In this document: positions 1 to 64,000 of the stretch, in pieces | Layout of the letters: the number at the start of each line of letters is the position of its first letter | Position numbering within the stretch: position 1 is the stretch's first letter | Assembly: GCF_000299395.1 (NCBI RefSeq) | Contig: NC_018656.1 | Coordinates: 496,001-560,000 of the forward strand | Direction: 5' to 3' | Origin: Candidatus Nitrosopumilus sediminis | GTDB taxonomy: Archaea > Thermoproteota > Nitrososphaeria > Nitrososphaerales > Nitrosopumilaceae | Length of the DNA stretch: 64,000 bases | Made by a program: the position numbers and the translations under genes | The notes under the pieces: model-generated | Told to the model about the DNA's origin: nothing | Database searches by the model: none | What the model saw: only the letters and a program-made list of their open reading frames with translations

Positions 1-19
1 AATTATCTGGTCTTTAATT

Positions 20-193
20 TTAACCATAAATCATACAGTGTTCACATTCACAAACATCTTGTTCTTTTGATTTTTTTAGACATTTTTTATGCTGTCCTGC
101 TTGGCATTGTACACAAATTTCATCAAGATTATCTACTGTTGTATATTTTTTTGATTGATCAAAGCCAAATCCGCCGTCTTTAGGGCCTACCAT
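20..193 (-). CDS. Small Cys-rich zinc-binding-like protein (57 aa)
   Basis: A 57-residue reading frame starts with ATG at 193 and stops with TAA at 20-22. The C-terminal half carries regularly spaced metal-ligand residues: a CVQC pair, then HKKC, then CECEHC. Six cysteines and two histidines within about 30 residues suggest one or two zinc sites. No family is recognised. Small zinc proteins of this kind are common in this window. It lies downstream of two other minus-strand small genes. The cysteine spacing is good evidence that it is translated; the function is unknown. Confidence 0.6.
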   Translation of the reverse strand: MVGPKDGGFGFDQSKKYTTVDNLDEICVQCQAGQHKKCLKKSKEQDVCECEHCMIYG

Positions 194-227
194 GCTGTAA
201 TTGAATCAAGGTTCTATTTCTACTTCA

Positions 228-527
228 CTAATTGATTGCAGATTTTATTGAATCTTGCAAATCTTTCTTATGGGTTTCAATGATGCCTCTAATTTCAAAA
301 GTGTCTACATATCCTCCTGCTGAAGCACGAGTTGCTTTGAGTAAGTAATGTAGGGAACCTTCCTCAATTTTCCCCACATAATATCCATAAAGAAAATCTA
401 ATTCATTCTCACATTTCCAAATTTGTTTGATTGCTGGAAATGTTTGTTTAATTTCAGTTGGTATTTCTTGAATTCTTCTCTGAATATACTGATCAAGTGA
501 TTTTCTGATTGTTGAATCTTGTAACAA
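228..527 (-). CDS. Conserved hypothetical protein (99 aa)
   Basis: A 99-residue soluble protein with a charged helical N-terminus and a mixed alpha/beta remainder containing the segment LDFLYGYYVGKIEEG. No family is recognised. The start taken is TTG at 527. The same frame stays open upstream as far as the TAA that ends the 47-residue membrane protein at 555, and the intervening codons (KSLQRRFEL) look coding, so the true N-terminus is uncertain. The two genes are probably co-transcribed. Confidence 0.6.
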   Translation of the reverse strand: MLQDSTIRKSLDQYIQRRIQEIPTEIKQTFPAIKQIWKCENELDFLYGYYVGKIEEGSLHYLLKATRASAGGYVDTFEIRGIIETHKKDLQDSIKSAIN

Positions 528-554
528 TTCAAATCTTCTTTGTAGGGACTTGCT

Positions 555-698
555 TTAGTCCTTTTTGTCTTTTTTATTTTCGCCTGGATTATCCCACATG
601 TGCATTGTTCCTCTAACCATAAATGATCCAACAATTATGGCTACTAATCCTGTTACTATGAATAAAAATAATTTCCCAATATCTTTTATGCTTGCCAC
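555..698 (-). CDS. Single-pass membrane microprotein (47 aa)
   Basis: A 47-residue frame from GTG at 698 to TAA at 555-557. Residues 10-27 form one hydrophobic membrane segment (LFLFIVTGLVAIIVGSF). A short polar, Lys/Asp-rich tail follows, ending KKDKKD. No homologous family is recognised. It lies immediately upstream of the 99-residue gene in the same reading frame, separated only by the stop codon. It could be an independent microprotein or the membrane anchor of a longer protein interrupted by the stop. Confidence 0.5.
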   Translation of the reverse strand: MASIKDIGKLFLFIVTGLVAIIVGSFMVRGTMHMWDNPGENKKDKKD

Positions 699-757
699 TG
701 TGGTTACTCTTTATCGCTCTAATTATAATAGTCTGAGGTGAGTGATTAGATTCAATA

Positions 758-880
758 ATGAGCTTGAGAAATTATTCTCAAATGTCCAAAATTAAACAGA
801 TTGCTGCCTGGATTGCAATAATTGGTGGCGGTATTGCATTTTTCTTCTTCTCTATTGAGATGGCTGAATTTATGCGATGA
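758..880 (+). CDS. Single-pass membrane microprotein (40 aa)
   Basis: A 40-residue frame beginning with ATG at 758. A short basic N-terminus precedes one glycine-containing hydrophobic stretch (IAAWIAIIGGGIAFFFFS), followed by an acidic tail. An internal ATG gives an alternative 32-residue form. It sits 37 bases upstream of the flavin-fold gene on the same strand. No family is recognised. Support is the membrane-segment composition and position only. Confidence 0.4.
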   Translation: MSLRNYSQMSKIKQIAAWIAIIGGGIAFFFFSIEMAEFMR

Positions 881-917
881 CTGAAAACTAAATAGATTCT
901 ATTTCAAAATAACATTT

Positions 918-1358
918 ATGATTACTGATAAAATCAAAGATTTTCTAAATTTGCAAAAGCTTGCCTATGTTGCTACTGTTACATCTGATGGCAAACCCAA
1001 CATTTCTCCAAAAGGAACTGTGATTGGTTGGGATGCAGAAACATTGGCATTTGCAGATATTCGTTCTCCTGATACTATGAAGAATCTAAAAGATAATCCT
1101 AATGTTGAAATCAATGTGATTGATCCTCTTTTGCGGAAAGGCTTCTTGTTTCAAGGCAAGGCTAAAATCGTTGAGGACAAATCAGTGTATGAAGAAATTC
1201 TAAATCATTATAGACAAAATGGGATTAAAAGCCCAATAAACTCCATCGTTCTAGTTGATGTGTCAAGCATTTCTGATGTAGTTTCTCCTTTATATGATAT
1301 GGGTATTTCTGAAGAAGAGATTAAATCAAAATGGCAAAAACATTTTGCAAATTTATGA
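918..1358 (+). CDS. Pyridoxamine 5'-phosphate oxidase-related, flavin-binding-fold protein
   Basis: A 146-residue protein of the split-barrel PNPOx-like family, which binds FMN, F420 or related cofactors. Residues 14-35 (KLAYVATVTSDGKPNISPKG) are the typical first strands and loop of the family. The length is normal for single-domain members. Such proteins reduce or oxidise small substrates, but the substrate cannot be read from sequence. Since F420 genes lie elsewhere in the window, an F420-using role is possible but unproven. It ends one base before the convergent coiled-coil gene. Confidence 0.85.
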   Translation: MITDKIKDFLNLQKLAYVATVTSDGKPNISPKGTVIGWDAETLAFADIRSPDTMKNLKDNPNVEINVIDPLLRKGFLFQGKAKIVEDKSVYEEILNHYRQNGIKSPINSIVLVDVSSISDVVSPLYDMGISEEEIKSKWQKHFANL

Positions 1359-2132
1359 TTAGTCTGATGATTTAGTATTTTGTTTTAATTTCTCCATCTC
1401 TTTTTTTGTGTTTTCGTGTTCTTCTCTTTCTTTTTCTAGAAGTGTTTGGACTGCTTCTAATTCCTTTTGTGTTGTACTGAGCTTTGATTTTAATGAACCT
1501 ACAACTGCACTTGCAGCTTCAATAATCCCTGCTGAACTCTTTTGATTTTCACTATTTACTCCGATGAACTCTTTCTCCGAGGGAGTTAGAATACTGGTGT
1601 CTTCAAAAGTATCTTTCTTATCTAATTCATTTTTTGCATTATACAATCTGGAATTTGCTTCATCTAATTCTTTTTCAACTTCTACTTGTTGCTTTTTGAT
1701 GTTGTGTAGCGTGGATTGCTCTTGTGCAATTTGCTCTTTTATCTCCTCATATTTTTTTGTAAATTCATCTAACTCTTCTTTGATTTTTGAATATTCTCCT
1801 TCTGTTACTTTGAATTTGTCGATTGATTCGGCATCTTTAATTAATTCTGATTTTTTACTTCTCTCCTTGGTTTCTCTATATTCTCGTTTAATGATGTCCA
1901 ATTCCATATTTTTTTGATTGAGCTCTTTTTTTACTAGCATTAAGTTGCCTACCATTGAATCATATTCTTCTTTGACAGAAGAAATTTTTTGAGTTATGTT
2001 CTCTAGTTCATGCTGTTTCTCTCTGAACTCTTTTTGAAGACTCTCTACTTCTGATTCAAGTTCTGCTTTTAGTGTGACTTCTTCACTCATATCTTCTGTT
2101 TCTTCTGTTTTCTTTTTACCAAAAAATCCCAT
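1359..2132 (-). CDS. Long coiled-coil protein (257 aa)
   Basis: Almost the whole 257-residue protein is charged heptad-like sequence rich in Glu, Lys and Leu, indicating an extended coiled coil from about residue 20 to 155 and again from 205 to 255. A central less-charged segment contains the motif LTPSEKEFIGV. There is no signal peptide or membrane segment; the N-terminus MGFFGKKK is basic. Specific function is unknown; cytoskeletal, chromosome-scaffold or adaptor roles are all possible. It is the last gene of the elp3-lysS-membrane-protein run, 37 bases after the preceding gene. Confidence 0.8.
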   Translation of the reverse strand: MGFFGKKKTEETEDMSEEVTLKAELESEVESLQKEFREKQHELENITQKISSVKEEYDSMVGNLMLVKKELNQKNMELDIIKREYRETKERSKKSELIKDAESIDKFKVTEGEYSKIKEELDEFTKKYEEIKEQIAQEQSTLHNIKKQQVEVEKELDEANSRLYNAKNELDKKDTFEDTSILTPSEKEFIGVNSENQKSSAGIIEAASAVVGSLKSKLSTTQKELEAVQTLLEKEREEHENTKKEMEKLKQNTKSSD

Positions 2133-2169
2133 GTTTCTTCACGATTCTCTCCAAAAGATGAACCTTTCT

Positions 2170-2370
2170 TTATGCTTTTTTGATTTTCCATCTGAAGAAT
2201 TTCAAATAAAACCCAATACTTCCAATGACAATTCCTGCAATCCATGCTATCGTGCCCAATCCTGCTTTAACTGTGCCTTCTTGGGGGGCAAGAAATAGTA
2301 ACAATGCCCCTAGGATGATTAATGCAAATCCTCCACTGTTCTTTGATCTATTGTGTTCTCCGTGAACCAT
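2170..2370 (-). CDS. Two-helix small membrane protein (66 aa)
   Basis: A 66-residue protein with two hydrophobic segments, about residues 13-30 and 37-58, separated by a short loop, ending in a basic cytoplasmic tail. It starts two bases after the lysS stop codon on the same strand, so it is almost certainly co-transcribed and perhaps translationally coupled. No family is recognised. It may be an accessory membrane protein unrelated to tRNA charging. Confidence 0.7.
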   Translation of the reverse strand: MVHGEHNRSKNSGGFALIILGALLLFLAPQEGTVKAGLGTIAWIAGIVIGSIGFYLKFFRWKIKKA

Positions 2371-2372
2371 GA

Positions 2373-3962
2373 TTATGTATACTCTGAAAGTGTCTTTGCT
2401 ACTTGCTTTCTTCCTATATCTGAAATAAATGGCCCTATTTTGGGTCCTCTTGAAGTTCCAAGTATTATCTGATATAATATTTTAAAGAAATCTTTTGGTT
2501 GAATATCATTTGATTTTGCGATTTGATATATTGTATTTTGAATATCTTCAAGTTCTTTATCTCCTCCCAATTCATCAACTAATAATTTCAATGCCTTCTT
2601 TGACGTATCATCTAAATCAATTTGGATTTTTTCTTGTTCGTCAAATTCATCTGCATAATTTCCTGCAAGCTCGATGAGTTTTTCTATTTCTGGCTCTGGA
2701 TTTTTAATTACTCCGTAATCTAGTAATTTTTTCATTACTCTTTGTCCTCTGTTTTCTTTGAAGATTTTTGCTAATTCGATTACAAGTCTATAGTTTACAT
2801 GAGTGCTTGATTGTTTTGGAGGGTTTAGGAGATTCACATATTCGTAGAGTCCTTTTGATTTTGTCAGTTTTGCTTGGTTGTCTACTTTGATTCGTCCAAA
2901 GTAAATATCTTCAAGTTCATTATACTCTGCCATTAAAGATGGAATGTCATCAAATCCTAATTCTCTTGCACCTGTAATTCTTTTGTATAATAATAGCAAA
3001 ATTGATTTTGGACTGCCAAATTCTAACCATTTCTGTGCAGTGATTACATTGCCTAATGATTTTGAAATCTTTTTTCCTCCTTTATCAAGAAACATTTCAT
3101 ATTTTACATGATGTGGATGTGGAAATTTCAGAATTTCATCTGCCACCCAGTCATTGACTTTGACTGAATCCATGATGTCTTTCCCATATGCTTCAAATCT
3201 AATGTCAAATGCTGCCCATCTTGCTGCAAATTCTACTTTCCAGGCTAATTTCCCAAGGTCTTTTCCAATGTCTGCTTCTCCTATATGCCCACATCCCTTG
3301 ACTAGCTTTGAGCCAATTTCGGTGTCGTGGCATGTGTATTTTACTTTCTTTTCATCTGCGACATACTCTGTAGCTTCTGCTGTATAGAGTCGATTACAAT
3401 TTGCACATACTGGAAAATATGGCAAATATTTCTGATATTTTTCTTGTCCTACTAGTTCTGAAATTTTCTCTCCTATTTTTGCACTGTTTTGTAATATTGT
3501 ATGGATTTGCTCTTTTAGTGATCCTTGTTTGTAAGTGTCAACTGCTCTTCTAAATTCATATTTTATTCCAACTTTATCTAATCCTTCTAATAGAATACTG
3601 CTCATATGCATTCCGTACGAGTCATGACAACCATAAGGATCTGGTATTAGTGACACTGGTTTTGCAATGTGTTCTTCTAAACCAAACTCTTGCATGCCTT
3701 CTGGAATTTTTCTTAATCCGTCAAGATCATCTGAATACGCAATTAATTCTGATTTGTATCCTAGGTTTTCTAATGCTAGTTTTACTCCGTATGCCCTAAC
3801 TGCATCACCTAAACTTCCTATATGTGGAATTCCAGATGCCCCAAGACCACTTTCTACTCTTAGTAAATCTGTATTTCTTCCAAGAGTTTTTTCACGTTCA
3901 AGTAATTCTGATGCTAACTTATCAATCCAAGTTCCTTTACCGATAATGTCTTGCTCTGTCAT
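2373..3962 (-). CDS. lysS: Lysyl-tRNA synthetase, class I
   Basis: Charges tRNA-Lys with lysine in the cytoplasm. This 529-residue protein is the archaeal class I type, unrelated to the class II enzyme of most bacteria and eukaryotes. The HIGH-type motif is PHIGS near residues 46-50, and the KMSKS-type motif is KISKS at 298-302. Cysteines near 186-189, 211 and 224 fit a zinc site in the catalytic insertion. Length is normal for the family. It lies 7 bases downstream of elp3 in the same operon, linking tRNA wobble modification and lysine charging. Confidence 0.97.
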   Translation of the reverse strand: MTEQDIIGKGTWIDKLASELLEREKTLGRNTDLLRVESGLGASGIPHIGSLGDAVRAYGVKLALENLGYKSELIAYSDDLDGLRKIPEGMQEFGLEEHIAKPVSLIPDPYGCHDSYGMHMSSILLEGLDKVGIKYEFRRAVDTYKQGSLKEQIHTILQNSAKIGEKISELVGQEKYQKYLPYFPVCANCNRLYTAEATEYVADEKKVKYTCHDTEIGSKLVKGCGHIGEADIGKDLGKLAWKVEFAARWAAFDIRFEAYGKDIMDSVKVNDWVADEILKFPHPHHVKYEMFLDKGGKKISKSLGNVITAQKWLEFGSPKSILLLLYKRITGARELGFDDIPSLMAEYNELEDIYFGRIKVDNQAKLTKSKGLYEYVNLLNPPKQSSTHVNYRLVIELAKIFKENRGQRVMKKLLDYGVIKNPEPEIEKLIELAGNYADEFDEQEKIQIDLDDTSKKALKLLVDELGGDKELEDIQNTIYQIAKSNDIQPKDFFKILYQIILGTSRGPKIGPFISDIGRKQVAKTLSEYT

Positions 3963-3969
3963 TTTTTCA

Positions 3970-5556
3970 CTAATTCAATACTTTGGACATGTATGGCCCA
4001 TATAACGAATACCCTAATTTTTGATAATATTCTCTTGTACCTACCGCACTAATTACTAAAATCTTCTTTGCGTCAAATTCTTCTTTAGATATTTTTTCAG
4101 CTTCTTTCATGAGATTCTTTCCTAATCCTGAATGTTGAATCTCATCGTCTTCTTTCTCTCCAAGCTTCAATGATTTTCCATAAACATGAATTTCTCTTAC
4201 GATACATGTGTCTTGATCAATTTCATCCCTGTGTGCATTGATACTTGGTTTTCGTAATCTCAAAAATCCATAAATTGATTCTTCTTTGTCTTCATAAGAC
4301 AAGAATACTTCTTTTCCTCCTGATGAATCATAATCAATTCGGTTTAATTTTATCTCACCTACATCTGCTTTCTTGTTGGATAATCCTGCTTCTCTACATC
4401 TGATACATTTACATGAAAATCCCTGTTTGGCGAGATTTTGATGCACAATTTGTCTCAAGTTCCCTGATTTTGGACCTGCAATGATCTCTTTGGGCGAAAT
4501 TTCCCTTTGAACTCTCATGATTCTCACCCATTTTGGTATGTTTCTTTTAGCTTCTGTTAGAACTTTGATCATATCTTCATCAGAATATGGTGTGTATTTT
4601 CCTTGTTTGTATTCTTCATACAGTGGGGTATTTTCAATTACTAGTGAAGGATAAATCTTCAACATATCTGGACGCAACTCTGGATCTGAAAATAATTTTT
4701 TAAAATCTGCGATATCTCCTTTTGGTGTCATTGTTGGTAATCCTGGCATCATATGTGCAACGATTTTGTACCCTGCATCTTTTGAAATTTGAAATGATTC
4801 TACTACATCATTGTAGTTGTGTCCTCTATTGACTATCTCATAAACCCGTTCTTGTAATGATTGAACTCCTATCTCTATTCTTGTAATTCCATAACTTAAC
4901 ATTAAATCAACATGTTCTTTTTTGCAATAATCTGGTTTTGTTTCAATTGTAAATCCTACGTTTCTTATTGAGGCGTGTTCATTGTTTGATTTTGCCTCTT
5001 CCAAATCTTTTGAATCTATTCCATTAAGTGCATCATAGCATGATTTGATGAACTCTCTTTGATAGTCTTTTGGCATGAAGAGAAATGTCCCTCCTACGAT
5101 CACTATTTCCATTTTGGATGGGTCATGTCCAAATGCAATTAATTTTTCAATCTTTGATGTAATTTGTAATTTAGGATCAAATTCGTTTTCTATTGCATTT
5201 AGTGATGATGGTTCTTTTCCTGTGTAACTATTTGGCGAATTAAATTCAATCCCTCCTGGACAATATGTACAACGTCCATGTGGACATGCATAGGGCTTTG
5301 GCATTAATGCGACTACTGATACTCCTGACGCTGTTTTGGCAGGTTTTCTTAACAATACTTTTTTTAATTTGTCAAAATCTGATTCTTTTGCCATTGACAG
5401 AATTTCATAATTTCTAGGAATTCTTTCAAGTGCATATTTTGTACAAATTTTTATAATTTCTTCTTTAACTTGTTTTTTACTAGGTTCTTGAATTGTTAAT
5501 AGATTCTGAGTGATTTCATTACATGCTTTGGATACCACAGGATCTAACTTATTCAT
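3970..5556 (-). CDS. elp3: tRNA uridine(34) 5-carboxymethylation enzyme, Elp3 family
   Basis: Radical-SAM plus acetyltransferase enzyme that modifies wobble uridine 34 of tRNAs using acetyl-CoA. The iron-sulfur motif is CPHGRCTYC at residues 91-99, the Elp3 signature. The radical-SAM barrel spans about 80-340. A C-terminal GNAT domain occupies roughly 385-528, with the acetyl-CoA loop HSGLGKNLM. At 528 residues it is the archaeal single-subunit length; archaea lack the other Elongator subunits. It is the first gene of the operon with lysS. Confidence 0.96.
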   Translation of the reverse strand: MNKLDPVVSKACNEITQNLLTIQEPSKKQVKEEIIKICTKYALERIPRNYEILSMAKESDFDKLKKVLLRKPAKTASGVSVVALMPKPYACPHGRCTYCPGGIEFNSPNSYTGKEPSSLNAIENEFDPKLQITSKIEKLIAFGHDPSKMEIVIVGGTFLFMPKDYQREFIKSCYDALNGIDSKDLEEAKSNNEHASIRNVGFTIETKPDYCKKEHVDLMLSYGITRIEIGVQSLQERVYEIVNRGHNYNDVVESFQISKDAGYKIVAHMMPGLPTMTPKGDIADFKKLFSDPELRPDMLKIYPSLVIENTPLYEEYKQGKYTPYSDEDMIKVLTEAKRNIPKWVRIMRVQREISPKEIIAGPKSGNLRQIVHQNLAKQGFSCKCIRCREAGLSNKKADVGEIKLNRIDYDSSGGKEVFLSYEDKEESIYGFLRLRKPSINAHRDEIDQDTCIVREIHVYGKSLKLGEKEDDEIQHSGLGKNLMKEAEKISKEEFDAKKILVISAVGTREYYQKLGYSLYGPYMSKVLN

Positions 5557-5612
5557 GAATACTCACACTGATTTGGACATAAATTCGTTAAATAATTTAG
5601 TATAATTGATGC

Positions 5613-6308
5613 CTATCTACGCCTAGTTGTTTTTTTTGCTTTGGAATTTTTTTTAGCTGGTTTTCTCTTTACAACCTTTTTCTTTGCTACTGCCTTTTTA
5701 TCTGGTTTTCTCTTTACAACCTTTTTCTTTGCTACTGCCTTTTTAGATGGTTTTCTCTTTACAACCTTTTTCTTTGCTACTGCCTTTTTAGATGGTTTTC
5801 TCTTTACAACCTTTTTCTTTGCTACTGCCTTTTTAGATGGTTTTCTCTTTACAGTCTTTTTCTTTGATTTCTTTTTTTCATTTTCTTTGAGGTTTTTTAA
5901 TTTCTCAATCTCCTCTTGAATAACTTTGATCTCTTCACGAATGTATTTTTGAGGGTCTAGCTTTGAATGTATGAAATCAACAATTTTCAAATAATCGACT
6001 CCCTTATCTGTACGAACTAAAAATAATTCATTGGAATTTATTGGAACGCTGATAAGTATGGCCTTTTCAAATTCTGTGATTGCTGATCTCTCTTTACCAA
6101 TCTTGTATGCCAAATTAGTAAAAATGTCTCTTTTTTGTATGGCATAATGAATTGACATTTTACTTTCATCTCCGATCAATAATTGTTCTACATTTTCTTT
6201 ATATCCTCCAGAAACTATTTCTCCTTTGACATTTACCACTGCTGCAAACTTTACTTGTGGTAGTAGGTCAAGAACTTGTTTTGTTAATTCATTGTAATCA
6301 GCAGTCAA
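5613..6308 (-). CDS. Thaumarchaeal DUF6659/roadblock-like domain with lysine-rich repeat tail
   Basis: A 231-residue two-part protein. Residues 1-115 form a compact alpha/beta domain (PQVKFAAVVNVKGEIVSGGY) resembling the thaumarchaeal DUF6659 or roadblock-like fold. After a short coiled coil at 120-145, the last 85 residues are built from a 15-residue unit (KKKVVKRKPSKKAVA) repeated four to five times, like histone H1 or bacterial Hc1/AlgP tails. The tail should bind DNA or RNA non-specifically. The start is TTG at 6308. It lies 56 bases upstream of elp3 on the same strand. Confidence 0.8.
   Translation of the reverse strand: MTADYNELTKQVLDLLPQVKFAAVVNVKGEIVSGGYKENVEQLLIGDESKMSIHYAIQKRDIFTNLAYKIGKERSAITEFEKAILISVPINSNELFLVRTDKGVDYLKIVDFIHSKLDPQKYIREEIKVIQEEIEKLKNLKENEKKKSKKKTVKRKPSKKAVAKKKVVKRKPSKKAVAKKKVVKRKPSKKAVAKKKVVKRKPDKKAVAKKKVVKRKPAKKNSKAKKTTRRR
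5659..5873 (-). repeat. 45-bp tandem repeat encoding the lysine-rich tail
   Basis: The plus strand repeats a 45-base unit starting at 5659, 5704, 5749, 5794 and 5839. The first four are full and nearly identical, differing mainly at the Ser/Asp/Ala codon; the fifth is diverged. The unit is a multiple of three, so copy number can change without breaking the reading frame. Confidence 0.95.
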
Positions 6309-6391
6309 TTTTTACTCCTATATTCTCTCTCTACAAACATACCTTGTTGCAGTAATTTTTGTATATAATCTAAGGTGTTTGATTGCTTATT

Positions 6392-7621
6392 CTATGCTTT
6401 TCTCTGCTGCGTCATTGCTTTTTTTTGTTCTTTCCTGTATTCCATTTTCAGCCAAATCGGTGTAATGATTGTGGTCACTGCAACCATTATCACAATTGTG
6501 GAATAAACTTCTGATGTGAGAATTCCTGCTGTAACTCCAACCCCTGCAACAATTAATCCTACCTCTCCTCTGGAAATCATTCCTATTCCTACTCTCATCC
6601 CTTGAGCTTTATTTTTCAAAAAGAACATTGCAGGCAATCCGCAACCAAATAATTTCGTCACAATTGCCACTACAATAACTATTCCACTTAACATCAAAAT
6701 GTTCAGATCTACTGCCCTTAGGTCTACTTGGGCACCGATAATTGCAAAGAATAATGGTGCAAAAATTAATCCTATTTTTCCAATATAGTTCTCTACTTTT
6801 TCAAACACCTTGGTGGTAGAAAGTGCCATTCCCACTGCAAATGCCCCCACAATCGGGGATAATCCTATAGATCCTGCAAGCGCCGCTGCTCCAAAGAACG
6901 ATGCAGTGGCAATACCCTCTACACTGCCTTTTGCCTTCCATAATCTTGGTGTGATGATCTTTGGAATTACAACTACTGCGACAACTAGCATTACGGCAAA
7001 GAATCCTAAAACTTGTAAAATTGTAATTACTACTTCTGTGATGTCAATACTATCGACTCCTCCATCTGATCCTGCAATTGATGATACCACTGATAAGACT
7101 GCAATTGCTAAAATGTCATCGACTACTGCTGCACCTATGATTAATCTAGCTTCTGGAGCTTTGATTTTTCCAAATTCACTTAACACTTGAATTGAAATTG
7201 CGATACTTGTTGCAGTAAGTGCCGTTGCAATCAACATTGATTGTAATGCATCAAACCCAAACATTTGGAATACTGCAAGACCTGCAAAGAATGGAACCAC
7301 AACTCCTAATGTACCAACTGTAAATGATGCTTTTCCTCCTTTAAGAAATTCTTTTGGTGTCATTTCCAATCCTGCCATAAACAAAATTACTATAGCTCCC
7401 ATTTCTCCGAGAATTTTGATTTCATCATTAATGTGAAGTAATTGTCTTCCATCTACTACAAAGAATGCACCTAGTGCAAATGGACCTACGATCATTCCAG
7501 CTAACAATTCTCCTAAAACAATTGGCAGTTTCAATCTTAGGAACAGCTCTGCCATTAATTTGGCTGCAAAAAGAAGAATTCCTACACCGATAATTGTTTC
7601 AATGAATTGTGCCTCTGCCAT
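6392..7621 (-). CDS. Cation:proton antiporter, CPA2 family
   Basis: A 409-residue polytopic membrane protein with about 12 hydrophobic segments and the CPA2/KefB-type fold. Typical family features are the segment PIVLGELLAGMIVGP near residues 33-47 and the ion-binding region AAVVDDILAI near 164-173 with the adjacent aspartate pair. There is no C-terminal TrkA-N domain. It probably exchanges Na+ or K+ for H+ across the cytoplasmic membrane, useful for pH and salt balance. It appears to be a single-gene unit. Confidence 0.92.
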   Translation of the reverse strand: MAEAQFIETIIGVGILLFAAKLMAELFLRLKLPIVLGELLAGMIVGPFALGAFFVVDGRQLLHINDEIKILGEMGAIVILFMAGLEMTPKEFLKGGKASFTVGTLGVVVPFFAGLAVFQMFGFDALQSMLIATALTATSIAISIQVLSEFGKIKAPEARLIIGAAVVDDILAIAVLSVVSSIAGSDGGVDSIDITEVVITILQVLGFFAVMLVVAVVVIPKIITPRLWKAKGSVEGIATASFFGAAALAGSIGLSPIVGAFAVGMALSTTKVFEKVENYIGKIGLIFAPLFFAIIGAQVDLRAVDLNILMLSGIVIVVAIVTKLFGCGLPAMFFLKNKAQGMRVGIGMISRGEVGLIVAGVGVTAGILTSEVYSTIVIMVAVTTIITPIWLKMEYRKEQKKAMTQQRKA

Positions 7622-7692
7622 CTTTTCCTGATAGGTGTTGAAAAATCTGTCATATAAGATGATATTGTATTGAAAATTATTTTGTTGTTAAA

Positions 7693-8715
7693 TTAAGCAA
7701 TTTTTATAGAATTTATAAAAACACCTTTTTTAGAAACGATCTGTCCTATCTCCTGACTCACAATCTTATGTTTTTTGAATATTGATTTGATTCTGCTTAA
7801 CTGATCTTTTGGAGCAACCACGCAGAATCCTACTCCCATGTTAAATGTCTTGTACATTTCTTCTGCTTTCACTCCTTGTTCTTCTATTAACCCCATGATA
7901 GGTGGAATTTTAGGTAGTGAGTCTATCTCATATCCTATGTTTTTGAGGCGTAGCAACTTAGTAAATGACCCTCCCGTAATATGTGCAAATCCATTGACTT
8001 TGCATTTTTGATTGATCTCAAGAACTGGTTTGGTATAGATTTCTGTAGGTTTGAGCAATGCATCCCCTATAACTCCTACCCCTTTGACTTTGTCTTTTAC
8101 GGAATATTTTGTTAATAATGCTTTTCTTGCAAGTGAGTATCCGTTTGAATGAATTCCTGAACTATTTACTCCGATAATTACATCTCCTGCTTTGATTTTA
8201 TTTCCAAGAACCATCTCTTTTTTATCCAATAACCCTACAACCATCCCTGCTAAATCAAACGCAAATCCTTTCCCTTCGATTACATCTGGCATGATTGCTG
8301 TTTCTCCTCCCACAATTGGCATTGCTGATTTTTTTGCACCTGTTACCAGTCCCTCTACAATTTTTTTGAATATTGTTACATCATTTTTATTTGCAGCAAT
8401 ATAGTCTACAAATGAAATTGGTGTTGCGCCAATACAGATTATATCATTTACATTCATTGCAACACAATCAATCCCAATCGTGTTGTATTTCTTCATCATG
8501 TTTGCAATCACTACTTTGGTTCCAACACCATCAGTATGTGTTGCTAATAGTTTTCCCCCCGGAATTTCTACAATTCCTGCATAATGACCAAAACCGTGTG
8601 TCATCTTTGCTTTTCTCTGGAGTTTGTGAGTTGATGCAATTAATTTTCCAATTGCTTTTTGGCTTTGTTTAATTTTAGAAATATCCACACCTGCTTTTTT
8701 GTAGGTTAGAGTCAT
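7693..8715 (-). CDS. purM: Phosphoribosylformylglycinamidine cyclo-ligase
   Basis: Purine biosynthesis step 5: converts FGAM to AIR with ATP. The start is taken at ATG 8715 (MTLTYKKAGVDISK), giving 340 residues, the normal PurM length; the frame is open further upstream but would run through the end of the neighbouring PAC2 gene. Recognisable motifs include the DGVGTK loop, FVDYIA, the GGETA motif and HITGGS. The PAC2 gene ends 49 bases upstream on the same strand. Confidence 0.95.
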   Translation of the reverse strand: MTLTYKKAGVDISKIKQSQKAIGKLIASTHKLQRKAKMTHGFGHYAGIVEIPGGKLLATHTDGVGTKVVIANMMKKYNTIGIDCVAMNVNDIICIGATPISFVDYIAANKNDVTIFKKIVEGLVTGAKKSAMPIVGGETAIMPDVIEGKGFAFDLAGMVVGLLDKKEMVLGNKIKAGDVIIGVNSSGIHSNGYSLARKALLTKYSVKDKVKGVGVIGDALLKPTEIYTKPVLEINQKCKVNGFAHITGGSFTKLLRLKNIGYEIDSLPKIPPIMGLIEEQGVKAEEMYKTFNMGVGFCVVAPKDQLSRIKSIFKKHKIVSQEIGQIVSKKGVFINSIKIA

Positions 8716-8764
8716 AGTTTGTTGCGCATCTGTTATGAATAAAAGAATTTGCCCTGTGTTTCGA

Positions 8765-9490
8765 TCACATGTACATTCCAGATATCTCTTCTCGGTGCTC
8801 TGCATATTTCTGAGATAATTCGCTGAATTCGGTATTGATTCTATCTTTTTGTTTTTGTAGTTCTGATGTATCAATTTTCATATCGTAAAATCGATTTAAT
8901 GCTTCAATCAGTGTTGCCGCTGCTGCTGAATCTGGTGCCTCTTTGTTTGCCCTTGCCAATAGAGTTAATCCTTGAATTTCTCTTACTAGGCACTCATTTA
9001 GTATGCCTCCTGGAATCCCTGTGATGAATCCCTGTGGAATCATGCTGATGTCTTTGTCTGCCATTGTTCTAACTAGGTCTTCTTCTGCTGCACAGTATGC
9101 TTTACCGTCGTGTTCCGTACTTGCAACTCCGTCTAAAATCACAATTTCTTTGGAGCCTTTCTGAGCTGCCCAATCTAAAATGGATGATACTAGCGTGTAT
9201 AGACCCTCCATTCTCAATGTTATCTCACAAATAATTGCACAAACGGTTCCTTCTTTATTTACATAAAATCGAAATGGATGTCGTAATCTACCTCTCATAA
9301 AAACAGTTGATGGTGGAAGATACTTTGATCTCATCACTGCTATTTCTTGCATCTCTAATTCGGTAATGATGTGATTTATTGCAACTGGTCCTACTAGACC
9401 TGCACCAACAAATCCTGCAAAAATTATGGGATTTTTTAATTCGGTCTTTTTGATTTCAAAGACTTCGGCTTCAGGAAATTCTTTTTGCAC
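8765..9490 (-). CDS. PAC2-family protein (archaeal proteasome-assembly-chaperone-like), HbYX C-terminus
   Basis: A 241-residue PAC2/DUF75 family protein. Its first 200 residues show the family pattern: IIFAGFVGAGLVGPVA near the start, the IPQGFITGIPGGILNE loop and the APDSAAAATLIEAL helix. A C-terminal coiled-coil arm (205-237) follows. The last three residues are Met-Tyr-Met, matching the hydrophobic-Tyr-any docking motif used by proteasome activators such as PAN and archaeal PbaB. A role as a 20S proteasome chaperone or activator is inferred. A second PAC2 gene at 54803-55516 has the same kind of tail. Confidence 0.88.
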   Translation of the reverse strand: MQKEFPEAEVFEIKKTELKNPIIFAGFVGAGLVGPVAINHIITELEMQEIAVMRSKYLPPSTVFMRGRLRHPFRFYVNKEGTVCAIICEITLRMEGLYTLVSSILDWAAQKGSKEIVILDGVASTEHDGKAYCAAEEDLVRTMADKDISMIPQGFITGIPGGILNECLVREIQGLTLLARANKEAPDSAAAATLIEALNRFYDMKIDTSELQKQKDRINTEFSELSQKYAEHREEISGMYM

Positions 9491-9570
9491 TGCTTTCGTC
9501 GATTTGTTCTGTCTAATTACTTTACTGACGAAGCATTTGATGAGTTAATTGTGAAAAAAGAGTGATGTGT

Positions 9571-10581
9571 TTATTGGTTCTTTTTGCCTTTCTTTGCTTC
9601 TCCCGTTATGTCTCCTACAATTTCTTCTAACAAATCCTCTACAGTTATTATTCCCAATAGTTTCTCTTGCTCATCTATCACAATTGCCATATGCATATCT
9701 TTTTTCTTGAGTTCTATGAGGAGGTCGCTTATTTTTTCATTTGAATATACAAAAAATGGATCTCTTGCAATTTTTTCTATTCTTGTTTTTTTATATTTTT
9801 TTTCAGGTATATTAAAAATATCTAAAATATGTAATATGCCTGTAATTTTATCTTGTGTTTTTGAAAAAACAGGTATGCGTGAGAATCCTTTATCTTCAAT
9901 TTTTGATATGACTTTTGATAATGTACATTGCCCTTCCAATGAAAATACGTTGTCTTTTGGAGTCATGACATCTTGAATTGGTTTATCATCAAATTCTAAT
10001 GCATTATGTACAAGGTCTCTTTCTTCTTTCTCTATTGCCTTTTCTGTATATCCCATATCTATAATTTCTTTAATTTCTTCCTCAGTGATTGGTCTTGGTC
10101 TTGGAGAATGTCCTCCAGAAATCTTCAATATGGAAATGATGAGGTATTCTAAAGCTTTGACAAATGGATACATGACATAAGTAAATGCTAGTAACACTCT
10201 GCTGAATCTAAGGGACACTTTTTCAGGATTAACATTACAATATGTTTTTGGTAATATCTCACCAAAAACTAAAATCACAAATGTCATTATTCCAATTATT
10301 ATTGCAACTCCTTGACTTCCCAGTAATTTTATTGCGACATCTGCAGCAAGAACTGATGATGCAACATTTACCAATGTATTTCCGAGATTTACACTGGAGG
10401 TCATCATGACTGGATTCATTTTCAACCTGTACAGGGGAGATGATCCTGGAATCTTTTTTCGATATAGTCTGATTACTTTGGAGCGTCTAACTCCAACTAT
10501 TGCAATCTCAAGACCGCTAAAAAGCGCATAAAATCCTATGAGTATTATTATTCCAATTATCTCTATTTCCACAAATTCCAT
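9571..10581 (-). CDS. DUF21/CBS-pair membrane protein (CNNM/CorC-like)
   Basis: A 336-residue protein of the HlyC/CorC or cyclin-M family, implicated in Mg2+ or Co2+ efflux. The N-terminal DUF21 region (1-165) has three or four membrane segments and the NLGNTLVNVASS motif. Two CBS domains follow at about 200-320, with typical motifs VMTPKDNVFSL and MAIVIDEQEKLLGIITVEDLLEEIVG. A C-terminal CorC_HlyC domain is absent. CBS pairs usually bind adenine nucleotides and regulate transport. It appears to be a stand-alone gene. Confidence 0.92.
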   Translation of the reverse strand: MEFVEIEIIGIIILIGFYALFSGLEIAIVGVRRSKVIRLYRKKIPGSSPLYRLKMNPVMMTSSVNLGNTLVNVASSVLAADVAIKLLGSQGVAIIIGIMTFVILVFGEILPKTYCNVNPEKVSLRFSRVLLAFTYVMYPFVKALEYLIISILKISGGHSPRPRPITEEEIKEIIDMGYTEKAIEKEERDLVHNALEFDDKPIQDVMTPKDNVFSLEGQCTLSKVISKIEDKGFSRIPVFSKTQDKITGILHILDIFNIPEKKYKKTRIEKIARDPFFVYSNEKISDLLIELKKKDMHMAIVIDEQEKLLGIITVEDLLEEIVGDITGEAKKGKKNQ

Positions 10582-10709
10582 CTATTAATACTAATTTCCT
10601 GAAAAGTTAAATGATTTTAAGAAAACCATTCTTGAAAACATCTATTCGTATTTTGATAAGACATTTGCATTGCTAATGTCTGTGATGTGTATTTGATTAT
10701 TTTTTACAT

Positions 10710-11206
10710 TTATTTTATTATCATTACTGGTTTTTTGGATTTATGGACTACTTTGTATGATACACTTCCTAACAGTATCTCTTCAGCATGACCATGTCCA
10801 TGTGATCCCATTATTATTAATTCGATGCCTGCTTTTTTGTCTTCTGCATATTTTATAATTTCATTTTCTGGATTTCCAAATAGTGTTTTTTTTGCAAAAC
10901 TTATCTTGTTTTGTTGACATCGTTTCTCTGCATTTTCTAAAATTGTCTGTCCGTATTTTGTCATCTTTGTCTTGTATCCTTGAGTTGATATTGATGAAAG
11001 TGGATTTAGAAGATCATCTATTGGAGAAGGTGTATCATCTGAAGGCACTACAAAAATTCCGATTATTTTTGAATTTGTAAATTTCGATAAATTTATTGCA
11101 TAGTTTAGAGCTCGAATTGAAAATTTAGAACCATCTAGTGGAACCAAAATTTTTTGTGGTTTTTTCTTTGGAATCTTATAATCTGTCTTTTTTTTGCTTT
11201 TTTCAT
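10710..11206 (-). CDS. Universal stress protein, UspA family, with probable frame break near the 5' end
   Basis: The continuous frame from 11147 (TTG) to 10710 encodes a UspA domain: LVPLDGS at strand 1 and the ATP-binding loop MGSHGHGHAEEILLGSVS near the end. Starting at TTG cuts into the first beta strand. An ATG at 11206 lies 25 bases below a TATA-like box (11231-11240), but its frame is off by one. Adding one T to the T8 run at 11188-11195 would give a complete N-terminus, MKKAKKKTDYK followed by PQKILVPLDGS. I therefore place the intended gene at 11206 and suspect a one-base deletion. Confidence 0.85.
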
Positions 11207-11230
11207 TATTTCTATTGTTTTCACACTTGT

Positions 11231-11240
11231 TTTTAAATTA
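11231..11240 (-). promoter_or_regulatory. TATA-box-like element upstream of the universal stress gene
   Basis: On the minus strand the sequence reads TAATTTAAAA, 25-34 bases before the ATG at 11206. This is the normal archaeal TATA position for a leaderless message, supporting 11206 rather than 11147 as the start. Confidence 0.45.
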
Positions 11241-11305
11241 AAATGGCTAGTTGAAATTCAATCTTGAAATTATCTGTCTTCTCATATGATTTCACTAGGA
11301 TTGAA

Positions 11306-11659
11306 TTAGCATACGTAATCGTTTTTTTGCATGAACAGATTCAACATGACTCTTCCCTTCTCAGTGATTGTGTAAATCACATTTGCGCCCACTGCTTCCT
11401 TTTCGATGAATTTGTAATCTACACACAAGTGTAAATAATTCAAAAATGATTTTTTCATTCTTATTTTTGACTTTGAATACAAATCAGAAAATGTCATAGG
11501 ATTGCCTCTTAATTGATATAATAATTTCAATAAAGATAACGTACTGTAGTCTTTTGTTCTTGCTTTTACTGCATCAAGAATTTGCTCATCTCTATGTATG
11601 ATAAAATCCTCAAATTGGTCTGCCACTTCTAGTGGTACATATGTCAATCTTGCTCTCAT
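11306..11659 (-). CDS. Winged-helix transcriptional regulator (117 aa)
   Basis: A 117-residue DNA-binding-like protein. Residues 35-110 have a winged-helix pattern: helix LSLLKLLYQLRGNPMTFSDL, a second helix around RMKKSFLNYLHL, and a wing with VIYTITEKGRVML. This resembles small archaeal ArnR- or MarR-like regulators. A perfect 7-base inverted repeat lies three bases before the start codon and between TATA box and start, suggesting autoregulation. The Ca/Na exchanger gene is divergently transcribed across 180 bases and may be a co-regulated target. Confidence 0.8.
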   Translation of the reverse strand: MRARLTYVPLEVADQFEDFIIHRDEQILDAVKARTKDYSTLSLLKLLYQLRGNPMTFSDLYSKSKIRMKKSFLNYLHLCVDYKFIEKEAVGANVIYTITEKGRVMLNLFMQKNDYVC

Positions 11660-11661
11660 GA

Positions 11662-11678
11662 TACCGTATAGTACGGTA
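11662..11678. promoter_or_regulatory. Inverted-repeat operator candidate (TACCGTA-N3-TACGGTA)
   Basis: Perfect 7-base inverted repeat with a 3-base spacer, lying between the start codon of the winged-helix gene (11659) and its TATA-like box (11684-11691). A repressor bound here would block transcription initiation, a typical archaeal arrangement. Confidence 0.6.
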
Positions 11679-11683
11679 CATTA

Positions 11684-11691
11684 CCTTATTA
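11684..11691 (-). promoter_or_regulatory. TATA-box-like element of the winged-helix regulator
   Basis: Minus-strand TAATAAGG, 25-32 bases upstream of the ATG at 11659, consistent with a leaderless transcript. Confidence 0.4.
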
Positions 11692-11812
11692 GTCTTTAAC
11701 TTGAGCTTTATTGATCTTCTCAGCTGGTTTTTTTACACTTGTTTGTACCTAGATCGGTTTTTTAGAATTAGCTTGAGTTGTTTGAATTGTGAAATTATAG
11801 TATATCACCTGA

Positions 11813-11818
11813 TTTAAA
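11813..11818 (+). promoter_or_regulatory. TATA-box-like element of the Ca/Na exchanger gene
   Basis: TTTAAA lies 24-29 bases before the GTG start at 11842, the expected position for a leaderless archaeal transcript. Confidence 0.45.
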
Positions 11819-11841
11819 CAACCAACACCCAAAATCAATCT

Positions 11842-12777
11842 GTGGAAATTGCGATAAGTGCAATGCTGACCATTGTGGGGTTGGCCATGCTATGCTTTGG
11901 TGGCAACTGGCTAGTTAGTGGTGGTGTAGCAATTGCAAGAAAATTTCGTATTAGTAATTTAGTAATTGGAATGACTATTGTGGCATATGGTACTTCAACT
12001 CCTGAGCTTGCAGCAAGTGTTGCAGCAGCTGGAGAACACAGTGCGATAATTCTTGGAAATATAGTTGGAAGCAATATTGCAAATGTTGGCATGGTAATCG
12101 GAGTTGCTGCCATCCTTATTCCTCTAGCTGTAAACAAATCTGTTTTAAGAAAAGAAATTCCAATCATGCTTGGGGTTTCAGTTCTTTTGGTTTTAATTTC
12201 AATTGATGGGGAACTCTCTCAATATGATGGTATTTTGTTGCTTGCTGGGTTGGGTGTGTTTGGATACTATACATTCAAAGATGCAATGAAACAAAGATCC
12301 GAAAACAAAGAAGAACTTCAACAGAATACAAATAATGTTTATTTAAAATCTGCCGGATTAATTGGAATTGGTATTGCTCTTCTGTATGTGGGTGCAATAC
12401 TTACAGTTGACAATGCAGTAATTTTGGCAAAAGAATTTGGGTTGTCTGAGACAATAATTGGTTTGACCGTTATTGCAATTGGAACATCTCTACCAGAATT
12501 AATCACATCAATTATCGCAATCAAAAAGGGTCATGGTGATATTGGCGTTGGAAATATAATTGGAAGTAACATTTACAATATTTTGATGATCATGGGTGTT
12601 GGTGCAGCCCTTGGTGGCGTGGTTGTGGGTACTGATGTTTATGTCGATTATACAATCATGATAATCTTTAGTTTGTCATTACTACTTGCGCTTAAATCTG
12701 GAATTATTAGCAGATCTGTAGGTGTTTGTCTTACAATTGGGTATGTGGCGTATCTGGTAGCCACGTTTTTCAAGTAA
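11842..12777 (+). CDS. Calcium/sodium antiporter, CaCA family (YrbG-like)
   Basis: A 311-residue membrane exchanger with two inverted halves, each carrying an alpha-repeat: GMTIVAYGTSTPELAAS with GNIVGSNIANVG in the first half, and GLTVIAIGTSLPELITS with GNIIGSNIYNIL in the second. These are the ion-binding motifs of the Ca2+/cation antiporter superfamily. About ten membrane segments are visible. It starts with GTG at 11842. It is transcribed divergently from the winged-helix regulator. The transported ion cannot be fixed from sequence. Confidence 0.95.
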   Translation: MEIAISAMLTIVGLAMLCFGGNWLVSGGVAIARKFRISNLVIGMTIVAYGTSTPELAASVAAAGEHSAIILGNIVGSNIANVGMVIGVAAILIPLAVNKSVLRKEIPIMLGVSVLLVLISIDGELSQYDGILLLAGLGVFGYYTFKDAMKQRSENKEELQQNTNNVYLKSAGLIGIGIALLYVGAILTVDNAVILAKEFGLSETIIGLTVIAIGTSLPELITSIIAIKKGHGDIGVGNIIGSNIYNILMIMGVGAALGGVVVGTDVYVDYTIMIIFSLSLLLALKSGIISRSVGVCLTIGYVAYLVATFFK

Positions 12778-12797
12778 TTCGTGCCTAAATTTTAGGT

Positions 12798-14102
12798 TTA
12801 GATGGAATTTATTGAGACTTTCTCTGTCTTTATTGATGGTGTAATTGATGGCAGGGATGCCCATTGAATAACATTTTGTTGATTATTTCCAACTGCTGAA
12901 ATATTTTTGATCATTGTAGGAAGACTGTGAATTATCCTCACTGATCTTCCTGGACCTATTATTTTCCCATTTTCTATAATTTTAATTCCACTTCTTGCTG
13001 TACATGAAAAATCCCCTCTGATTGGATTCACTGCATACGTATACCACAATCTTCCTACCAACAATCCGTGTTTTGTTTCTTTAATCATCTCTTCTTGTGA
13101 TTGATCTCCTGGAATGACTGTGAGATTATGTATGGCTGACATTGGAATTGGCTCTGAACTTCTTCCCATTGGTGATCCTGGACGTAATGCATTACCTGTT
13201 GATTCTTTTCCTTCTTTGTAACTATCAAAAAGATTTGAATATGTATTTTTAAAAATCCCTTTTTTTATCAAATCTCTTTTCTTTGTTACTACTCCTTCAT
13301 CATCTACTGATTTTGTTCCAATCCCTTCTGGAATGTGTGGATCATCAATTAAACTGAATTGCTCCACTGCAATTTCTTTTCCATGTTTTTCTGAAAAACA
13401 ACTCTTTTTCTCTGAAAATATTTTGAAATTAAAATTTGCAGCCACTACAAATGCTAATAATTCCCCAACAGAGTATGGTTCAAAAATTATAGAATACGAA
13501 TCTGAATTGATTTTTTGCGGATTAATTGATTCTATACACATTGTCTTTGCATCGTTTCCAATTCTCTCTGCAGAAAAATTCGTTAACGTTCTTCCACTGG
13601 CATGTCCTATTCCTGACACTGGTATCTCTCCGTATTCTGATTCTGCATTAATTATTCCTGAAATGTATGTGGCTTTGTCGTTGAAATTTAATCCATTTGA
13701 ATTCATCAGTTCAAAATTTTCTGATACTATGTTAAGCGATCCTGTAATCGTACTTATCTTATCGCTAAGAGACGAATTAATCATATTTTGTGCGATATCA
13801 ATGACTTTTGAGCCTGAAATCTGATCTAGTTTCTCATCAAATGTGCCCTCCAATATTTTATGTTCTGAATCATGTGGTAATCCTTTCCAAAATTCACGTG
13901 TTTTGAGGTTTCCAAATGTTTTAAATCCATTATCTATGGTCTTTTCTATTTCTTCCTCGTTTGTTGTTTGTATTGATGCAATTTTTTTGTCCTGAATTAG
14001 CCTGATGCCAAAACTCTCATCAAAATTCTGTTTGATTTCTACAATTTCTGAATCTGTGATTCTGACTGTTGTTATTTTTTCTTTACTCTTACTATATCGC
14101 AT
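12798..14102 (-). CDS. TldE/PmbA-family protein, N-terminus probably frame-broken
   Basis: A 434-residue member of the TldD/PmbA family, in which TldD-TldE pairs form a metalloprotease acting on small peptides; this is the TldE-like partner without the zinc motif. Family features include GNALRPGSPMGRSSEPIP and the C-terminal GIKIIENGKIIGP. Upstream, another frame encodes a plausible missing N-terminus (ALEKALYHSNKIGIDECD) from TTG at 14155, one base after the cofH stop. One extra A:T in the tract at 14075-14080 would join them. No TldD gene is in the window. Confidence 0.88.
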   Translation of the reverse strand: MRYSKSKEKITTVRITDSEIVEIKQNFDESFGIRLIQDKKIASIQTTNEEEIEKTIDNGFKTFGNLKTREFWKGLPHDSEHKILEGTFDEKLDQISGSKVIDIAQNMINSSLSDKISTITGSLNIVSENFELMNSNGLNFNDKATYISGIINAESEYGEIPVSGIGHASGRTLTNFSAERIGNDAKTMCIESINPQKINSDSYSIIFEPYSVGELLAFVVAANFNFKIFSEKKSCFSEKHGKEIAVEQFSLIDDPHIPEGIGTKSVDDEGVVTKKRDLIKKGIFKNTYSNLFDSYKEGKESTGNALRPGSPMGRSSEPIPMSAIHNLTVIPGDQSQEEMIKETKHGLLVGRLWYTYAVNPIRGDFSCTARSGIKIIENGKIIGPGRSVRIIHSLPTMIKNISAVGNNQQNVIQWASLPSITPSIKTEKVSINSI

Positions 14103-14156
14103 TCATCAATTCCAATTTTGTTTGAATGATAAAGTGCCTTTTCTAAGGCTGACAAA

Positions 14157-15419
14157 TTATTGCTTCCTTGGATTTTTGTAATTGAATTTGTTTATTTTTA
14201 TCAATTCCACATAAGAGCCAAACTGGGTATCTGCAACCTTATCTAATTTGTCTTCCACGTTTTCGTCTCCGTCAAACTTTTTTAGAATTTCATAATGGGT
14301 ATTTCTTTCTGCTGGAATTCTTCCGATCTCTTTTACTGCTCTTCTAATTTCTTTTGGTTTTAACAATTGACCATATTCTGAACCTGCCGAAGTTGAGATG
14401 CTTTCATTGATTAGAGTTCCTCCGAAATCGTTTGCTCCCCACATAAGTAACAGTTGAGACATTTTTTGTCCTTCTTTTACCCATGACATCTGAATGTTGT
14501 TAATGTAATTATTCAACATGATTCTTGCTATGGCATGTGTGAGTAACACATCATTTCCGCTTCCTCCTTGTCTGATACCTTCATGCAATTCATGTTTGTA
14601 CATTGGTGCCTCTGTGTGGATGAAATTCAAAGGAACAAATTCTGTAAATCCTCCTGTTTCTTTTTGAATGTCTCTTAATTTTGCAATGTGTTTTACTCTG
14701 TCTTCTAATGTTTCAACATGACCAAACATCATAGTTGAAGTTGTGTTAATTCCAATTTTGTGAGCACTTTTGATGACTGTTTCCCAGTCTTCTACACTAA
14801 TTCTTCCAGGAGATATCTTGTCTCTCAATTTTTGATCTAGTATTTCTGCAGAAGTCCCTGGAAGTGTGTCTACTCCGGCTTCTTTCATTCTTTTCAAAAA
14901 TTCTTGAATTGATACATTCGAACGGGTGGCTCCGTATAGTATTTCTTCAGGAGAAAACCCATGAATGTGGATATCTGGAATCTCTTTTTTGATATCTCTG
15001 CAAATATTTTCATATACATCTCCCTTCATATCTGGTGGAAGTCCTGCCTGGATGCAGACTTCGGTTGCCCCTAACTGATATGCTTCTTTTGCTCTGCGAA
15101 CAATCTCTTCGTTAGGTAAAAAATACCCTTCTTCTTCTCTAAAGTCTCTACTAAATGCACAAAACCCACATTGTTTAATGCAGACATTTGTAAAATTGAT
15201 ATTTCTATTAACTACATAAGATACTATGTCTCCTACCCTTCTTCTTCTTAATTCATCTGCAACTAGGCCTACTAAATGAAAATCTGTCCCCTTGGCGTTA
15301 AATAACACTAATCCATCATCAGCAGATATTTCCTTCTCTGATAGTGCATTGTTTAGAATATCTGAAACTATAGGATCAGTGTTTTTCAAAAGCGAATCTA
15401 TGTTGATTGTCATCTCCAA
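14157..15419 (-). CDS. cofH: 5-amino-6-(D-ribitylamino)uracil--L-tyrosine 4-hydroxyphenyl transferase (FO synthase subunit 2)
   Basis: Radical-SAM enzyme that joins tyrosine to a ribityl-uracil in the first half of F420 chromophore (FO) synthesis. The iron-sulfur motif is CIKQCGFC at residues 80-87. The segments HIHGFSPEEI and EFVPLNFIHTEAPMY are typical of CofH. Length, 420 residues, is slightly long for the family. Its start overlaps the end of cofG by 10 bases, so the two are translationally coupled, matching their joint reaction. Confidence 0.95.
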   Translation of the reverse strand: MEMTINIDSLLKNTDPIVSDILNNALSEKEISADDGLVLFNAKGTDFHLVGLVADELRRRRVGDIVSYVVNRNINFTNVCIKQCGFCAFSRDFREEEGYFLPNEEIVRRAKEAYQLGATEVCIQAGLPPDMKGDVYENICRDIKKEIPDIHIHGFSPEEILYGATRSNVSIQEFLKRMKEAGVDTLPGTSAEILDQKLRDKISPGRISVEDWETVIKSAHKIGINTTSTMMFGHVETLEDRVKHIAKLRDIQKETGGFTEFVPLNFIHTEAPMYKHELHEGIRQGGSGNDVLLTHAIARIMLNNYINNIQMSWVKEGQKMSQLLLMWGANDFGGTLINESISTSAGSEYGQLLKPKEIRRAVKEIGRIPAERNTHYEILKKFDGDENVEDKLDKVADTQFGSYVELIKINKFNYKNPRKQ

Positions 15420-16579
15420 AACTCCTCTTTTACTAATCCTTCCTCATCTTCAATGACTGATATCTTATCTCTTAACTCTTTGCCAATCAAAGAAAAATAT
15501 TCTGGGTATATTGGGAATCTACATTTTAAATCAAAACCCGCATTCTTTGAATTCTCATCTATTTTGTTAATCTCAGGCCAAGAAAATTCCGGATTCACAA
15601 AATCTGGTGTCAATGGCGATATGCCTCCCCAATCGTTTATTCCAATTGATAAGAAACTTTGGTATGATTTTGGAGATAAATTTGGAGGAATTTGTATGTT
15701 CATCTCCGGCATGATGATTCTAGATAATGCGACAACTAATTTGAAATATTTTTCATCTGCTGATGGCTCATCTCTCATTTTGGTATCTTGTTTTGGTTGA
15801 AAATTTTGTAAAATTACCTCTTGAATATTTCCATGTTTGTCGTTGAGTTTTTTTATTGCAAACAATGAATCAATTACCTCATCCATTGTTTCCCCAATTC
15901 CCACTAGTATTCCTGTAGTCATTGGAATTCCTAATTTTCCAGAATTTTCTAAAATTTCTAATCTTGCTTTTGGTCTTTTACTTGCTGCCAAATAATGAGG
16001 CATTCCTCTTTCTGTTAATCGCTCACTTACATTTTCAAGCATTATTCCCATTGATACATTAGTTTTTTTCAACTCTTTCATTTCTTCATAGTTTAGATTG
16101 CCTGCATTTGTATGTGGAAATAACCCTGTTTCTAATGCAAGTTCTGAAGCATGAATTAGATATTCCGCCGTAGTCTTGAATCCATTTTCTCTTAGCCAGT
16201 CCCTTGCCTCTTGATATCTTTGTTCAGGTTGCTCCCCTGTGACAAATAAGGCTTCAACACATCTGTATTTTTTTGCTAGTAGTAGTAACTCTGAAATTTG
16301 TTGTTTTGACATCAAAGAAAGCTTTGCTTCTCCTGGTTCTGATTTGTAAGTACAATATGAACACGTATCCTTACATAGATTGACAATGTTGAAAAATGCC
16401 TTTTTAGAAAATGTCACTGTATTTTGTTTGTATTTTTTTCTTAAAATTTGAGATACAGAAAACAAATCATTTGGATTTTTTACTGATTTTTGATAAATTT
16501 CAATTGCCTCTTGACGAGATATTTGTTTATTTTCTAAAATTTTGTTTAAACTCTCAGAATCAAAGACAAGATTGTTCAA
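15410..16579 (-). CDS. cofG: 7,8-didemethyl-8-hydroxy-5-deazariboflavin synthase (FO synthase subunit 1)
   Basis: Radical-SAM enzyme completing the deazaflavin ring of F420 after CofH. The iron-sulfur motif is CKDTCSYC at residues 69-76. Family motifs include FVTGEQPE and TGILVGIGET. The 389 residues are within the normal range. The start is TTG at 16579; no ATG lies nearby in frame. Overlap with cofH indicates one message. Later pathway genes cofD and cofC are 21 kb away. Confidence 0.95.
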   Translation of the reverse strand: MNNLVFDSESLNKILENKQISRQEAIEIYQKSVKNPNDLFSVSQILRKKYKQNTVTFSKKAFFNIVNLCKDTCSYCTYKSEPGEAKLSLMSKQQISELLLLAKKYRCVEALFVTGEQPEQRYQEARDWLRENGFKTTAEYLIHASELALETGLFPHTNAGNLNYEEMKELKKTNVSMGIMLENVSERLTERGMPHYLAASKRPKARLEILENSGKLGIPMTTGILVGIGETMDEVIDSLFAIKKLNDKHGNIQEVILQNFQPKQDTKMRDEPSADEKYFKLVVALSRIIMPEMNIQIPPNLSPKSYQSFLSIGINDWGGISPLTPDFVNPEFSWPEINKIDENSKNAGFDLKCRFPIYPEYFSLIGKELRDKISVIEDEEGLVKEEFWR

Positions 16580-16621
16580 CAGAAGAATTTCTTTCTAGGA
16601 AGTATTTATGCTTGTATCGAA

Positions 16622-17767
16622 CTAATTCCCATTTGGTCTTTCTTGAAGCACAATTGTGATGTTTGTTGTTCTTCCATCTCTTAAAACTTCTAAAACCATT
16701 TCATCACCTACTGATTTTGCTCGTTGAAGATGAATCAAAATATCGTCGATTTTTCTAACTTCTTTTCCATCTACTGCCAAAATTATGTCTCCCCCTACTG
16801 GATAGTTTACTCCATCAACATTGATAGTTTTATCTGAACCAATTAGTCCTGCTTTTGATGCTGGGCTGTTCTCTACAACTGTAATCACTAGAAATCCGAT
16901 TGCGTCTTTTAGATTCAAAACCTCTGCCATATCTGGATCAATATCTCTGCCTGAAATTCCAATCCATGGATGTTTGTATTCTCCTTTTTCTACTAAAGTT
17001 GGAACAATTTTAGCTACTGTTTGTGATGGAATGGCAAAGCCCACTCCTGTGAATTCCCCTGTAGCTGATTGTATTGCAGTATTAATCCCGACAATTTCTC
17101 CACGCATGTTAAGTAGTGGCCCTCCAGAATTCCCTGGGTTAATTGCAGCATCTGTTTGGATTACATCTGGAATGGAATATCCTGATCCTGAGGGTAACAG
17201 TCTCCCTAGTTGGCTTACAATGCCTGAAGTCATGGACCCTGATAATCCAAATGGATTTCCAATTGCTGCAATACCTTCGCCGACTTTAAGATTTGATGAA
17301 TCTCCAATTGATAGTGGACGTAATAATGCTAAATCTGCATTGACTTTGATCACTGCTAGATCTGTATATTCATCTGCTCCAATAATTTCAGCATTATATG
17401 ATCTGCCATCAAGAAATGTGACCACTACTTTGTTTGCATTTTTTACTACATGGGCATTTGTAATGATGTGTCCTTTTTTGTCAAACACAAAACCTGATCC
17501 TACCCCGTTTTTCACATCTTCGGATTCGCCTCTTTGAACATTTACTCTAACTACACCTGGTTCTGATTTTTCAAAAATTTCAATCAACGACAATTCATTT
17601 GAAAATAGTGAAGTTGCCTCTGCAATTACGTTATTTGGTGGTTCTTCATTAGTTGGAATGATTTCGGGTTTCAATGATTCTGGTGGATAAACAAATAACA
17701 CTGCAACAACTGCAATTACAATTGCGGCTCCTATGGCCCCACCTACAAACATTCCTGATTTGTCCAT
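16622..17767 (-). CDS. Membrane-anchored HtrA/DegP-like serine protease
   Basis: Envelope quality-control protease. An N-terminal membrane segment (residues 7-27) anchors it with the catalytic domain outside the cell membrane. The trypsin-like domain has a complete triad: His106 in TNAHVV, Asp136 in TDLAVIKV and Ser214 in PGNSGGPL. One PDZ domain lies at about 270-375, with GFLVITVVENSPASKAGL and GDIILAVDGKEV. Length (381) fits single-PDZ family members. It lies 38 bases downstream of the glycosyltransferase gene in the same run. Confidence 0.95.
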   Translation of the reverse strand: MDKSGMFVGGAIGAAIVIAVVAVLFVYPPESLKPEIIPTNEEPPNNVIAEATSLFSNELSLIEIFEKSEPGVVRVNVQRGESEDVKNGVGSGFVFDKKGHIITNAHVVKNANKVVVTFLDGRSYNAEIIGADEYTDLAVIKVNADLALLRPLSIGDSSNLKVGEGIAAIGNPFGLSGSMTSGIVSQLGRLLPSGSGYSIPDVIQTDAAINPGNSGGPLLNMRGEIVGINTAIQSATGEFTGVGFAIPSQTVAKIVPTLVEKGEYKHPWIGISGRDIDPDMAEVLNLKDAIGFLVITVVENSPASKAGLIGSDKTINVDGVNYPVGGDIILAVDGKEVRKIDDILIHLQRAKSVGDEMVLEVLRDGRTTNITIVLQERPNGN

Positions 17768-17805
17768 GAGATTTTTTATTTCTAATTTTCTATCTAAAAG
17801 GCTTG

Positions 17806-19014
17806 CTATACGCTAATTGAACTCTGAGAATGATCCTTCATCGAATAGCTTCTTCCTCTCCACGTAACTGCCGATGTTCTTTTGGCTTGTAACAACCCGC
17901 TCAAAAATCCCAAAACCACCACTAGACTTCCCAATGGTGCAAACAATGCATATCTTAATTTTAATCCCAACCCTATTTTCACTTCTACTATTGCTCCAAT
18001 GTAAATTAGAATCGAAGTAACAGCTGATGTTACACAAAGCATTTTTGCAGATATTGTTTCAACTGATAATGCTACAGATGATGCGAATATTGGAAATGGG
18101 GCAAATAGTAAAAATACAATTGCAAAAAATATTCCGATTGCTATTTTTCCACTTTGAAGATATAATGGAACCATTAGTCGTTTCAATGCATTCCATAAAG
18201 TTACCTTGTCTCGTGCCCAAACAGCCTCAATCAGATGTTCTGCGCGCACCATTTTTATCTTGTATCCTAACTCCTTTACTTTTTTCCCAAGTGCACCATC
18301 TTCAATAATCTCTTGTTTTACTCCTTCATGCATTCCAATTTCTTCATATGTACTTTTTTTCAGAATAAAAAAACTACCAAAAAAATAACCTGTTTTCTTT
18401 TTTGGATTGTTAACATTTAGTGCTGAAAATCTGGTATGCAAAAATGTTGAAATCATTGGAAGTGTAATGTTTGTCCAAAAATCAAATGTTGCCATTTTTG
18501 GAATCGCTGACAATGCATCTAAACTAAAAGTATTCAAATGTGATACAGCTAATGTTATGACATTCTGAGCATGTTTTGTATCTGCATCTGTGAATAACAA
18601 TAATTCTCCTGTTGCTTTTTTGTAACCTTCCATACATGCCCAATTTTTACCAATCCATCCTTCTGGTTTTGGTTTTGCTGAAACTGGAATTATTTTGGGA
18701 TTCTTTTTTGCATACTCTGAAATTATTTCTCCTGTTGAATCTTCTGATGAATCATCAATTACAATTATTTCATAATTTTCATAATCTTGTTTAATAAGAG
18801 AATCCAAACATTTTCCAATAAACTCTTCTTCATTTCTAGCTGGCAATATTATGGAGACTTTGGGGTTTGTTTTTGATGTGTTTTTAAATTTGTCCAAGTA
18901 TGGTGTTAATCTAAAAGAATCTGTCATTGATTTAATTAGGAATATCCATGTCCCGCAAATCCCGATCAAAATTGCAACTAGAGAATAATTGAAAATATCT
19001 ATGATTAAATCCAT
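17806..19014 (-). CDS. Membrane-bound family 2 glycosyltransferase
   Basis: A 402-residue protein with an N-terminal membrane helix, a GT-A catalytic domain at about 50-290 and three or so C-terminal membrane helices (296-385). GT2 hallmarks are KVSIILPARNEEEFIGKC, IIVIDDSSEDSTGE and the metal-binding DAD in LLFTDADTKH. Members move sugars onto lipid or membrane acceptors; the acceptor is unknown. It starts five bases after the SRPBCC gene stop and precedes the HtrA gene, forming a likely envelope operon. Confidence 0.92.
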   Translation of the reverse strand: MDLIIDIFNYSLVAILIGICGTWIFLIKSMTDSFRLTPYLDKFKNTSKTNPKVSIILPARNEEEFIGKCLDSLIKQDYENYEIIVIDDSSEDSTGEIISEYAKKNPKIIPVSAKPKPEGWIGKNWACMEGYKKATGELLLFTDADTKHAQNVITLAVSHLNTFSLDALSAIPKMATFDFWTNITLPMISTFLHTRFSALNVNNPKKKTGYFFGSFFILKKSTYEEIGMHEGVKQEIIEDGALGKKVKELGYKIKMVRAEHLIEAVWARDKVTLWNALKRLMVPLYLQSGKIAIGIFFAIVFLLFAPFPIFASSVALSVETISAKMLCVTSAVTSILIYIGAIVEVKIGLGLKLRYALFAPLGSLVVVLGFLSGLLQAKRTSAVTWRGRSYSMKDHSQSSISV

Positions 19015-19019
19015 GAAAC

Positions 19020-19436
19020 CTATCTCTCGATTTCTTCTTTGATGCTTTGCATGGCCTGCTCTGTTCCACTTTTGATGTGTTTTTTGATCATTCCTGTAAA
19101 CATGCCCATCATTCCAGTTAGTTTAATGTCCCAATGTGTTGAGAGTATGGTTTTATCCTCTTTGGCTGAGAGCGATACTATTTTTTCACCATCGATGATT
19201 CCCTTGGTGAATCTTGCCTCTATCTTCTCTTTAGGATAAATTTTCACTTCTTGCAAGCATTTTTGATCTCTAAATGCTATGGTCACTTCTCTTTTTACAG
19301 TGTTTTCTTCTTTGGAAATGTTTCTCACTTCCTTGGTTCCTTTCCAAAACTTTGGCTCATTATCAATATCTGAGACGACGTCCCACACTTTGTCTATACT
19401 TGCATTAATTTCAATTTCGACATCTATTATAGCCAT
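19020..19436 (-). CDS. SRPBCC / START-like lipid-binding-fold protein
   Basis: A 138-residue protein of the SRPBCC superfamily (polyketide cyclase or COQ10-like). The start VEIEINASIDKVWDVVSDIDNEP is the classic first strand and helix of the fold, and the end has the long helix TGMIKKHIKSGTEQAMQSIKE. These proteins bind hydrophobic ligands; the ligand here is unknown. The gene heads the run SRPBCC-glycosyltransferase-HtrA, with five bases between it and the glycosyltransferase. Confidence 0.85.
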   Translation of the reverse strand: MAIIDVEIEINASIDKVWDVVSDIDNEPKFWKGTKEVRNISKEENTVKREVTIAFRDQKCLQEVKIYPKEKIEARFTKGIIDGEKIVSLSAKEDKTILSTHWDIKLTGMMGMFTGMIKKHIKSGTEQAMQSIKEEIER

Positions 19437-19591
19437 GATCTATGAACATTTGTGCCGCATTAAATATATTAGATTCCAACAACAATTGAAGTAGACTGTG
19501 ATGGGTAACATGCCTAAAATCCGGAACATTAACTCCAGTTCCAATGGCGTTTGCCATTCTTCCGTCACAGTCACTTAAAATTTGAAAGAAA

Positions 19592-19807
19592 ATGAAACCA
19601 ACAAAATACATGCCAAAAATTGAAACTTTAGATGGTGCTGGTTTTTGGAAAAATGCCTATGCACATCAACGTGGAAAATTGTTGAAAAAAGTTAATGTTC
19701 CTGAGGATCAAATTGTTGAATTAGTTAACAAAAAGTATATGGAAATTCCAGCTGCTCTAAGATATGAAATTGAAACTAGTGGGATTAATAAAAAAGATTT
19801 ACAATGA
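19592..19807 (+). CDS. Conserved small hypothetical protein (71 aa or 65 aa)
   Basis: A small soluble protein, rich in charged helices, with the central segment AYAHQRGKLLKKVNVPEDQIVELVNKK avoided here in full but readable from about residue 22. No family is recognised. Two starts are possible, ATG 19592 and ATG 19610 (MPKIETLDGAG); an AT-rich element at 19574-19584 favours the later start for a leaderless message. The tRNA-binding-domain gene follows 40 bases later on the same strand. Confidence 0.65.
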   Translation: MKPTKYMPKIETLDGAGFWKNAYAHQRGKLLKKVNVPEDQIVELVNKKYMEIPAALRYEIETSGINKKDLQ

Positions 19808-19847
19808 TATTCGAAATTCATTTTAACGGGAAAGATTAGGAGTTAAC

Positions 19848-20177
19848 ATGTCTACGGTATCTTATGATGATTTTGCAAAATTAGATCTTAGGGTCGCAAA
19901 AATTATTGCAACTGAACCTATTGAGGGTAAATCAAGAATCATCAAAGGTACAATTGATTTAGGAGATGGTGATCAACGCGATGTAATTATTGGAGGCGCA
20001 CAATATTTTCAACCTGAAGATATTGTGGGAAAAACTGTAATTGTTCTTGCAAATCTTGAACCTAAAAAAATGGCTGGTGTAGAATCCAACGCGATGTTGT
20101 TGGCAGCAGATGTTGATGATAAACCATTTTGGTTAACTGTTGTTGAAGATGTTCCACTAGGTAGCCCAATAAAATAA
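19848..20177 (+). CDS. tRNA-binding-domain protein (MetRS beta-subunit/CsaA-like)
   Basis: A 109-residue stand-alone OB-fold tRNA-binding domain of the kind fused to the C-terminus of many methionyl-tRNA synthetases or found as a separate beta subunit. Diagnostic motifs are KLDLRVAKIIATEPI, IIGGAQYF and VIVLANLEPKKMAGVESNAM. It probably assists tRNA binding by a synthetase encoded elsewhere, or acts like CsaA. The start is ATG 19848. Confidence 0.92.
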   Translation: MSTVSYDDFAKLDLRVAKIIATEPIEGKSRIIKGTIDLGDGDQRDVIIGGAQYFQPEDIVGKTVIVLANLEPKKMAGVESNAMLLAADVDDKPFWLTVVEDVPLGSPIK

Positions 20178-20230
20178 TCATTATAATTAAAATTAAAAAT
20201 TTATGAAAATAGGTTTTGACTTATGATGTG

Positions 20231-20791
20231 TTAATCATAAATCATCAATTTTTTCTCTTCTAGTAATGCATGTAAGTTATTTACAGAACGATACACGTCT
20301 GGTTCTTGTTTGGCCCCTGTACATACTAGCTTTCCTGATGAGAAAAGCAAAATCACTGTCTTTGGGTCTAACATTCTATGGATGAGTCCTGGAAATTGTT
20401 CTGGCTCATACATACTTCGTGGCAAAGTTCTTGCAGCTTGCTCTAGATGGATTTTTCCACCTAAATTGATTGATGCAACAATATTTTGAATTGTCACTAC
20501 TGCGTCTTTTTTGACTTTGATTCCTCCTTTGCGAAGTTTTTGTACAACTGTTTTTACTGCCTTTCTAGCCATTTCTTCAGATTTTGAACCAGTACATACC
20601 ATTTTACCTGAAGTGAAAATCAAGGTTGCAGTCTTTGGAGTCTTTAATCTGAACACAAGTCCAGGGAATTGATCCGGATGATACTCTACATCTGGAAATG
20701 TCCTTGTGATCTCATTCAAATCCATTTTTTGCATTACGTCTGCTGAAGCTACAACATTTTCTACACTTACGATAGGTTTTGTTTGTGGCAT
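20231..20791 (-). CDS. tbp: TATA-box-binding protein
   Basis: General transcription factor that bends promoter DNA and recruits TFB. The saddle is formed by two direct repeats, about residues 8-90 and 98-182, each with the pattern FPGLVFRLKTPKTATLIF / FPGLIHRMLDPKTVILLF followed by SGKMVCTG or SGKLVCTG. The start is ATG 20791 (MPQTKPIVSVEN), giving 186 residues, the usual archaeal size; the frame is open 15 codons further upstream. Confidence 0.97.
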   Translation of the reverse strand: MPQTKPIVSVENVVASADVMQKMDLNEITRTFPDVEYHPDQFPGLVFRLKTPKTATLIFTSGKMVCTGSKSEEMARKAVKTVVQKLRKGGIKVKKDAVVTIQNIVASINLGGKIHLEQAARTLPRSMYEPEQFPGLIHRMLDPKTVILLFSSGKLVCTGAKQEPDVYRSVNNLHALLEEKKLMIYD

Positions 20792-20927
20792 ATTCGGCTT
20801 TTTTTGTATTTTTACTATAATAAAAGCACTCGCCATTAGTCAGCCTTGAAAACACATCTTCATTATTCCTGTATTTGATCTGATCTTTGAAATTGGGACG
20901 AATGCTTTAATTTGGTTCTGAGAATGG

Positions 20928-22058
20928 TTGATTCTAGTGAATTTTACAAATTTTGATTTTGATCAGTTGTTTTCGATGAGTGATGATACAAATCCCCTGA
21001 TGATGCTCGTTTGGATTCTTCCGATAATTCTTTTTGTATTTTACGGACAACAAATACAGCTTTTTGTTACATCAAGGGAAATTAAAAAAGGAATTGCAAA
21101 ATTAGATAGTTTCAGAGAAGAATCTCGAACTGAATTAATCAATTATCTTAAAAATAATCTCAAAGTAAAAGATGACCATTTAAAAAAAATTGATAAATTT
21201 TTAGATTATTTTACTATCATGCCAGTTGACATGGATCCTAACGGCATTGTTGACAAAGTACAACACACAGTTAGATCTAGAGAGGATTACACTAGAACTC
21301 ATGTAAAATCAATGTCTCTTGAAATGAGTGACATTGAATTAACCAAAGTCCAAACATTACTTGAAATTGCATCTTCCTTACAAATGATATACAAAATCAT
21401 TAATCACATGTTCTTGACTGCTAAAAAACAAAACAACTATCCTTTAATTTTACCATTGCAAATGATTCTGCCTTTTATAATGGAACAAGCAGAGGCAATG
21501 AAAGATGCAATTCCTGCATTCAAATCTGGTCAGCCAGTAGGTGATGGAATTGGCCCAATGGTTGTTGGAAAAATGATGTTAGAACACCAAAAAGAAAATA
21601 TTGCATTTCAAACATCTCTTTCACAAATTGATTTTGAAGGTAGAAAATTATTCCTTTTAAAAGCTGAAGGTCCTGGCTCTACAGTTGGAAGACCTGCAGA
21701 TGCCCTAGAAACAATTACTATGAAAAATAAAATTGATGCAATAATTATGGTTGATGCTGCATTGAAAATGGAAGGTGAAGATTCAGCAACCACTGCTCAA
21801 GGATTCGGTGCTGCCATTGGAGGTATTGGCACTGAAAGATTTCAAATCGAGGCAATTGCTACAAGTAAAAAAATCCCCATCTTCTCTATTGTGATAAAAC
21901 AATCTGTCAAAGAAGCAATCACTTTGATGACAAAAGAAATTGCTGATACTGCTGAAGATGTACGTGCACAAGTATTTGAGATGATTCATGAAAATACTAG
22001 TCAGGGACAATCTGTGTTGATCATAGGTGTTGGCAATACTGCGGGAGTCCCACAATGA
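20928..22058 (+). CDS. DUF1512-family archaeal membrane-associated protein
   Basis: A 376-residue protein matching the archaeal DUF1512 family. One N-terminal membrane helix (about 22-42, LMMLVWILPIILFVFYGQQI) is followed by a large soluble domain. The C-terminal half has a glycine-rich pattern, GFGAAIGGIGTERFQIE, reminiscent of a nucleotide- or cofactor-binding fold. Function is unknown. The start is uncertain: TTG 20928 opens the frame, while ATG 20976 (MSDDTNPLMM) would also keep the membrane helix. Its stop overlaps the next gene's start. Confidence 0.85.
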   Translation: MILVNFTNFDFDQLFSMSDDTNPLMMLVWILPIILFVFYGQQIQLFVTSREIKKGIAKLDSFREESRTELINYLKNNLKVKDDHLKKIDKFLDYFTIMPVDMDPNGIVDKVQHTVRSREDYTRTHVKSMSLEMSDIELTKVQTLLEIASSLQMIYKIINHMFLTAKKQNNYPLILPLQMILPFIMEQAEAMKDAIPAFKSGQPVGDGIGPMVVGKMMLEHQKENIAFQTSLSQIDFEGRKLFLLKAEGPGSTVGRPADALETITMKNKIDAIIMVDAALKMEGEDSATTAQGFGAAIGGIGTERFQIEAIATSKKIPIFSIVIKQSVKEAITLMTKEIADTAEDVRAQVFEMIHENTSQGQSVLIIGVGNTAGVPQ

Positions 22059-22237
22059 TTTTTTCAAAGAAAAAAATCACCACTGCATATACTGTAGAGA
22101 AATGCACTAAATGTGGCACATTGACAAAAAGAAAATTCCATGATGGTGATGTTTTATTTACAAAGTCTACAAAATGCAATTCTTGTGATGGGTTGACTCG
22201 AATTGAAAAAATCTTTGGTGAAACTATTGAGCAGTAA
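22055..22237 (+). CDS. Small zinc-ribbon protein (60 aa)
   Basis: A 60-residue protein with two cysteine pairs, CTKC and CNSC, about 27 residues apart, forming a zinc ribbon. It overlaps the DUF1512 gene by four bases (ATGA), so the two are translationally coupled and probably act together. Function is unknown. Confidence 0.8.
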   Translation: MIFSKKKITTAYTVEKCTKCGTLTKRKFHDGDVLFTKSTKCNSCDGLTRIEKIFGETIEQ

Positions 22238-22245
22238 ATTTTAGT

Positions 22246-22359
22246 TTATTTTGTTTTGTATTTCACATTACATGTAGGACAAAACCATGATACATCCTCT
22301 CCATGCTCTTTGAACATCAATCCTCCACATTTTGGACATGGTCTGATTTCATCACTCAC
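22246..22359 (-). CDS. Zinc-ribbon microprotein (37 aa)
   Basis: A 37-residue frame from GTG 22359 to TAA 22246-22248, with two clear knuckles, CPKCGG and CPTCN, spaced for a zinc ribbon. It starts 22 bases downstream of the methionine aminopeptidase stop on the same strand and so is likely in the same transcript. It is convergent with the zinc-ribbon gene that ends at 22237. Too short for routine gene callers but the cysteine pattern is convincing. Confidence 0.65.
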   Translation of the reverse strand: MSDEIRPCPKCGGLMFKEHGEDVSWFCPTCNVKYKTK

Positions 22360-22381
22360 GTTTTTCTACGCCTCTTGATGT

Positions 22382-23278
22382 TTATTCTACACGAGTAGTT
22401 ACTATCACTCCATTCTCATTTGGAATGAATGTGTGTTCTGCTTGTGCAACTCTTTGCTCGTTTACTTCAATTAGTATTGGGTATGCTTGAACAGCTTTTT
22501 TCTTTACTAAGAAATCTAACAATTCCCGTGCTTTTTTCTCTTCCCATTCATTTGTTAACCATCTTAGTGCAAATGGCAACATATTGCAATTCTCCCAAAT
22601 AAAATCAAGCATTCTGTCTGCTTCATCATTTTTTGTTTTCTTTCGTGAATTCAACGCGAAAATATTTTTTATTTGTCCGTTTCTCACAAATCCTCCTCCT
22701 TGCTCTGTTGTTACAAATGGCTCACATGCATATGCCGAATTTTCTGAAAGTGAAAATCCTCCAATTGACCAAATGTTTGGAATTGATTTTCCTGCATGAA
22801 TTGTATATTGATCCAATGAATGACCACTAAGATTTGCAATTGGTTTGAATCCCATTTTTTTAATTGTTGTTTCAATGGTTCGTCCTATGTCGCTAGCTTT
22901 GACTCCTGTTTTTATCATTGACATTGCATTTGCTAATGCTTCTTCTGCTGCTTGAACCAGTCCGTCAAATTGTGCATCATAACATACAGTCACTGCTGTA
23001 TCTGCAATATATCCGTCAATCTGTGCCCCCAGATCAATTTTCACTAAATCTGTGTCTTTGATTGTAATTGGATCATTTGGTTCTGCAGTATAGTGCGCTG
23101 CAATTTCATTAATACTTGCATTTACTGGAAATGCACATTTTGCACCTCTTTTTTTAATCTCTCCTTCTACCTCTTCACAAATTTCAAAAACTGATTTACC
23201 TATCCAGTCTTTTACTCTTACCATCTCTCTTACTTCTGACGCGATTTTTCCTGCTTTGATGTATTGTTCTGTTTGCAC
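22382..23278 (-). CDS. map: Methionine aminopeptidase, type II (archaeal)
   Basis: Removes the N-terminal methionine from new proteins using two metal ions. Metal ligands are visible in KIDLGAQIDGYIADTAV (two Asp), the His of NLSGHSLDQYTIHAG, ACEPF (Glu) and AEHTF (Glu). A type II insertion is present. I take GTG 23278 as start (VQTEQYIKAGKI), giving 298 residues, the normal archaeal length; the open frame further upstream runs antisense through tRNA-Pro and is not coding. Confidence 0.95.
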   Translation of the reverse strand: MQTEQYIKAGKIASEVREMVRVKDWIGKSVFEICEEVEGEIKKRGAKCAFPVNASINEIAAHYTAEPNDPITIKDTDLVKIDLGAQIDGYIADTAVTVCYDAQFDGLVQAAEEALANAMSMIKTGVKASDIGRTIETTIKKMGFKPIANLSGHSLDQYTIHAGKSIPNIWSIGGFSLSENSAYACEPFVTTEQGGGFVRNGQIKNIFALNSRKKTKNDEADRMLDFIWENCNMLPFALRWLTNEWEEKKARELLDFLVKKKAVQAYPILIEVNEQRVAQAEHTFIPNENGVIVTTRVE

Positions 23279-23350
23279 GACTTCGATCCTAGTTTTGCCT
23301 TTAAAATGATTATCTGTGAAGCTTAAATTGGGCGATTTTCTGGATTTGTT

Positions 23351-23424
23351 GGGATTGTGGTCTAGCTTGGTATGATTCTGCGTTTGGGACGCAGAGGTCG
23401 GGAATTCAAATTTCCCCAATCCCA
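23351..23424 (+). tRNA. tRNA-Pro (anticodon TGG)
   Basis: A complete cloverleaf. The acceptor arms GGGATTG (23351-23357) and CAATCCC (23417-23423) pair perfectly. The anticodon stem CTGCG/CGCAG (23378-23382 and 23390-23394) closes a loop with anticodon TGG at 23385-23387. The T stem is GGGAA/TTCCC with loop TTCAAAT. The discriminator is A at 23424, and the next three bases are CCA, possibly genome-encoded. No intron is seen. Confidence 0.96.
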
Positions 23425-23464
23425 CCATCATCATCTTATTATCAAATCCTTTTCTAATCTAATC

Positions 23465-23534
23465 GCCGAGCAATGAGGAAGAGTTAGAGTAATGACTTTG
23501 AAATGAAGTAAACTAATTGAGTCTGAGCTCCGGC
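23465..23534 (+). ncRNA. Candidate C/D box sRNA downstream of tRNA-Pro
   Basis: A terminal stem is formed by GCCGAGC (23465-23471) and GCTCCGGC (23527-23534), with one bulged G. Inside it lie a C box ATGAGGA (23473-23479, one mismatch to RUGAUGA), a D'-like ATGA followed by a C'-like ATGAAGT, and a perfect D box CTGA (23523-23526). Both guide spacers are 12-13 bases, the normal archaeal size. It begins 40 bases after tRNA-Pro and may be processed from the same transcript. Target sites were not identified. Confidence 0.6.
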
Positions 23535-23568
23535 ATCTTTTTATGAATAATTTGATTCCTTTGGATTA

Positions 23569-23814
23569 TTGAAATTTGAAAGGCGCGACATTATTTTGAT
23601 TGTAGGTATTTTTCTTGTCGTTCTTGGAATAACACAATATGTTCCATTTCACTATTCTGCGTTAATTGGGGTATTGGTATATTTTATAATCAAACTGTAT
23701 GTGGATAAGAGACGACAATCCATTTCAAATGCTGTTGGTGATGGAATATGCATGGAATGCGGTTCTAGGATTATTGATAAAAAATGCCCAAAATGTGACT
23801 ATTCTCAAGAATAA
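23569..23814 (+). CDS. Two-helix membrane protein with zinc-ribbon tail (81 aa)
   Basis: An 81-residue protein with two hydrophobic segments (about 9-24 and 29-46), then a basic loop and a C-terminal zinc ribbon made of CMECG and CPKCD. The start is TTG 23569. This architecture, short membrane anchor plus cytoplasmic zinc ribbon, is frequent in archaea; function is unknown. It follows the C/D sRNA candidate by 34 bases. Confidence 0.75.
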   Translation: MKFERRDIILIVGIFLVVLGITQYVPFHYSALIGVLVYFIIKLYVDKRRQSISNAVGDGICMECGSRIIDKKCPKCDYSQE

Positions 23815-23922
23815 CTCATACGCATGCCTTAATACTGAAAAATCATCATGATCTTTGATGGTTTTAAGATATATGACTTTAACAACAATGTTGGATTGGA
23901 ATTACGAAAAAGCGTTCTAATT

Positions 23923-24339
23923 TTATTGATTCAGTACCCAATCATAGATGAATTTAACTTGCTCCATTACTACCTCATTAAGTTCAGATAGTTTCTTTTC
24001 AAGTTTTGAAATTTCTCTTTTAAGTTCTTGATTTTCTTCTTGTAAATCTATAATTTGTTGTTCTAATATTTGCGCATTTGAATCATCGTATAGCCTATTT
24101 TGTGATTCTGCATAATCATGTTGTGGATATGCTGATTCTGTTTGGACATATTCATTATACTTTAAATGATCTTCTCTGTAATCTTGTCTACTGTCCCCTT
24201 CATATTTTTCAAAAAACATCAAAACACGTTTTGCTTCTTCAGATGTCAGGTCCGTCTTTGATATTATCAAATTAAGTAGTACGTCTATATCTCCTGCCAT
24301 CCACAGACCTTGGATTTCCTCCATCGGAATATTTTCCAT
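23923..24339 (-). CDS. Coiled-coil protein (138 aa), probable C-terminal part of a split secreted gene
   Basis: The N-terminal half (MENIPMEEIQGLWMAGD) is a helical domain; residues 90-125 form a strong leucine coiled coil (LEQQIIDLQEENQELKREIS). The same frame stays open about 30 codons upstream of the ATG at 24339, and that stretch (KEPHEYDPEWQIIEPLANKI) looks coding. It overlaps the end of the signal-peptide gene at 24363-24959 in a frame one base away, so both are probably one gene broken by a single-base deletion near 24396-24425. Confidence 0.65.
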   Translation of the reverse strand: MENIPMEEIQGLWMAGDIDVLLNLIISKTDLTSEEAKRVLMFFEKYEGDSRQDYREDHLKYNEYVQTESAYPQHDYAESQNRLYDDSNAQILEQQIIDLQEENQELKREISKLEKKLSELNEVVMEQVKFIYDWVLNQ

Positions 24340-24362
24340 GATTTTGTTTGCTAATGGTTCTA

Positions 24363-24959
24363 TTATTTGCCATTCAGGATCATATTCATGTGGTTCTTTG
24401 GTTTTAACTCCATCTGTTGCTTTTGAAACTCGTGCTCTAGTTCAATTCTTTTCTGATCAAACTCTTTTTCTAATTCCATTCTTTGATTATCAAATTCACG
24501 ATACATTTCATCATCTAATGAGTAATCTCTAGAATTCATTTCTTGATACATCTGATCTTCTATTACTCTGCGCTGTTCTTCAAATTTTTTAAATATTTCA
24601 TCGAACATTTGGCGAGTTTGCTCTTCTGTAAGATCTTCTCTTTGAAAAACCTCTTGCTCCAAATTTCTTAGTGCATTTTCTTGCTCATAATCTAATTCTT
24701 GAAATTTAATCTTATATTGATACTCTAATTCCCCTCTTTCTTGTTCTGCCTGATGATACTTATCCATCATATTTTCTTCAACTTCTCTCTCTAATTGCAA
24801 TCTTTTTTCATGAAATTCTTCTTCTAATGCCTGAAATTTTTCTCTAAATTCTTCATCCAGTTGTCTGAAATCATCTGAATATCCCTGAGCAAATACTGGA
24901 GAACTAATCATGATTACTGCAAGTAATCCAAACAATATGCTTGCTGTTGAATTTTTCAT
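24363..24959 (-). CDS. Secreted glutamate-rich coiled-coil protein (198 aa), probable N-terminal part of a split gene
   Basis: Residues 1-24 are a signal peptide (ILFGLLAVIMISSPVFAQ). Almost everything after it is a highly charged helix rich in Glu, Gln, Phe and Arg (FREKFQALEEEFHEKR), predicting a long extracellular coiled coil. The last 13 residues read as out-of-frame peptide, whereas the adjacent frame continues into the 138-residue coding sequence downstream. The intact protein would be about 345 residues. Function is unknown; a structural envelope role is plausible. Confidence 0.7.
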   Translation of the reverse strand: MKNSTASILFGLLAVIMISSPVFAQGYSDDFRQLDEEFREKFQALEEEFHEKRLQLEREVEENMMDKYHQAEQERGELEYQYKIKFQELDYEQENALRNLEQEVFQREDLTEEQTRQMFDEIFKKFEEQRRVIEDQMYQEMNSRDYSLDDEMYREFDNQRMELEKEFDQKRIELEHEFQKQQMELKPKNHMNMILNGK

Positions 24960-25002
24960 AATTAGACAAAACTGAAATTGGTTTTAAGGCCATGGGTGTA
25001 TC

Positions 25003-25014
25003 CTGTAATTACAG
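25003..25014. promoter_or_regulatory. 12-bp perfect palindrome in the divergent promoter region
   Basis: CTGTAATTACAG reads the same on both strands. It lies between the divergent starts of the coiled-coil gene (24959) and the 1089-residue surface protein (25207), so it could be an operator. A chance palindrome of this size in AT-rich DNA cannot be excluded. Confidence 0.25.
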
Positions 25015-25093
25015 CTAATGTGTTGGAAAATCTGTCTTTCTTTGTGAATGATTCCTACGGATCCTCTAAATAACAAAAATACCTATTTTACGC

Positions 25094-25204
25094 ATGAAAA
25101 AGCCACAAAAAGTCGGATTTCTAAGGTCAACTTTAACAACTAGCTCAACTTTTGCTCAATTCAATTCTAAAATGAGTCTATTTGGCAATCAAATCAGGAA
25201 TTAA
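25094..25204 (+). CDS. Possible short upstream ORF (36 aa)
   Basis: A 36-codon frame from ATG 25094 ends with TAA two bases before the ATG of the large surface protein. It is Ser/Thr-rich with a basic start (MKKPQKVGF) and has no recognisable family. It might be a leader peptide or simply chance in the 247-base gap; its tight abutment to the next gene is the only argument for it. Confidence 0.2.
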   Translation: MKKPQKVGFLRSTLTTSSTFAQFNSKMSLFGNQIRN

Positions 25205-25206
25205 CA

Positions 25207-28200
25207 ATGAATCGTAATGTGCCAATAGTATTTTCTATCCTCCTTTTTGTAGGAATTTTAGTACCTGCATATGCTCAAACTGCTGACCATGTTGTAATTA
25301 ACGAAGTCGACATTAATCCGCCTGGTGATGATTCTAAATCCGTCTCTGAATGGATAGAACTGTACAATCCCACTGACTCTGATATTGACATGAGTGGATG
25401 GAGCATTGCCTCTACTACAACCCTTAAAAAAACAATGACCATTCCATTTGGAGCTGTAATCAAACCGGGACAATTTCTAACGTATTCTTACCAAAGTGTT
25501 TGGTTTACCGATGTTAGTGAGTCAGTTGAACTTAGAGATGAAAACAATGTTGTAATTGACAAGACTCCTGCAATTTCTGATATCAAAAATGATTTTACTT
25601 CTTGGCAAAGAATCTATGATGGTTTTGATTCTGATAGTTCCAGTGATTGGAAGTTTGTAACTTCAACTGCTGGATCTTCTAATGGCAAATTAGTCCAAAC
25701 ACAAACCCTTGATGGTGTTAGTGTAACTGCTTCATCTAACAAACCATTCTATACCTTTGGAGAAGTAGCAACAATTTCTGGAAGCGTTTCTAAAGAGGTG
25801 TTTGTTGTAAAGCCTTTCTTTAAACCTGAACAAATAGTAGTTACTATTTCTGGACCTAATTTTGATAAAACTGTAAACCTTTATCCTGATCTTAATCTGA
25901 ATTACAAAACAACCCTTAGTTTACATCAGGTCTTGGGAATTAATGAGGGCGATTATGACGTAACTGTAAGTTATGGTGGTGCCACTGATACCGCAAGTTT
26001 TTCCGTAGGGTATGAAATAATTCAAAAGGATATCAAACAGGATGGAGAACTAAGTATTGTCACTGATAAATCGCAATATATTCCGGGACAGACCGTTTAC
26101 ATCACCGGTTTTGCTGATGAGATTATTCCTTTTGAGGGGATGAAATTCACTGTAACTGATTTTAATGGAAAGCTGATCTATAATGGAAATCTCTTTCCAA
26201 CAAACGGTAAATTCATGACTAATATTTTCATAACTACTGTAAATCCTGGTTATGGATCATATGATATTGTTGCAGAATATTTTGACAAATCTGCATCTGC
26301 ATCGTTTGAGGTTGTAAAAGATATCAAAGAAGATGTTCCTATATCTTTATGGTCCGATAAGAAAGCATATGGTTTGGGTGATGTGGTAAAAATTTCTGGT
26401 AGAGTAAACAAAGTTTTTGTCAATACGTTGGATTTGGAAATTGTTCAGACAAAACAAACTTCACTTTTGAGTTCCTCTTCAAGTAGTACATCTGGATTTA
26501 AAATTTTAGATGCTGTAACTCTCAAAGGTGACGGTTCATTTGATTACTCTTTTACCATTCCAAATAATTCTCTTAGATTGGGTGATTACAAAATTTCTGT
26601 ATCTAAAGAAATTGGTTCTGCAAAAATTATAATTCCTGTTGTATCTGATCCTGAAAACTATGTTGCCTCTGATACGCCCTTGACAGTTGAAATGGATAAG
26701 GCCGTCTATGAATTTGGTGATACTATGATGATTAGTGGTTTTGTAAAGGATCCTTATAGTAATACCAGTTATAGCTCTGGTACAGGGGTAAAAATTTCTA
26801 TTTCTCATGAAGATGGAACTCCTTTGACAATTGAATCCTTGTCAAAAAAGAACCCTGCTGATATAGGATATTCTTTTACTGCTATTCCTGAAACTTCTGG
26901 TAGATACTTTTTGCAAGTTGATGTGAACAAAAACATCTTCACTAAAGGTAACTATCTTGTAAAATCCCAATATTCTGGTCATACTGCAGTAAATCTATTC
27001 TCCATTGAGGATTCTCTTGATTTGAAAGGCGGACCTGTAATTACACTTGATAAGGAAGTATATGGATTGGGAGAGACTGTTTATCTCAATGGTATTGCGC
27101 CATTAACCGGTATTAATTCAGTTGAGATTTCACTTACAAAACCTGATGGAAGTGTTCGCAATTCTGGTACAACAATTGACAATCAACGTTTCTCATGGTC
27201 TTGGGTTACTCCGATAAGTGAGAAACCTGCAAGCTTGAAACTTGATGCTTCTGAAAGGGACATACAAAAATCAAATTTTGGAGTATACAAAATTAGGGTT
27301 TCAATTGGTTCTAATAATCTAGATCTTTTCTTCAAAGTTTCTGCAGATCCTGAAAATGATTCATTATCCAAAACACCTCTCTTTGTATCTACTGAAAAAT
27401 CATTGTACAAGGCTGGTGAAAAATTAAAAGTCATTGGAAATGTCATTAAACGTCAACAAGGTACTGAAGGCCTTGTAGTACCTGAACGAGTTACTATCAA
27501 AGTACTTGATGGTAAATTCCCTTTCAAACAAATCCATGAATCTTCTGTTTACCCCAATCAAGGTGGTGACTTTTCAAGTCTCTTTGAATTACCAGCTACC
27601 ATATTTAGTGAAGGTCTCTATTCTGTAAAAGCATCTTACTCTAAGGCTTCTGCAAAGTCTGAATTTAGTGTGACAAATGATTTCATTTTCGGCATAGACG
27701 CTGATTTGACTCTTTTAGTAAATACTGACAAATCTGAATATTATCCTGGCGATGTTGTTTCAATTAGTGGAAAACCAAACAAGCTAATCTATCTTGAAGG
27801 ATTTGATGTGAGTATAATCAAGAAATCTGAAACTGAAATTACTTGTGGCTCGTTTATTTGTGGAAAAAATACAGGACCTGTGACTACAATTCGTCCAAGC
27901 CCTTCTGGATCTTTCACACATCAATTTGTAATTCCTGATAAAGCAACATCTATTGGAACATACGAAGTAACAGTTGATGCTGATTTTGAGAAAAAATCGG
28001 TCAAATTCAATGTTGTTGAAAAACCAATTGTTGAAAAATCTAACACTGTAATTGAGAAAGAAAACAGAATATCTGAGAAGATGATCTCAATTACTACTCA
28101 AGATAAAATTTCTGAAGATGTAGTTATTTCACCTAGAGTGATTTCAGGCTCTTTGATTACTCCTGCAAGAGGAGATGAATCTAATGTGAACCTCAAAGTA

Positions 28201-28476
28201 TCAACTGAATTTGGCACGTGTATTATTGGATCTGATGCTGATTGTTTGGTAAAAGAATCTACCAGAAAACCAGGCCAAATCTATGATGTTGTAGATGTAG
28301 ATGGAATAAGTCTTAAGGTAAGATATAGTGGCCCTGATGTACGTTTGGAAAAGTTCAGCATTTTACCTGAATCTGAAAATACATTTTTGCCTGATGCCAA
28401 TTGGAACGTCGAGGTAATCAAGGATGAACAAGTTACAAGATTTTATTATAAAGTTACATACAAAACATTAGAGTAA
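25207..28476 (+). CDS. Large secreted surface protein with lamin-tail domain and repeated Ig-like domains
   Basis: A 1089-residue exported protein. Residues 1-24 are a signal peptide. A lamin-tail (LTD) domain follows at about 27-160, marked by VINEVDINPPG, EWIELYNPTDSDIDMSGW and TSWQRIYDG. The rest consists of about eight beta-sandwich repeats, each opening with a motif like DKSQYIPGQTVYITGFA, DKAVYEFGDTMMISGFV or DKSEYYPGDVVSISGKP. No C-terminal membrane anchor is visible. An S-layer-associated or matrix role is plausible. Confidence 0.85.
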   Translation: MNRNVPIVFSILLFVGILVPAYAQTADHVVINEVDINPPGDDSKSVSEWIELYNPTDSDIDMSGWSIASTTTLKKTMTIPFGAVIKPGQFLTYSYQSVWFTDVSESVELRDENNVVIDKTPAISDIKNDFTSWQRIYDGFDSDSSSDWKFVTSTAGSSNGKLVQTQTLDGVSVTASSNKPFYTFGEVATISGSVSKEVFVVKPFFKPEQIVVTISGPNFDKTVNLYPDLNLNYKTTLSLHQVLGINEGDYDVTVSYGGATDTASFSVGYEIIQKDIKQDGELSIVTDKSQYIPGQTVYITGFADEIIPFEGMKFTVTDFNGKLIYNGNLFPTNGKFMTNIFITTVNPGYGSYDIVAEYFDKSASASFEVVKDIKEDVPISLWSDKKAYGLGDVVKISGRVNKVFVNTLDLEIVQTKQTSLLSSSSSSTSGFKILDAVTLKGDGSFDYSFTIPNNSLRLGDYKISVSKEIGSAKIIIPVVSDPENYVASDTPLTVEMDKAVYEFGDTMMISGFVKDPYSNTSYSSGTGVKISISHEDGTPLTIESLSKKNPADIGYSFTAIPETSGRYFLQVDVNKNIFTKGNYLVKSQYSGHTAVNLFSIEDSLDLKGGPVITLDKEVYGLGETVYLNGIAPLTGINSVEISLTKPDGSVRNSGTTIDNQRFSWSWVTPISEKPASLKLDASERDIQKSNFGVYKIRVSIGSNNLDLFFKVSADPENDSLSKTPLFVSTEKSLYKAGEKLKVIGNVIKRQQGTEGLVVPERVTIKVLDGKFPFKQIHESSVYPNQGGDFSSLFELPATIFSEGLYSVKASYSKASAKSEFSVTNDFIFGIDADLTLLVNTDKSEYYPGDVVSISGKPNKLIYLEGFDVSIIKKSETEITCGSFICGKNTGPVTTIRPSPSGSFTHQFVIPDKATSIGTYEVTVDADFEKKSVKFNVVEKPIVEKSNTVIEKENRISEKMISITTQDKISEDVVISPRVISGSLITPARGDESNVNLKVSTEFGTCIIGSDADCLVKESTRKPGQIYDVVDVDGISLKVRYSGPDVRLEKFSILPESENTFLPDANWNVEVIKDEQVTRFYYKVTYKTLE

Positions 28477-28512
28477 ATTCAAAATACTCTGTGAATCTTA
28501 TTCTTTGTTAGC

Positions 28513-29004
28513 ATGAAATTACAAGTTTTGATGTTTTACCAAGATGATCCTAAAAAATGCACAGCTGCTAAAATGGTAAAATTTGGCCTCGCTCAAAATA
28601 TTAAAAAAATTGGTTCAAAAGGATTGGTCTTAGATCCATTTTCTGAAAAAACTTTACTGCCTAAAGATAAATCATCAATTCATTCCATTATAGGAATTGA
28701 TTGCTCTTGGAATCTTGCAGATCAGGCATTTTCTAAAAAATTTGATGGTATCAAAAGAAAACTTCCTCCATTATTGGCTGGAAATCCTGTAAACTATTCC
28801 AAATTGAATAAATTAACTACTGTTGAAGCATTGGCCGCATCATTATTTATTTTGGGTTCTAAAGAACAAGCCTTAGAATTGCTTGATAAATTCAAATGGG
28901 GTCATACATTTTATGAACTCAATCAAAATCTTCTAGAGGAATATTCTAAACTTGAAAATGAATCTCAGATAGAATTGATTTTAAAAGATTATGGTCTGAT
29001 TTAG
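28513..29004 (+). CDS. tsr3: 16S rRNA aminocarboxypropyltransferase, Tsr3/DUF367 family
   Basis: A SPOUT-like enzyme that transfers the 3-amino-3-carboxypropyl group of SAM to a modified uridine in small-subunit rRNA. Family motifs include DPKKCTAAKMVKFG near the start, IIGIDCSWN, and KLPPLLAGNPVNYSKLNKLTTVEALAA split here by position (about residues 85-111). Length (163) fits archaeal members. It overlaps the convergent substrate-binding-protein gene by four bases. Confidence 0.93.
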   Translation: MKLQVLMFYQDDPKKCTAAKMVKFGLAQNIKKIGSKGLVLDPFSEKTLLPKDKSSIHSIIGIDCSWNLADQAFSKKFDGIKRKLPPLLAGNPVNYSKLNKLTTVEALAASLFILGSKEQALELLDKFKWGHTFYELNQNLLEEYSKLENESQIELILKDYGLI

Positions 29005-31454
29005 TTTCTTCTTTTAAGATATACTACAATTCCTAGAATAACAATAATTGGTGCAATCCAAATCCAATACGTTGATTCGTTTTCGGAAAATTCTGTGTTT
29101 TCATAACTGCTAATCGGTAATTCAACAATGTTGTCTGTAACAATGAAACTTGATTCATAAAAATCAGGCTTTAAAACTGAGTTTGAAATTGCAAATATTT
29201 TGATATTGCTTGATCCTATGCCTAGTTTACTGGATTCTTCTGATGGTATTTTGATGACTGTGTTTGATTCTTTAACATTTTGTGTCTTTGAAATAATTTT
29301 TTCTCCTTGATTATTTGTCAAAAAATATAATATTGAATCTGAATTTTTCGTCTCAATAGTTAACGTAATCTCTTCTCCTCGCTGAATTGATTTTTTCATA
29401 TCTATTTTTTCAATTATTGGAAATTCTGTGTTTTCAAATCTTTCCCATTCTCCTTTTTTGAATGGATATGAATCATCATCAAATGCAGATACTTTGATGG
29501 TTCTTGATTCTGGTGAATATGATTCTAAATAAAACGGACCATTACTTATTACAGCATGATGTTTATTTTGAATCCAACTTATTGAAGAATCATATCTGTT
29601 TTGATAATATTCTGAATCTTGGTTATTTCCTTTTAATGCTTCAGGGATGTATTTTTTTTCTTTGAATTCTTGCAAATAGCTTTTAATCGTATTTGCATCA
29701 TTAGGAATGATTAATGATATCCAGTTTACATTTTTGCTAGTTGCACCTGATCTTGAGAATGACACTTTTCTATCTATTACTGCGTTTTCCATTGCAGAAG
29801 TGATTTCCCAAGGAACAGAGCTCCACAAAACTGCCCAATCCGCAATCTCTCCTTCATCAAAATGCCAATAATCTACATACACTTCAATTGTATCCTCATC
29901 AATTTGGTTTATTCCTTTGATTGTCTGTATGTTTTGAGCAGCTCTTGGCGTAAATTCGGTGTCAAATGATTTATCATTTTCATCTGTCTGAGTTCCCCAC
30001 TCTATTGTAAAATACAATGAATGCAAAACATCATTCATGTCCATCTTTTCGCCATTATGCCAATTGCTGAATTTAAAATCAAATGTAACTCTGCTGGTAG
30101 CCTGTGCATCTTCATCTACATTTTCCCATTTTTGCAATACGGGACTCCAAATTTTTGCTTCTTGTGGAATGTTGATTTTTTCATTAGGTCCCTTTGTTTT
30201 GACTTCCCATGTTGCTCTCACTGGAAACGTTTCACCTGTAAAGGGATGTTTGAACGTTGCAGGATCTGAAATTATGCCCCAAATATGTCTGCTGTAACTA
30301 TCTGTTAATCCCATAATTGGATTCCATGCTCCTTGGTAGATTTGTTTGACTCCTATAACTAATTCATCATGATTGCCTTTGGCATTAATAGGAGTAAATC
30401 TGCTTGGAACACCTGCTCCAAAATCATTTACAACCCCACTGATTTTTTCATTGGCAACATATTGATCTATTTTACTTGCCAAAAAAATTCTGACTGACTC
30501 ATTTACTCCTTCAACAACAGATTCTTGAATTAATTCTGTTCTTTGTTCTTCTGTTTCAAAATCACCGGTGTATATTTTTTGAGTGAGAGTATCTAATTTG
30601 TCATTTTTGTAATTCCAATATGTTGGATCATTGAATCCTGGCATATTTGAAAACCAAGGTGAATACATCTGACCTAGTCCTACTGAATCATATCTTACAA
30701 ACGCAGAACGGCCCCATCCTTCTGTGTATAAATTCCATTTTACATCTGAAGGATTCGAACCATAAACTACAACAAATGCTTTATTCAAATCCCCAAAATC
30801 TTTTTTTATTGAAAATCCTATTTTTTCTAACTCTACTGATAGTATTTCCCCTATGGATTTTCTTACTGGATCATCGCTTCTGATAAAAATTGTGATCTCT
30901 ATTGGAATCCCTTTCATTTCCCACTTTCCATTGTTTTTGATTGCTCCTTTCTCTTCTAATGCTCTTGAGATGATTTTTTCTGCAAGTGTGGGATTGTATT
31001 TGAAATTAAATGTCTCAAGTTGTTCCACAACTGTAAGATATTCCGGATCTGATGGGCCATAGTATGAAATGATTGGGGAACCATATCCTCCCATCAATTC
31101 ATTTACAATTAGCTTTCTATCTACTAGGTAATTTAATGCAAATCTGATATCCTGGCTTGAAAAAGGATTGAATTTTTCTGATTCTGCGGGATTCATTAGA
31201 ATACTATAGGAACCCCCTGTAGAATCAAAAATCTGCAATCCTTCAACGTTTTGCTTATTTTCTAATCTGTCAGGTGATATTGTATAGTAATACAAATCAA
31301 GATTTCCATTACGTACTTCTTCTAATGCTGTATTTTCATCCAAATATTGTATGAATTTCACTGAATCAAAAAATGTATTTTTTTCTGCAAATGATTCATT
31401 ATACATTATTGACGATACTGAAAAAGCTAGCATGATAACTAGCATAATTTTCAT
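29001..31454 (-). CDS. ABC transporter substrate-binding protein, family 5 (peptide type), with permuted lobes and C-terminal anchor
   Basis: An 817-residue exported protein with a signal peptide (1-23) and a C-terminal membrane helix plus KRRN (793-817). It belongs to the DppA/OppA-type family, but the order looks unusual. Residues 25-350 resemble the usual second half (GNLDLYYYTISPDRL, then DIRFALNYLVDRKLIVNELMGGYG with the conserved D-R). Residues 370-680 resemble the usual first half (ELVIGVKQIYQGAWNPIMG, FDFKFSNWHNGEKMDMNDV, GPFYLESYSP). An Ig-like segment follows. The matching ATPase may be the gene at 62143-63108. Confidence 0.88.
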   Translation of the reverse strand: MKIMLVIMLAFSVSSIMYNESFAEKNTFFDSVKFIQYLDENTALEEVRNGNLDLYYYTISPDRLENKQNVEGLQIFDSTGGSYSILMNPAESEKFNPFSSQDIRFALNYLVDRKLIVNELMGGYGSPIISYYGPSDPEYLTVVEQLETFNFKYNPTLAEKIISRALEEKGAIKNNGKWEMKGIPIEITIFIRSDDPVRKSIGEILSVELEKIGFSIKKDFGDLNKAFVVVYGSNPSDVKWNLYTEGWGRSAFVRYDSVGLGQMYSPWFSNMPGFNDPTYWNYKNDKLDTLTQKIYTGDFETEEQRTELIQESVVEGVNESVRIFLASKIDQYVANEKISGVVNDFGAGVPSRFTPINAKGNHDELVIGVKQIYQGAWNPIMGLTDSYSRHIWGIISDPATFKHPFTGETFPVRATWEVKTKGPNEKINIPQEAKIWSPVLQKWENVDEDAQATSRVTFDFKFSNWHNGEKMDMNDVLHSLYFTIEWGTQTDENDKSFDTEFTPRAAQNIQTIKGINQIDEDTIEVYVDYWHFDEGEIADWAVLWSSVPWEITSAMENAVIDRKVSFSRSGATSKNVNWISLIIPNDANTIKSYLQEFKEKKYIPEALKGNNQDSEYYQNRYDSSISWIQNKHHAVISNGPFYLESYSPESRTIKVSAFDDDSYPFKKGEWERFENTEFPIIEKIDMKKSIQRGEEITLTIETKNSDSILYFLTNNQGEKIISKTQNVKESNTVIKIPSEESSKLGIGSSNIKIFAISNSVLKPDFYESSFIVTDNIVELPISSYENTEFSENESTYWIWIAPIIVILGIVVYLKRRN

Positions 31455-31502
31455 GTCATTACTTTCAAAACCATGTAATAAAACCTATATTATTATACCC
31501 TC

Positions 31503-32189
31503 ATGTTATTATCTCCTAAAACCTATATTTCTAAAATGCCTCAAAAATTACAATTGAAAATTCATCCTAAAATGATAGCCGGATTGCAGGGAATTATTCC
31601 CGGCGGCGTGTCTGTTAAAGATTTTTCTGCTGTTACAAAAATGAATCCCGATGATTCTAAAATAATTTTGGATGAATTTATTAAAAATAATATTGGAACA
31701 AAACAAGATGATTTTTATTATTTTGAAGTTGGTGATAAATTAAAAATTGCAGTATCTTTACTTGAACATGGTTCACCAATTGATGAAATTTCTATCGCAT
31801 TGGATTGGAGGGATTTTGAAGGATTAACTGCTGAAATATTATCTGAAAAAAATTTTGCAGTATTAAAAAATATGATGTTGACAAAACCTAGGATGGAAAT
31901 AGATGTGGTAGGAATTAGACTTGGGATTGCAATTTTAATTGACTGCAAACACTGGAAACAATATAGTACATCTGCATTATCTACTGCTGTTAAAAAACAA
32001 ATTGAAAGGACTAAACAATATGTCTCAAAAACTCCTGGCGCCATTGCCGTGCCTGTAATTGTGACATTATATCAAGACAAAATTGATTTTATAGAAAATG
32101 TGCCTATTGTTCCTATTTTTCAATTTGCATCATTTATTGATGAATTTTACGGAAACATTGATCAAATGAAGACTATAGGAACAGACTAG
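31503..32189 (+). CDS. Restriction-endonuclease-like (Mrr/PD-(D/E)XK) protein
   Basis: A protein of about 217-228 residues. The N-terminal third is a small helical or winged-helix-like domain. The C-terminal part (about 98-215) is an Mrr-type nuclease fold: WRDFEGLTAEILSEKNFAV is the family helix, MEIDVVGI supplies the acidic residue and ILIDCKHW the D-x-K catalytic core. No methyltransferase lies nearby, so a repair or general DNA-processing role is as likely as restriction. Start is ATG 31503 or ATG 31536 (MPQKLQLKIHP). It overlaps the convergent DUF2070 gene by 17 bases. Confidence 0.82.
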   Translation: MLLSPKTYISKMPQKLQLKIHPKMIAGLQGIIPGGVSVKDFSAVTKMNPDDSKIILDEFIKNNIGTKQDDFYYFEVGDKLKIAVSLLEHGSPIDEISIALDWRDFEGLTAEILSEKNFAVLKNMMLTKPRMEIDVVGIRLGIAILIDCKHWKQYSTSALSTAVKKQIERTKQYVSKTPGAIAVPVIVTLYQDKIDFIENVPIVPIFQFASFIDEFYGNIDQMKTIGTD

Positions 32190-33921
32190 TTACAAAAAAT
32201 ATTACTCCTCCAATCACAAACCCCTTGGTGATTTTTAGAGAATTATCTAACGCTTTGGAATAATCTTCGTAAATTCCTTGGCCCATCACTTTGACATTGG
32301 TTTCATTTTCTAAAATTTCAAATTTTGCTTTTCCGGTATTCTGTTCTGCCTTTTTTGCAATTTCAAAAAACCATTTTGCTAGTTTGTCTGCGCTTGTAAT
32401 TAATCCTAATTGGTAGTATCCATTTCTGTTTCTAGCTTTGACTGGGGCGTAATGTGTATCTGATGTACAAATTTCAAGTAATTGATAATCTTTCTTTGCA
32501 AAAATATCTATAATTTTTTCCCTAACACCATTTTCCATGTTATTAGAATCTGCCCATCCAAGAAAATATTTTTTCTCGTTTAGTTTTAAACAAATAATTC
32601 CCAATCCTCCCATTCCCAAATCTTCTGTCCAAACATCCATTTCATCAGTATTGGCATAGCCGAACTCTATTGGGAAACTATCTTTTGTAATCAAAGAGTC
32701 TAAACATGATTTAGCGGCTTTTAGCATGTCTTCACCATCATCTTTTGAAATTTCTTCTCCCATAGCATTATGGCAATCCACTATCATCGTTCTTGTGTAA
32801 TTTCGATTTTTTGCATATTGGACAATTTCCGTCATTATGTAGCTGGGAAGATCTTCCATTCCATGTGGTGATAATGATAAAAATAACAATGGGTTATTTT
32901 CAAAAAGCAAACCTGTTACTCTAGCTTTGTTAATTTGAACTGTTACTGGTTCTGTACATTTCATTCCTTCTTCCTTGACTTTGCTTTTTTCTAAATTTTT
33001 CAAATATTTTTCAACTTCATTTCTTGATGGAAGATTTAATGCATGGTCTGAAATACTGTGCATAATCATTGCTGATGACGACAGATTCTTGTAAATCAGG
33101 TAGGGAATATTGCTTCCTCCTACGGGATGATATGGACCCGGGTGAATTCCTGGTAGTACCATCCTGAATTCTTTTTGGCCATCATGTGTTGAAAATTTTA
33201 TTTGTGATGTGGATACTTTGGTTTCACTTGAGCGTTGCTCCATTAACTCTTCTGCATCTGCAAAATCATTTCCTTGAGATGCAAGATATGCTTGAATTGT
33301 TTTATGTGTGCTCTCCATACCTGGTCTTCCTGCTCTATCTGTTAGGACTGACCATACACTTGCAATAACCATAAAAGAAATTCCATATCCTAATCCAATT
33401 GGTTCGCTAAGAATTGAAACCCACATATCTTGAGGAATTAACACAAAATACATTGCTAATGGCTGAATTAGACAAATCGTCCATGCTTTTTTGAGACTTG
33501 CACCTAATGTTGTAGTGTAAATTCCTATTCTGAAACTTGCAAAAAGCAATATTCCGAAAGTTATGAAAAATAATTGCAAGTCCTTTGATAAAACAATACT
33601 TGAGAGTATTCCCATCAAAAGCGTAACTGTCAATAACATGTTTCCAAAAAGTGAGGAATGCAATGACTTTGAATATTCTTTTTTCTTTGAGAATCGTGTA
33701 TCAAGTAATTGTGTTAAAACTAGTACTGCTAAAACAATTGGTAGTCTATACCAATTTTCTTCAAACCCTAAATTACCTAAATATCCAAAATATATTGCTA
33801 AAACTGAAACTGAAGCTACTACCAGTGAAACGACTAGTGAGAAATAATGTGATGATGGATTAACTAAAGTAAGGGAGAACCTATTGTGTATGTTTGAAAC
33901 ATCGTCTGAAGCTTTTTCCAT
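32173..33921 (-). CDS. DUF2070-family archaeal membrane protein
   Basis: A 582-residue protein of archaeal DUF2070. About six to seven membrane helices fill residues 25-200. The soluble C-terminal domain (220-560) is rich in conserved His/Asp motifs: GIHPGPYHPVGGSNIPY, LSPHGMEDLPS, DCHNAMGE and CTSDTHYAP. These look like metal or active-site positions, so a hydrolase role is possible, but no function is established from sequence. A last membrane helix ends the protein. It starts seven bases after the Sec61beta stop. Confidence 0.88.
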   Translation of the reverse strand: MEKASDDVSNIHNRFSLTLVNPSSHYFSLVVSLVVASVSVLAIYFGYLGNLGFEENWYRLPIVLAVLVLTQLLDTRFSKKKEYSKSLHSSLFGNMLLTVTLLMGILSSIVLSKDLQLFFITFGILLFASFRIGIYTTTLGASLKKAWTICLIQPLAMYFVLIPQDMWVSILSEPIGLGYGISFMVIASVWSVLTDRAGRPGMESTHKTIQAYLASQGNDFADAEELMEQRSSETKVSTSQIKFSTHDGQKEFRMVLPGIHPGPYHPVGGSNIPYLIYKNLSSSAMIMHSISDHALNLPSRNEVEKYLKNLEKSKVKEEGMKCTEPVTVQINKARVTGLLFENNPLLFLSLSPHGMEDLPSYIMTEIVQYAKNRNYTRTMIVDCHNAMGEEISKDDGEDMLKAAKSCLDSLITKDSFPIEFGYANTDEMDVWTEDLGMGGLGIICLKLNEKKYFLGWADSNNMENGVREKIIDIFAKKDYQLLEICTSDTHYAPVKARNRNGYYQLGLITSADKLAKWFFEIAKKAEQNTGKAKFEILENETNVKVMGQGIYEDYSKALDNSLKITKGFVIGGVIFFVTSLFL

Positions 33922-33928
33922 TGTTTAT

Positions 33929-34093
33929 TCACGGAGCTAGAAATAAATCGATTATCCATGAAATTGCAATTAAGCTGATTGGAATTGATACTACAATTTT
34001 TGGATCTAATTTGAATCCTTTTGTCTCATCTTCAAAGAATCTCATGAGACCTCCACTTGATGCTGGAAGTGGTGCTGATTTCTTATCTGCCAT
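33929..34093 (-). CDS. Preprotein translocase subunit Sec61beta (SecG-type)
   Basis: A 54-residue protein, short enough to be missed by gene finders. The N-terminus is MADKKSAPLPASSGGLMRFF, the typical glycine/serine segment, followed by DETKGFKLDPKIVV and one C-terminal membrane helix (VSIPISLIAISWIIDLFL). This is the archaeal Sec61beta pattern; the subunit sits beside SecY and SecE in the translocon. It is in a run with the p27-like zinc protein upstream (35 bases) and DUF2070 downstream (7 bases). Confidence 0.92.
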   Translation of the reverse strand: MADKKSAPLPASSGGLMRFFEDETKGFKLDPKIVVSIPISLIAISWIIDLFLAP

Positions 34094-34128
34094 TACAATT
34101 CGTCATCGCGGATTTTAACATAAAAACT

Positions 34129-34461
34129 TTATTGTTTTTTCTTTAATTTTCCCATTGTTTCTAATAGGGAATTGATCGTTTTGAGAATATTTTGCTGTTT
34201 TTCATGATCTTTTTCATTTTCTAATTCTTTTGTAAGAATCTCCATCTTTTTTTCCAATGTTTTTTCTATTGATGGTGATGTTTCTTCTGTTTGACTTTGT
34301 TTTGGAATCTCTTTTTTTTCTGGTTGACGACCACAACTAATGCACAATGCCTGCCCTTGTTTCATCACTCTTACTCCTTTACAATATGGACATGGTTCGC
34401 TGAGTAGTGTTGCTCCTTTTAGTAGCATTTCTGCAGCTTTTTTTGTAAGATCTTCTGTCAT
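34129..34461 (-). CDS. Sjogren's autoantigen p27-family zinc-ribbon protein
   Basis: A 110-residue protein matching the Auto_anti-p27 (SSSCA1/ZNRD2) family. The N-terminal helix TKKAAEMLLKGATLLSEPCP leads into a zinc ribbon made of CPYC and CISCG. A charged coiled coil fills the C-terminal half. The archaeal role is unknown. It is the first gene in the run with Sec61beta and DUF2070. Confidence 0.88.
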   Translation of the reverse strand: MTEDLTKKAAEMLLKGATLLSEPCPYCKGVRVMKQGQALCISCGRQPEKKEIPKQSQTEETSPSIEKTLEKKMEILTKELENEKDHEKQQNILKTINSLLETMGKLKKKQ

Positions 34462-34565
34462 AATATTTCATTAATTTTCTGTTTAAAAAATACGATTGTT
34501 TTTCATTTTTCAATCCTGTTCAAACAAGGCTTAATAGTGTGAATAATTGAAATTATTTCGAACGA

Positions 34566-34874
34566 ATGGCGGTAATTTGTAATACTTGTGGTCTTCCAGA
34601 AGATTTGTGTGCTTGTGGTGAACTTGCCAAAGATAGTACTAAGATAATTATTCGATTAGAAACTAGACGTTTTAAGAAAAAGGGTACTATGATTGAAGGA
34701 TTGGATCCTAAGTTAAACAATTTAGAAACTGTTGCAAAAGAACTCAAAAACAAATATGCTTGTGGGGGGACTGCAAAAGAAGGTTACATTTTCTTACAAG
34801 GTGATCATCGAGACACAATCAAAGACACTTTGATAAATTTGGGATTTGCAGAAGATACTATCGAACTACATTAG
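34566..34874 (+). CDS. Translation initiation factor aIF1 (SUI1 family)
   Basis: A 102-residue SUI1-domain protein that helps select the start codon on the small ribosomal subunit. The core motif is KKGTMIEGLD followed by ACGGTAKEGYIFLQGDHRD, typical of eIF1/SUI1. A cysteine knuckle at the N-terminus (CNTCGLPEDLCACG) fits the zinc-binding extension of archaeal members. It starts with ATG 34566 and is followed seven bases later by the CPBP protease gene. Confidence 0.95.
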   Translation: MAVICNTCGLPEDLCACGELAKDSTKIIIRLETRRFKKKGTMIEGLDPKLNNLETVAKELKNKYACGGTAKEGYIFLQGDHRDTIKDTLINLGFAEDTIELH

Positions 34875-34880
34875 AGTGAA

Positions 34881-35870
34881 TTGCAAAATTCAAACAAATT
34901 TCTCCAATTAATTGGAATCCCTTTCACAGCATTGCTTTCAGTTGTTTTTGGCTTACTTCTTGTATCTTTTCCAATTGGTATCTTTGTAGTTTTTGAAAGT
35001 GATATTGGCGGTGATATCAATTATGAATATCCTTTCACACATTTGGATCTTTTTGCTGGTACTGAATTTTATCAAGCCCCTCTAGATCTTAGTATTGGTG
35101 ACGTGTTTGTCGTTTTATGGACTTTGTACTTGATTCTTTTTGTAATTGCAATTCTGGGACCAAAACATAATTTCTTGAAAACACTTTCCCCAATAATCTC
35201 CTTTGGTCGATATAATACTAGACTAAACTATATGATTGGTATAACAAAATGGTTTTCAATCTTAATTTTAATTTCAGCATTGATTAATTTTGTACAAGAA
35301 GGATTTGGCATTGAAATTGTACCGCCTCTTGATGACAATAATCTCATTCAATTTTTTTATGTCAGTCTTGCTCCTTTAATTGAAGAATTAGGGTTTCGCA
35401 TTCTTTTGATTGGGGTTCCTTTGTTTGCTCTTTACTCTCACAAATCTTCGATGAAATATTTTATCACTTGTTTATGGAATCCAAACTTTTTGCATATTTA
35501 CAACTCGAAAAAAGCTATATCTTTGATAGTTTTTGTAGGTGTCCTTTTTGGTTTCATGCATGTTGCTTTTGGAGATTCATGGAGTGAAGGTAAATTTGCA
35601 CAAGCTACTGCAAGTGGAATTATCCTTGGCTGGGTATATCTTAGGTATGGATTCGTCGCATCTCTTTTGATTCATTGGGCTACGAATTATTTTGTATTTT
35701 CATATGTAAATTTCATCTCTCAGATAAATATGATTTCCATTAATGATGCTTTTTCTCATTCATTGATGTCTACTCTGGAATTATTGCTCTTGATTTCCGG
35801 TGCATTCTCAATATGCATTTTATTTGTAAATAGATTTTACTCTAAAAAAGAACCTGACTTAGAGGTTTAG
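34881..35870 (+). CDS. CPBP-family intramembrane metalloprotease (CAAX protease-like)
   Basis: A 329-residue polytopic membrane protein with about eight hydrophobic segments. The catalytic motifs of the CPBP/Abi family are present: EELGFR (Glu168-Glu169 ... Arg173), FGFMHV (His227) and HWATNY (His265, Asn269). Substrate is unknown; relatives cleave prenylated proteins, peptides or regulators in the membrane. The start is TTG 34881, seven bases after aIF1, so co-transcription is likely. Its end overlaps the convergent TFB gene by 12 bases. Confidence 0.92.
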   Translation: MQNSNKFLQLIGIPFTALLSVVFGLLLVSFPIGIFVVFESDIGGDINYEYPFTHLDLFAGTEFYQAPLDLSIGDVFVVLWTLYLILFVIAILGPKHNFLKTLSPIISFGRYNTRLNYMIGITKWFSILILISALINFVQEGFGIEIVPPLDDNNLIQFFYVSLAPLIEELGFRILLIGVPLFALYSHKSSMKYFITCLWNPNFLHIYNSKKAISLIVFVGVLFGFMHVAFGDSWSEGKFAQATASGIILGWVYLRYGFVASLLIHWATNYFVFSYVNFISQINMISINDAFSHSLMSTLELLLLISGAFSICILFVNRFYSKKEPDLEV

Positions 35871-36767
35871 TGCTACTTTCAAACCCTTGTATCTATTCCT
35901 AATTGTCACTTCAGTCACTCCTGCAGCTTCTGCTACGTCTCTCTGAGTTTTATTTTCTCCATTAGTTACACACGCTACATAAAGTGCAGCCGCAGCTAAT
36001 CCCATAGGATCTTTGCCTGCTGAAATTTTTTGCTCTTCAGCAGTTTGCAATATCTTTGTTGCTTTTCTTTTTGTTTTCTCTGATAATCCTGCTTTACTTG
36101 CTATCCTTGAAATACATTTGACTGGATCTACTACTGGCATTTTTAAATTTAATTCTCTTAACAGTAGACGATAACACCTTGCAATATCTTTACGTTTGAT
36201 ATTACTTGCTTGACCAATATCTTTTAGTGTTCTTGGTGTTTCTGTATCTCTACATGCTGCATAAAGCGCAGATGCAATTAAAGCTGAAATTGAACGACCC
36301 CTAACTAGACCTTTTTCTAATGCTTTTCTGTAAATGTAAGCTGCTTTCTCAATTACAGAATCCCCCACTGCAAGTTTGTCTTTTAATCTGTCTAATTCAC
36401 TAAATGCTTGTCTGAAATTTCTATCGACTGGTTCATGAACTTGACTTCTACTATCCCATGTTCTTAGTCTCTCAATGGTACTTTTCATTGCTGCAGTTAG
36501 AGGCTTACCTGTGGCATCTCTATTTTGTGGATTGATTACAGTGGCAAGACCCATATCGTGCATGGCAAGTGATGTTGGAACTCCTGCTCTACTTTTGTTT
36601 TCACCTTCATTTGAAAACGACCTCCATTCTGGGCCTGACTCTTCTACTTTATCAGTAATAACAAATCCACATTTCCCACAAAAATTTTCTCCAGTATTGG
36701 CATCAGTAACTAGGGTTCCCTTACCACATCTGGGACACTTGTCTTTTGGATTAGTTGTTTTAACCAT
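35859..36767 (-). CDS. tfb: Transcription initiation factor B (TFB)
   Basis: Archaeal TFIIB homologue that bridges TBP-bound promoter and RNA polymerase. The N-terminal zinc ribbon has Cys11, Cys14, Cys30 and Cys33. A B-finger/linker region includes EWRSF. Two cyclin-like repeats follow at about 105-195 and 200-300, the second with GLAAAALYVACV and a terminal helix-turn-helix VTEVTIRNRYKGL. Length (302) is normal. Thaumarchaea often carry several TFBs. Confidence 0.97.
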   Translation of the reverse strand: MVKTTNPKDKCPRCGKGTLVTDANTGENFCGKCGFVITDKVEESGPEWRSFSNEGENKSRAGVPTSLAMHDMGLATVINPQNRDATGKPLTAAMKSTIERLRTWDSRSQVHEPVDRNFRQAFSELDRLKDKLAVGDSVIEKAAYIYRKALEKGLVRGRSISALIASALYAACRDTETPRTLKDIGQASNIKRKDIARCYRLLLRELNLKMPVVDPVKCISRIASKAGLSEKTKRKATKILQTAEEQKISAGKDPMGLAAAALYVACVTNGENKTQRDVAEAAGVTEVTIRNRYKGLKVALNL

Positions 36768-36792
36768 TTATCTCTCAAAACCTTTTATGATG

Positions 36793-36800
36793 ATATTTAA
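36793..36800 (-). promoter_or_regulatory. TATA-box-like element of tfb
   Basis: Minus-strand TTAAATAT lies about 26-33 bases upstream of the tfb ATG at 36767, the expected position for leaderless transcription. Confidence 0.45.
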
Positions 36801-36876
36801 GATTTTCTAATTCATTGCTTATAAGTTTGTTGTTGATTTCAATTATGAATTGGAAATTTACTATTTTTGTTTGCTT

Positions 36877-37515
36877 TTAATTTAACTCTAAGATTTTTTT
36901 GATTTTTTCTGAAATCACTGGTTTTTCATTTTGTTCTAGTAGGAATTTCAAATCTTCTTTATTATCTACGTCCCACATTATTCTCTTCACAAATACCATT
37001 GCAACATTGAGTGTGTGCTCTTTAGCAGTGTTCATATGGATTTTGTAACTGTCTTCATCATAATGTGTCTTCATCAAATCCACTGGCATTCTTGCTAGCG
37101 CATTTGTTCCATCAAATCTTCTGGATGGAACTATGATTGCAAAATTTGGATGCATTTTGTAATTTAACATGAAATCAATATCTTGGGTTTTCATAAATGG
37201 GATGTCTTGTGGAAATACGATAGATGCATCAAAATTATTCTCTAAAAGATATTTGTCTGCTAATGCAACTGCACTGTTGACACTCTCTTCATTCTCATCT
37301 CTAATTGTAATTGTATTGTATTTTTTTCCAATCTCTATTGCTTTTTCTTCTTTTGTTATCATGATTATCTTCTCAATTTGAGGTGATATGGATAATGTAT
37401 GCAAAATTTCATCTAGCATCACTTTACATAACTCCTCTACTTGTTGTGAAGATAAATCTAAACGTGACTTTGCTTTAGAGAAAGTCTTTACAGGAATTAT
37501 TGCTGCTATTTTCAA
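36877..37515 (-). CDS. cofC: 2-phospho-L-lactate guanylyltransferase (or PEP guanylyltransferase)
   Basis: Activates 2-phospholactate (or phosphoenolpyruvate) with GTP for F420 assembly. The 212-residue protein starts IAAIIPVKTFSKAKSRLD, the nucleotidyltransferase signature. FPQDIPFM and IIVPSRRFDGTNAL are further CofC motifs. The start is TTG 37515, one base after the cofD stop (TAATTTG), showing translational coupling. The two proteins act in consecutive steps. Confidence 0.94.
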   Translation of the reverse strand: MKIAAIIPVKTFSKAKSRLDLSSQQVEELCKVMLDEILHTLSISPQIEKIIMITKEEKAIEIGKKYNTITIRDENEESVNSAVALADKYLLENNFDASIVFPQDIPFMKTQDIDFMLNYKMHPNFAIIVPSRRFDGTNALARMPVDLMKTHYDEDSYKIHMNTAKEHTLNVAMVFVKRIMWDVDNKEDLKFLLEQNEKPVISEKIKKILELN

Positions 37516-37516
37516 A

Positions 37517-38437
37517 TTACACGTGTACTTGTTTTAAAATGAAATTTGCTAATGCATCTTCTGCTAATTTATTTTTCATAGTGATTTTTGTTTCAAATAC
37601 TTTCATATCCAAACTTTGAATCTTCTTTGTTAGCATTTTATCTTTGGTATCTATTATGATGTTTGAACATACATCCGAATACATTTTTGCCAATCCGTAA
37701 GCATTTGATTCAATTCCCGCGGCTTGCATATATTTTGCTGCAGGTCCACTAATTGCATTATCTCCTATTAATGGACTGATGGCAACCACTTTTTTCTTTA
37801 TTTTTGATAATTCTTTTCTAATTCCTTTAATCTGAAGCATAGGTCCAATTGATGTTAATGGGTTTCCAGGTGCTAAAATTACCATGTCTGCATCATGAAT
37901 TGCATTCACTGCTTCAGGATTTGGACGAGCCTTGTCTGCTCCAATATATTGAATTCCTTCAACTGGATCTTTTCCTCTATGCTTGACCCAATATTCTTGT
38001 AAATGTAATTCTCCTTTGTCTGTGGTAATTCGTGTTTCAATACTGTTATCTGTAACTGGTATGATGTTTGCACTGACTGCAAATTTCTCACACATCCATT
38101 TTGTAATGTCGCTTAGATTTTTTCCATTTTTCAACATATTTGTTCTGATCAAATGTGTTGCAGCATCTCTGTCTCCTACTCTGAACCAAGTCTCTTCACC
38201 AAAAACTTCCATTTGACGTAAAAAGTTGAATGTGTCTTTTTTCATTCCCCATCCTCTTTCTTGGTCAAGCAGATCTGCTAATCCATATACGATAGTATCA
38301 ATGTCTGGGCAAACGTATAGTCCGTATAACCAATAATTGTCTCCAACATTACTAATGACATTGACTTTGGATTCTTGAGCCACTAGTCCTCTGACTAATT
38401 TTACCGAACCTGTTCCTCCTGCTAAAACTGTAATCAT
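37517..38437 (-). CDS. cofD: 2-phospho-L-lactate transferase
   Basis: Joins the activated phospholactate to FO, making F420-0. The start is taken at ATG 38437 (MITVLAGGTGSVKLVRGL), giving 306 residues, the usual length; the frame is open 13 codons upstream. Motifs include the glycine-rich loop GGTGSVKL, NVGDNYWLYGLYVCPDIDT and APGNPLTSIGPML. It forms a two-gene unit with cofC. Confidence 0.95.
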   Translation of the reverse strand: MITVLAGGTGSVKLVRGLVAQESKVNVISNVGDNYWLYGLYVCPDIDTIVYGLADLLDQERGWGMKKDTFNFLRQMEVFGEETWFRVGDRDAATHLIRTNMLKNGKNLSDITKWMCEKFAVSANIIPVTDNSIETRITTDKGELHLQEYWVKHRGKDPVEGIQYIGADKARPNPEAVNAIHDADMVILAPGNPLTSIGPMLQIKGIRKELSKIKKKVVAISPLIGDNAISGPAAKYMQAAGIESNAYGLAKMYSDVCSNIIIDTKDKMLTKKIQSLDMKVFETKITMKNKLAEDALANFILKQVHV

Positions 38438-38523
38438 ATCATATTCCTCTAAAACTGAATATCTGGTGATTGTCACTCAATATTACTTTTTCAAAAACTG
38501 CCGATCTGGCTAATTAGGATAAG

Positions 38524-38530
38524 TTTATTA
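38524..38530 (+). promoter_or_regulatory. TATA-box-like element of the 455-residue surface protein
   Basis: TTTATTA lies 24-30 bases before the GTG start at 38554, as expected for a leaderless message. Confidence 0.4.
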
Positions 38531-38553
38531 GCGTATTTTCATGAATTTTACTC

Positions 38554-39921
38554 GTGTCTCGGGCTGTAATTATGTCTGTTTTGCTAGCAACTCTTCTTGT
38601 TGTTGGTACTAGTACTCCTGTTTGGGCAGCCCAATTAGATGCTAGAATTAACCCTAATACTGAAACATCTCCTTTCAAAATGACTTATCTAAAAACAGTC
38701 TTTATTGAATATCCTAATGGAGGTAATCTTTTTGATGAATTACAAGGAAAAGAATGGACCGTATCTGGAGAGGCCGACATTTCAAATCCTGGCGTCCAAG
38801 ATTTGTTGCATGAGCTAAACCGTGGAATTGCTAATGATGGAAGTCAAGCACAAATTAGTGATCTGAATGTATCTTATGATTTTCACCTAAAGGCCAGAAA
38901 TATCAATACCTCTATTGACTATCGTGTAATTTTAGAAGGTACTTTAACTGATTATGTTATCACAAAAGATTCTCAGAGAACGCTGATTGATTTAGGGTGG
39001 AGGGGAATGACCACTGATAAAGAAATCAACATTGATGGTGTTGAAATTAATATTCCACTTAACATTTTAAGAGATCATGAACCTGAAGTTTATACTTATT
39101 TTGCAGGTACTGAAGCAGAACAAGTTTTAGGTAGACATCTCATTGATGCAGATTTTATTTTAGAACAACCCTTGACTAACTGGCACTTTTTGTTTGATCC
39201 AACTGGAATCAATGTAGACGCTGGAACCTTTGGACTAAATGAAGAAATCGCTGGATTTGTTGTATCATCATGGACTATGGGTGAAAGTAGTCTTAGAGAA
39301 GGAAGACAAGTCGAAAGAGTCTTTGAAGCTCAAATCATGGCTGATCAACCATATGTTGTTAGAAGTGTCCAATCTTCTGATCAAGGTAACTTAGCAGCAA
39401 TTGGCTTTGGCGCTTTAGATATTTTAGATGGTGTTGAAATTGCTGGTGTCACTCCGACTCCTCCTGAGGATTACATGACTACCTCTACAGGTGACTTCCC
39501 AGTAATGATAGTTTATGGAATGGCGGGGTTAGCTGCTGTTGCAGGTATTGCATTCTTCTTTGTTAGTAGCAGATCACTCAAAAATGAGAAACAGGGTCAA
39601 CAAGGAATTGACCCAAGTAGATTAGTTGGTTATCAAACTAGTGCTTCCTCTGGTGGTTATCAAACTAATAGAGGTGAGGCTCAACTTAGAGATGATACTG
39701 ATTATCAAAAAACACGAAGTGTATATGAGAATACTGCTCCTCAGGAAACAACTGATCAGCCTTCAACAATGGCTCATCGTGAAGAGGCAGCATGTGGATG
39801 TGCAGCTTCAGAAGAAATGGGCTCTGAATGTGACTGTGCAATGCAAGGTTCATGTCTTTGTGATGCATCATGTGGATGTGCCGCAGATATTTGTAAAGAG
39901 CAAGTTCAGTCAATGAGTTAA
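38554..39921 (+). CDS. Secreted/membrane-anchored protein with cysteine-rich cytoplasmic tail
   Basis: A 455-residue protein. A signal peptide (1-26) is followed by a soluble extracellular domain of about 280 residues with no recognised family, then one membrane helix at 317-339. The C-terminal 115 residues, on the cytoplasmic side, are polar and end in four CxC motifs plus one extra Cys (positions 414, 416, 426, 428, 434, 436, 440, 442, 447), resembling a metallothionein-like metal site. The start is GTG 38554. Function is unknown; metal sensing or handling is an inference. Confidence 0.8.
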   Translation: MSRAVIMSVLLATLLVVGTSTPVWAAQLDARINPNTETSPFKMTYLKTVFIEYPNGGNLFDELQGKEWTVSGEADISNPGVQDLLHELNRGIANDGSQAQISDLNVSYDFHLKARNINTSIDYRVILEGTLTDYVITKDSQRTLIDLGWRGMTTDKEINIDGVEINIPLNILRDHEPEVYTYFAGTEAEQVLGRHLIDADFILEQPLTNWHFLFDPTGINVDAGTFGLNEEIAGFVVSSWTMGESSLREGRQVERVFEAQIMADQPYVVRSVQSSDQGNLAAIGFGALDILDGVEIAGVTPTPPEDYMTTSTGDFPVMIVYGMAGLAAVAGIAFFFVSSRSLKNEKQGQQGIDPSRLVGYQTSASSGGYQTNRGEAQLRDDTDYQKTRSVYENTAPQETTDQPSTMAHREEAACGCAASEEMGSECDCAMQGSCLCDASCGCAADICKEQVQSMS

Positions 39922-39959
39922 TCAAGCACTTTTAATTCATATTTTCTAAAAATTTACTT

Positions 39960-40058
39960 TCAATTATTTGATTTGTGGATTGTTCTAATGTGTCTGTCTA
40001 AATGGCCTTTACCTGCAAGATGTTTTTTACAATATGGGCATTGAATCCTCTTCACCAT
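39960..40058 (-). CDS. C2H2 zinc-finger microprotein (32 aa)
   Basis: A 32-residue frame from ATG 40058 to TGA 39960-39962. It is essentially one zinc finger: CPYC, then a 12-residue loop, then HLDRHIRTIH, matching the C2H2 pattern. Basic residues suit nucleic-acid binding. It lies between the 455-residue gene and RNase P RNA. Its upstream region holds a dense set of TATGAAT/ATTCATA repeats, which could be its own binding sites. Confidence 0.65.
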   Translation of the reverse strand: MVKRIQCPYCKKHLAGKGHLDRHIRTIHKSNN

Positions 40059-40065
40059 TTCTTAT

Positions 40066-40109
40066 ATTCATAATTATTATGAATTTCATATATGAATCCA
40101 TGTATGAAT
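40066..40109. repeat. TATGAAT/ATTCATA direct and inverted repeat cluster
   Basis: A perfect 9-base inverted repeat with one-base spacer (40066-40084) abuts a perfect 12-base palindrome TTCATATATGAA (40085-40096). TATGAAT occurs three times, starting at 40078, 40091 and 40103, about one helical turn apart. The cluster lies 8 bases upstream of the C2H2 microprotein start and just past the 3' end of RNase P RNA. Confidence 0.6.
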
Positions 40110-40120
40110 TGAAAAAGTAT

Positions 40121-40399
40121 GTGTGCTGGGAGTAACCCTCCTTCTGTTTTCACGATATTTCGCTTTGCAGCCTACCTGAACCTAGTACAGGAACTTTAAG
40201 TTCTGTTTGGCTTTGCTCCATGTGGGTCGTCTTTTTCATTCCTTTTATGGAAACCTCAGGTTTTGCCATCATAGTGCGCCATATTGGATCATTTTCTGCT
40301 CCGTTGCCAACCATCTCTGATTATCTATCTCCAGATCACATTTCCTGTTTGGAGGGAGGAGTTTCCTCTGCCGTAGCAGCGTGTCGTGCTCCAGCTCAC
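40121..40399 (-). ncRNA. rnpB: RNase P RNA
   Basis: Catalytic RNA that matures tRNA 5' ends. On the minus strand, conserved region I is GAGGAAACTCC (40358-40368), region V is ACAGAAGGAGGGTTAC (40132-40147), GGTTCAGGTAGGCTGC lies at 40167-40182, and GGAGCAAAGCCAAACAG at 40203-40219; these match the universal RNase P core. The ends pair (GUGAGCUGGAG with CUCCCAGCACAC) as helix P1, giving about 279 nucleotides. Exact ends are approximate. A small plus-strand frame across it is spurious. Confidence 0.92.
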
Positions 40400-40432
40400 A
40401 TGATTAGTCTATCTGCTTATTGAATTTGAGTA

Positions 40433-41062
40433 TTACTTTGTAGGTTTTATGCCTGTGATGAACAAAGTCCCATGCTCTCTCTTCCATTTTTTCTTATTTT
40501 TCAAATCTTTGACATGTCTTGTTTTCACTTTGAATCCAGCATTTTGAAAAAATTTTTTCCATTCTTTTTTTGAGTGAAGGTGCATCTGAATTTTCATCAT
40601 TTCTGCCCATCTTGCAGTTGCCTTGTTGTCCGTGTAAAAATCAGTTCCGCAGAAAAATTTTCCTCCTGGTTTTAACAATTTGTATATTTTTTCTAATGCA
40701 ATTTCAATAGAATCTGAATAATACAATGATTCCATCGAAAAAATAAAATCAAACTTTCCTTTGTATTTCATTGATTCAATATCTGTATGAAAAAACTCTT
40801 CCTTTTCACTGTCTTTTTTCTTCTTAGATTGAATTATCATTTTTTTACTTTTATCAATCCCTATGGCTTTCTTGCATTTCTTTTCTTTTGCAATTTTTCT
40901 AACTACCCACCCATTACCACATCCTACATCTAAAAATGTAAATGGATGATCAAATGATATTGTTTTTAAAAATTTTAAAACATTTTTTCTGTGTTCAACT
41001 TCCATTAACTCGGCTCTTCCGTTTTGAGCCCATTCATCAAAAGTTGTTCTGACTTTATCCAT
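40433..41062 (-). CDS. SAM-dependent methyltransferase, class I
   Basis: A 209-residue Rossmann-fold methyltransferase. Motif I is FLDVGCGNGWVVRKIA, motif II includes AIGIDKSKKMI, and the LLKPGGKFFCGTDFY motif follows. The substrate is unknown; the highly basic C-terminal third (KKKWKREHGTLF) suggests an RNA or other acidic substrate. The gene follows RNase P RNA on the same strand in the upstream direction, with its stop 34 bases before the presumed RNA 5' end. Confidence 0.88.
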   Translation of the reverse strand: MDKVRTTFDEWAQNGRAELMEVEHRKNVLKFLKTISFDHPFTFLDVGCGNGWVVRKIAKEKKCKKAIGIDKSKKMIIQSKKKKDSEKEEFFHTDIESMKYKGKFDFIFSMESLYYSDSIEIALEKIYKLLKPGGKFFCGTDFYTDNKATARWAEMMKIQMHLHSKKEWKKFFQNAGFKVKTRHVKDLKNKKKWKREHGTLFITGIKPTK

Positions 41063-41173
41063 ATTTCAGAATATTTTTTATTTCCATTATAATCTTCGTC
41101 TTACTGATCTTTGATATGAACAACTTCTTCGTGTATTTTATATTCAATTTCTAATAATTATTTTTGAAGAGAA

Positions 41174-41389
41174 TTGCCTGATGAATCATGCCGAAACTGT
41201 GGTGGAAAATTATCCGAGAATACACGATGTCCCGAATGTTTCAAACCTACTAGCATGATTTGTAATGCTTGTGCAAAATGCACTATTGAGCAGTTCCATT
41301 CATTTTGTATGTCTTACCAGACCCTCCAAACCAACACTGTGCCAACAATTGAGTCTGGCAACTACTATCAGGTAGTTGCCATGACTTAA
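41174..41389 (+). CDS. Small double-zinc-ribbon-like protein (71 aa)
   Basis: A 71-residue protein with three cysteine pairs in its first half: CRNC, CPEC and CNACAKC, likely binding one or two zinc ions, followed by a polar tail. The start is TTG 41174. Function is unknown. It lies in the gap between divergent methyltransferase and large surface-protein genes. Confidence 0.65.
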   Translation: MPDESCRNCGGKLSENTRCPECFKPTSMICNACAKCTIEQFHSFCMSYQTLQTNTVPTIESGNYYQVVAMT

Positions 41390-41464
41390 TTCATAAAACT
41401 GAACGAATATTTCATACCCTAGCTGCCCAAGTTTTAAGTACTATAAGCATAGATTTGGATCCTT

Positions 41465-44422
41465 GTGAGTCGGATCCCTGTAGTTTTGAGTCTGTTTATA
41501 GTACTTTTGATGCCTGTATACGCATCTGCACAAACACCTGACAGGATAACTGTCTTGGAAAATTTTGGCAATTATGATAGTGGTGAGCCCCTATTTGTTT
41601 ATGGGCAGATTGCAAATATTTTGGATGATTCTTTTCTAATAATGCAGATTTTCAACCCTCAAGGTGATTTGTGCCAAATACAACAATTGATGCCTTTGCC
41701 AAATGGTGCTTTTATCACAAATGTAATTCCTTTGGAGGGTAGAATTTGTGGAATTCCGGGAGAATACGAGATTAAATTATTTTATGGTGATTATTCTACC
41801 ACTACAACATTTAGTGTATCTTCTAATGATTTTTCTGAATTAACAAATGAACAAATGGTATCTTCCGCTAAAAATTTGCTAACTGCACAAGGAATCACAA
41901 TTGGAAATTTGTTTGATATTTCATCTCCTGTGTCTGATCAAAAACCAGATAGTTTATCTGAATTAGAATCTGACTTTGTTGCTTTATGGAATGAATTCTA
42001 TGTAGATGACTTGATCCTTGAAATTAATCCTTTGATCAGACCTGCCATTTCTTCATCATTAGATTCAGTACAAAAATTACTATCTGATGATGAGATTTCA
42101 TTTGAAATTGCAAAATCTATTGACGAAATCATTTTTGCATCTACATTTTATTATGAAATAGGCGATAAAACAAAATCAATTGACTTACTAACTGATGCCT
42201 TTGTGGATATTAGAAACGTAAATCCTGAAAAAGCATCTGCTCAAAGAACACCGACTTTTGATGAATTAGAAGAAACTCTGTTGAACTTGATGAAAAAATC
42301 TGATACTGTGATGAGCAAATCTGTAAAAAATGAGGTTGGTTTTATTTTTGCAAGGGGGACTGCTCCTGTATATTCTGATGAAATCAGTGAATTAATTGAT
42401 GTTCTTTCAAAGTCTAGATATCTTGATGTGGTTTCAAGAAAGCAAAGTGATCTTTATCGATTAGTTCAAAATGATTGGGATTCTCTGAAACCTTCATTGA
42501 TGGCCAAAGAGTCAATTGATGAATTAATTGCATCATCCATTCGAGTTACTGAACTACATCAGGCAGCCGTCTTGTTACGAGAACTTGACAATGTTGATAG
42601 ATTCATTTCATCTGATTCTGAGGAAAATAGCGATCTTGCAAACCTGATTTACCCTGATTGGAAGAAATTAAGTAATAATTTAGCCTTGGCTTCATCTGTT
42701 AACGATATTTTGGAATCTGAATCTGAAATTCGACAAATGGCGCAAGTCATTGACATTGCATCTCGAATCAACAAAAGTGTAGAAATTTCTCAATCCGCTG
42801 GGGTTGACAATGAAGTCATATCTGAATGGAAATCTCTTTTAGAACGTGTTGAAAATGCTGACACCATAGATGATGTATTAGAAATTGTCTCTGAATTTGA
42901 TAAATCGATGACCGAACTCCGCGAGAAAAGAAGTCCTCTGACTATTTTAGAATTCCAATATAAAACAATGAAAGAAAAAGCTGAATTGCAAGCTGACTAT
43001 GAAAATTTATTTTTAATTGATAATGCATTGAAAATTCTAAACACTGCAAAACAAATGGAATCTGGTAATCCCTCTATTACTCGAATAGACCGAATCGAAG
43101 TTTTACTGAGTTGGGTTAGTGACGTATCTCCTAAAATCAAAAATGATTTGGATTCTTACAACAAAGATGCATACAAAATTCGTGCAAGTGACATTTTACA
43201 GCGAGCAAAGTCTTTAGAAAATTTAGTGGAGCTGAGTTTAACTAAAAATCGTTTCTTACCTAACTACATTGAATTTACTGAAACTTTTAACAAAAAAATT
43301 GATACTGTGCGAGACCTTGTGATCAAAAATGATCTTGATCAAGCTGATGAACTAGTCCGTGATTTATTTAATGAATGGAGCTCTGTTTCAAAAGCATATT
43401 CTGATGATCCGTATGGTTCTGATGTTGGCTACACTTCTGATGAAATCAAACGTATTGAATTCCGTAAAAAATTAGATGCTTTTTCAACTATGGTGTCCAC
43501 TTTCCATAATGCCGGATTCTCAACATATGTAGATGAATATAATCAAATGATGACTGATGCCAATAAGATGGTTGAATTGGCAAATTTTGTCGATGCTGAA
43601 TCTAAGATATCTGAAATTGGTGACTATCTAAGTAAGCATTTGGTCCTTGATAGTGATAGTATTATTTACGATATTTCATTTGATCCTGAAAAAGATATCT
43701 GGATTATTAATGGGGCAACTGAAAAATCCATTTTTGATAGGCGCGAAAACCTCTACGTCACTGTATACAAAATGGATGGTACTCCTCACAGCAGTCTTGA
43801 ATTCACTGATACTAAACAAGGCAATTTTTTCACGCAGTGGATAGCTCCTACTGACCCAGGACTCTATGTCGTAATGCTTCAATACAAGGACTCTAAGGCT
43901 TCACAAATTGTACATGTTGAGGAAGAATTTGACTTTGAATATACTGATGTGGATTTGAATATTGTTGATCTTGCTCGTGAATTTGAAGAATTGGAATCAT
44001 TTGCAGAAAAGTTTGGAGGTGATAGTTTTACTGAAAATCCTCGGTTTTCAGCAGTGATAAACCAAATTGAATTTGCATTCAAAGATAAAGATGCTAAAAA
44101 CATAGATGACAATCTTGATGAATTAAAAACTATCATTGAACGATATCTCCCTATAAGATCTCGTGTAGCTGTAGTTGAAGCCATTTATGACAATGATAAA
44201 TTAATTGTGTCCGGAGCTGTTCAAAAAACACTTGCATTTAGGGAGGATCTTTTTGTAGATGTTTATGATCAAAGAGGCATTTTAATTGAAGAGATTGCAC
44301 TAAAAGATAATTCTTCTGGATTATTTACCGAAGTCATATCTCGTTCATTTGAACCTGGGATTTATGTCACACAACTGCAATATCATGACGTTACTGTAAC
44401 TGATTTCTTTAATGTAAAATAA
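41465..44422 (+). CDS. Large secreted protein with helical core and Ig-like end domains
   Basis: A 985-residue exported protein starting GTG 41465, with signal peptide at 1-22. A beta-sandwich domain follows (about 25-118, VYGQIANILDDSFLIMQIF). The middle (130-720) is almost entirely alpha-helical, in repeats rich in Asp, Ser and Leu. Two more sandwich domains end the protein (about 730-825 and 900-985, LYVTVYKMDG and LFVDVYDQRG). The end domains resemble those of the 1089-residue protein. No membrane anchor is seen. It is probably an envelope structural protein. Confidence 0.82.
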   Translation: MSRIPVVLSLFIVLLMPVYASAQTPDRITVLENFGNYDSGEPLFVYGQIANILDDSFLIMQIFNPQGDLCQIQQLMPLPNGAFITNVIPLEGRICGIPGEYEIKLFYGDYSTTTTFSVSSNDFSELTNEQMVSSAKNLLTAQGITIGNLFDISSPVSDQKPDSLSELESDFVALWNEFYVDDLILEINPLIRPAISSSLDSVQKLLSDDEISFEIAKSIDEIIFASTFYYEIGDKTKSIDLLTDAFVDIRNVNPEKASAQRTPTFDELEETLLNLMKKSDTVMSKSVKNEVGFIFARGTAPVYSDEISELIDVLSKSRYLDVVSRKQSDLYRLVQNDWDSLKPSLMAKESIDELIASSIRVTELHQAAVLLRELDNVDRFISSDSEENSDLANLIYPDWKKLSNNLALASSVNDILESESEIRQMAQVIDIASRINKSVEISQSAGVDNEVISEWKSLLERVENADTIDDVLEIVSEFDKSMTELREKRSPLTILEFQYKTMKEKAELQADYENLFLIDNALKILNTAKQMESGNPSITRIDRIEVLLSWVSDVSPKIKNDLDSYNKDAYKIRASDILQRAKSLENLVELSLTKNRFLPNYIEFTETFNKKIDTVRDLVIKNDLDQADELVRDLFNEWSSVSKAYSDDPYGSDVGYTSDEIKRIEFRKKLDAFSTMVSTFHNAGFSTYVDEYNQMMTDANKMVELANFVDAESKISEIGDYLSKHLVLDSDSIIYDISFDPEKDIWIINGATEKSIFDRRENLYVTVYKMDGTPHSSLEFTDTKQGNFFTQWIAPTDPGLYVVMLQYKDSKASQIVHVEEEFDFEYTDVDLNIVDLAREFEELESFAEKFGGDSFTENPRFSAVINQIEFAFKDKDAKNIDDNLDELKTIIERYLPIRSRVAVVEAIYDNDKLIVSGAVQKTLAFREDLFVDVYDQRGILIEEIALKDNSSGLFTEVISRSFEPGIYVTQLQYHDVTVTDFFNVK

Positions 44423-45637
44423 TTATTTTTTTCCCTTTACTAGATTGAATAGTTGTCTGACCGCAAGTTTTGGATGATGTGTTGCTAATTTGATCATGTT
44501 TGATAATCCGAAATCTGCTTTGATAAAATCAATAAACTCTTCTGGTTTTAATTCTTTTATGATGTCTAGCTCTTTATCCCATTCTTCATCTGTTAATCCG
44601 ATCCATCTATCTTGCACTTTACCTGCTGAATTAATCTTTGACTCAATCTCCTTTCTCCAATTTTCTTCATAAGAAAAAAGCGATTCTTCATCTGTGTTGC
44701 CTGATTTTATTGCCTCTGCAGCTACCTTTCCTGCAACCCTTCCGAATTTTATTGCATATCTAATACCTTCCAAAACTAATGGATTTGCTTGCCCTGCGGA
44801 ATCTCCAACAAGTATTAAATTATTAAAAACTGTTTTTCTGGATAATCCATCATTTGGAATTAACCCGTAATGAAATTCTACTTCTTTGAGTTCTCCAAGT
44901 TTTTTAATTGGACCAAGTTTTTTCTCGATTATTTCTTTTAGTCTTTGTGTGGGGTCTACATTGGATTCTGGTTTTCCAACTCCTACGCCTATTCTTACAA
45001 TATTGCCCCCAAGTGGAAAGATCCATGCATATCCTGCAGGAGAATATTGTTGCCCTACCATTAACCACCATGTGTCTGAATCTACATGTTCTGCTTTCAT
45101 TTCATATTCCGCACCTGCTCCAAATCTTTCCCATTGAGATACAAATCCCATTGCTTTGCATATGGTGGATGGAAAACCTGTTGCATCAATCACTACTTTT
45201 GAATGAAATATTACTTCTCCATTAGGTCCTATTCCTGTAACTCCAACAATATCGTCACTTTCATTTTTTATGACGTTTTTGATATTCGTCTTAACGAAAA
45301 CATCTACCCCTAATTGTTCTGCTTCATTTGCTAACCATCTGTATGTTTTTCTTACATCTAATACGGCTGCTCTTGAAACTGTATCACTAATTGTGACTTC
45401 ATTATTTGGTGAACAAAATGAAAATTTTTTGATTGGGTTAAAACAATCATCTGGAATTCCAAATTCTTTGATATTTTGAATCCATGTGACTCCGCTGGTT
45501 CTAACTGTCTCTGCAATGGAATTTTCTTTTTCAAGTAAAGCTACTTTGACCCCTTTCTTGGCTGCTGCAAATGCTGCTGAAGATCCTGCTGGTCCTCCAC
45601 CTACAACTACCAAATCATAATCATATTCTTCAGACAA
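44423..45637 (-). CDS. Geranylgeranyl reductase family FAD-dependent oxidoreductase
   Basis: A 404-residue flavoprotein of the geranylgeranyl reductase family, which saturates isoprenoid chains of archaeal lipids (or related substrates). The FAD Rossmann motif is VVVGGGPAGSSAAFAA at 10-25. The second FAD motif is LILVGDSAGQANPLVLEGIRYA, split at about residues 285-306. GWRKEI-like and membrane-interacting C-terminal helices follow. The start is TTG 45637. Its end meets the convergent surface-protein gene with no gap. Confidence 0.92.
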   Translation of the reverse strand: MSEEYDYDLVVVGGGPAGSSAAFAAAKKGVKVALLEKENSIAETVRTSGVTWIQNIKEFGIPDDCFNPIKKFSFCSPNNEVTISDTVSRAAVLDVRKTYRWLANEAEQLGVDVFVKTNIKNVIKNESDDIVGVTGIGPNGEVIFHSKVVIDATGFPSTICKAMGFVSQWERFGAGAEYEMKAEHVDSDTWWLMVGQQYSPAGYAWIFPLGGNIVRIGVGVGKPESNVDPTQRLKEIIEKKLGPIKKLGELKEVEFHYGLIPNDGLSRKTVFNNLILVGDSAGQANPLVLEGIRYAIKFGRVAGKVAAEAIKSGNTDEESLFSYEENWRKEIESKINSAGKVQDRWIGLTDEEWDKELDIIKELKPEEFIDFIKADFGLSNMIKLATHHPKLAVRQLFNLVKGKK

Positions 45638-45685
45638 TTAATTTCAACAATGATGCCCTAGGATATAATTTTGAGGTAGTTTTGA

Positions 45686-45895
45686 TTATTTTTTTAGTAC
45701 TGGTGTGCCTGTACTGTCATTCTCTCTTTCCGAATCAAAAGTTTCCATATGTGCCAGATCCCTATGCATATAACTATGAACTTTTCCTTCTGTTTTTCTG
45801 CAGAACTTTGAGTGAATTGTTTCCTCAATTTTTAATGTAGTTTCATTTTCATGAAATAGGCGTTTTCCACAGTCTGGACATGTAAATTCAGGCAT
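45686..45895 (-). CDS. Small zinc-finger-like protein (69 aa)
   Basis: A short protein with one CPDCG knuckle near the N-terminus (MPEFTCPDCGKRLFHENE) followed by histidine- and glutamate-rich sequence, FCRKTEGKVHS. The start is taken at ATG 45895; the frame extends six codons further. A C2HC zinc site is possible. It lies 48 bases upstream of geranylgeranyl reductase on the same strand. Function is unknown. Confidence 0.6.
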   Translation of the reverse strand: MPEFTCPDCGKRLFHENETTLKIEETIHSKFCRKTEGKVHSYMHRDLAHMETFDSERENDSTGTPVLKK

Positions 45896-45994
45896 AAATT
45901 CCGTCAACATCAAATCTATTTAGATGTTTCATGCTTTTTGGGAATAATTTGTTCTCAACCTAAACTTTAGATGTTTAATAATATGTGTAAAATC

Positions 45995-46111
45995 ATGGAT
46001 GAATCTGAACTTGGATCATTTTTGATGTGGTCTGCAATTACAGGAATAATTGTACTTGTAACTGGATTTAGCTATCATGTATATTCAAAAAAGAATAACC
46101 TTACATCTTGA
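45995..46111 (+). CDS. Single-pass membrane microprotein (38 aa)
   Basis: A 38-residue frame from ATG 45995 (in-frame ATGs at 45971 and 45983 give longer forms), with one hydrophobic helix, LMWSAITGIIVLVTGFSY, and a basic tail HVYSKKNN. The inside-out charge pattern fits a one-pass membrane protein. No family is recognised. Confidence 0.45.
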   Translation: MDESELGSFLMWSAITGIIVLVTGFSYHVYSKKNNLTS

Positions 46112-46128
46112 ATCTTTTATTTCATATG

Positions 46129-46326
46129 TCATTTCATTGTTCTTAGTTGTTTTTCTGTATCTCTGATAAAATCCTCATATTTCATAATTTGAGTTGTTAT
46201 TCTAAATGCATTCATTTGATCTTCATTGTCTTTTGAACCCAAAAATGGCTTTCTCAAATCCATCAGTTTCTGTTGTTCTTCTGTTGCTTTAAGAATATCA
46301 TTCCTTAGATCTTCTCTAGTTGCCAT
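46129..46326 (-). CDS. Small helical hypothetical protein (65 aa)
   Basis: A 65-residue, all-helical charged protein (MATREDLRNDILKATEEQQ) with no recognised family. It stands alone between a microprotein and a short-chain dehydrogenase gene. Composition and codon use look coding. Confidence 0.6.
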   Translation of the reverse strand: MATREDLRNDILKATEEQQKLMDLRKPFLGSKDNEDQMNAFRITTQIMKYEDFIRDTEKQLRTMK

Positions 46327-46380
46327 GAAATCTATATGTGTATTTTAGATTTAAGATTTATTTTATGATTTAACTTTTAA

Positions 46381-47142
46381 TCATCCTTCTGAAGCTGTTT
46401 TACCGCCATCTACATTCAATATGGCTCCTGTTACCCAGTTTGCTTCATCTGAAGCCAAATACAATGCTGCATTTGCAACATCTTCTGGTTCTCCTACTCT
46501 TGCAAGAGGCAATCTTTCTTCAAGCACTTTTCTTGCTTGTGGATCATCTAGATATGGCTTGATCATTCCTGAATTGATGATTCCTGGATTAACACAATTG
46601 CATCTGATGTTCCTTCTTGCATATTCAACTGCGATAGATTTTGTAAACATCGAAATTGCAGCTTTGGTGGATGAATATACTGCTAAATGAACTCTTGGGA
46701 TTGCTCTTTCACTTGAGATTGAACCTACATTAACAATGGCTCCGCTTTTGACATCAGACATTTTTGAAAGTACTGCTTTAGTCATGTGGAAAACTCCCAG
46801 CAGGTTTACATCAATTAATTTTTTAATTTCAGAATCTTGCATTTCATGAAAATGTACTGGATCATTTATTGCCCCTGCATTGTTTACTAAAATATCTATT
46901 TTCCCATAAGTATCCATAATTTGATTTACTGCTTGTAATACTTGGGATTCATCAGTTAAATCACATGATATTGATACTGTTGAACCTTCATTGCCTATCT
47001 CTTTTCTAGTAATTTCTAATTGTTCCAAATTTCTTGCAACCAAGACGACTTTGGCTCCTTCCTCTGCAAATCTTTTTGCGATTCCTTTACCTATGTCACT
47101 TGACGCACCTGTGACAATGGCAACTTTATCATTTAAGCGCAT
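46381..47142 (-). CDS. Short-chain dehydrogenase/reductase (3-oxoacyl reductase-like)
   Basis: A 253-residue classical SDR. The NAD(P) motif is [12 protein letters not shown] at 15-26, NNAG is present near residue 90, and the catalytic Ser-Tyr-Lys set appears as VGSISSERA and AVYSSTKAA. The GYxxxxN-type end is replaced by [11 protein letters not shown]. Typical substrates are 3-oxoacyl or other ketone compounds; the exact one is unknown. Confidence 0.93.
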
Positions 47143-47207
47143 AAATTTCTATTATGCTTCTAACTTATAGAATTTTTGTTAAATTCTATTCATGATTTTG
47201 GTTTGTT

Positions 47208-48080
47208 TTATTCATTTATTTTTTTGAGATATTCTATGATCCCGGTATAATCAACATCTCCAAATCCTTCTTTGATTGCATTTTGGTAAACTTCTTCTGC
47301 TTTGGTAATCATTGGCAATTTGATTCCTAGGGATTTTGCGGTATTTGTCATGGTGGTGATGTCTTTTTTTAGATTGGCAAGTGTGAATGTAGTATCATAT
47401 TTCCCGTCTATCATTTTGTATGCTTTTTTTTCACTCATTCCAGTTTTGAAATATGTAGAGTTTAATATTTCAAGAAATATTTTAGGATCTACATCTGATT
47501 TTTTCACTAATGTAATTCCTTCAGATAGAGCTAATGCTAGCATTGTGATTTGAAGATTCATGGCTAATTTGACTGAATGGGCAACCCCGCTTTCTCCCAG
47601 AAAAAATACTTTGTTTGCAATTGAATTGAAGACTTTTTCACATTTTTCAAAACTTTCCTTATTTCCTGATGCCATCATGACCAAGTCTCCTGTTATTGCA
47701 ACATTTGGACCTCCCATAACTGGTATGTCTAATTTGTCAATGTTGAAATCTTGAAATATCTTTGAAATCTTTTTTGATTCCATAGGATCAATGGTGCTCA
47801 TGTCTGCGACAATTAATTTTTCGTGATTGCCTTCAATGATTCCGTTTTTATCAAATGAAATTTGTCTTACTGCATCGGCATCTTTTACCACGATAATGAT
47901 TAATTCTGAATTTTCTGCAACCTCTTTAGGCGACTCTGCAATTATTGCACCTTTTTCTTTTAACTGATTTGTTTTTTCTTTTGTTCTGTTATATGCTGTA
48001 ATTTTAAAATCTAAATCTAGCAAATGTAATGCTACTGCATTGCCAAGCATTCCCAAACCTATAATTCCTATTTTTTCCAA
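47208..48080 (-). CDS. NAD(P)-dependent beta-hydroxyacid dehydrogenase (HIBADH family)
   Basis: A 290-residue member of the 3-hydroxyisobutyrate/6-phosphogluconate dehydrogenase-like family. The Rossmann motif is IGIIGLGMLGNAVALHL, the substrate motif is DIPVMGGPNVA, and the catalytic Lys is in VKLAMNLQITML. Members reduce or oxidise small hydroxyacids such as glyoxylate. The start is TTG 48080. It is 24 bases downstream of the 128-residue hypothetical gene. Confidence 0.9.
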   Translation of the reverse strand: MEKIGIIGLGMLGNAVALHLLDLDFKITAYNRTKEKTNQLKEKGAIIAESPKEVAENSELIIIVVKDADAVRQISFDKNGIIEGNHEKLIVADMSTIDPMESKKISKIFQDFNIDKLDIPVMGGPNVAITGDLVMMASGNKESFEKCEKVFNSIANKVFFLGESGVAHSVKLAMNLQITMLALALSEGITLVKKSDVDPKIFLEILNSTYFKTGMSEKKAYKMIDGKYDTTFTLANLKKDITTMTNTAKSLGIKLPMITKAEEVYQNAIKEGFGDVDYTGIIEYLKKINE

Positions 48081-48104
48081 ATCTTTTTCTCTCCTCCTGT
48101 TGAC

Positions 48105-48491
48105 TCAATGCCTTTCTTCATTTTGAATCTCCCAATGTTTATTTCCAAATCTTGAAGATACAAACTCTAACTGTCCTATCGTTTTATCTCCTTTTTTCAC
48201 TTTTGCAAAATCAAACTTCTTCATTTTGATGATCTTTTCTTTCGGTTTGTATCCTCCCTCAATTACTTTTACCTTGAATCTTTTACTTGCTTTGATGATC
48301 ATCTTTCTTGCACTCTGAACATCCCCAATCCATGAAAACATTTCAAAATCTCCAAAGTTTTCAGTGGTTACGCTATATCCGTATAATCTTGCCTCTAGTT
48401 TCATTGAATGTAATCTTGCCTGTTCATTTAGCCATGAAACAACTTCTTCACCATGTCCTTTTTCAACCCCAAATGTTTCTGAATCTCCCAT
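48105..48491 (-). CDS. Conserved hypothetical protein (128 aa)
   Basis: A 128-residue basic, alpha/beta protein with the central segment GDFEMFSWIGDVQSARKMI and a Lys-rich C-terminal half. No family is recognised. It is followed 24 bases later by the HIBADH-family gene on the same strand. Confidence 0.7.
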   Translation of the reverse strand: MGDSETFGVEKGHGEEVVSWLNEQARLHSMKLEARLYGYSVTTENFGDFEMFSWIGDVQSARKMIIKASKRFKVKVIEGGYKPKEKIIKMKKFDFAKVKKGDKTIGQLEFVSSRFGNKHWEIQNEERH

Positions 48492-48574
48492 GTGATTATT
48501 TTGACAAAATTAATCCATAATAATCATTTTCAAATTGATGTTAAACTAAAATATTGATTTAATTGTAATATTTT

Positions 48575-48943
48575 ATGCTCACAATTGATTGTAGAGATAT
48601 CCTATCGATAAAAAATGATTTACTTGTTTATGTGGCAGATCAAGTTGCTGCTATTCCCACTTTGAAAAATCATCAATTTACTTTATCCTCATTTGATGAT
48701 GAAATAATTGATGTGTCTGAAGTGATTTCTGCAATAAAAGAATATTTGGATTCTATAGATGAAGGACGTAATTTTGCAGTCATCTCTAATAATGACGTAA
48801 TAAACATCACATCTATTTCTGGAAAAGTGATTGAAAGAACTACGACTCAATCAGAACATGAAATGTTTTCCTGTACCCATTGCGGATTTGTTACTCAATA
48901 TCAAGTTGAACTAAATGCTCATATGAGAATTCATTATATCTAA
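48575..48943 (+). CDS. Protein with C-terminal C2H2 zinc finger (122 aa)
   Basis: A 122-residue protein. The first 85 residues form an unrecognised alpha/beta domain, and the end is a single C2H2 zinc finger, FSCTHCGFVTQYQVELNAHMRIH. This is one of three C2H2 proteins in the window (with 39960-40058 and 49285-49482). It may be a DNA- or RNA-binding regulator; nothing shows its target. Its stop overlaps the convergent gene's end by four bases. Confidence 0.8.
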   Translation: MLTIDCRDILSIKNDLLVYVADQVAAIPTLKNHQFTLSSFDDEIIDVSEVISAIKEYLDSIDEGRNFAVISNNDVINITSISGKVIERTTTQSEHEMFSCTHCGFVTQYQVELNAHMRIHYI

Positions 48944-49233
48944 TTCTTTTTTAAATTCTCAAATAGCCAATTTCTTTTGATTATGGGCATTTCTGTTGAT
49001 ATTGAGAATGTGTATTGTGAAAATCTGTTTTGATATTCTGAAATAAAACTATTTGCAACTTTGTGTGTGTTGAAACTTGTTCTTACTCCGTCTATATCCA
49101 CTTGATTTCCTAAAACATCATAAATGACTATTCTGTATTGATTTGCTTTCACAAAGCATTTTGTGCAATACCACAATGCACCTAATGTTACAATGAAAAA
49201 TGCTGTCACAAATTTTTCCAATATTTTTCTCAC
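48940..49233 (-). CDS. Small membrane-anchored hypothetical protein (98 aa)
   Basis: Starting at GTG 49233, the 98-residue protein has an N-terminal membrane helix (KFVTAFFIVTLGALWYC) and a soluble domain with the segment YRIVIYDVLGNQVDIDGVRTSF. The frame is open further to 49308 but would overlap the divergent C2H2 gene's promoter. No family is recognised. Confidence 0.6.
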   Translation of the reverse strand: MRKILEKFVTAFFIVTLGALWYCTKCFVKANQYRIVIYDVLGNQVDIDGVRTSFNTHKVANSFISEYQNRFSQYTFSISTEMPIIKRNWLFENLKKN

Positions 49234-49254
49234 ATGTTGATTTTCAACAGGATC

Positions 49255-49262
49255 TTTATAAG
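49255..49262 (+). promoter_or_regulatory. TATA-box-like element of the 65-residue C2H2 protein
   Basis: TTTATAAG lies 23-30 bases before GTG 49285, which supports that codon as a leaderless start. Confidence 0.45.
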
Positions 49263-49284
49263 CACTGATTACCCAAAAATATTT

Positions 49285-49482
49285 GTGAAAAAATCTCCAA
49301 AAAATCACATCAATAAGATCTATTGCGAAAAATGTGATCTAGTTCTTGAATCTCGTGAAAAGTTTGAAAAACATCTTGATAGCCATTCTTCAAGTATTGC
49401 ATGTGAGGTTTGTCCAATTGACATTGCAATTGCAAAATTTGTGAATTTATTCAAACGAAAATCCTCACGTAATTTGGAATAA
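49285..49482 (+). CDS. Small C2H2 zinc-finger protein (65 aa)
   Basis: A 65-residue protein starting at GTG 49285. It holds one C2H2 finger, YCEKCDLVLESREKFEKHLD with the second His in SH, then a further CEVC pair and a basic tail ending RKSSRNLE. A TATA box 23-30 bases upstream supports the start; the frame is open 17 codons earlier. It is likely a small nucleic-acid-binding protein. The DsbA gene follows after 32 bases. Confidence 0.7.
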   Translation: MKKSPKNHINKIYCEKCDLVLESREKFEKHLDSHSSSIACEVCPIDIAIAKFVNLFKRKSSRNLE

Positions 49483-49514
49483 GTTTTTTTAACCAACTTT
49501 GGCTGTTTTATTAT

Positions 49515-50174
49515 ATGAATAAAAAAGTCCTAGTGTTAGGCGTAATTGTTATTGCAATTCTTGCTGGAATCGCAGTGTCTCTTTCTACACCTTCTTCTGA
49601 AACTGTTAATTTAGACATGGATAGAACTCATGGGTCTATTTCTACTTCTATGGGTTCACCGATTTTGGGTGATCCGAATGCCCCAATCACCATCGTTGAA
49701 TTTGGGGACTATCAATGTGAGATGTGTTATAGATGGTTTCATACTTCAAAACCTCAGATAGTAGAAAATTATATTGAAACTGGTAAAGCAAATTTGGTTT
49801 TTGTTGATTTGGCTTTTTTAGGTCGTGATTCACCAAAAGCAGCGCAAGCATCATACTGTGCAGAAGATCAAGAAAAATATTGGGACTTTCATGATATGCT
49901 GTATAATTCTCAGGAACATGTAGATAATGGATGGGCAAACTCAGAAAGATTAAAGGCATTTGCATTTGAATTGGGTCTTGACATGGAATTGTTTAACAGT
50001 TGTCTTGATTCTGGTAAATATTCTAAACGTGTTCAGTATAATATTCAACAAGCAAGAGAACAAGGTATACGATCTACTCCTACTTTTATTGTAGTTGGTG
50101 ATAACCAACAAAAACAAATTAGCGGTGCACAACCATATTCTGTATTTAAACAAGTATTGGATACTTTGGTATAG
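49515..50174 (+). CDS. Membrane-anchored DsbA-like thiol oxidoreductase
   Basis: A 219-residue exported thioredoxin-fold protein. Residues 4-24 are a signal anchor. The DsbA-type active site is FGDYQCEMCYRW, with Cys68-Glu-Met-Cys71, and the cis-proline loop is STPTF near residue 185. It is expected to make or rearrange disulfides outside the cell membrane. The next gene, a membrane protein with a CSC motif, starts at the base immediately after the stop, so the two are co-translated and probably partners. Confidence 0.93.
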   Translation: MNKKVLVLGVIVIAILAGIAVSLSTPSSETVNLDMDRTHGSISTSMGSPILGDPNAPITIVEFGDYQCEMCYRWFHTSKPQIVENYIETGKANLVFVDLAFLGRDSPKAAQASYCAEDQEKYWDFHDMLYNSQEHVDNGWANSERLKAFAFELGLDMELFNSCLDSGKYSKRVQYNIQQAREQGIRSTPTFIVVGDNQQKQISGAQPYSVFKQVLDTLV

Positions 50175-50657
50175 ATGTCGTCTACAATTTCTCTTGTGTT
50201 TTCTAATTCAAAATATATTTCATTATCAATAGTTATTTTTTCATCTATGTTGGTTGGTTTGTTGATCTTGTCTGAATACATTTTCTTAGAACCTTATGTG
50301 GTTAGTCATATTCCATCTGGAACTGAATTTGGATTGGTACTTATTGTAATGATTTCTGTATTGTCTGCATTAGTACTTCCAATGAACATATTTCGAATAA
50401 ACATTCTCAAAAAATCAAAACAAAAAATGGGTGGAGGAATATTTGGATCTATAATTGGTGCTGCAGCTGGTGCATGTAGTTGTGGCCCCATTGGATTTGC
50501 TGTAATTTCTACATTTGGTTCAGTCGGAGCAACCGCTACAGCATTTTTGACTAATTATGAAATTCCAATTAGAATTATTGCAATTGGAATTCTGGCAATT
50601 ACTTATTTCACAACTGTAAAATCACTTAAAATTGAATGCAATCTAAAAATTGCATAA
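50175..50657 (+). CDS. Polytopic membrane protein with CSC motif, DsbA neighbour (160 aa)
   Basis: A 160-residue protein with four or five membrane helices (about 13-35, 52-72, 85-104, 108-125 and 133-148). A Cys-Ser-Cys motif followed by Gly-Pro (GACSCGPIGF) lies inside or at the edge of the third helix. It begins directly after the DsbA stop codon. A redox partner, DsbB- or CcdA-like in role but not in sequence, is an inference. Metal transport is an alternative. No family is recognised. Confidence 0.75.
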   Translation: MSSTISLVFSNSKYISLSIVIFSSMLVGLLILSEYIFLEPYVVSHIPSGTEFGLVLIVMISVLSALVLPMNIFRINILKKSKQKMGGGIFGSIIGAAAGACSCGPIGFAVISTFGSVGATATAFLTNYEIPIRIIAIGILAITYFTTVKSLKIECNLKIA

Positions 50658-50733
50658 TAATGCATTAGAAATTACCAATTAGGCAAACTTTTACAACCTT
50701 GGAATGTATCTTATAGTGTTTTCAAATAATATT

Positions 50734-50811
50734 GTGACATTCATCTATATCCCAATTAGGCCTAGTAGGAGAGATCCAGAAGCTGATGAAATTGAAGATG
50801 CTGAAGATTAG
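50734..50811 (+). CDS. Possible acidic microprotein (25 aa)
   Basis: A 25-residue frame from GTG 50734 to TAG 50809-50811. The start MTFIYIPIRPSRRDPEA leads into an acidic tail. A TATA-like CTTATAG lies about 20 bases upstream. Nothing else explains this part of the gap, but support is weak because the frame is so short. Confidence 0.3.
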   Translation: MTFIYIPIRPSRRDPEADEIEDAED

Positions 50812-50866
50812 CATTAAAACTTAATTTCTATTGCACTTTGATGAATTTTGAGATAGATAAAGTCGA

Positions 50867-50878
50867 GATATTTATTTG
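50867..50878 (+). promoter_or_regulatory. TATA-box-like element of the archaeosortase-like gene
   Basis: GATATTTATTTG lies 21-32 bases before ATG 50899, consistent with a leaderless transcript starting near that ATG. Confidence 0.4.
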
Positions 50879-50898
50879 CCTCTTTTAGATCTAACTTG

Positions 50899-51816
50899 AT
50901 GCAGAATTGGAATTTAATTTTTGGAATTCTGATCATTTCTAGCCCTATTCTTTTTTCAATGATTGCATTTCCAGATTCCATTGCTTGGAGTTGGAATGAG
51001 GGGAGGGGTGGGTACTTTTTTGCTCTGATTTTCATTGTTGCTGAATTAATTGGATTGAAAATTGTGATTTCTAAGAAAAGATTACTATCTGTTATACCAA
51101 TGGCACTTGTAACCATTGTGTACCTTATTTCCTTAGAGTATGGACTAAGAGAGTACATTAACGAATCTGCAGAATTCTTTGATGTACAATTAATTTATTC
51201 TTGGACTTGGATGTGGGATTTTATTGTAATGGCAATATTTGTCGTTGCTGCATTGAGTATTTTCTTTGGAAAACGTTGGATTAGAATTGCACCTGCTGGA
51301 CCTATCTTTCTAACTGGAACTGCTATCATTCTTTCACTTGATGCATTTTTTCCATATGATACGCTTGGTCCTTTACAATATGTTGTCCCTTATTTTGTTC
51401 AAGCAAATGTGTGGTTAGTAACAGTACTTGATCTTGGAACTGCAGTAGCTCGTGACAATGTGATGTTTTTGCGTGGTGATCATGGTTCTATGGCTCTTCA
51501 AGTATTTTGGCCATCAGCTGGGGTTCACAGTATCATCATATTTTCATTGGTGATTGGGGCATTCATGTTGAAATTAAACATACCTCGAAAAAGAAAGGCT
51601 GTCTATTTTGTTTTGGGAATAATTGGCACTATTACTGTTAACCTAATTCGCATTTTCTCCTTATCTTGGTATGCGCTTAAAGTAACAACTGATCCTGTTG
51701 CTTGGGAGGAATATCATAAAATTGCAGGTGAGATCATGTTCTTGCCTTGGTTATTTGCATTCATTCTGGTTGTAGTGATCATAGAGTCAAGACGATTAAA
51801 AAAGTCTGAAAAATAA
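50899..51816 (+). CDS. Exosortase/archaeosortase-family protein with Ser in place of the catalytic Cys
   Basis: A 305-residue polytopic membrane protein, with about eight helices, showing the exosortase/archaeosortase layout. The usual catalytic Cys motif (ACSGL-like) appears as WPSAGVHS, with Ser at about residue 206. The conserved Arg is in TVNLIRIF (about 251) and the conserved His in EYHKIAGE (about 273). Archaeosortases cut and anchor surface proteins by their C-terminal signals. Whether the serine form is active is unknown. Likely substrates would be exported proteins with a short C-terminal helix and basic tail. Confidence 0.82.
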   Translation: MQNWNLIFGILIISSPILFSMIAFPDSIAWSWNEGRGGYFFALIFIVAELIGLKIVISKKRLLSVIPMALVTIVYLISLEYGLREYINESAEFFDVQLIYSWTWMWDFIVMAIFVVAALSIFFGKRWIRIAPAGPIFLTGTAIILSLDAFFPYDTLGPLQYVVPYFVQANVWLVTVLDLGTAVARDNVMFLRGDHGSMALQVFWPSAGVHSIIIFSLVIGAFMLKLNIPRKRKAVYFVLGIIGTITVNLIRIFSLSWYALKVTTDPVAWEEYHKIAGEIMFLPWLFAFILVVVIIESRRLKKSEK

Positions 51817-51823
51817 TTCCCTT

Positions 51824-52918
51824 TTAAAAATAAGACGTAATGTCGCTTTGTCCTTGAATTTCAGAAAGTTCTGAAACTTTCACTCCTAGCCTTCTAATTG
51901 TTGTAGTCTGATTTTCTAATGCCTCTTTTAGAAGTATATCTGCTGTTTTCTGTAATTCTTCTATGCTTGATGTGGGGCTTTTTAACATTCTTGATTTTGA
52001 TTTACTTGATAAATCTGATTGAACAAAATGAATTCCAATTGATTTGAACATTCTGTTATTTTTTTTTACCACGTCATGTACTTCTTTACATAGCTCTCTT
52101 ATGTTTTCAGATAAAAATTGATAATCTTTTGAATCTTTTTTTAATGTTGAAATTTTGCTGTATTGTATACTTGCTTCTCTTTCTTTGACTGGCTCATTGT
52201 CAATTCCTCTGACTGCATTATAGATATACGTGCCAGTTTTTCTTCCAAATTCTTTGTTTAATGTAAAAATATCTAGATTTTTTAAATCTTGAATTGTTTC
52301 TAGATTCATTTCCAAAAATCTCGCTTCTGTTTTTTTTCCAATGCCTGGTATTGCTCTAATTTTTAATTGCTCTAAAAATACTTCTGCCTTATCAGGTGAC
52401 ACCAAAGTCAAACCATCTGGCTTTTGAAAATCTGAAGCTATTTTTGAAATCAACTTGTTGGGAGAAATTCCTATCGAGCAGCTTAGCTTAATTTTGTCCC
52501 GAATGGAATTTTTTATTTGCTGTGCTAAATGAAATCCTTTTTCAAAATTACCATCTACTCTTTTTGTTACATCCAAATAAGCCTCATCTCTACCTACATA
52601 TTCAAAAATATCTGCACTTTCTTTCATTATCTCCATAGCTTTCTCTGATATTTCTGAATAGAAATCAAAATCCACTGGTAAAAAAACTGCATCCTTTCTT
52701 TCTTCTAATCTTTTTTTGGCAAATGAAATGGGAATTCCTGATTTGACTCCGTATTTTCTGGCTGTGTAATTTGCAGTTGCAATTGCACCGCTATTTCCTC
52801 CTCTATCTGAAAAAACACATACACAAACAGGTTTTGATTTTAATTCAGGTGATCTTGTTTCTTCGCATTGAGCATAAAAATAATCAAAATCTATGTGGAA
52901 AACTACTCTGGTTTCCAA
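51824..52918 (-). CDS. Y-family DNA polymerase IV (Dpo4/DinB)
   Basis: Translesion DNA polymerase of 364 residues. Metal-binding motifs are HIDFDYFYAQCEE (Asp10) and GRDEAYLDVT (Asp111-Glu112). A helix-hairpin-helix thumb lies near 180-200 (IPGIGKKTEARF), and the little-finger domain follows. The last eight residues, QSDITSYF, fit a PCNA-interacting (PIP) box. The start is TTG 52918. It lets replication bypass DNA lesions, probably recruited through the clamp. Confidence 0.96.
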   Translation of the reverse strand: METRVVFHIDFDYFYAQCEETRSPELKSKPVCVCVFSDRGGNSGAIATANYTARKYGVKSGIPISFAKKRLEERKDAVFLPVDFDFYSEISEKAMEIMKESADIFEYVGRDEAYLDVTKRVDGNFEKGFHLAQQIKNSIRDKIKLSCSIGISPNKLISKIASDFQKPDGLTLVSPDKAEVFLEQLKIRAIPGIGKKTEARFLEMNLETIQDLKNLDIFTLNKEFGRKTGTYIYNAVRGIDNEPVKEREASIQYSKISTLKKDSKDYQFLSENIRELCKEVHDVVKKNNRMFKSIGIHFVQSDLSSKSKSRMLKSPTSSIEELQKTADILLKEALENQTTTIRRLGVKVSELSEIQGQSDITSYF

Positions 52919-52990
52919 TACTTTGGTGAATCATTTTGATTATTACTGTTTTGTGTATTAATCTAAATATTGATTTGATTTAGTATTTTT

Positions 52991-53239
52991 ATGGAATACC
53001 CAGTATCTGTAGATGAAAATGGGGTAAAATTCAAACCTGAAAAAATGGAAAAAGAGAAACTCTATCATTGTATATACAAAGAGAAAGTAATGTTGGTGTT
53101 CAAAGATTCTCAAGATGTTATGAATTGTTATGAGATTGAAGAACCTGATTTAGTTGAACAAATCAAGAAAATTGGCAGTGATGACGATCTTGAAAAATTA
53201 TTTGAGGACTATGTGCAAGGAAAACACCTTAAAAATTAA
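52991..53239 (+). CDS. Conserved small hypothetical protein (82 aa)
   Basis: An 82-residue acidic alpha/beta protein ([19 protein letters not shown], then [19 protein letters not shown]) with no recognised family. Composition looks coding. It is 35-41 bases upstream of the Alba gene on the same strand. Confidence 0.65.
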
Positions 53240-53280
53240 ATAAAAGCGAGAGAGAAATTTGCTATTACAGGAATTTGAAA

Positions 53281-53925
53281 TTGAGCAACACTAAAAAATC
53301 TAAAGATGCAGAAGACATTCTTTCAGAATTTGGTTCTAGAATTAAACCTGAACCAGAACCTGAACCAGAACCTGAACCAGAACCTGAACCAGCACCAGAA
53401 CCTGAACCGGCACCAGAACCTGAACCAGCACCTGAACCAACACCAGAACCTGAACCAGAACCTGAACCAACACCAGAACCTGAACCACAACTTGAAGCAC
53501 CAGAACCTGAACCACAACTTGAAGCACCAGAACCTGAACCACAACTTGAAGCACCAGAACCTGAACCACAACTTGAAGCACCAGAACCTGAACCACAACT
53601 TGAAGCACCAGAACCTTCTGCTGCCAATGCTTCTGAAACACGAAAAGTTCCAGAAGAACGAGATGTAATTTTTGTTGGAACCAAGCCTATCATGACTTAT
53701 GTTTCTGCAACTTTAACTCAACTTTCTACAAGACCCACTGTGACAATAAAAGCTAGGGGCAAACGAATTACACAAGCAGTTGATGTTTCTCAAATGATTG
53801 TCAAACGAATGAATTCTGTTGGTTATGTAATTAGTGACGTTAGAATTTCATCTGATTCTTTAACTTCCCAAGATGGAAAACAACGTAATGTTTCTACCAT
53901 GGAAATTGATATTTCAAAAAATTAA
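53281..53925 (+). CDS. alba: Alba-family nucleic-acid-binding protein with Pro-Glu repeat N-terminal extension
   Basis: The last 87 residues are an Alba domain ([20 protein letters not shown], then [20 protein letters not shown]), which coats DNA or RNA in archaea. Ahead of it lies about 90 residues of Pro-Glu repeats: irregular [12 protein letters not shown] units then five exact nine-residue units PEPEPQLEA. The acidic stiff arm is opposite in charge to the basic domain. The start is TTG 53281 ([18 protein letters not shown]); TTG 53275 is also possible. Confidence 0.88.
53473..53607 (+). repeat. 27-bp tandem repeat in the Alba gene
   Basis: Five consecutive 27-base units encode PEPEPQLEA at near-identical nucleotide sequence. 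Before them (from about 53347) are shorter six-base and mixed Pro-Glu/Ala/Thr units. Unit lengths divisible by three allow length change without frame loss. Confidence 0.93.
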
Positions 53926-54145
53926 TTTAAAATATTTAGCATTATTTTTATTTGGTGGTTTATTTTTGCTTGGGGTTTTGGTGCTGACAAATAACACTTG
54001 TAATATTGAATATGTTATACTATCTAATGAGATTAGGTCATACGAAAAATCATTGGATCCTGAATTCTGTGAAAATACACTTGAAAAAATTAATTTATAC
54101 AATGATCAGTGTCCCTCCCAGATAGAAATTTTGGATTGTGGTTAA
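53906..54145 (+). CDS. Single-pass membrane protein with cysteine-bearing exterior domain (79 aa)
   Basis: Reading from TTG 53906, an N-terminal membrane helix ([18 protein letters not shown]) is followed by a soluble domain with four cysteines (CNIEY, EFCENT, QCPSQ, DCG), able to form two disulfides outside the membrane. The start overlaps the Alba gene by 20 bases; an earlier ATG at 53873 is less likely. The end overlaps the convergent LysE gene by four bases. Function is unknown. Confidence 0.55.
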
Positions 54146-54759
54146 GGAGTCACATCTATCAAAAAGGTTATTCCAAAATATATTAGAGCAAAACTTAATC
54201 CTATCATTAAGAATTTGTAATTTTTATTGGAAATTATTTGTGAACTTTTTGATGTAAGGAATGAAACTCCTCCCAACCATACAAAATCCATCCAAATATG
54301 AAGAAAAAATACTACTAGCATTCCTGAAAATGCCCAAATTAACATGGCATCTGAAATCAACTTGAATCCTATAGTAAGCCACCAAATAATGAAAAATGGA
54401 TTTAATGCACTTAGGGTAATTCCTGCAATTAATGGACCGTGTTTTGGATTTGATCTGATGTCTCTTTTTTGTAATACTGTCTTAATTTGTAATATAGCAA
54501 ATACAAAAAGTGTTATCGCTCCAAAAATTGAAATCACCATTCTAAATTCTGGAAATATTTCTAAAGAAAATACTCCTACTCCTAACAAAACCACTAATGG
54601 AAATTCTACAATTGAATGACCTACTGCTAGTTTTATTCCATACTTTACCCCTCCTTGCAATCCATATGCAATATTAGCTGCGAAAAGTGGTCCAGGTGCC
54701 ATAACCCCTGAAGCTGAAATTGTAATTACAATAACTGCAAATTCAAAAATCTCCACCAT
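54142..54759 (-). CDS. LysE-family transporter
   Basis: A 205-residue polytopic membrane protein of the LysE/RhtB family of amino-acid or small-molecule exporters. About six helices are visible, with the family motif APGPLFAANIAYGLQGGVKYG near residues 21-41 and ITLSALNPFFIIWW. The substrate cannot be read from sequence. It shares a short overlap with the convergent small membrane gene. Confidence 0.9.
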   Translation of the reverse strand: MVEIFEFAVIVITISASGVMAPGPLFAANIAYGLQGGVKYGIKLAVGHSIVEFPLVVLLGVGVFSLEIFPEFRMVISIFGAITLFVFAILQIKTVLQKRDIRSNPKHGPLIAGITLSALNPFFIIWWLTIGFKLISDAMLIWAFSGMLVVFFLHIWMDFVWLGGVSFLTSKSSQIISNKNYKFLMIGLSFALIYFGITFLIDVTP

Positions 54760-54802
54760 TCCATGATTTAATATTTCATAATGAAATAAATCTGCTTGAA
54801 TT

Positions 54803-55516
54803 TTATCTATACATGAAATCTTTAAGGTGGTTTGTCTCTTCTTGTGTTTTTTTAATCATTATCTCCGCCTTCTCAGCTTCCTTTTGTAACGATGTAATGT
54901 CACACGATGCTCCGGGGATTAATTTTGACATTGCCATACACAACTCTGCACTTGATTTAAAATCTGGACCCTTTCCATCAGTATGAAAAATTATTACAAT
55001 GACATCTTGATCTGAAATGCTTCCCTCATTTAGTAACATGCCAGGAATGCCTGGAACTGTTCCATGTTCTAATACTTTCAAGCCTGCTTCTTTTATTTTA
55101 TTTCTTGCAGATTCTGTGCTTCCAATACATATCATTTTTTCAATATTGTTTGATGATTTTATTGCTACACTGCTAACAATTAATTTGATTTTGTGTTTTT
55201 TTGCCCATGATAACATTGTTTTTGCTGTGATCTTATGTAATGATTGTTCTAATGTGAGATACGACAAAAACACTCCAACTTTCAAATCATCATTGACAAA
55301 AATTCTTGTTGGAAAATTTGGTTTTCCATCTTTGATAATGCTGATGGGTGGAAAACTTTCAGAATCAACAACTCCTGCTAATTCAAATTGTGATGTATGA
55401 ATCATTGATTCGGTTGCAATTGTACTACTGAATCCTATGGAGGGAAACCCGTCAATGAGGTATCCTTCTTCTAAATTTAATTTTCGTAACTCTCTAATTC
55501 TGATTTTTGGAGACAA
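54803..55516 (-). CDS. PAC2-family protein (proteasome-assembly-chaperone-like), HbYX C-terminus
   Basis: A 237-residue PAC2/DUF75 family protein, paralogue of the gene at 8765-9490. Family motifs are GYLIDGFPSIGFSST near the start, EHGTVPGIPGMLLNEG in the middle and a helical C-terminal arm (about 205-233). The final three residues are Met-Tyr-Arg, again a hydrophobic-Tyr-any proteasome docking motif. The two paralogues could form a hetero-complex, as PbaA and PbaB do. It starts with TTG 55516. Confidence 0.87.
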   Translation of the reverse strand: MSPKIRIRELRKLNLEEGYLIDGFPSIGFSSTIATESMIHTSQFELAGVVDSESFPPISIIKDGKPNFPTRIFVNDDLKVGVFLSYLTLEQSLHKITAKTMLSWAKKHKIKLIVSSVAIKSSNNIEKMICIGSTESARNKIKEAGLKVLEHGTVPGIPGMLLNEGSISDQDVIVIIFHTDGKGPDFKSSAELCMAMSKLIPGASCDITSLQKEAEKAEIMIKKTQEETNHLKDFMYR

Positions 55517-55559
55517 TGAATACTACAAACGATGATCAAATAATAGGTTTTATCTAATT

Positions 55560-56501
55560 TTATTTTTGTACTTTTGAAATTAACGCTGCATAAATAAATG
55601 GCAATATTGTTGTCACTTCTGCATGCAATGTTGATTGTTTTGCTTTTTGTGTTACTTTTCCCCATGAGATTGCTTCTCTTACTAATGCCCCACTCAGACT
55701 CCCATCAAATTCTTGAGCAGTTGTAATGTAAAATGCATAATCTAATCCTTCTCTATATTGATTCCACCACAATGTATGGTGTTTAGAAATACCTCCGCCA
55801 ATCATGAATGCTCCTGATTTTTCAGCCTTGAAAATTAATCCAGAAAGCAAGTTTGCATCTCCTACCATGTTTAATTTAAAATCATTATGTTTTTGTGTAA
55901 ATAACCAAATTTGACTTCCTACAGCACCATCCATTATTCCTGGAACAACTACGTCAATATCATTTTTGTATGCCCAATGAAGAAATGAATCCTCTCCTAG
56001 ATGTTTACCAATCATTCTGCAAATTTCTGCAGTGCTCATTTCTTTATTTCCATTTTGATATTCTTCTTCTAGGAATGCTTGCATTTTTTCTTCAATAAGT
56101 GGACCGTAACTATCCATTGGAACTAATACATTGCCTAATCTATGGATATTTTGTTCAGCCAGCTCCATATCATCCATTGTGAATGAACCTTCTTTGTAAT
56201 GTGAAAAATGTCTTGCAATGTCATGATCTAATGCTCCACATGTAGTGATTGCTACATCAAACCATTTGTTTTTGATCATGTCTTTGATTATTCCTCTGAG
56301 GCCTGTGGATACTACTGCACCTACAAATGAAACAAATCTCAAACACTGTTTATCTGAAATCATTTCTGATAAAATTCCTAATCCTTCTGAGAGGTTTACT
56401 GATTCAAATCCTCCTGATTGTGAAAGCTCTTCAAAAATTTTTTCAATTGGCATGTTTGAATCAATTTGAATATCTTTTACTGGACGGCCAGGATCTATCA
56501 T
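55560..56501 (-). CDS. dys: Deoxyhypusine synthase
   Basis: Transfers the aminobutyl group of spermidine to a lysine of initiation factor aIF5A, the first step of hypusine formation. The catalytic lysine is in GGGISKHHTLWW (about residue 240), followed by REGLDYAFYITTA, the family signature. Residues 80-100 hold FDVAITTCGALDHD. I take ATG 56501 (MIDPGRPVKDI), giving 313 residues; TTG 56525 would add eight residues. Confidence 0.95.
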   Translation of the reverse strand: MIDPGRPVKDIQIDSNMPIEKIFEELSQSGGFESVNLSEGLGILSEMISDKQCLRFVSFVGAVVSTGLRGIIKDMIKNKWFDVAITTCGALDHDIARHFSHYKEGSFTMDDMELAEQNIHRLGNVLVPMDSYGPLIEEKMQAFLEEEYQNGNKEMSTAEICRMIGKHLGEDSFLHWAYKNDIDVVVPGIMDGAVGSQIWLFTQKHNDFKLNMVGDANLLSGLIFKAEKSGAFMIGGGISKHHTLWWNQYREGLDYAFYITTAQEFDGSLSGALVREAISWGKVTQKAKQSTLHAEVTTILPFIYAALISKVQK

Positions 56502-56607
56502 GATTATTCTGTATGTTGACGCCAAATATAAAATCCTGCCTTTGTTGTATGCTTTTTTTTAATTTCTTAAGGAAACTTTAAACCTCCCCTTCAATAATGA
56601 ATTTTAA

Positions 56608-57702
56608 ATGGCTGGTAGAATCAAAGTCGGTTTAGTAGGTATTGGTAATTGTTTTTCAGGTCTAATCCAAGGCATTGAGTATTATAGAAAAAACCCTTCA
56701 CAAGAAATTACTGGTATTATTCATGATAAACTAGCTGGATATGGTATTCATGATATTGATTTTGTTTGTGGATTTGATGTTGGTGAAAATAAAGTTGGCA
56801 AACTTTTGCATGAGGCAATTTATGAATACCCGAACATGGTTGATTGGATTGCAAAAGATGACTTGCCAAAAAACGATGCAATGGTCTATGAAAGCCCAAT
56901 TTTAGATGGAGTTGGGGTTTGGGTTGAAAATAGAATTAAGCCTATTGTGAGCACAAAAACAACTGAACAAATTGCTGAAGAGATTAAACGAGTCATCAAA
57001 GAAAAGGGAGTTGAAATTATTGTATCCTATTTGCCAGTCGGTTCTGATAAGGTGACTGAATTTTGGGCTCAAATTTGTTTAGATACAAAGACTGCATTTG
57101 TTAATTGTATTCCATCTTTTATTGCATCTGATGAGAAATGGGCAAAAAAGTTTGAGGATGCAAATGTACCTTGTATTGGCGATGATATCAAAGGTCAGGT
57201 TGGCGCAACAATTGTTCATAGAACTTTAGCTAAACTTTGTAGTGATAGAGGAACAAAAATTGAAAAAACATATCAAATCAATGTTGGAGGAAATACTGAT
57301 TTCTTAAACATGAAGGAGCAAGATAGATTGGCATCAAAAAGAATTTCTAAGACTGAAAGTGTTCAAAGTCAACTCAAAGAAAGACTTGATGATGATCAAA
57401 TTTATGTAGGTCCGTCTGATTTTATTCCTTTCTTAGGAAATACCAAGCTTATGTTTATGAGAATTGAAGGTCGTCAATGGGCAAACATTCCATATAATAT
57501 GGAAGTTCGTTTAGAGGTAGATGACAAAGCAAATTCTGCGGGTATTGTAATAGATGCAATTAGATTGGCAAAAATTGCCCTCGATAGAGGCATAGGTGGA
57601 CCAATAAAACCTGCAAGTGCATATTTGATGAAACACCCTATTGAACAAACATCCGATGTTTTAGCAAAAGCTGAATGTGAAAAATTTGTTGCTGGTGACT
57701 AG
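56608..57702 (+). CDS. ino1: Myo-inositol-1-phosphate synthase
   Basis: Converts glucose 6-phosphate to inositol 1-phosphate using NAD. The N-terminal Rossmann motif is KVGLVGIGNCFSGLIQG. Catalytic-domain motifs are NCIPSFIAS, the Lys-rich DDIKGQVGATIVHRTLA and NVGGNTDFLNM. At 364 residues it is the compact archaeal form. It supplies inositol for phosphatidylinositol lipids or solutes. It meets the convergent nitrilase gene with no gap. Confidence 0.95.
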   Translation: MAGRIKVGLVGIGNCFSGLIQGIEYYRKNPSQEITGIIHDKLAGYGIHDIDFVCGFDVGENKVGKLLHEAIYEYPNMVDWIAKDDLPKNDAMVYESPILDGVGVWVENRIKPIVSTKTTEQIAEEIKRVIKEKGVEIIVSYLPVGSDKVTEFWAQICLDTKTAFVNCIPSFIASDEKWAKKFEDANVPCIGDDIKGQVGATIVHRTLAKLCSDRGTKIEKTYQINVGGNTDFLNMKEQDRLASKRISKTESVQSQLKERLDDDQIYVGPSDFIPFLGNTKLMFMRIEGRQWANIPYNMEVRLEVDDKANSAGIVIDAIRLAKIALDRGIGGPIKPASAYLMKHPIEQTSDVLAKAECEKFVAGD

Positions 57703-58440
57703 TCACTGAAAATTATTTGAATCTCTAAATCTTATTCTTCTACTCTTTTCATATTTCTTCAAATCAAGTTCTTTGCTTATGCCACACTCTCCATCCAATC
57801 TCGTAATCTTAGTTGTCATGACTTTGTTATTTTCAATCAAATCTATGATGAGACTATTTCCCCCAAATTTGTAATTTTGAACATTTGCTGCTAAGATGGG
57901 TATTCTATTTTCTAATGCTCTGACCTGTACATACATTTGCCAAGGCTCAATGCCTCTTTTGACTATTCTACTGGGTGAAAATAAGACTTGGGCTCCTTTT
58001 TTTACAAATGTGTTGGCAACCTTTGGGAATACCATGTCATAACAAATTATTATTCCAAATCTGCATGCTGTGTTGAAGATTTTAGCCTCTTTTCCCGGCT
58101 TCACATTATCCCTTTCATAGTCAAAAGGATGAATTTTCTCCTGCCTGCCTATGAATTCCCCCATTGGACCAATAATTGGGGCGATTATGGATGTACTTTT
58201 CTTGGTAATTTCATAGAATGCCCCTGGAATAATTGTCATGGAAAATTCCTTTGCTATTTTCTTAAATTCCAAAAATTCCTTCTCAAAGTCAGTAATTTTG
58301 TTATTTTTTAGCCATTGCTCTGGTAGGCACACAATGTCTGTATTTTGTCTTCCTAGTTTTTTTAAAATTTTTGATACTTGAGCAATCCCTTTTTCATTTG
58401 AACTATGTACTTTTGTCTGAATTAATCCAAGCTTTACCAT
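57703..58440 (-). CDS. Carbon-nitrogen hydrolase (nitrilase superfamily)
   Basis: A 245-residue amidase/nitrilase-fold enzyme with the complete catalytic triad: Glu41 in CLPEQW, Lys102 in GRQEKIHPF and Cys133 in GIIICYDMVFP. Members hydrolyse amides or nitriles of small metabolites; the substrate is unknown. Length is slightly short of the usual 260-280. Convergent with the inositol-phosphate synthase gene. Confidence 0.93.
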   Translation of the reverse strand: MVKLGLIQTKVHSSNEKGIAQVSKILKKLGRQNTDIVCLPEQWLKNNKITDFEKEFLEFKKIAKEFSMTIIPGAFYEITKKSTSIIAPIIGPMGEFIGRQEKIHPFDYERDNVKPGKEAKIFNTACRFGIIICYDMVFPKVANTFVKKGAQVLFSPSRIVKRGIEPWQMYVQVRALENRIPILAANVQNYKFGGNSLIIDLIENNKVMTTKITRLDGECGISKELDLKKYEKSRRIRFRDSNNFQ

Positions 58441-58615
58441 GAATCTATAATTTTCTTTTAGTAATTATAGTAGGCGTAAGAATGCGATCATTTCCTTAAA
58501 AAATCTTTAAGGTGGTTTTACCGCTACGAAAAATATCATAATACAACAAGAAAAATTATGCAATTATGTCAACTAAACTTGTTAACCATCGATTATCCTA
58601 CGTAATTAGAAATTA

Positions 58616-61600
58616 ATGTCATTGGTTCATGTTAAAAAAGTCGAGATCTTTGGTTTCAAATCATTTGGATTTAAGAATACTACTGTACAGTTTGAACCTG
58701 GTCTAGTTTCAATTTCTGGACCCAATGGTTCTGGAAAAAGTAACATCTTAGACGCTATTATCTTTGCAATGGGTGAAAACAAACCAAAAGTAATGAGAGT
58801 TGATAAATTGCGTTCACTAATTCATGATATTGAAGGAAATAGACGAGGACCTAAAATGGCCCGATCTAGTGTCCACTTTGATAATTCTGATAGGAAAATT
58901 CCTGTTGACTCTGATGTTGTTGAAATCACAAGAGAGATGGATGCAAATGGTGAAAACACATACTATCTAAACAAAAAGAAAACAAATCGAAGCCATATTC
59001 TTGATTTACTTGACATGGCAAATGCTGGATTAGGGCAACTAAATGCGGTTCAACAAGGAACTGTAACTAGAATTTCTGAATTTACTTCGGAAGAGAAAAG
59101 AAAAACTATTGAAGATTTAATTGGTCTGTCCTATTTTGATGATAAAAAAACTGAATCTGTAAAACAACTAGATGAGGCAGATAGAAGATTGGAAATCGCT
59201 CTTGCAAAAATGGGCGAAATCAAAAAAAGAATTGATGAACTTGAAGAAGAGAGAAACCAAAAATTACGTCATGATATTTTAGAGCGTGAATTAAATCGCT
59301 ACAAAGCAATAGCTGCGGCCAACAAAATGAAGGTTATTTCAAGCCAAAAAGACTCAAAAGAGTCTGCTTTGAGGGAATTGACTGCTGAGATTACTACTCT
59401 TGATGCTCAAAGAAGTACTCTAAGAGAAGAAATTGGTTCTTTAGAAACTGAAAAAACAAAATTAATGGCTGAGGCAAATGATTACAATCGAGCAAAAGCT
59501 TCTCTTGATGCAGAAATTAGTACTGCGATGGAACAATATGAAATTGATAACACTGCAATATCTGCATCAAAGAAAAGAATAGAACAAATCAATTCTAGAT
59601 TGCCTGAAATTCAAAATGAAATTAATGACATCAATCAAGCTAGAAGTGACATTGATACACAAATACAAAAAATCAAAGAATCTATTGAAGAAACAAATGT
59701 CAAGAAAAGTAAAATTAATGATGATTTACAAGTAATCGATTCTCAAAGAAATAAAATTCTCACTGAACAATCCGAAGCCGCAGCAAAAAAATCTGAAATT
59801 GATAATAAAATCAAAACACTTACTGGTCAACTAAATGATGCTAAACTAAAACTCTCTAAAGTTTTACACGAGCAAGATGAATCTAAAATTAAAATCAATG
59901 CAAATACAGTAAAATTTTCTGAACTTGAAAATGATATTGTCCAACTAACTGGATATCAATCTAAATTAGAAACTATGCTCAACAATCATAATGCATCTAT
60001 ACAGGAATTAAAATCTAGAATTGAAAAACTACAGATAAGAAAATCAAAGATACACAATGATATGGATGAACTTGGATTAATTTTAGAAAAGTCTAGTAAA
60101 GCTGCAAATCAATACGAATCAAAAATTAAAACTGTTAAAGGATTCATGCATGAAGACTACACTGTTGCTAAACTAAAAGAAGATGCAGACAAACTTGGTA
60201 TTGAAGGATTAGTTTATGAGATGATATCGTGGGATAAAAAATATGAGCGCTCCATGTTGGCAGTTAGTTCGGATTGGATTAAGGCAATTGTTGTAAAAGA
60301 TTTTGCAACTTTACTTGGTATCGCAGAAGTTGCAAGAAGCAGAAAACTTCCAAAACTTAAGATAATTCCATTAGATGCTATTCCAAAATTTACGCTATCT
60401 TTGCCTAAAGAAACTGGAGTTTTAGGAATCCTTTCAAACTATGTGACTTGTGATCCTGCATATTCTTCCCTCAAAACATTCCTGTTTGGTAATATCGTTC
60501 TCACTGAAAACCGAGAATCTGCTTATAATATCTCACAAAAGGGATACAAATCAGTCACTATTGATGGTGAATTTTTTGAGGCAAAGGGTGGAACCGTCGT
60601 AATTGATATCGATTCAAAAATCTCAAAACTCACAAAACTTATCTCTATGAGCAGTGATATTGATGGATTATTCCAATCTATCAGTCTTATAAAAAAATAC
60701 ATGTTGAAGAAAAAATATTCCTTAAAAAAATTAGAAGAATCTATCCAATCTTATGATGATCGACTATCAATTTCTGAAAATTCTTTAACATCTACCACTG
60801 AAAATCTAGCCAATCTCAAATCTAGAATTGCCTCTGCAATTAACATGAAGGAACAATTAACAAAAAGAATTTCTGAATTGACTTCTAGAAACAACATTAT
60901 CGAATCTGAAGTAAATACTTGTGAATCTCACATAGAATCCTTGCAAGAACGTATTGCAATTGTTGAGGAGAATTATGCTAGCGGTGAACAAGACAGAATT
61001 GCAAATGAATTATCTAGAATTAACATCAAAAAATCTGATATTGAAAAATTATACACCACAATTATGAATGAGTACCGTGATAAATCCTCACAACAAACCA
61101 CACTTCAAACTCAATATAATCGGGAAAAATCGCAATCTGATCGTCTTGAGGATGAATCTAAATCGTTGAATATTGAACGTCAAGAACTTGAAACAAAAAT
61201 ACAAGAATTAGAAAAACAAAAAGAGCCTAAGAATGCTATACTAGTATCTCTACGTGAAAAAGAACAAGAATTAATTGCTACTTCTGGTTCTTCTATTGGT
61301 CATCTTAAAGAATTTGATGATAAACTGAAGGTTTTATCTGAACAAGATAGAGAATTGACAAAACAAATCAATACATTTGAACGACAATCGGATTCTCTTA
61401 ATCGAGATTTACATGATTTAACTGAAAATGAGACTAAATTACAACAAATTCTATCTGCGTTTGGATTTGATAAAAATATGGAAACATTTGATGTTGAATC
61501 TATTGTGCAGGGATTGACTGCCGAATTGTCTTCTCTTAATGCATTAAATGCAAAAGCACCTGAGACATATCTTGAAGTATCCTATGGATATCGCTCAATG

Positions 61601-62146
61601 TCTACTAGAAAGAATTCTCTAGAAGCAGAAAGAAATTCCATCGTTAAATTTATTGAGGATATTGAAAAGGATAAACGCCAAACTTTCTTGGATGCTTTTG
61701 ATAAAGTCGATAAAGAGATTCGTTTGATTTTCAATAAAATGACTGAAGGAAATGCTTGGTTAGAGCTGCAAAATGAAGATGATTTGTTTAATTCTGGAAT
61801 TTCTTATTTGATTCAGTTTCCAAATAAACCAAAAAGAGAGTCTACTTCCATTAGTGGTGGCGAAAAAACTTTAGCTGCCATTGTGTTTGTTCTAGCGTTA
61901 CAAAAACTGAAACCTTCACCATTTTACTTGTTCGATGAAGTTGATGCCCATCTGGATGCTCCAAACTCTGAAAGACTAGCAAAAATTTTAGAAGAAAGAT
62001 CAAAAGAGAGTCAGTTTATCATGGTGTCTCTAAAAGATTCTGTAATACAAAAGGCGAAACTGATCTATGGTGTATTTCCAAAGAATGGGGTCTCAAATGT
62101 TGTTACATACAAAGATAAACGTCTACCTTCAATGAAAACTTCCTAG
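58616..62146 (+). CDS. smc: Chromosome segregation protein SMC
   Basis: A 1176-residue condensin ATPase that compacts and segregates chromosomes. The Walker A motif is GPNGSGKS (35-42). Two long coiled-coil arms (about 165-510 and 680-1010) flank the hinge (about 520-660, GLVYEMISWDKKYERSMLAV). The C-terminal head has the ABC signature SISGGEKTLAAIVF and Walker B FYLFDEVDAHLDA. A 16-codon frame (58567-58617) ends on the SMC start as TAATG. No scpA or scpB is in the window. Confidence 0.97.
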   Translation: MSLVHVKKVEIFGFKSFGFKNTTVQFEPGLVSISGPNGSGKSNILDAIIFAMGENKPKVMRVDKLRSLIHDIEGNRRGPKMARSSVHFDNSDRKIPVDSDVVEITREMDANGENTYYLNKKKTNRSHILDLLDMANAGLGQLNAVQQGTVTRISEFTSEEKRKTIEDLIGLSYFDDKKTESVKQLDEADRRLEIALAKMGEIKKRIDELEEERNQKLRHDILERELNRYKAIAAANKMKVISSQKDSKESALRELTAEITTLDAQRSTLREEIGSLETEKTKLMAEANDYNRAKASLDAEISTAMEQYEIDNTAISASKKRIEQINSRLPEIQNEINDINQARSDIDTQIQKIKESIEETNVKKSKINDDLQVIDSQRNKILTEQSEAAAKKSEIDNKIKTLTGQLNDAKLKLSKVLHEQDESKIKINANTVKFSELENDIVQLTGYQSKLETMLNNHNASIQELKSRIEKLQIRKSKIHNDMDELGLILEKSSKAANQYESKIKTVKGFMHEDYTVAKLKEDADKLGIEGLVYEMISWDKKYERSMLAVSSDWIKAIVVKDFATLLGIAEVARSRKLPKLKIIPLDAIPKFTLSLPKETGVLGILSNYVTCDPAYSSLKTFLFGNIVLTENRESAYNISQKGYKSVTIDGEFFEAKGGTVVIDIDSKISKLTKLISMSSDIDGLFQSISLIKKYMLKKKYSLKKLEESIQSYDDRLSISENSLTSTTENLANLKSRIASAINMKEQLTKRISELTSRNNIIESEVNTCESHIESLQERIAIVEENYASGEQDRIANELSRINIKKSDIEKLYTTIMNEYRDKSSQQTTLQTQYNREKSQSDRLEDESKSLNIERQELETKIQELEKQKEPKNAILVSLREKEQELIATSGSSIGHLKEFDDKLKVLSEQDRELTKQINTFERQSDSLNRDLHDLTENETKLQQILSAFGFDKNMETFDVESIVQGLTAELSSLNALNAKAPETYLEVSYGYRSMSTRKNSLEAERNSIVKFIEDIEKDKRQTFLDAFDKVDKEIRLIFNKMTEGNAWLELQNEDDLFNSGISYLIQFPNKPKRESTSISGGEKTLAAIVFVLALQKLKPSPFYLFDEVDAHLDAPNSERLAKILEERSKESQFIMVSLKDSVIQKAKLIYGVFPKNGVSNVVTYKDKRLPSMKTS

Positions 62147-63108
62147 TCTAATTTTACAAAACATGCAAAATAATGATCTTCGTTTGTCATTTTCAGATCT
62201 GGCTCTTCAACACATTTCTCGATAGCATAAGGACATCTGTCTCTAAATTTACATCCATGTTCAGTGTCAATACTTGCAGGTTCATTTATCCTGATTTTTC
62301 TTTCTCTGTGTAAGTTTTCTGGGTCTGGCTGTGAAATTGCATCAATCAATGCCTGAGTATATGGATGCCTTGGTTTGGTTAGAACTTGGTCTATTGGCCC
62401 AATTTCCACAATTTTGCCCTTATACAATATCCCTATCCTTTGACCAAAATATCTTGCAGTAGCCAAATCATGTGTGATGTAAATAAATGAAATGTTGTAT
62501 TTTTTTTGTAATTCCTGCATCAACTCAAGCATTTCTGCTCTAATTGAAACATCTAGCATCGAAACTGGTTCATCTGCAAGAATTACTTTGGGTTTTAGTG
62601 CAAGTGCTCGTGCTAATACCACTCTCTGTCTTTGTCCTCCTGACAACATGTGTGGATATCTTTTAACAATATCTTCAGCAGGTTCAAGTTTTACTTCGTG
62701 CAAAACATCGATAACTCGTTTATCTCTATCTTCTTTGCTTCCTATTTTGTGTATTTCAAGTGGTTCTGATACAATCTGGCCTATTTTCATTCTTGGGTTT
62801 ATGGAGTCGTATGGATCCTGATGAATCATCTGACAATTCATTCTAATTTTTTCCAAATTTTCTTTTTGATCATCAATTTCTTGTCCATCAAAAAATATTT
62901 TTCCAGAATCTAACTCAATTGATTTTAAGATTAATTTTGCAATAGTAGATTTTCCAGATCCTGATTCTCCAGCTAAAACAAAAACTTCTCCTTGTCTTAC
63001 GGAAAATGAAACATCATCCGTTGCTTTAACTGTGATGGACTTTGCTCCGAACATTCCTTTTTTAGTGAAATATTTTTTCAAATGCTCTACTTTTAGTATT
63101 TCATTCAT
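62143..63108 (-). CDS. Oligopeptide ABC transporter ATP-binding protein (OppF/DppF-like)
   Basis: A 321-residue ABC ATPase. Walker A is LAGESGSGKST, the signature is MLSGGQRQRVVLARAL and Walker B is VILADEPVSMLD. The C-terminal oligo_HPY region has a cysteine motif (CKFRDRCPYAIEKC) typical of oligopeptide transporters. It powers peptide or nickel uptake with membrane subunits encoded outside this window. The binding protein at 29001-31454 may be its partner. It overlaps the SMC gene by four bases, convergently. Confidence 0.94.
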   Translation of the reverse strand: MNEILKVEHLKKYFTKKGMFGAKSITVKATDDVSFSVRQGEVFVLAGESGSGKSTIAKLILKSIELDSGKIFFDGQEIDDQKENLEKIRMNCQMIHQDPYDSINPRMKIGQIVSEPLEIHKIGSKEDRDKRVIDVLHEVKLEPAEDIVKRYPHMLSGGQRQRVVLARALALKPKVILADEPVSMLDVSIRAEMLELMQELQKKYNISFIYITHDLATARYFGQRIGILYKGKIVEIGPIDQVLTKPRHPYTQALIDAISQPDPENLHRERKIRINEPASIDTEHGCKFRDRCPYAIEKCVEEPDLKMTNEDHYFACFVKLD

Positions 63109-63203
63109 TGAATATTGTTAAATTAAGAGGTATATCAAGAAATATCTTTTATGCGTAAAATTTGGGATAAAGCATTTATGTTAAATGAAAATGAAATTAA
63201 TAC

Positions 63204-64000
63204 TTGAACAAAACCCTTCAAAAAAATCTAGATTACAAAAAATTTGTTGTTGATTCTAAACTTCAATACTTTAAACCACATGCAGGTAAAATTGAAAAAA
63301 CATTTGCTGAAGAGATCTCTTTTAGCCTAAATAGAAAATCAAAATTCATCTCCCCGAAATTTTTTTATGATAAAAAAGGCTCTGATTTGTTTGAGACTAT
63401 ATGCACTCTTCCCGAGTACTATCCTACGCGAACTGAAATCCAAATCCTAAAGAACCTGCAGAATGATTTGCCTTCATTTATAGATGAATCTTTTAGACTA
63501 GTTGAACTTGGTAGCGGTGCGTCTGTTAAGACTAGGCTTATTCTTGATGTTTTTACAAAACTACAGTCTAACACTGAATATTTTCCCATAGATATTTCTG
63601 AAATTTTGACCGAAAGCTCTGAACAATTACTTCAAGATTACAACAGTCTTCACATTACAGGTATAATTGATACTTATGAAGGTGGGTTGGAATTTCTCAA
63701 AAATTATGATGACAAAAAAAATCTAATTCTATTTTTAGGTTCTAGCTTTGGAAATTTTTCTCCTGTTAACGGAAAAAACTTTTTGGAAAAAATAAACTCT
63801 ACGATGAAATCTGGTGATCTATTTTTAATTGGATTAGATTTGGTAAAAGACTCAAAAATTTTAGAATCTGCCTATAATGATTCACAAGGAATTACTGCCA
63901 AATTCAATCTTAATGTGCTCTCTCGAATCAATGATGAACTTGATGCTGATTTTGATTTGAATAATTTTTCACACCATTCCATATACAATAAAGAAGATCA
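63204..64000 (+). CDS. EgtD-like L-histidine N-alpha-methyltransferase (cut by window edge)
   Basis: An open frame from TTG 63204 continues to the window edge (265 residues so far). Motifs of the EgtD/DUF2260 family are SPKFFYDKKGSDLFETICTL-type, then PEYYPTRTEI, ELGSGASVKTR (SAM loop) and LFLGSSFGNFSP. EgtD makes hercynine in the ergothioneine pathway. The rest, and any EgtB partner, lie outside the window. A TATA-like stretch near 63175-63185 supports the start. Confidence 0.85.
   Translation, partial: MNKTLQKNLDYKKFVVDSKLQYFKPHAGKIEKTFAEEISFSLNRKSKFISPKFFYDKKGSDLFETICTLPEYYPTRTEIQILKNLQNDLPSFIDESFRLVELGSGASVKTRLILDVFTKLQSNTEYFPIDISEILTESSEQLLQDYNSLHITGIIDTYEGGLEFLKNYDDKKNLILFLGSSFGNFSPVNGKNFLEKINSTMKSGDLFLIGLDLVKDSKILESAYNDSQGITAKFNLNVLSRINDELDADFDLNNFSHHSIYNKED

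What the first reader, a model, noticed from the sequence alone, without database searches (positions are those of the whole stretch)
29001..31454. Peptide-binding protein with lobes in swapped order
Seen: sequence resembling the usual second half of family 5 binding proteins (the 'ExDL' segment then the RFALNYLVDR helix) comes first, right after the signal peptide; sequence resembling the usual first half (start of lobe I, then the NGEKMDMNDV region) comes after it. It ends with an Ig-like domain and a membrane anchor. Inference: circular permutation, or fusion of two broken genes, retaining one complete binding fold. Permuted members of this family are, to my knowledge, not widely described.
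Basis: partly seen in the sequence, partly recalled or inferred. Interest (0 to 1): 0.6.

Follow-up and report, generated by a model that had tools for sequence, protein, structure and literature searches.

The report
Circularly permuted archaeal peptide-binding protein
This gene encodes a membrane-anchored nutrient-capturing protein whose two halves are joined in the reverse of the usual order; the rearrangement is ancient, shared by nearly all relatives examined across one archaeal phylum, was apparently undone once, and I found no report of it.

Summary
Confirmed. The 817-aa ORF at 29001-31454 (-) is one family-5 (cluster C) solute-binding domain in circularly permuted order. After the signal peptide come residues 24-364, matching the second half of canonical members (E. 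coli DppA 237-528; Thermococcus OppA, PDB 7fi3, 319-601). Residues 365-678 follow and match the first half (DppA 50-168; 7fi3 18-309). Both matches are significant and do not overlap. Put back in canonical order, the family profile aligns to 7fi3 in one unbroken stretch (412 bits). A beta-sandwich stalk and C-terminal membrane anchor follow.

It is not a local oddity: 132 of 135 distinct two-half relatives, from about 50 family codes of the phylum, share the order and cut site. The three exceptions (one family) have canonical order but nest inside the permuted clade (bootstrap 100, AU p 1.75e-5), implying one later reversion. In relatives the gene heads an oppABCDF operon; the home genome has one such receptor, one OppBC pair and two OppD/F ATPases, one in this window.

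Most likely it is the peptide receptor of an Opp importer. The substrate is inferred; structure prediction failed (pLDDT 46-49). No published description was found in the open-access library.

The parts
29001..31454 (-). Whole gene: circularly permuted, membrane-anchored OppA-type solute-binding protein, 817 aa
31386..31454 (-). Signal peptide, residues 1-23 (MKIMLVIMLAFSVSSIMYNESFA)
   Evidence: hydrophobic N-terminus ending in SFA; conserved in position in relatives; cleavage site inferred
30363..31385 (-). Residues 24-364: canonical SECOND half of the family-5 domain, placed first
   Evidence: 7fi3 319-601; E. coli DppA 237-528, hhalign E 3.9e-24; Pfam SBP_bac_5 139-349
30354..30374 (-). 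Junction, about residues 361-367, where the old C-terminus joins the old N-terminus
   Evidence: residues before it resemble the end of 7fi3 (about 677-722, read); residues from 372 match 7fi3 from 18
29421..30362 (-). Residues 365-678: canonical FIRST half of the family-5 domain, placed second
   Evidence: 7fi3 18-309; canonical SBP columns 107-210, DppA 50-168, hhalign E 1.2e-6; ISNGPFYLESY motif as in DppA IGTGPFQLQQY
29130..29420 (-). Residues about 679-775: beta-sandwich (Ig-like) stalk domain
   Evidence: AF2 pLDDT about 70-87 in this stretch; Foldseek partial matches to beta-sandwich proteins such as SoxYZ and superoxide reductase; fold assignment tentative
29016..29072 (-). Residues about 795-813: C-terminal transmembrane anchor followed by basic KRRN
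   Evidence: hydropathy peak 2.2
62143..63108 (-). OppF/DppF-type ATPase (ABC_tran + oligo_HPY), probable partner of the receptor
   Evidence: its homologue lies in the same operon as the permuted receptor in related families

Best explanation
It is the receptor (OppA) of a single Opp-type ABC importer. The family-5 binding domain is circularly permuted: the original N- and C-termini are joined by a short linker (about residues 361-367), and new termini were opened in the loop that follows the GPFxL strand of canonical members. [Shown by sequence: permutation, its breakpoints, its conservation, and operon linkage in relatives.] The secreted protein is tethered by a beta-sandwich stalk and a C-terminal transmembrane helix, closes on a ligand between two lobes, docks on OppBC and hands the ligand over, powered by two oligo_HPY ATPases. 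[Inferred from the family and from the linked genes.] The ligand is probably a peptide, because the closest solved homologue (7fi3) holds an endogenous pentapeptide; this is inferred. The rearrangement arose once, early in the history of the archaeal phylum, and was reversed once in family f43. [Best reading of the tree; the deep root rests on one outgroup.]
For: Swapped order against 7fi3, each half significant alone. Profile built from permuted relatives in canonical order aligns to 7fi3 in one stretch (hmm 8-588, 412 bits), whereas in native order it splits into two. Same swap against E. coli DppA and canonical archaeal SBPs. The order holds in 132 of 135 distinct two-half relatives, in about 50 family codes. 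Halves share history, r = 0.89. Purifying selection on both halves, pN/pS about 0.11-0.23. Permuted receptor heads A-B-C-D-F operons in G164, G018 and G172 and lies beside OppBC and one ATPase in G075. Home genome: one PF00496 protein, one adjacent OppBC pair, two oligo_HPY ATPases. All 30 tested genomes with the receptor have oligo_HPY ATPases; 8 of 20 lacking it have none. 7fi3 holds an endogenous pentapeptide (title).
Against: Two AF2 runs gave poor models (pLDDT 49 and 46), so the fold is not confirmed structurally. In the home genome the receptor gene is not next to the permease genes. Twelve of 20 genomes without a detectable PF00496 protein still have the ATPases, so the pairing is not strict. 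DppA's dipeptide-contacting R383 may correspond to invariant R192, but D436 has no unambiguous counterpart, so peptide binding in the DppA manner is unproven. Family-5 proteins also bind sugars, nickel chelates and haem.
Confidence: 0.85

Rival explanations
1. The permutation is real, but the ligand is not a peptide: it is an oligosaccharide, a metal chelate or another small solute, as in other Opp-family systems.
For: DppA's D436 has no clear counterpart. Foldseek's weak partial matches include nickel and chitin-oligosaccharide binders of the same fold. A chemolithoautotroph with a single Opp system could use it for something other than nutrition. From general knowledge, some archaeal Opp-family systems import sugars.
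Against: The nearest solved homologue by sequence and by Foldseek carries a pentapeptide; permease and ATPases are Opp/Dpp type, though those models also cover nickel systems.
Confidence: 0.3
2. The order came from fusion of two separately broken paralogous genes rather than from permutation of one gene.
For: Fusion of fragments is a known route to apparent permutation.
Against: The two halves have congruent histories over 98 sequences (r = 0.89); together they cover the canonical domain once, with ends within about ten residues; breakpoints are shared by all relatives. Strictly, fusion of two copies of one gene after duplication is the standard permutation route and cannot be excluded.
Confidence: 0.05
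3. Canonical order is not reversed in family f43 but is ancestral there, and the permutation happened independently in several other lineages.
For: Only one canonical outgroup (7fi3) was available for this subfamily, and f43 branches are fairly long.
Against: f43 proteins are 48% identical to permuted L209, as close as to each other, and nest inside the permuted clade with bootstrap 100; holding all permuted proteins together is rejected, p-AU 1.75e-5. Independent permutations would need four or more events at the same site.
Confidence: 0.08
4. Assembly artefact or pseudogene.
For: None found.
Against: Intact ORF, same order in closed and draft genomes of dozens of families, purifying selection.
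Confidence: 0.01

Closest known systems
Thermococcus kodakarensis OppA (PDB 7fi3; Yokoyama et al., Proteins 2022, cited in PMC12136057; that paper itself was not readable here)
   Same: Both halves of the binding domain are homologous over almost their full length; archaeal Opp receptor of similar large size.
   Different: 7fi3 has the canonical order; the window protein starts at the equivalent of 7fi3 residue 319 and ends the domain at residue 309. It also carries a beta-sandwich stalk between domain and anchor.
E. coli DppA and the SBP_bac_5 family (PF00496, cluster C SBPs)
   Same: Same conserved segments and, by inference, the same two-lobed fold.
   Different: Circular order differs; the sequence is far larger; the R383/D436 dipeptide contacts described in PMC12136057 are only partly matched.
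Known permutations or rearrangements in periplasmic binding proteins (engineered biosensors; the proposed 'domain dislocation' between PBP types, from general knowledge)
   Same: Show that PBP folds tolerate moved termini.
   Different: Those are engineered or act on the core strand order of other PBP classes; this is a natural permutation of a family-5 protein kept across a phylum.

Membership tests
SBP_bac_5 / cluster C solute-binding protein | Sequence match to the family profile above the curated cut-off | tested here: met
   94 bits against cut-off 32.4, but only over positions 139-349
SBP_bac_5 / cluster C solute-binding protein | Both halves of the domain present | tested here: met
SBP_bac_5 / cluster C solute-binding protein | Canonical linear order of the domain | tested here: not met
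   Order is reversed; hence a variant of the family rather than an ordinary member
SBP_bac_5 / cluster C solute-binding protein | Two-lobed Venus-flytrap fold | tested here: inconclusive
   AF2 models too poor; top Foldseek hit is 7fi3 but only partial
OppA of an Opp/Dpp importer | Gene linkage to OppB, OppC, OppD and OppF | tested here: met
   Met in relatives; in the home genome the parts are present but scattered
OppA of an Opp/Dpp importer | Binds oligopeptides | not testable with these tools
   Inferred from 7fi3's bound pentapeptide
Circular permutation | Original termini joined, new termini elsewhere, whole domain covered once | tested here: met
   7fi3 319-601 plus its C-terminal end, then 18-309; one continuous alignment when reordered

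The most novel reading that the evidence does not exclude
A single ancient circular permutation of the OppA receptor was fixed early in the phylum that includes the ammonia-oxidising archaea, became the standard form there, and was later reversed to canonical order in one family, with permuted and reverted receptors serving the same kind of operon. This would be a natural, two-way experiment on how far the position of chain ends and membrane anchor matters for an ABC importer receptor.
Probability: 0.75. Interest if true: 0.7.

Novelty: new variant of a known kind. Interest (0 to 1): 0.6.

Why it matters
Family-5 binding proteins are among the commonest importer receptors, and their annotation and structural biology assume one linear order. 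A permuted form shared across a major archaeal phylum, with a natural reversion, would explain why profile searches recover only part of these proteins, would affect how archaeal nutrient uptake (including by ammonia oxidisers) is annotated, and offers matched permuted and unpermuted receptors to test folding, docking and the effect of moving the membrane tether from one point of the fold to another.

Tried and rejected
AF2 on the full protein (17 sequences) and on the isolated domain (19 sequences) gave pLDDT 49 and 46, because only sequences from one narrow group could be used; they are not relied on, except weakly for the stalk. Foldseek with the poor model put 7fi3 first but with TM about 0.14, so it is only a consistency note. 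A scan of viral contigs found no relative. Plasmid searches found only weak matches of the first half to Agrobacterium SBPs, and nothing for L215, so no further outgroup order could be read. Literature searches for permuted family-5 or archaeal binding proteins found no report; most subscription papers are not in the library, so this is not proof of novelty. A glycoproteomics paper on ammonia-oxidising archaea did not mention this protein. Considered and rejected: non-homologous N-terminal domain; two complete family-5 domains; pseudogene; assembly error.

Full report
Observation. The ORF at 29001-31454 on the minus strand encodes 817 aa without interruption. It starts with a hydrophobic signal sequence and ends with one transmembrane segment at about residues 795-813. 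Pfam reports only SBP_bac_5 positions 139-349 of 368, at residues 21-250, which is already odd: the second half of the profile begins right after the signal peptide.

Test of order. Against the PDB the best match is 7fi3, OppA of Thermococcus kodakarensis, E 1.5e-50, with two separate domains in swapped order: query 372-664 to 7fi3 18-309 and query 26-284 to 7fi3 319-601. The end of the first segment (about 315-363) also resembles the C-terminal end of 7fi3 (about 677-722, sequence visible; comparison by eye). So the old ends are joined at about residues 361-367 and the new ends lie between 7fi3 309 and 319. A profile built from permuted relatives but written in canonical order aligns to 7fi3 as one stretch (hmm 8-588, 412 bits); in native order it breaks into two. 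Profile-profile comparison with canonical family-5 proteins including E. coli DppA maps the first segment to DppA 237-528 (E 3.9e-24) and the second to DppA 50-168 (E 1.2e-6). In DppA the cut falls at about precursor residue 230-234. Strictly, it is the halves of the domain and not the lobes that are swapped.

Distribution. Search of the home genome finds one PF00496 protein, this one. Relatives were found in 17 of 21 near genomes; 277 of 300 genomes of the class have some PF00496 protein, and 290 of 397 genomes drawn from the phylum match the permuted family profile, some of them only weakly and over one half. Using separate profiles of the two halves on all loci, 132 of 135 distinct two-half proteins, from about 50 family codes, have the second half first; three have canonical order. 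The cut site is the same throughout. A group of shorter proteins (L187-L189, 716-731 aa) also begins with the second half, but its other half is only weakly recognised.

Selection and history. Between the window gene and four close relatives pN/pS is 0.11-0.15 for the first segment and 0.16-0.23 for the second; the stalk and anchor are laxer, 0.35-0.61. Identities of the two halves across 98 sequences correlate at r = 0.89, so both halves have travelled together.

A reversion. The three canonical-order proteins (L186, L207, L208; family code f43) are not outgroups. L208 is 48% identical to the permuted L209 and 47-48% to its own canonical kin. In the quick tree of 98 proteins and the careful tree of 30 they nest inside the permuted clade (bootstrap 100), and a tree holding all permuted proteins together is rejected (lnL 57.6 worse, p-AU 1.75e-5). 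With 7fi3 as outgroup the simplest history is one permutation and one return. The root rests on one canonical outgroup, which is the main weakness of this part.

Function. In G164, G018 and G172 the permuted receptor gene is followed by OppB, OppC and two ATPases; in G075 it sits beside OppBC and one ATPase; the reverted f43 receptors head the same kind of operon. In the home genome the parts are scattered: OppBC pair at G000:C1 614850-616831, oligo_HPY ATPases at 558212 (window 62143-63108) and 1029944. All 30 tested genomes with the receptor have oligo_HPY ATPases; of 20 genomes without a detectable PF00496 protein, 8 have none and 12 still have them. The 8 fall in two groups, so this is modest support. 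The nearest solved homologue was crystallised with an endogenous pentapeptide (title). I therefore take it as a peptide receptor working by the usual capture-and-deliver mechanism (described for DppA in PMC12136057); the ligand and the docking are inferred, not shown. Of DppA's two charged ligand contacts (R383, D436), R383 plausibly matches invariant R192, while D436 has no clear match.

Structure. Two AF2 runs were poor. Only the stalk region reached moderate confidence and looks like a beta-sandwich.

Novelty. No report of a permuted family-5 binding protein was found in nine literature searches of an open-access library (listed under tried and rejected). I rate it a new variant of a known kind: it is an OppA by homology and context, in a circular order that departs from the defining linear order of the family, and that order is the rule rather than the exception in this phylum.

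Noticed in passing
L183 (G119:C104), ORF 2820-9125 (-): A 2102-aa protein in a relative of the same family joins FG-GAP repeats, an SdrD_B domain, a permuted family-5 binding domain (710-1357) and two type-I periplasmic-binding folds (Peripla_BP_6 and ANF_receptor): a giant multi-receptor surface protein.
   Followed up: partly
L186, L207, L208 (G348, G410, G620; family f43): Canonical-order receptors nested inside the permuted clade, in oppABCDF operons: apparent reversal of a circular permutation.
   Followed up: yes
L034 (BMAH01000059.1): A contig titled Gammaproteobacteria bacterium BBSC-SA02 carries a gene 55% identical to the window protein and nested among the ammonia-oxidising archaea in the tree; probably a misassigned archaeal contig.
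   Followed up: no
G058, G142, G170, G211 (same genus): These genomes keep both oligo_HPY ATPases but show no PF00496 protein, so they may have lost the receptor or use an unrecognised one.
   Followed up: no
G167:C1:986977-988467: A 2456-aa open frame contains a full-length family-5 match; possible multi-domain or tandem receptor.
   Followed up: no
window 25207-28476 (+): 1089-aa secreted protein with a lamin-tail domain and MG2 (macroglobulin-type) domains, two genes away from the receptor.
   Followed up: no
window 31503-32189 (+): 228-aa protein next to the receptor with no Pfam match; by eye it resembles restriction-endonuclease-like proteins.
   Followed up: no
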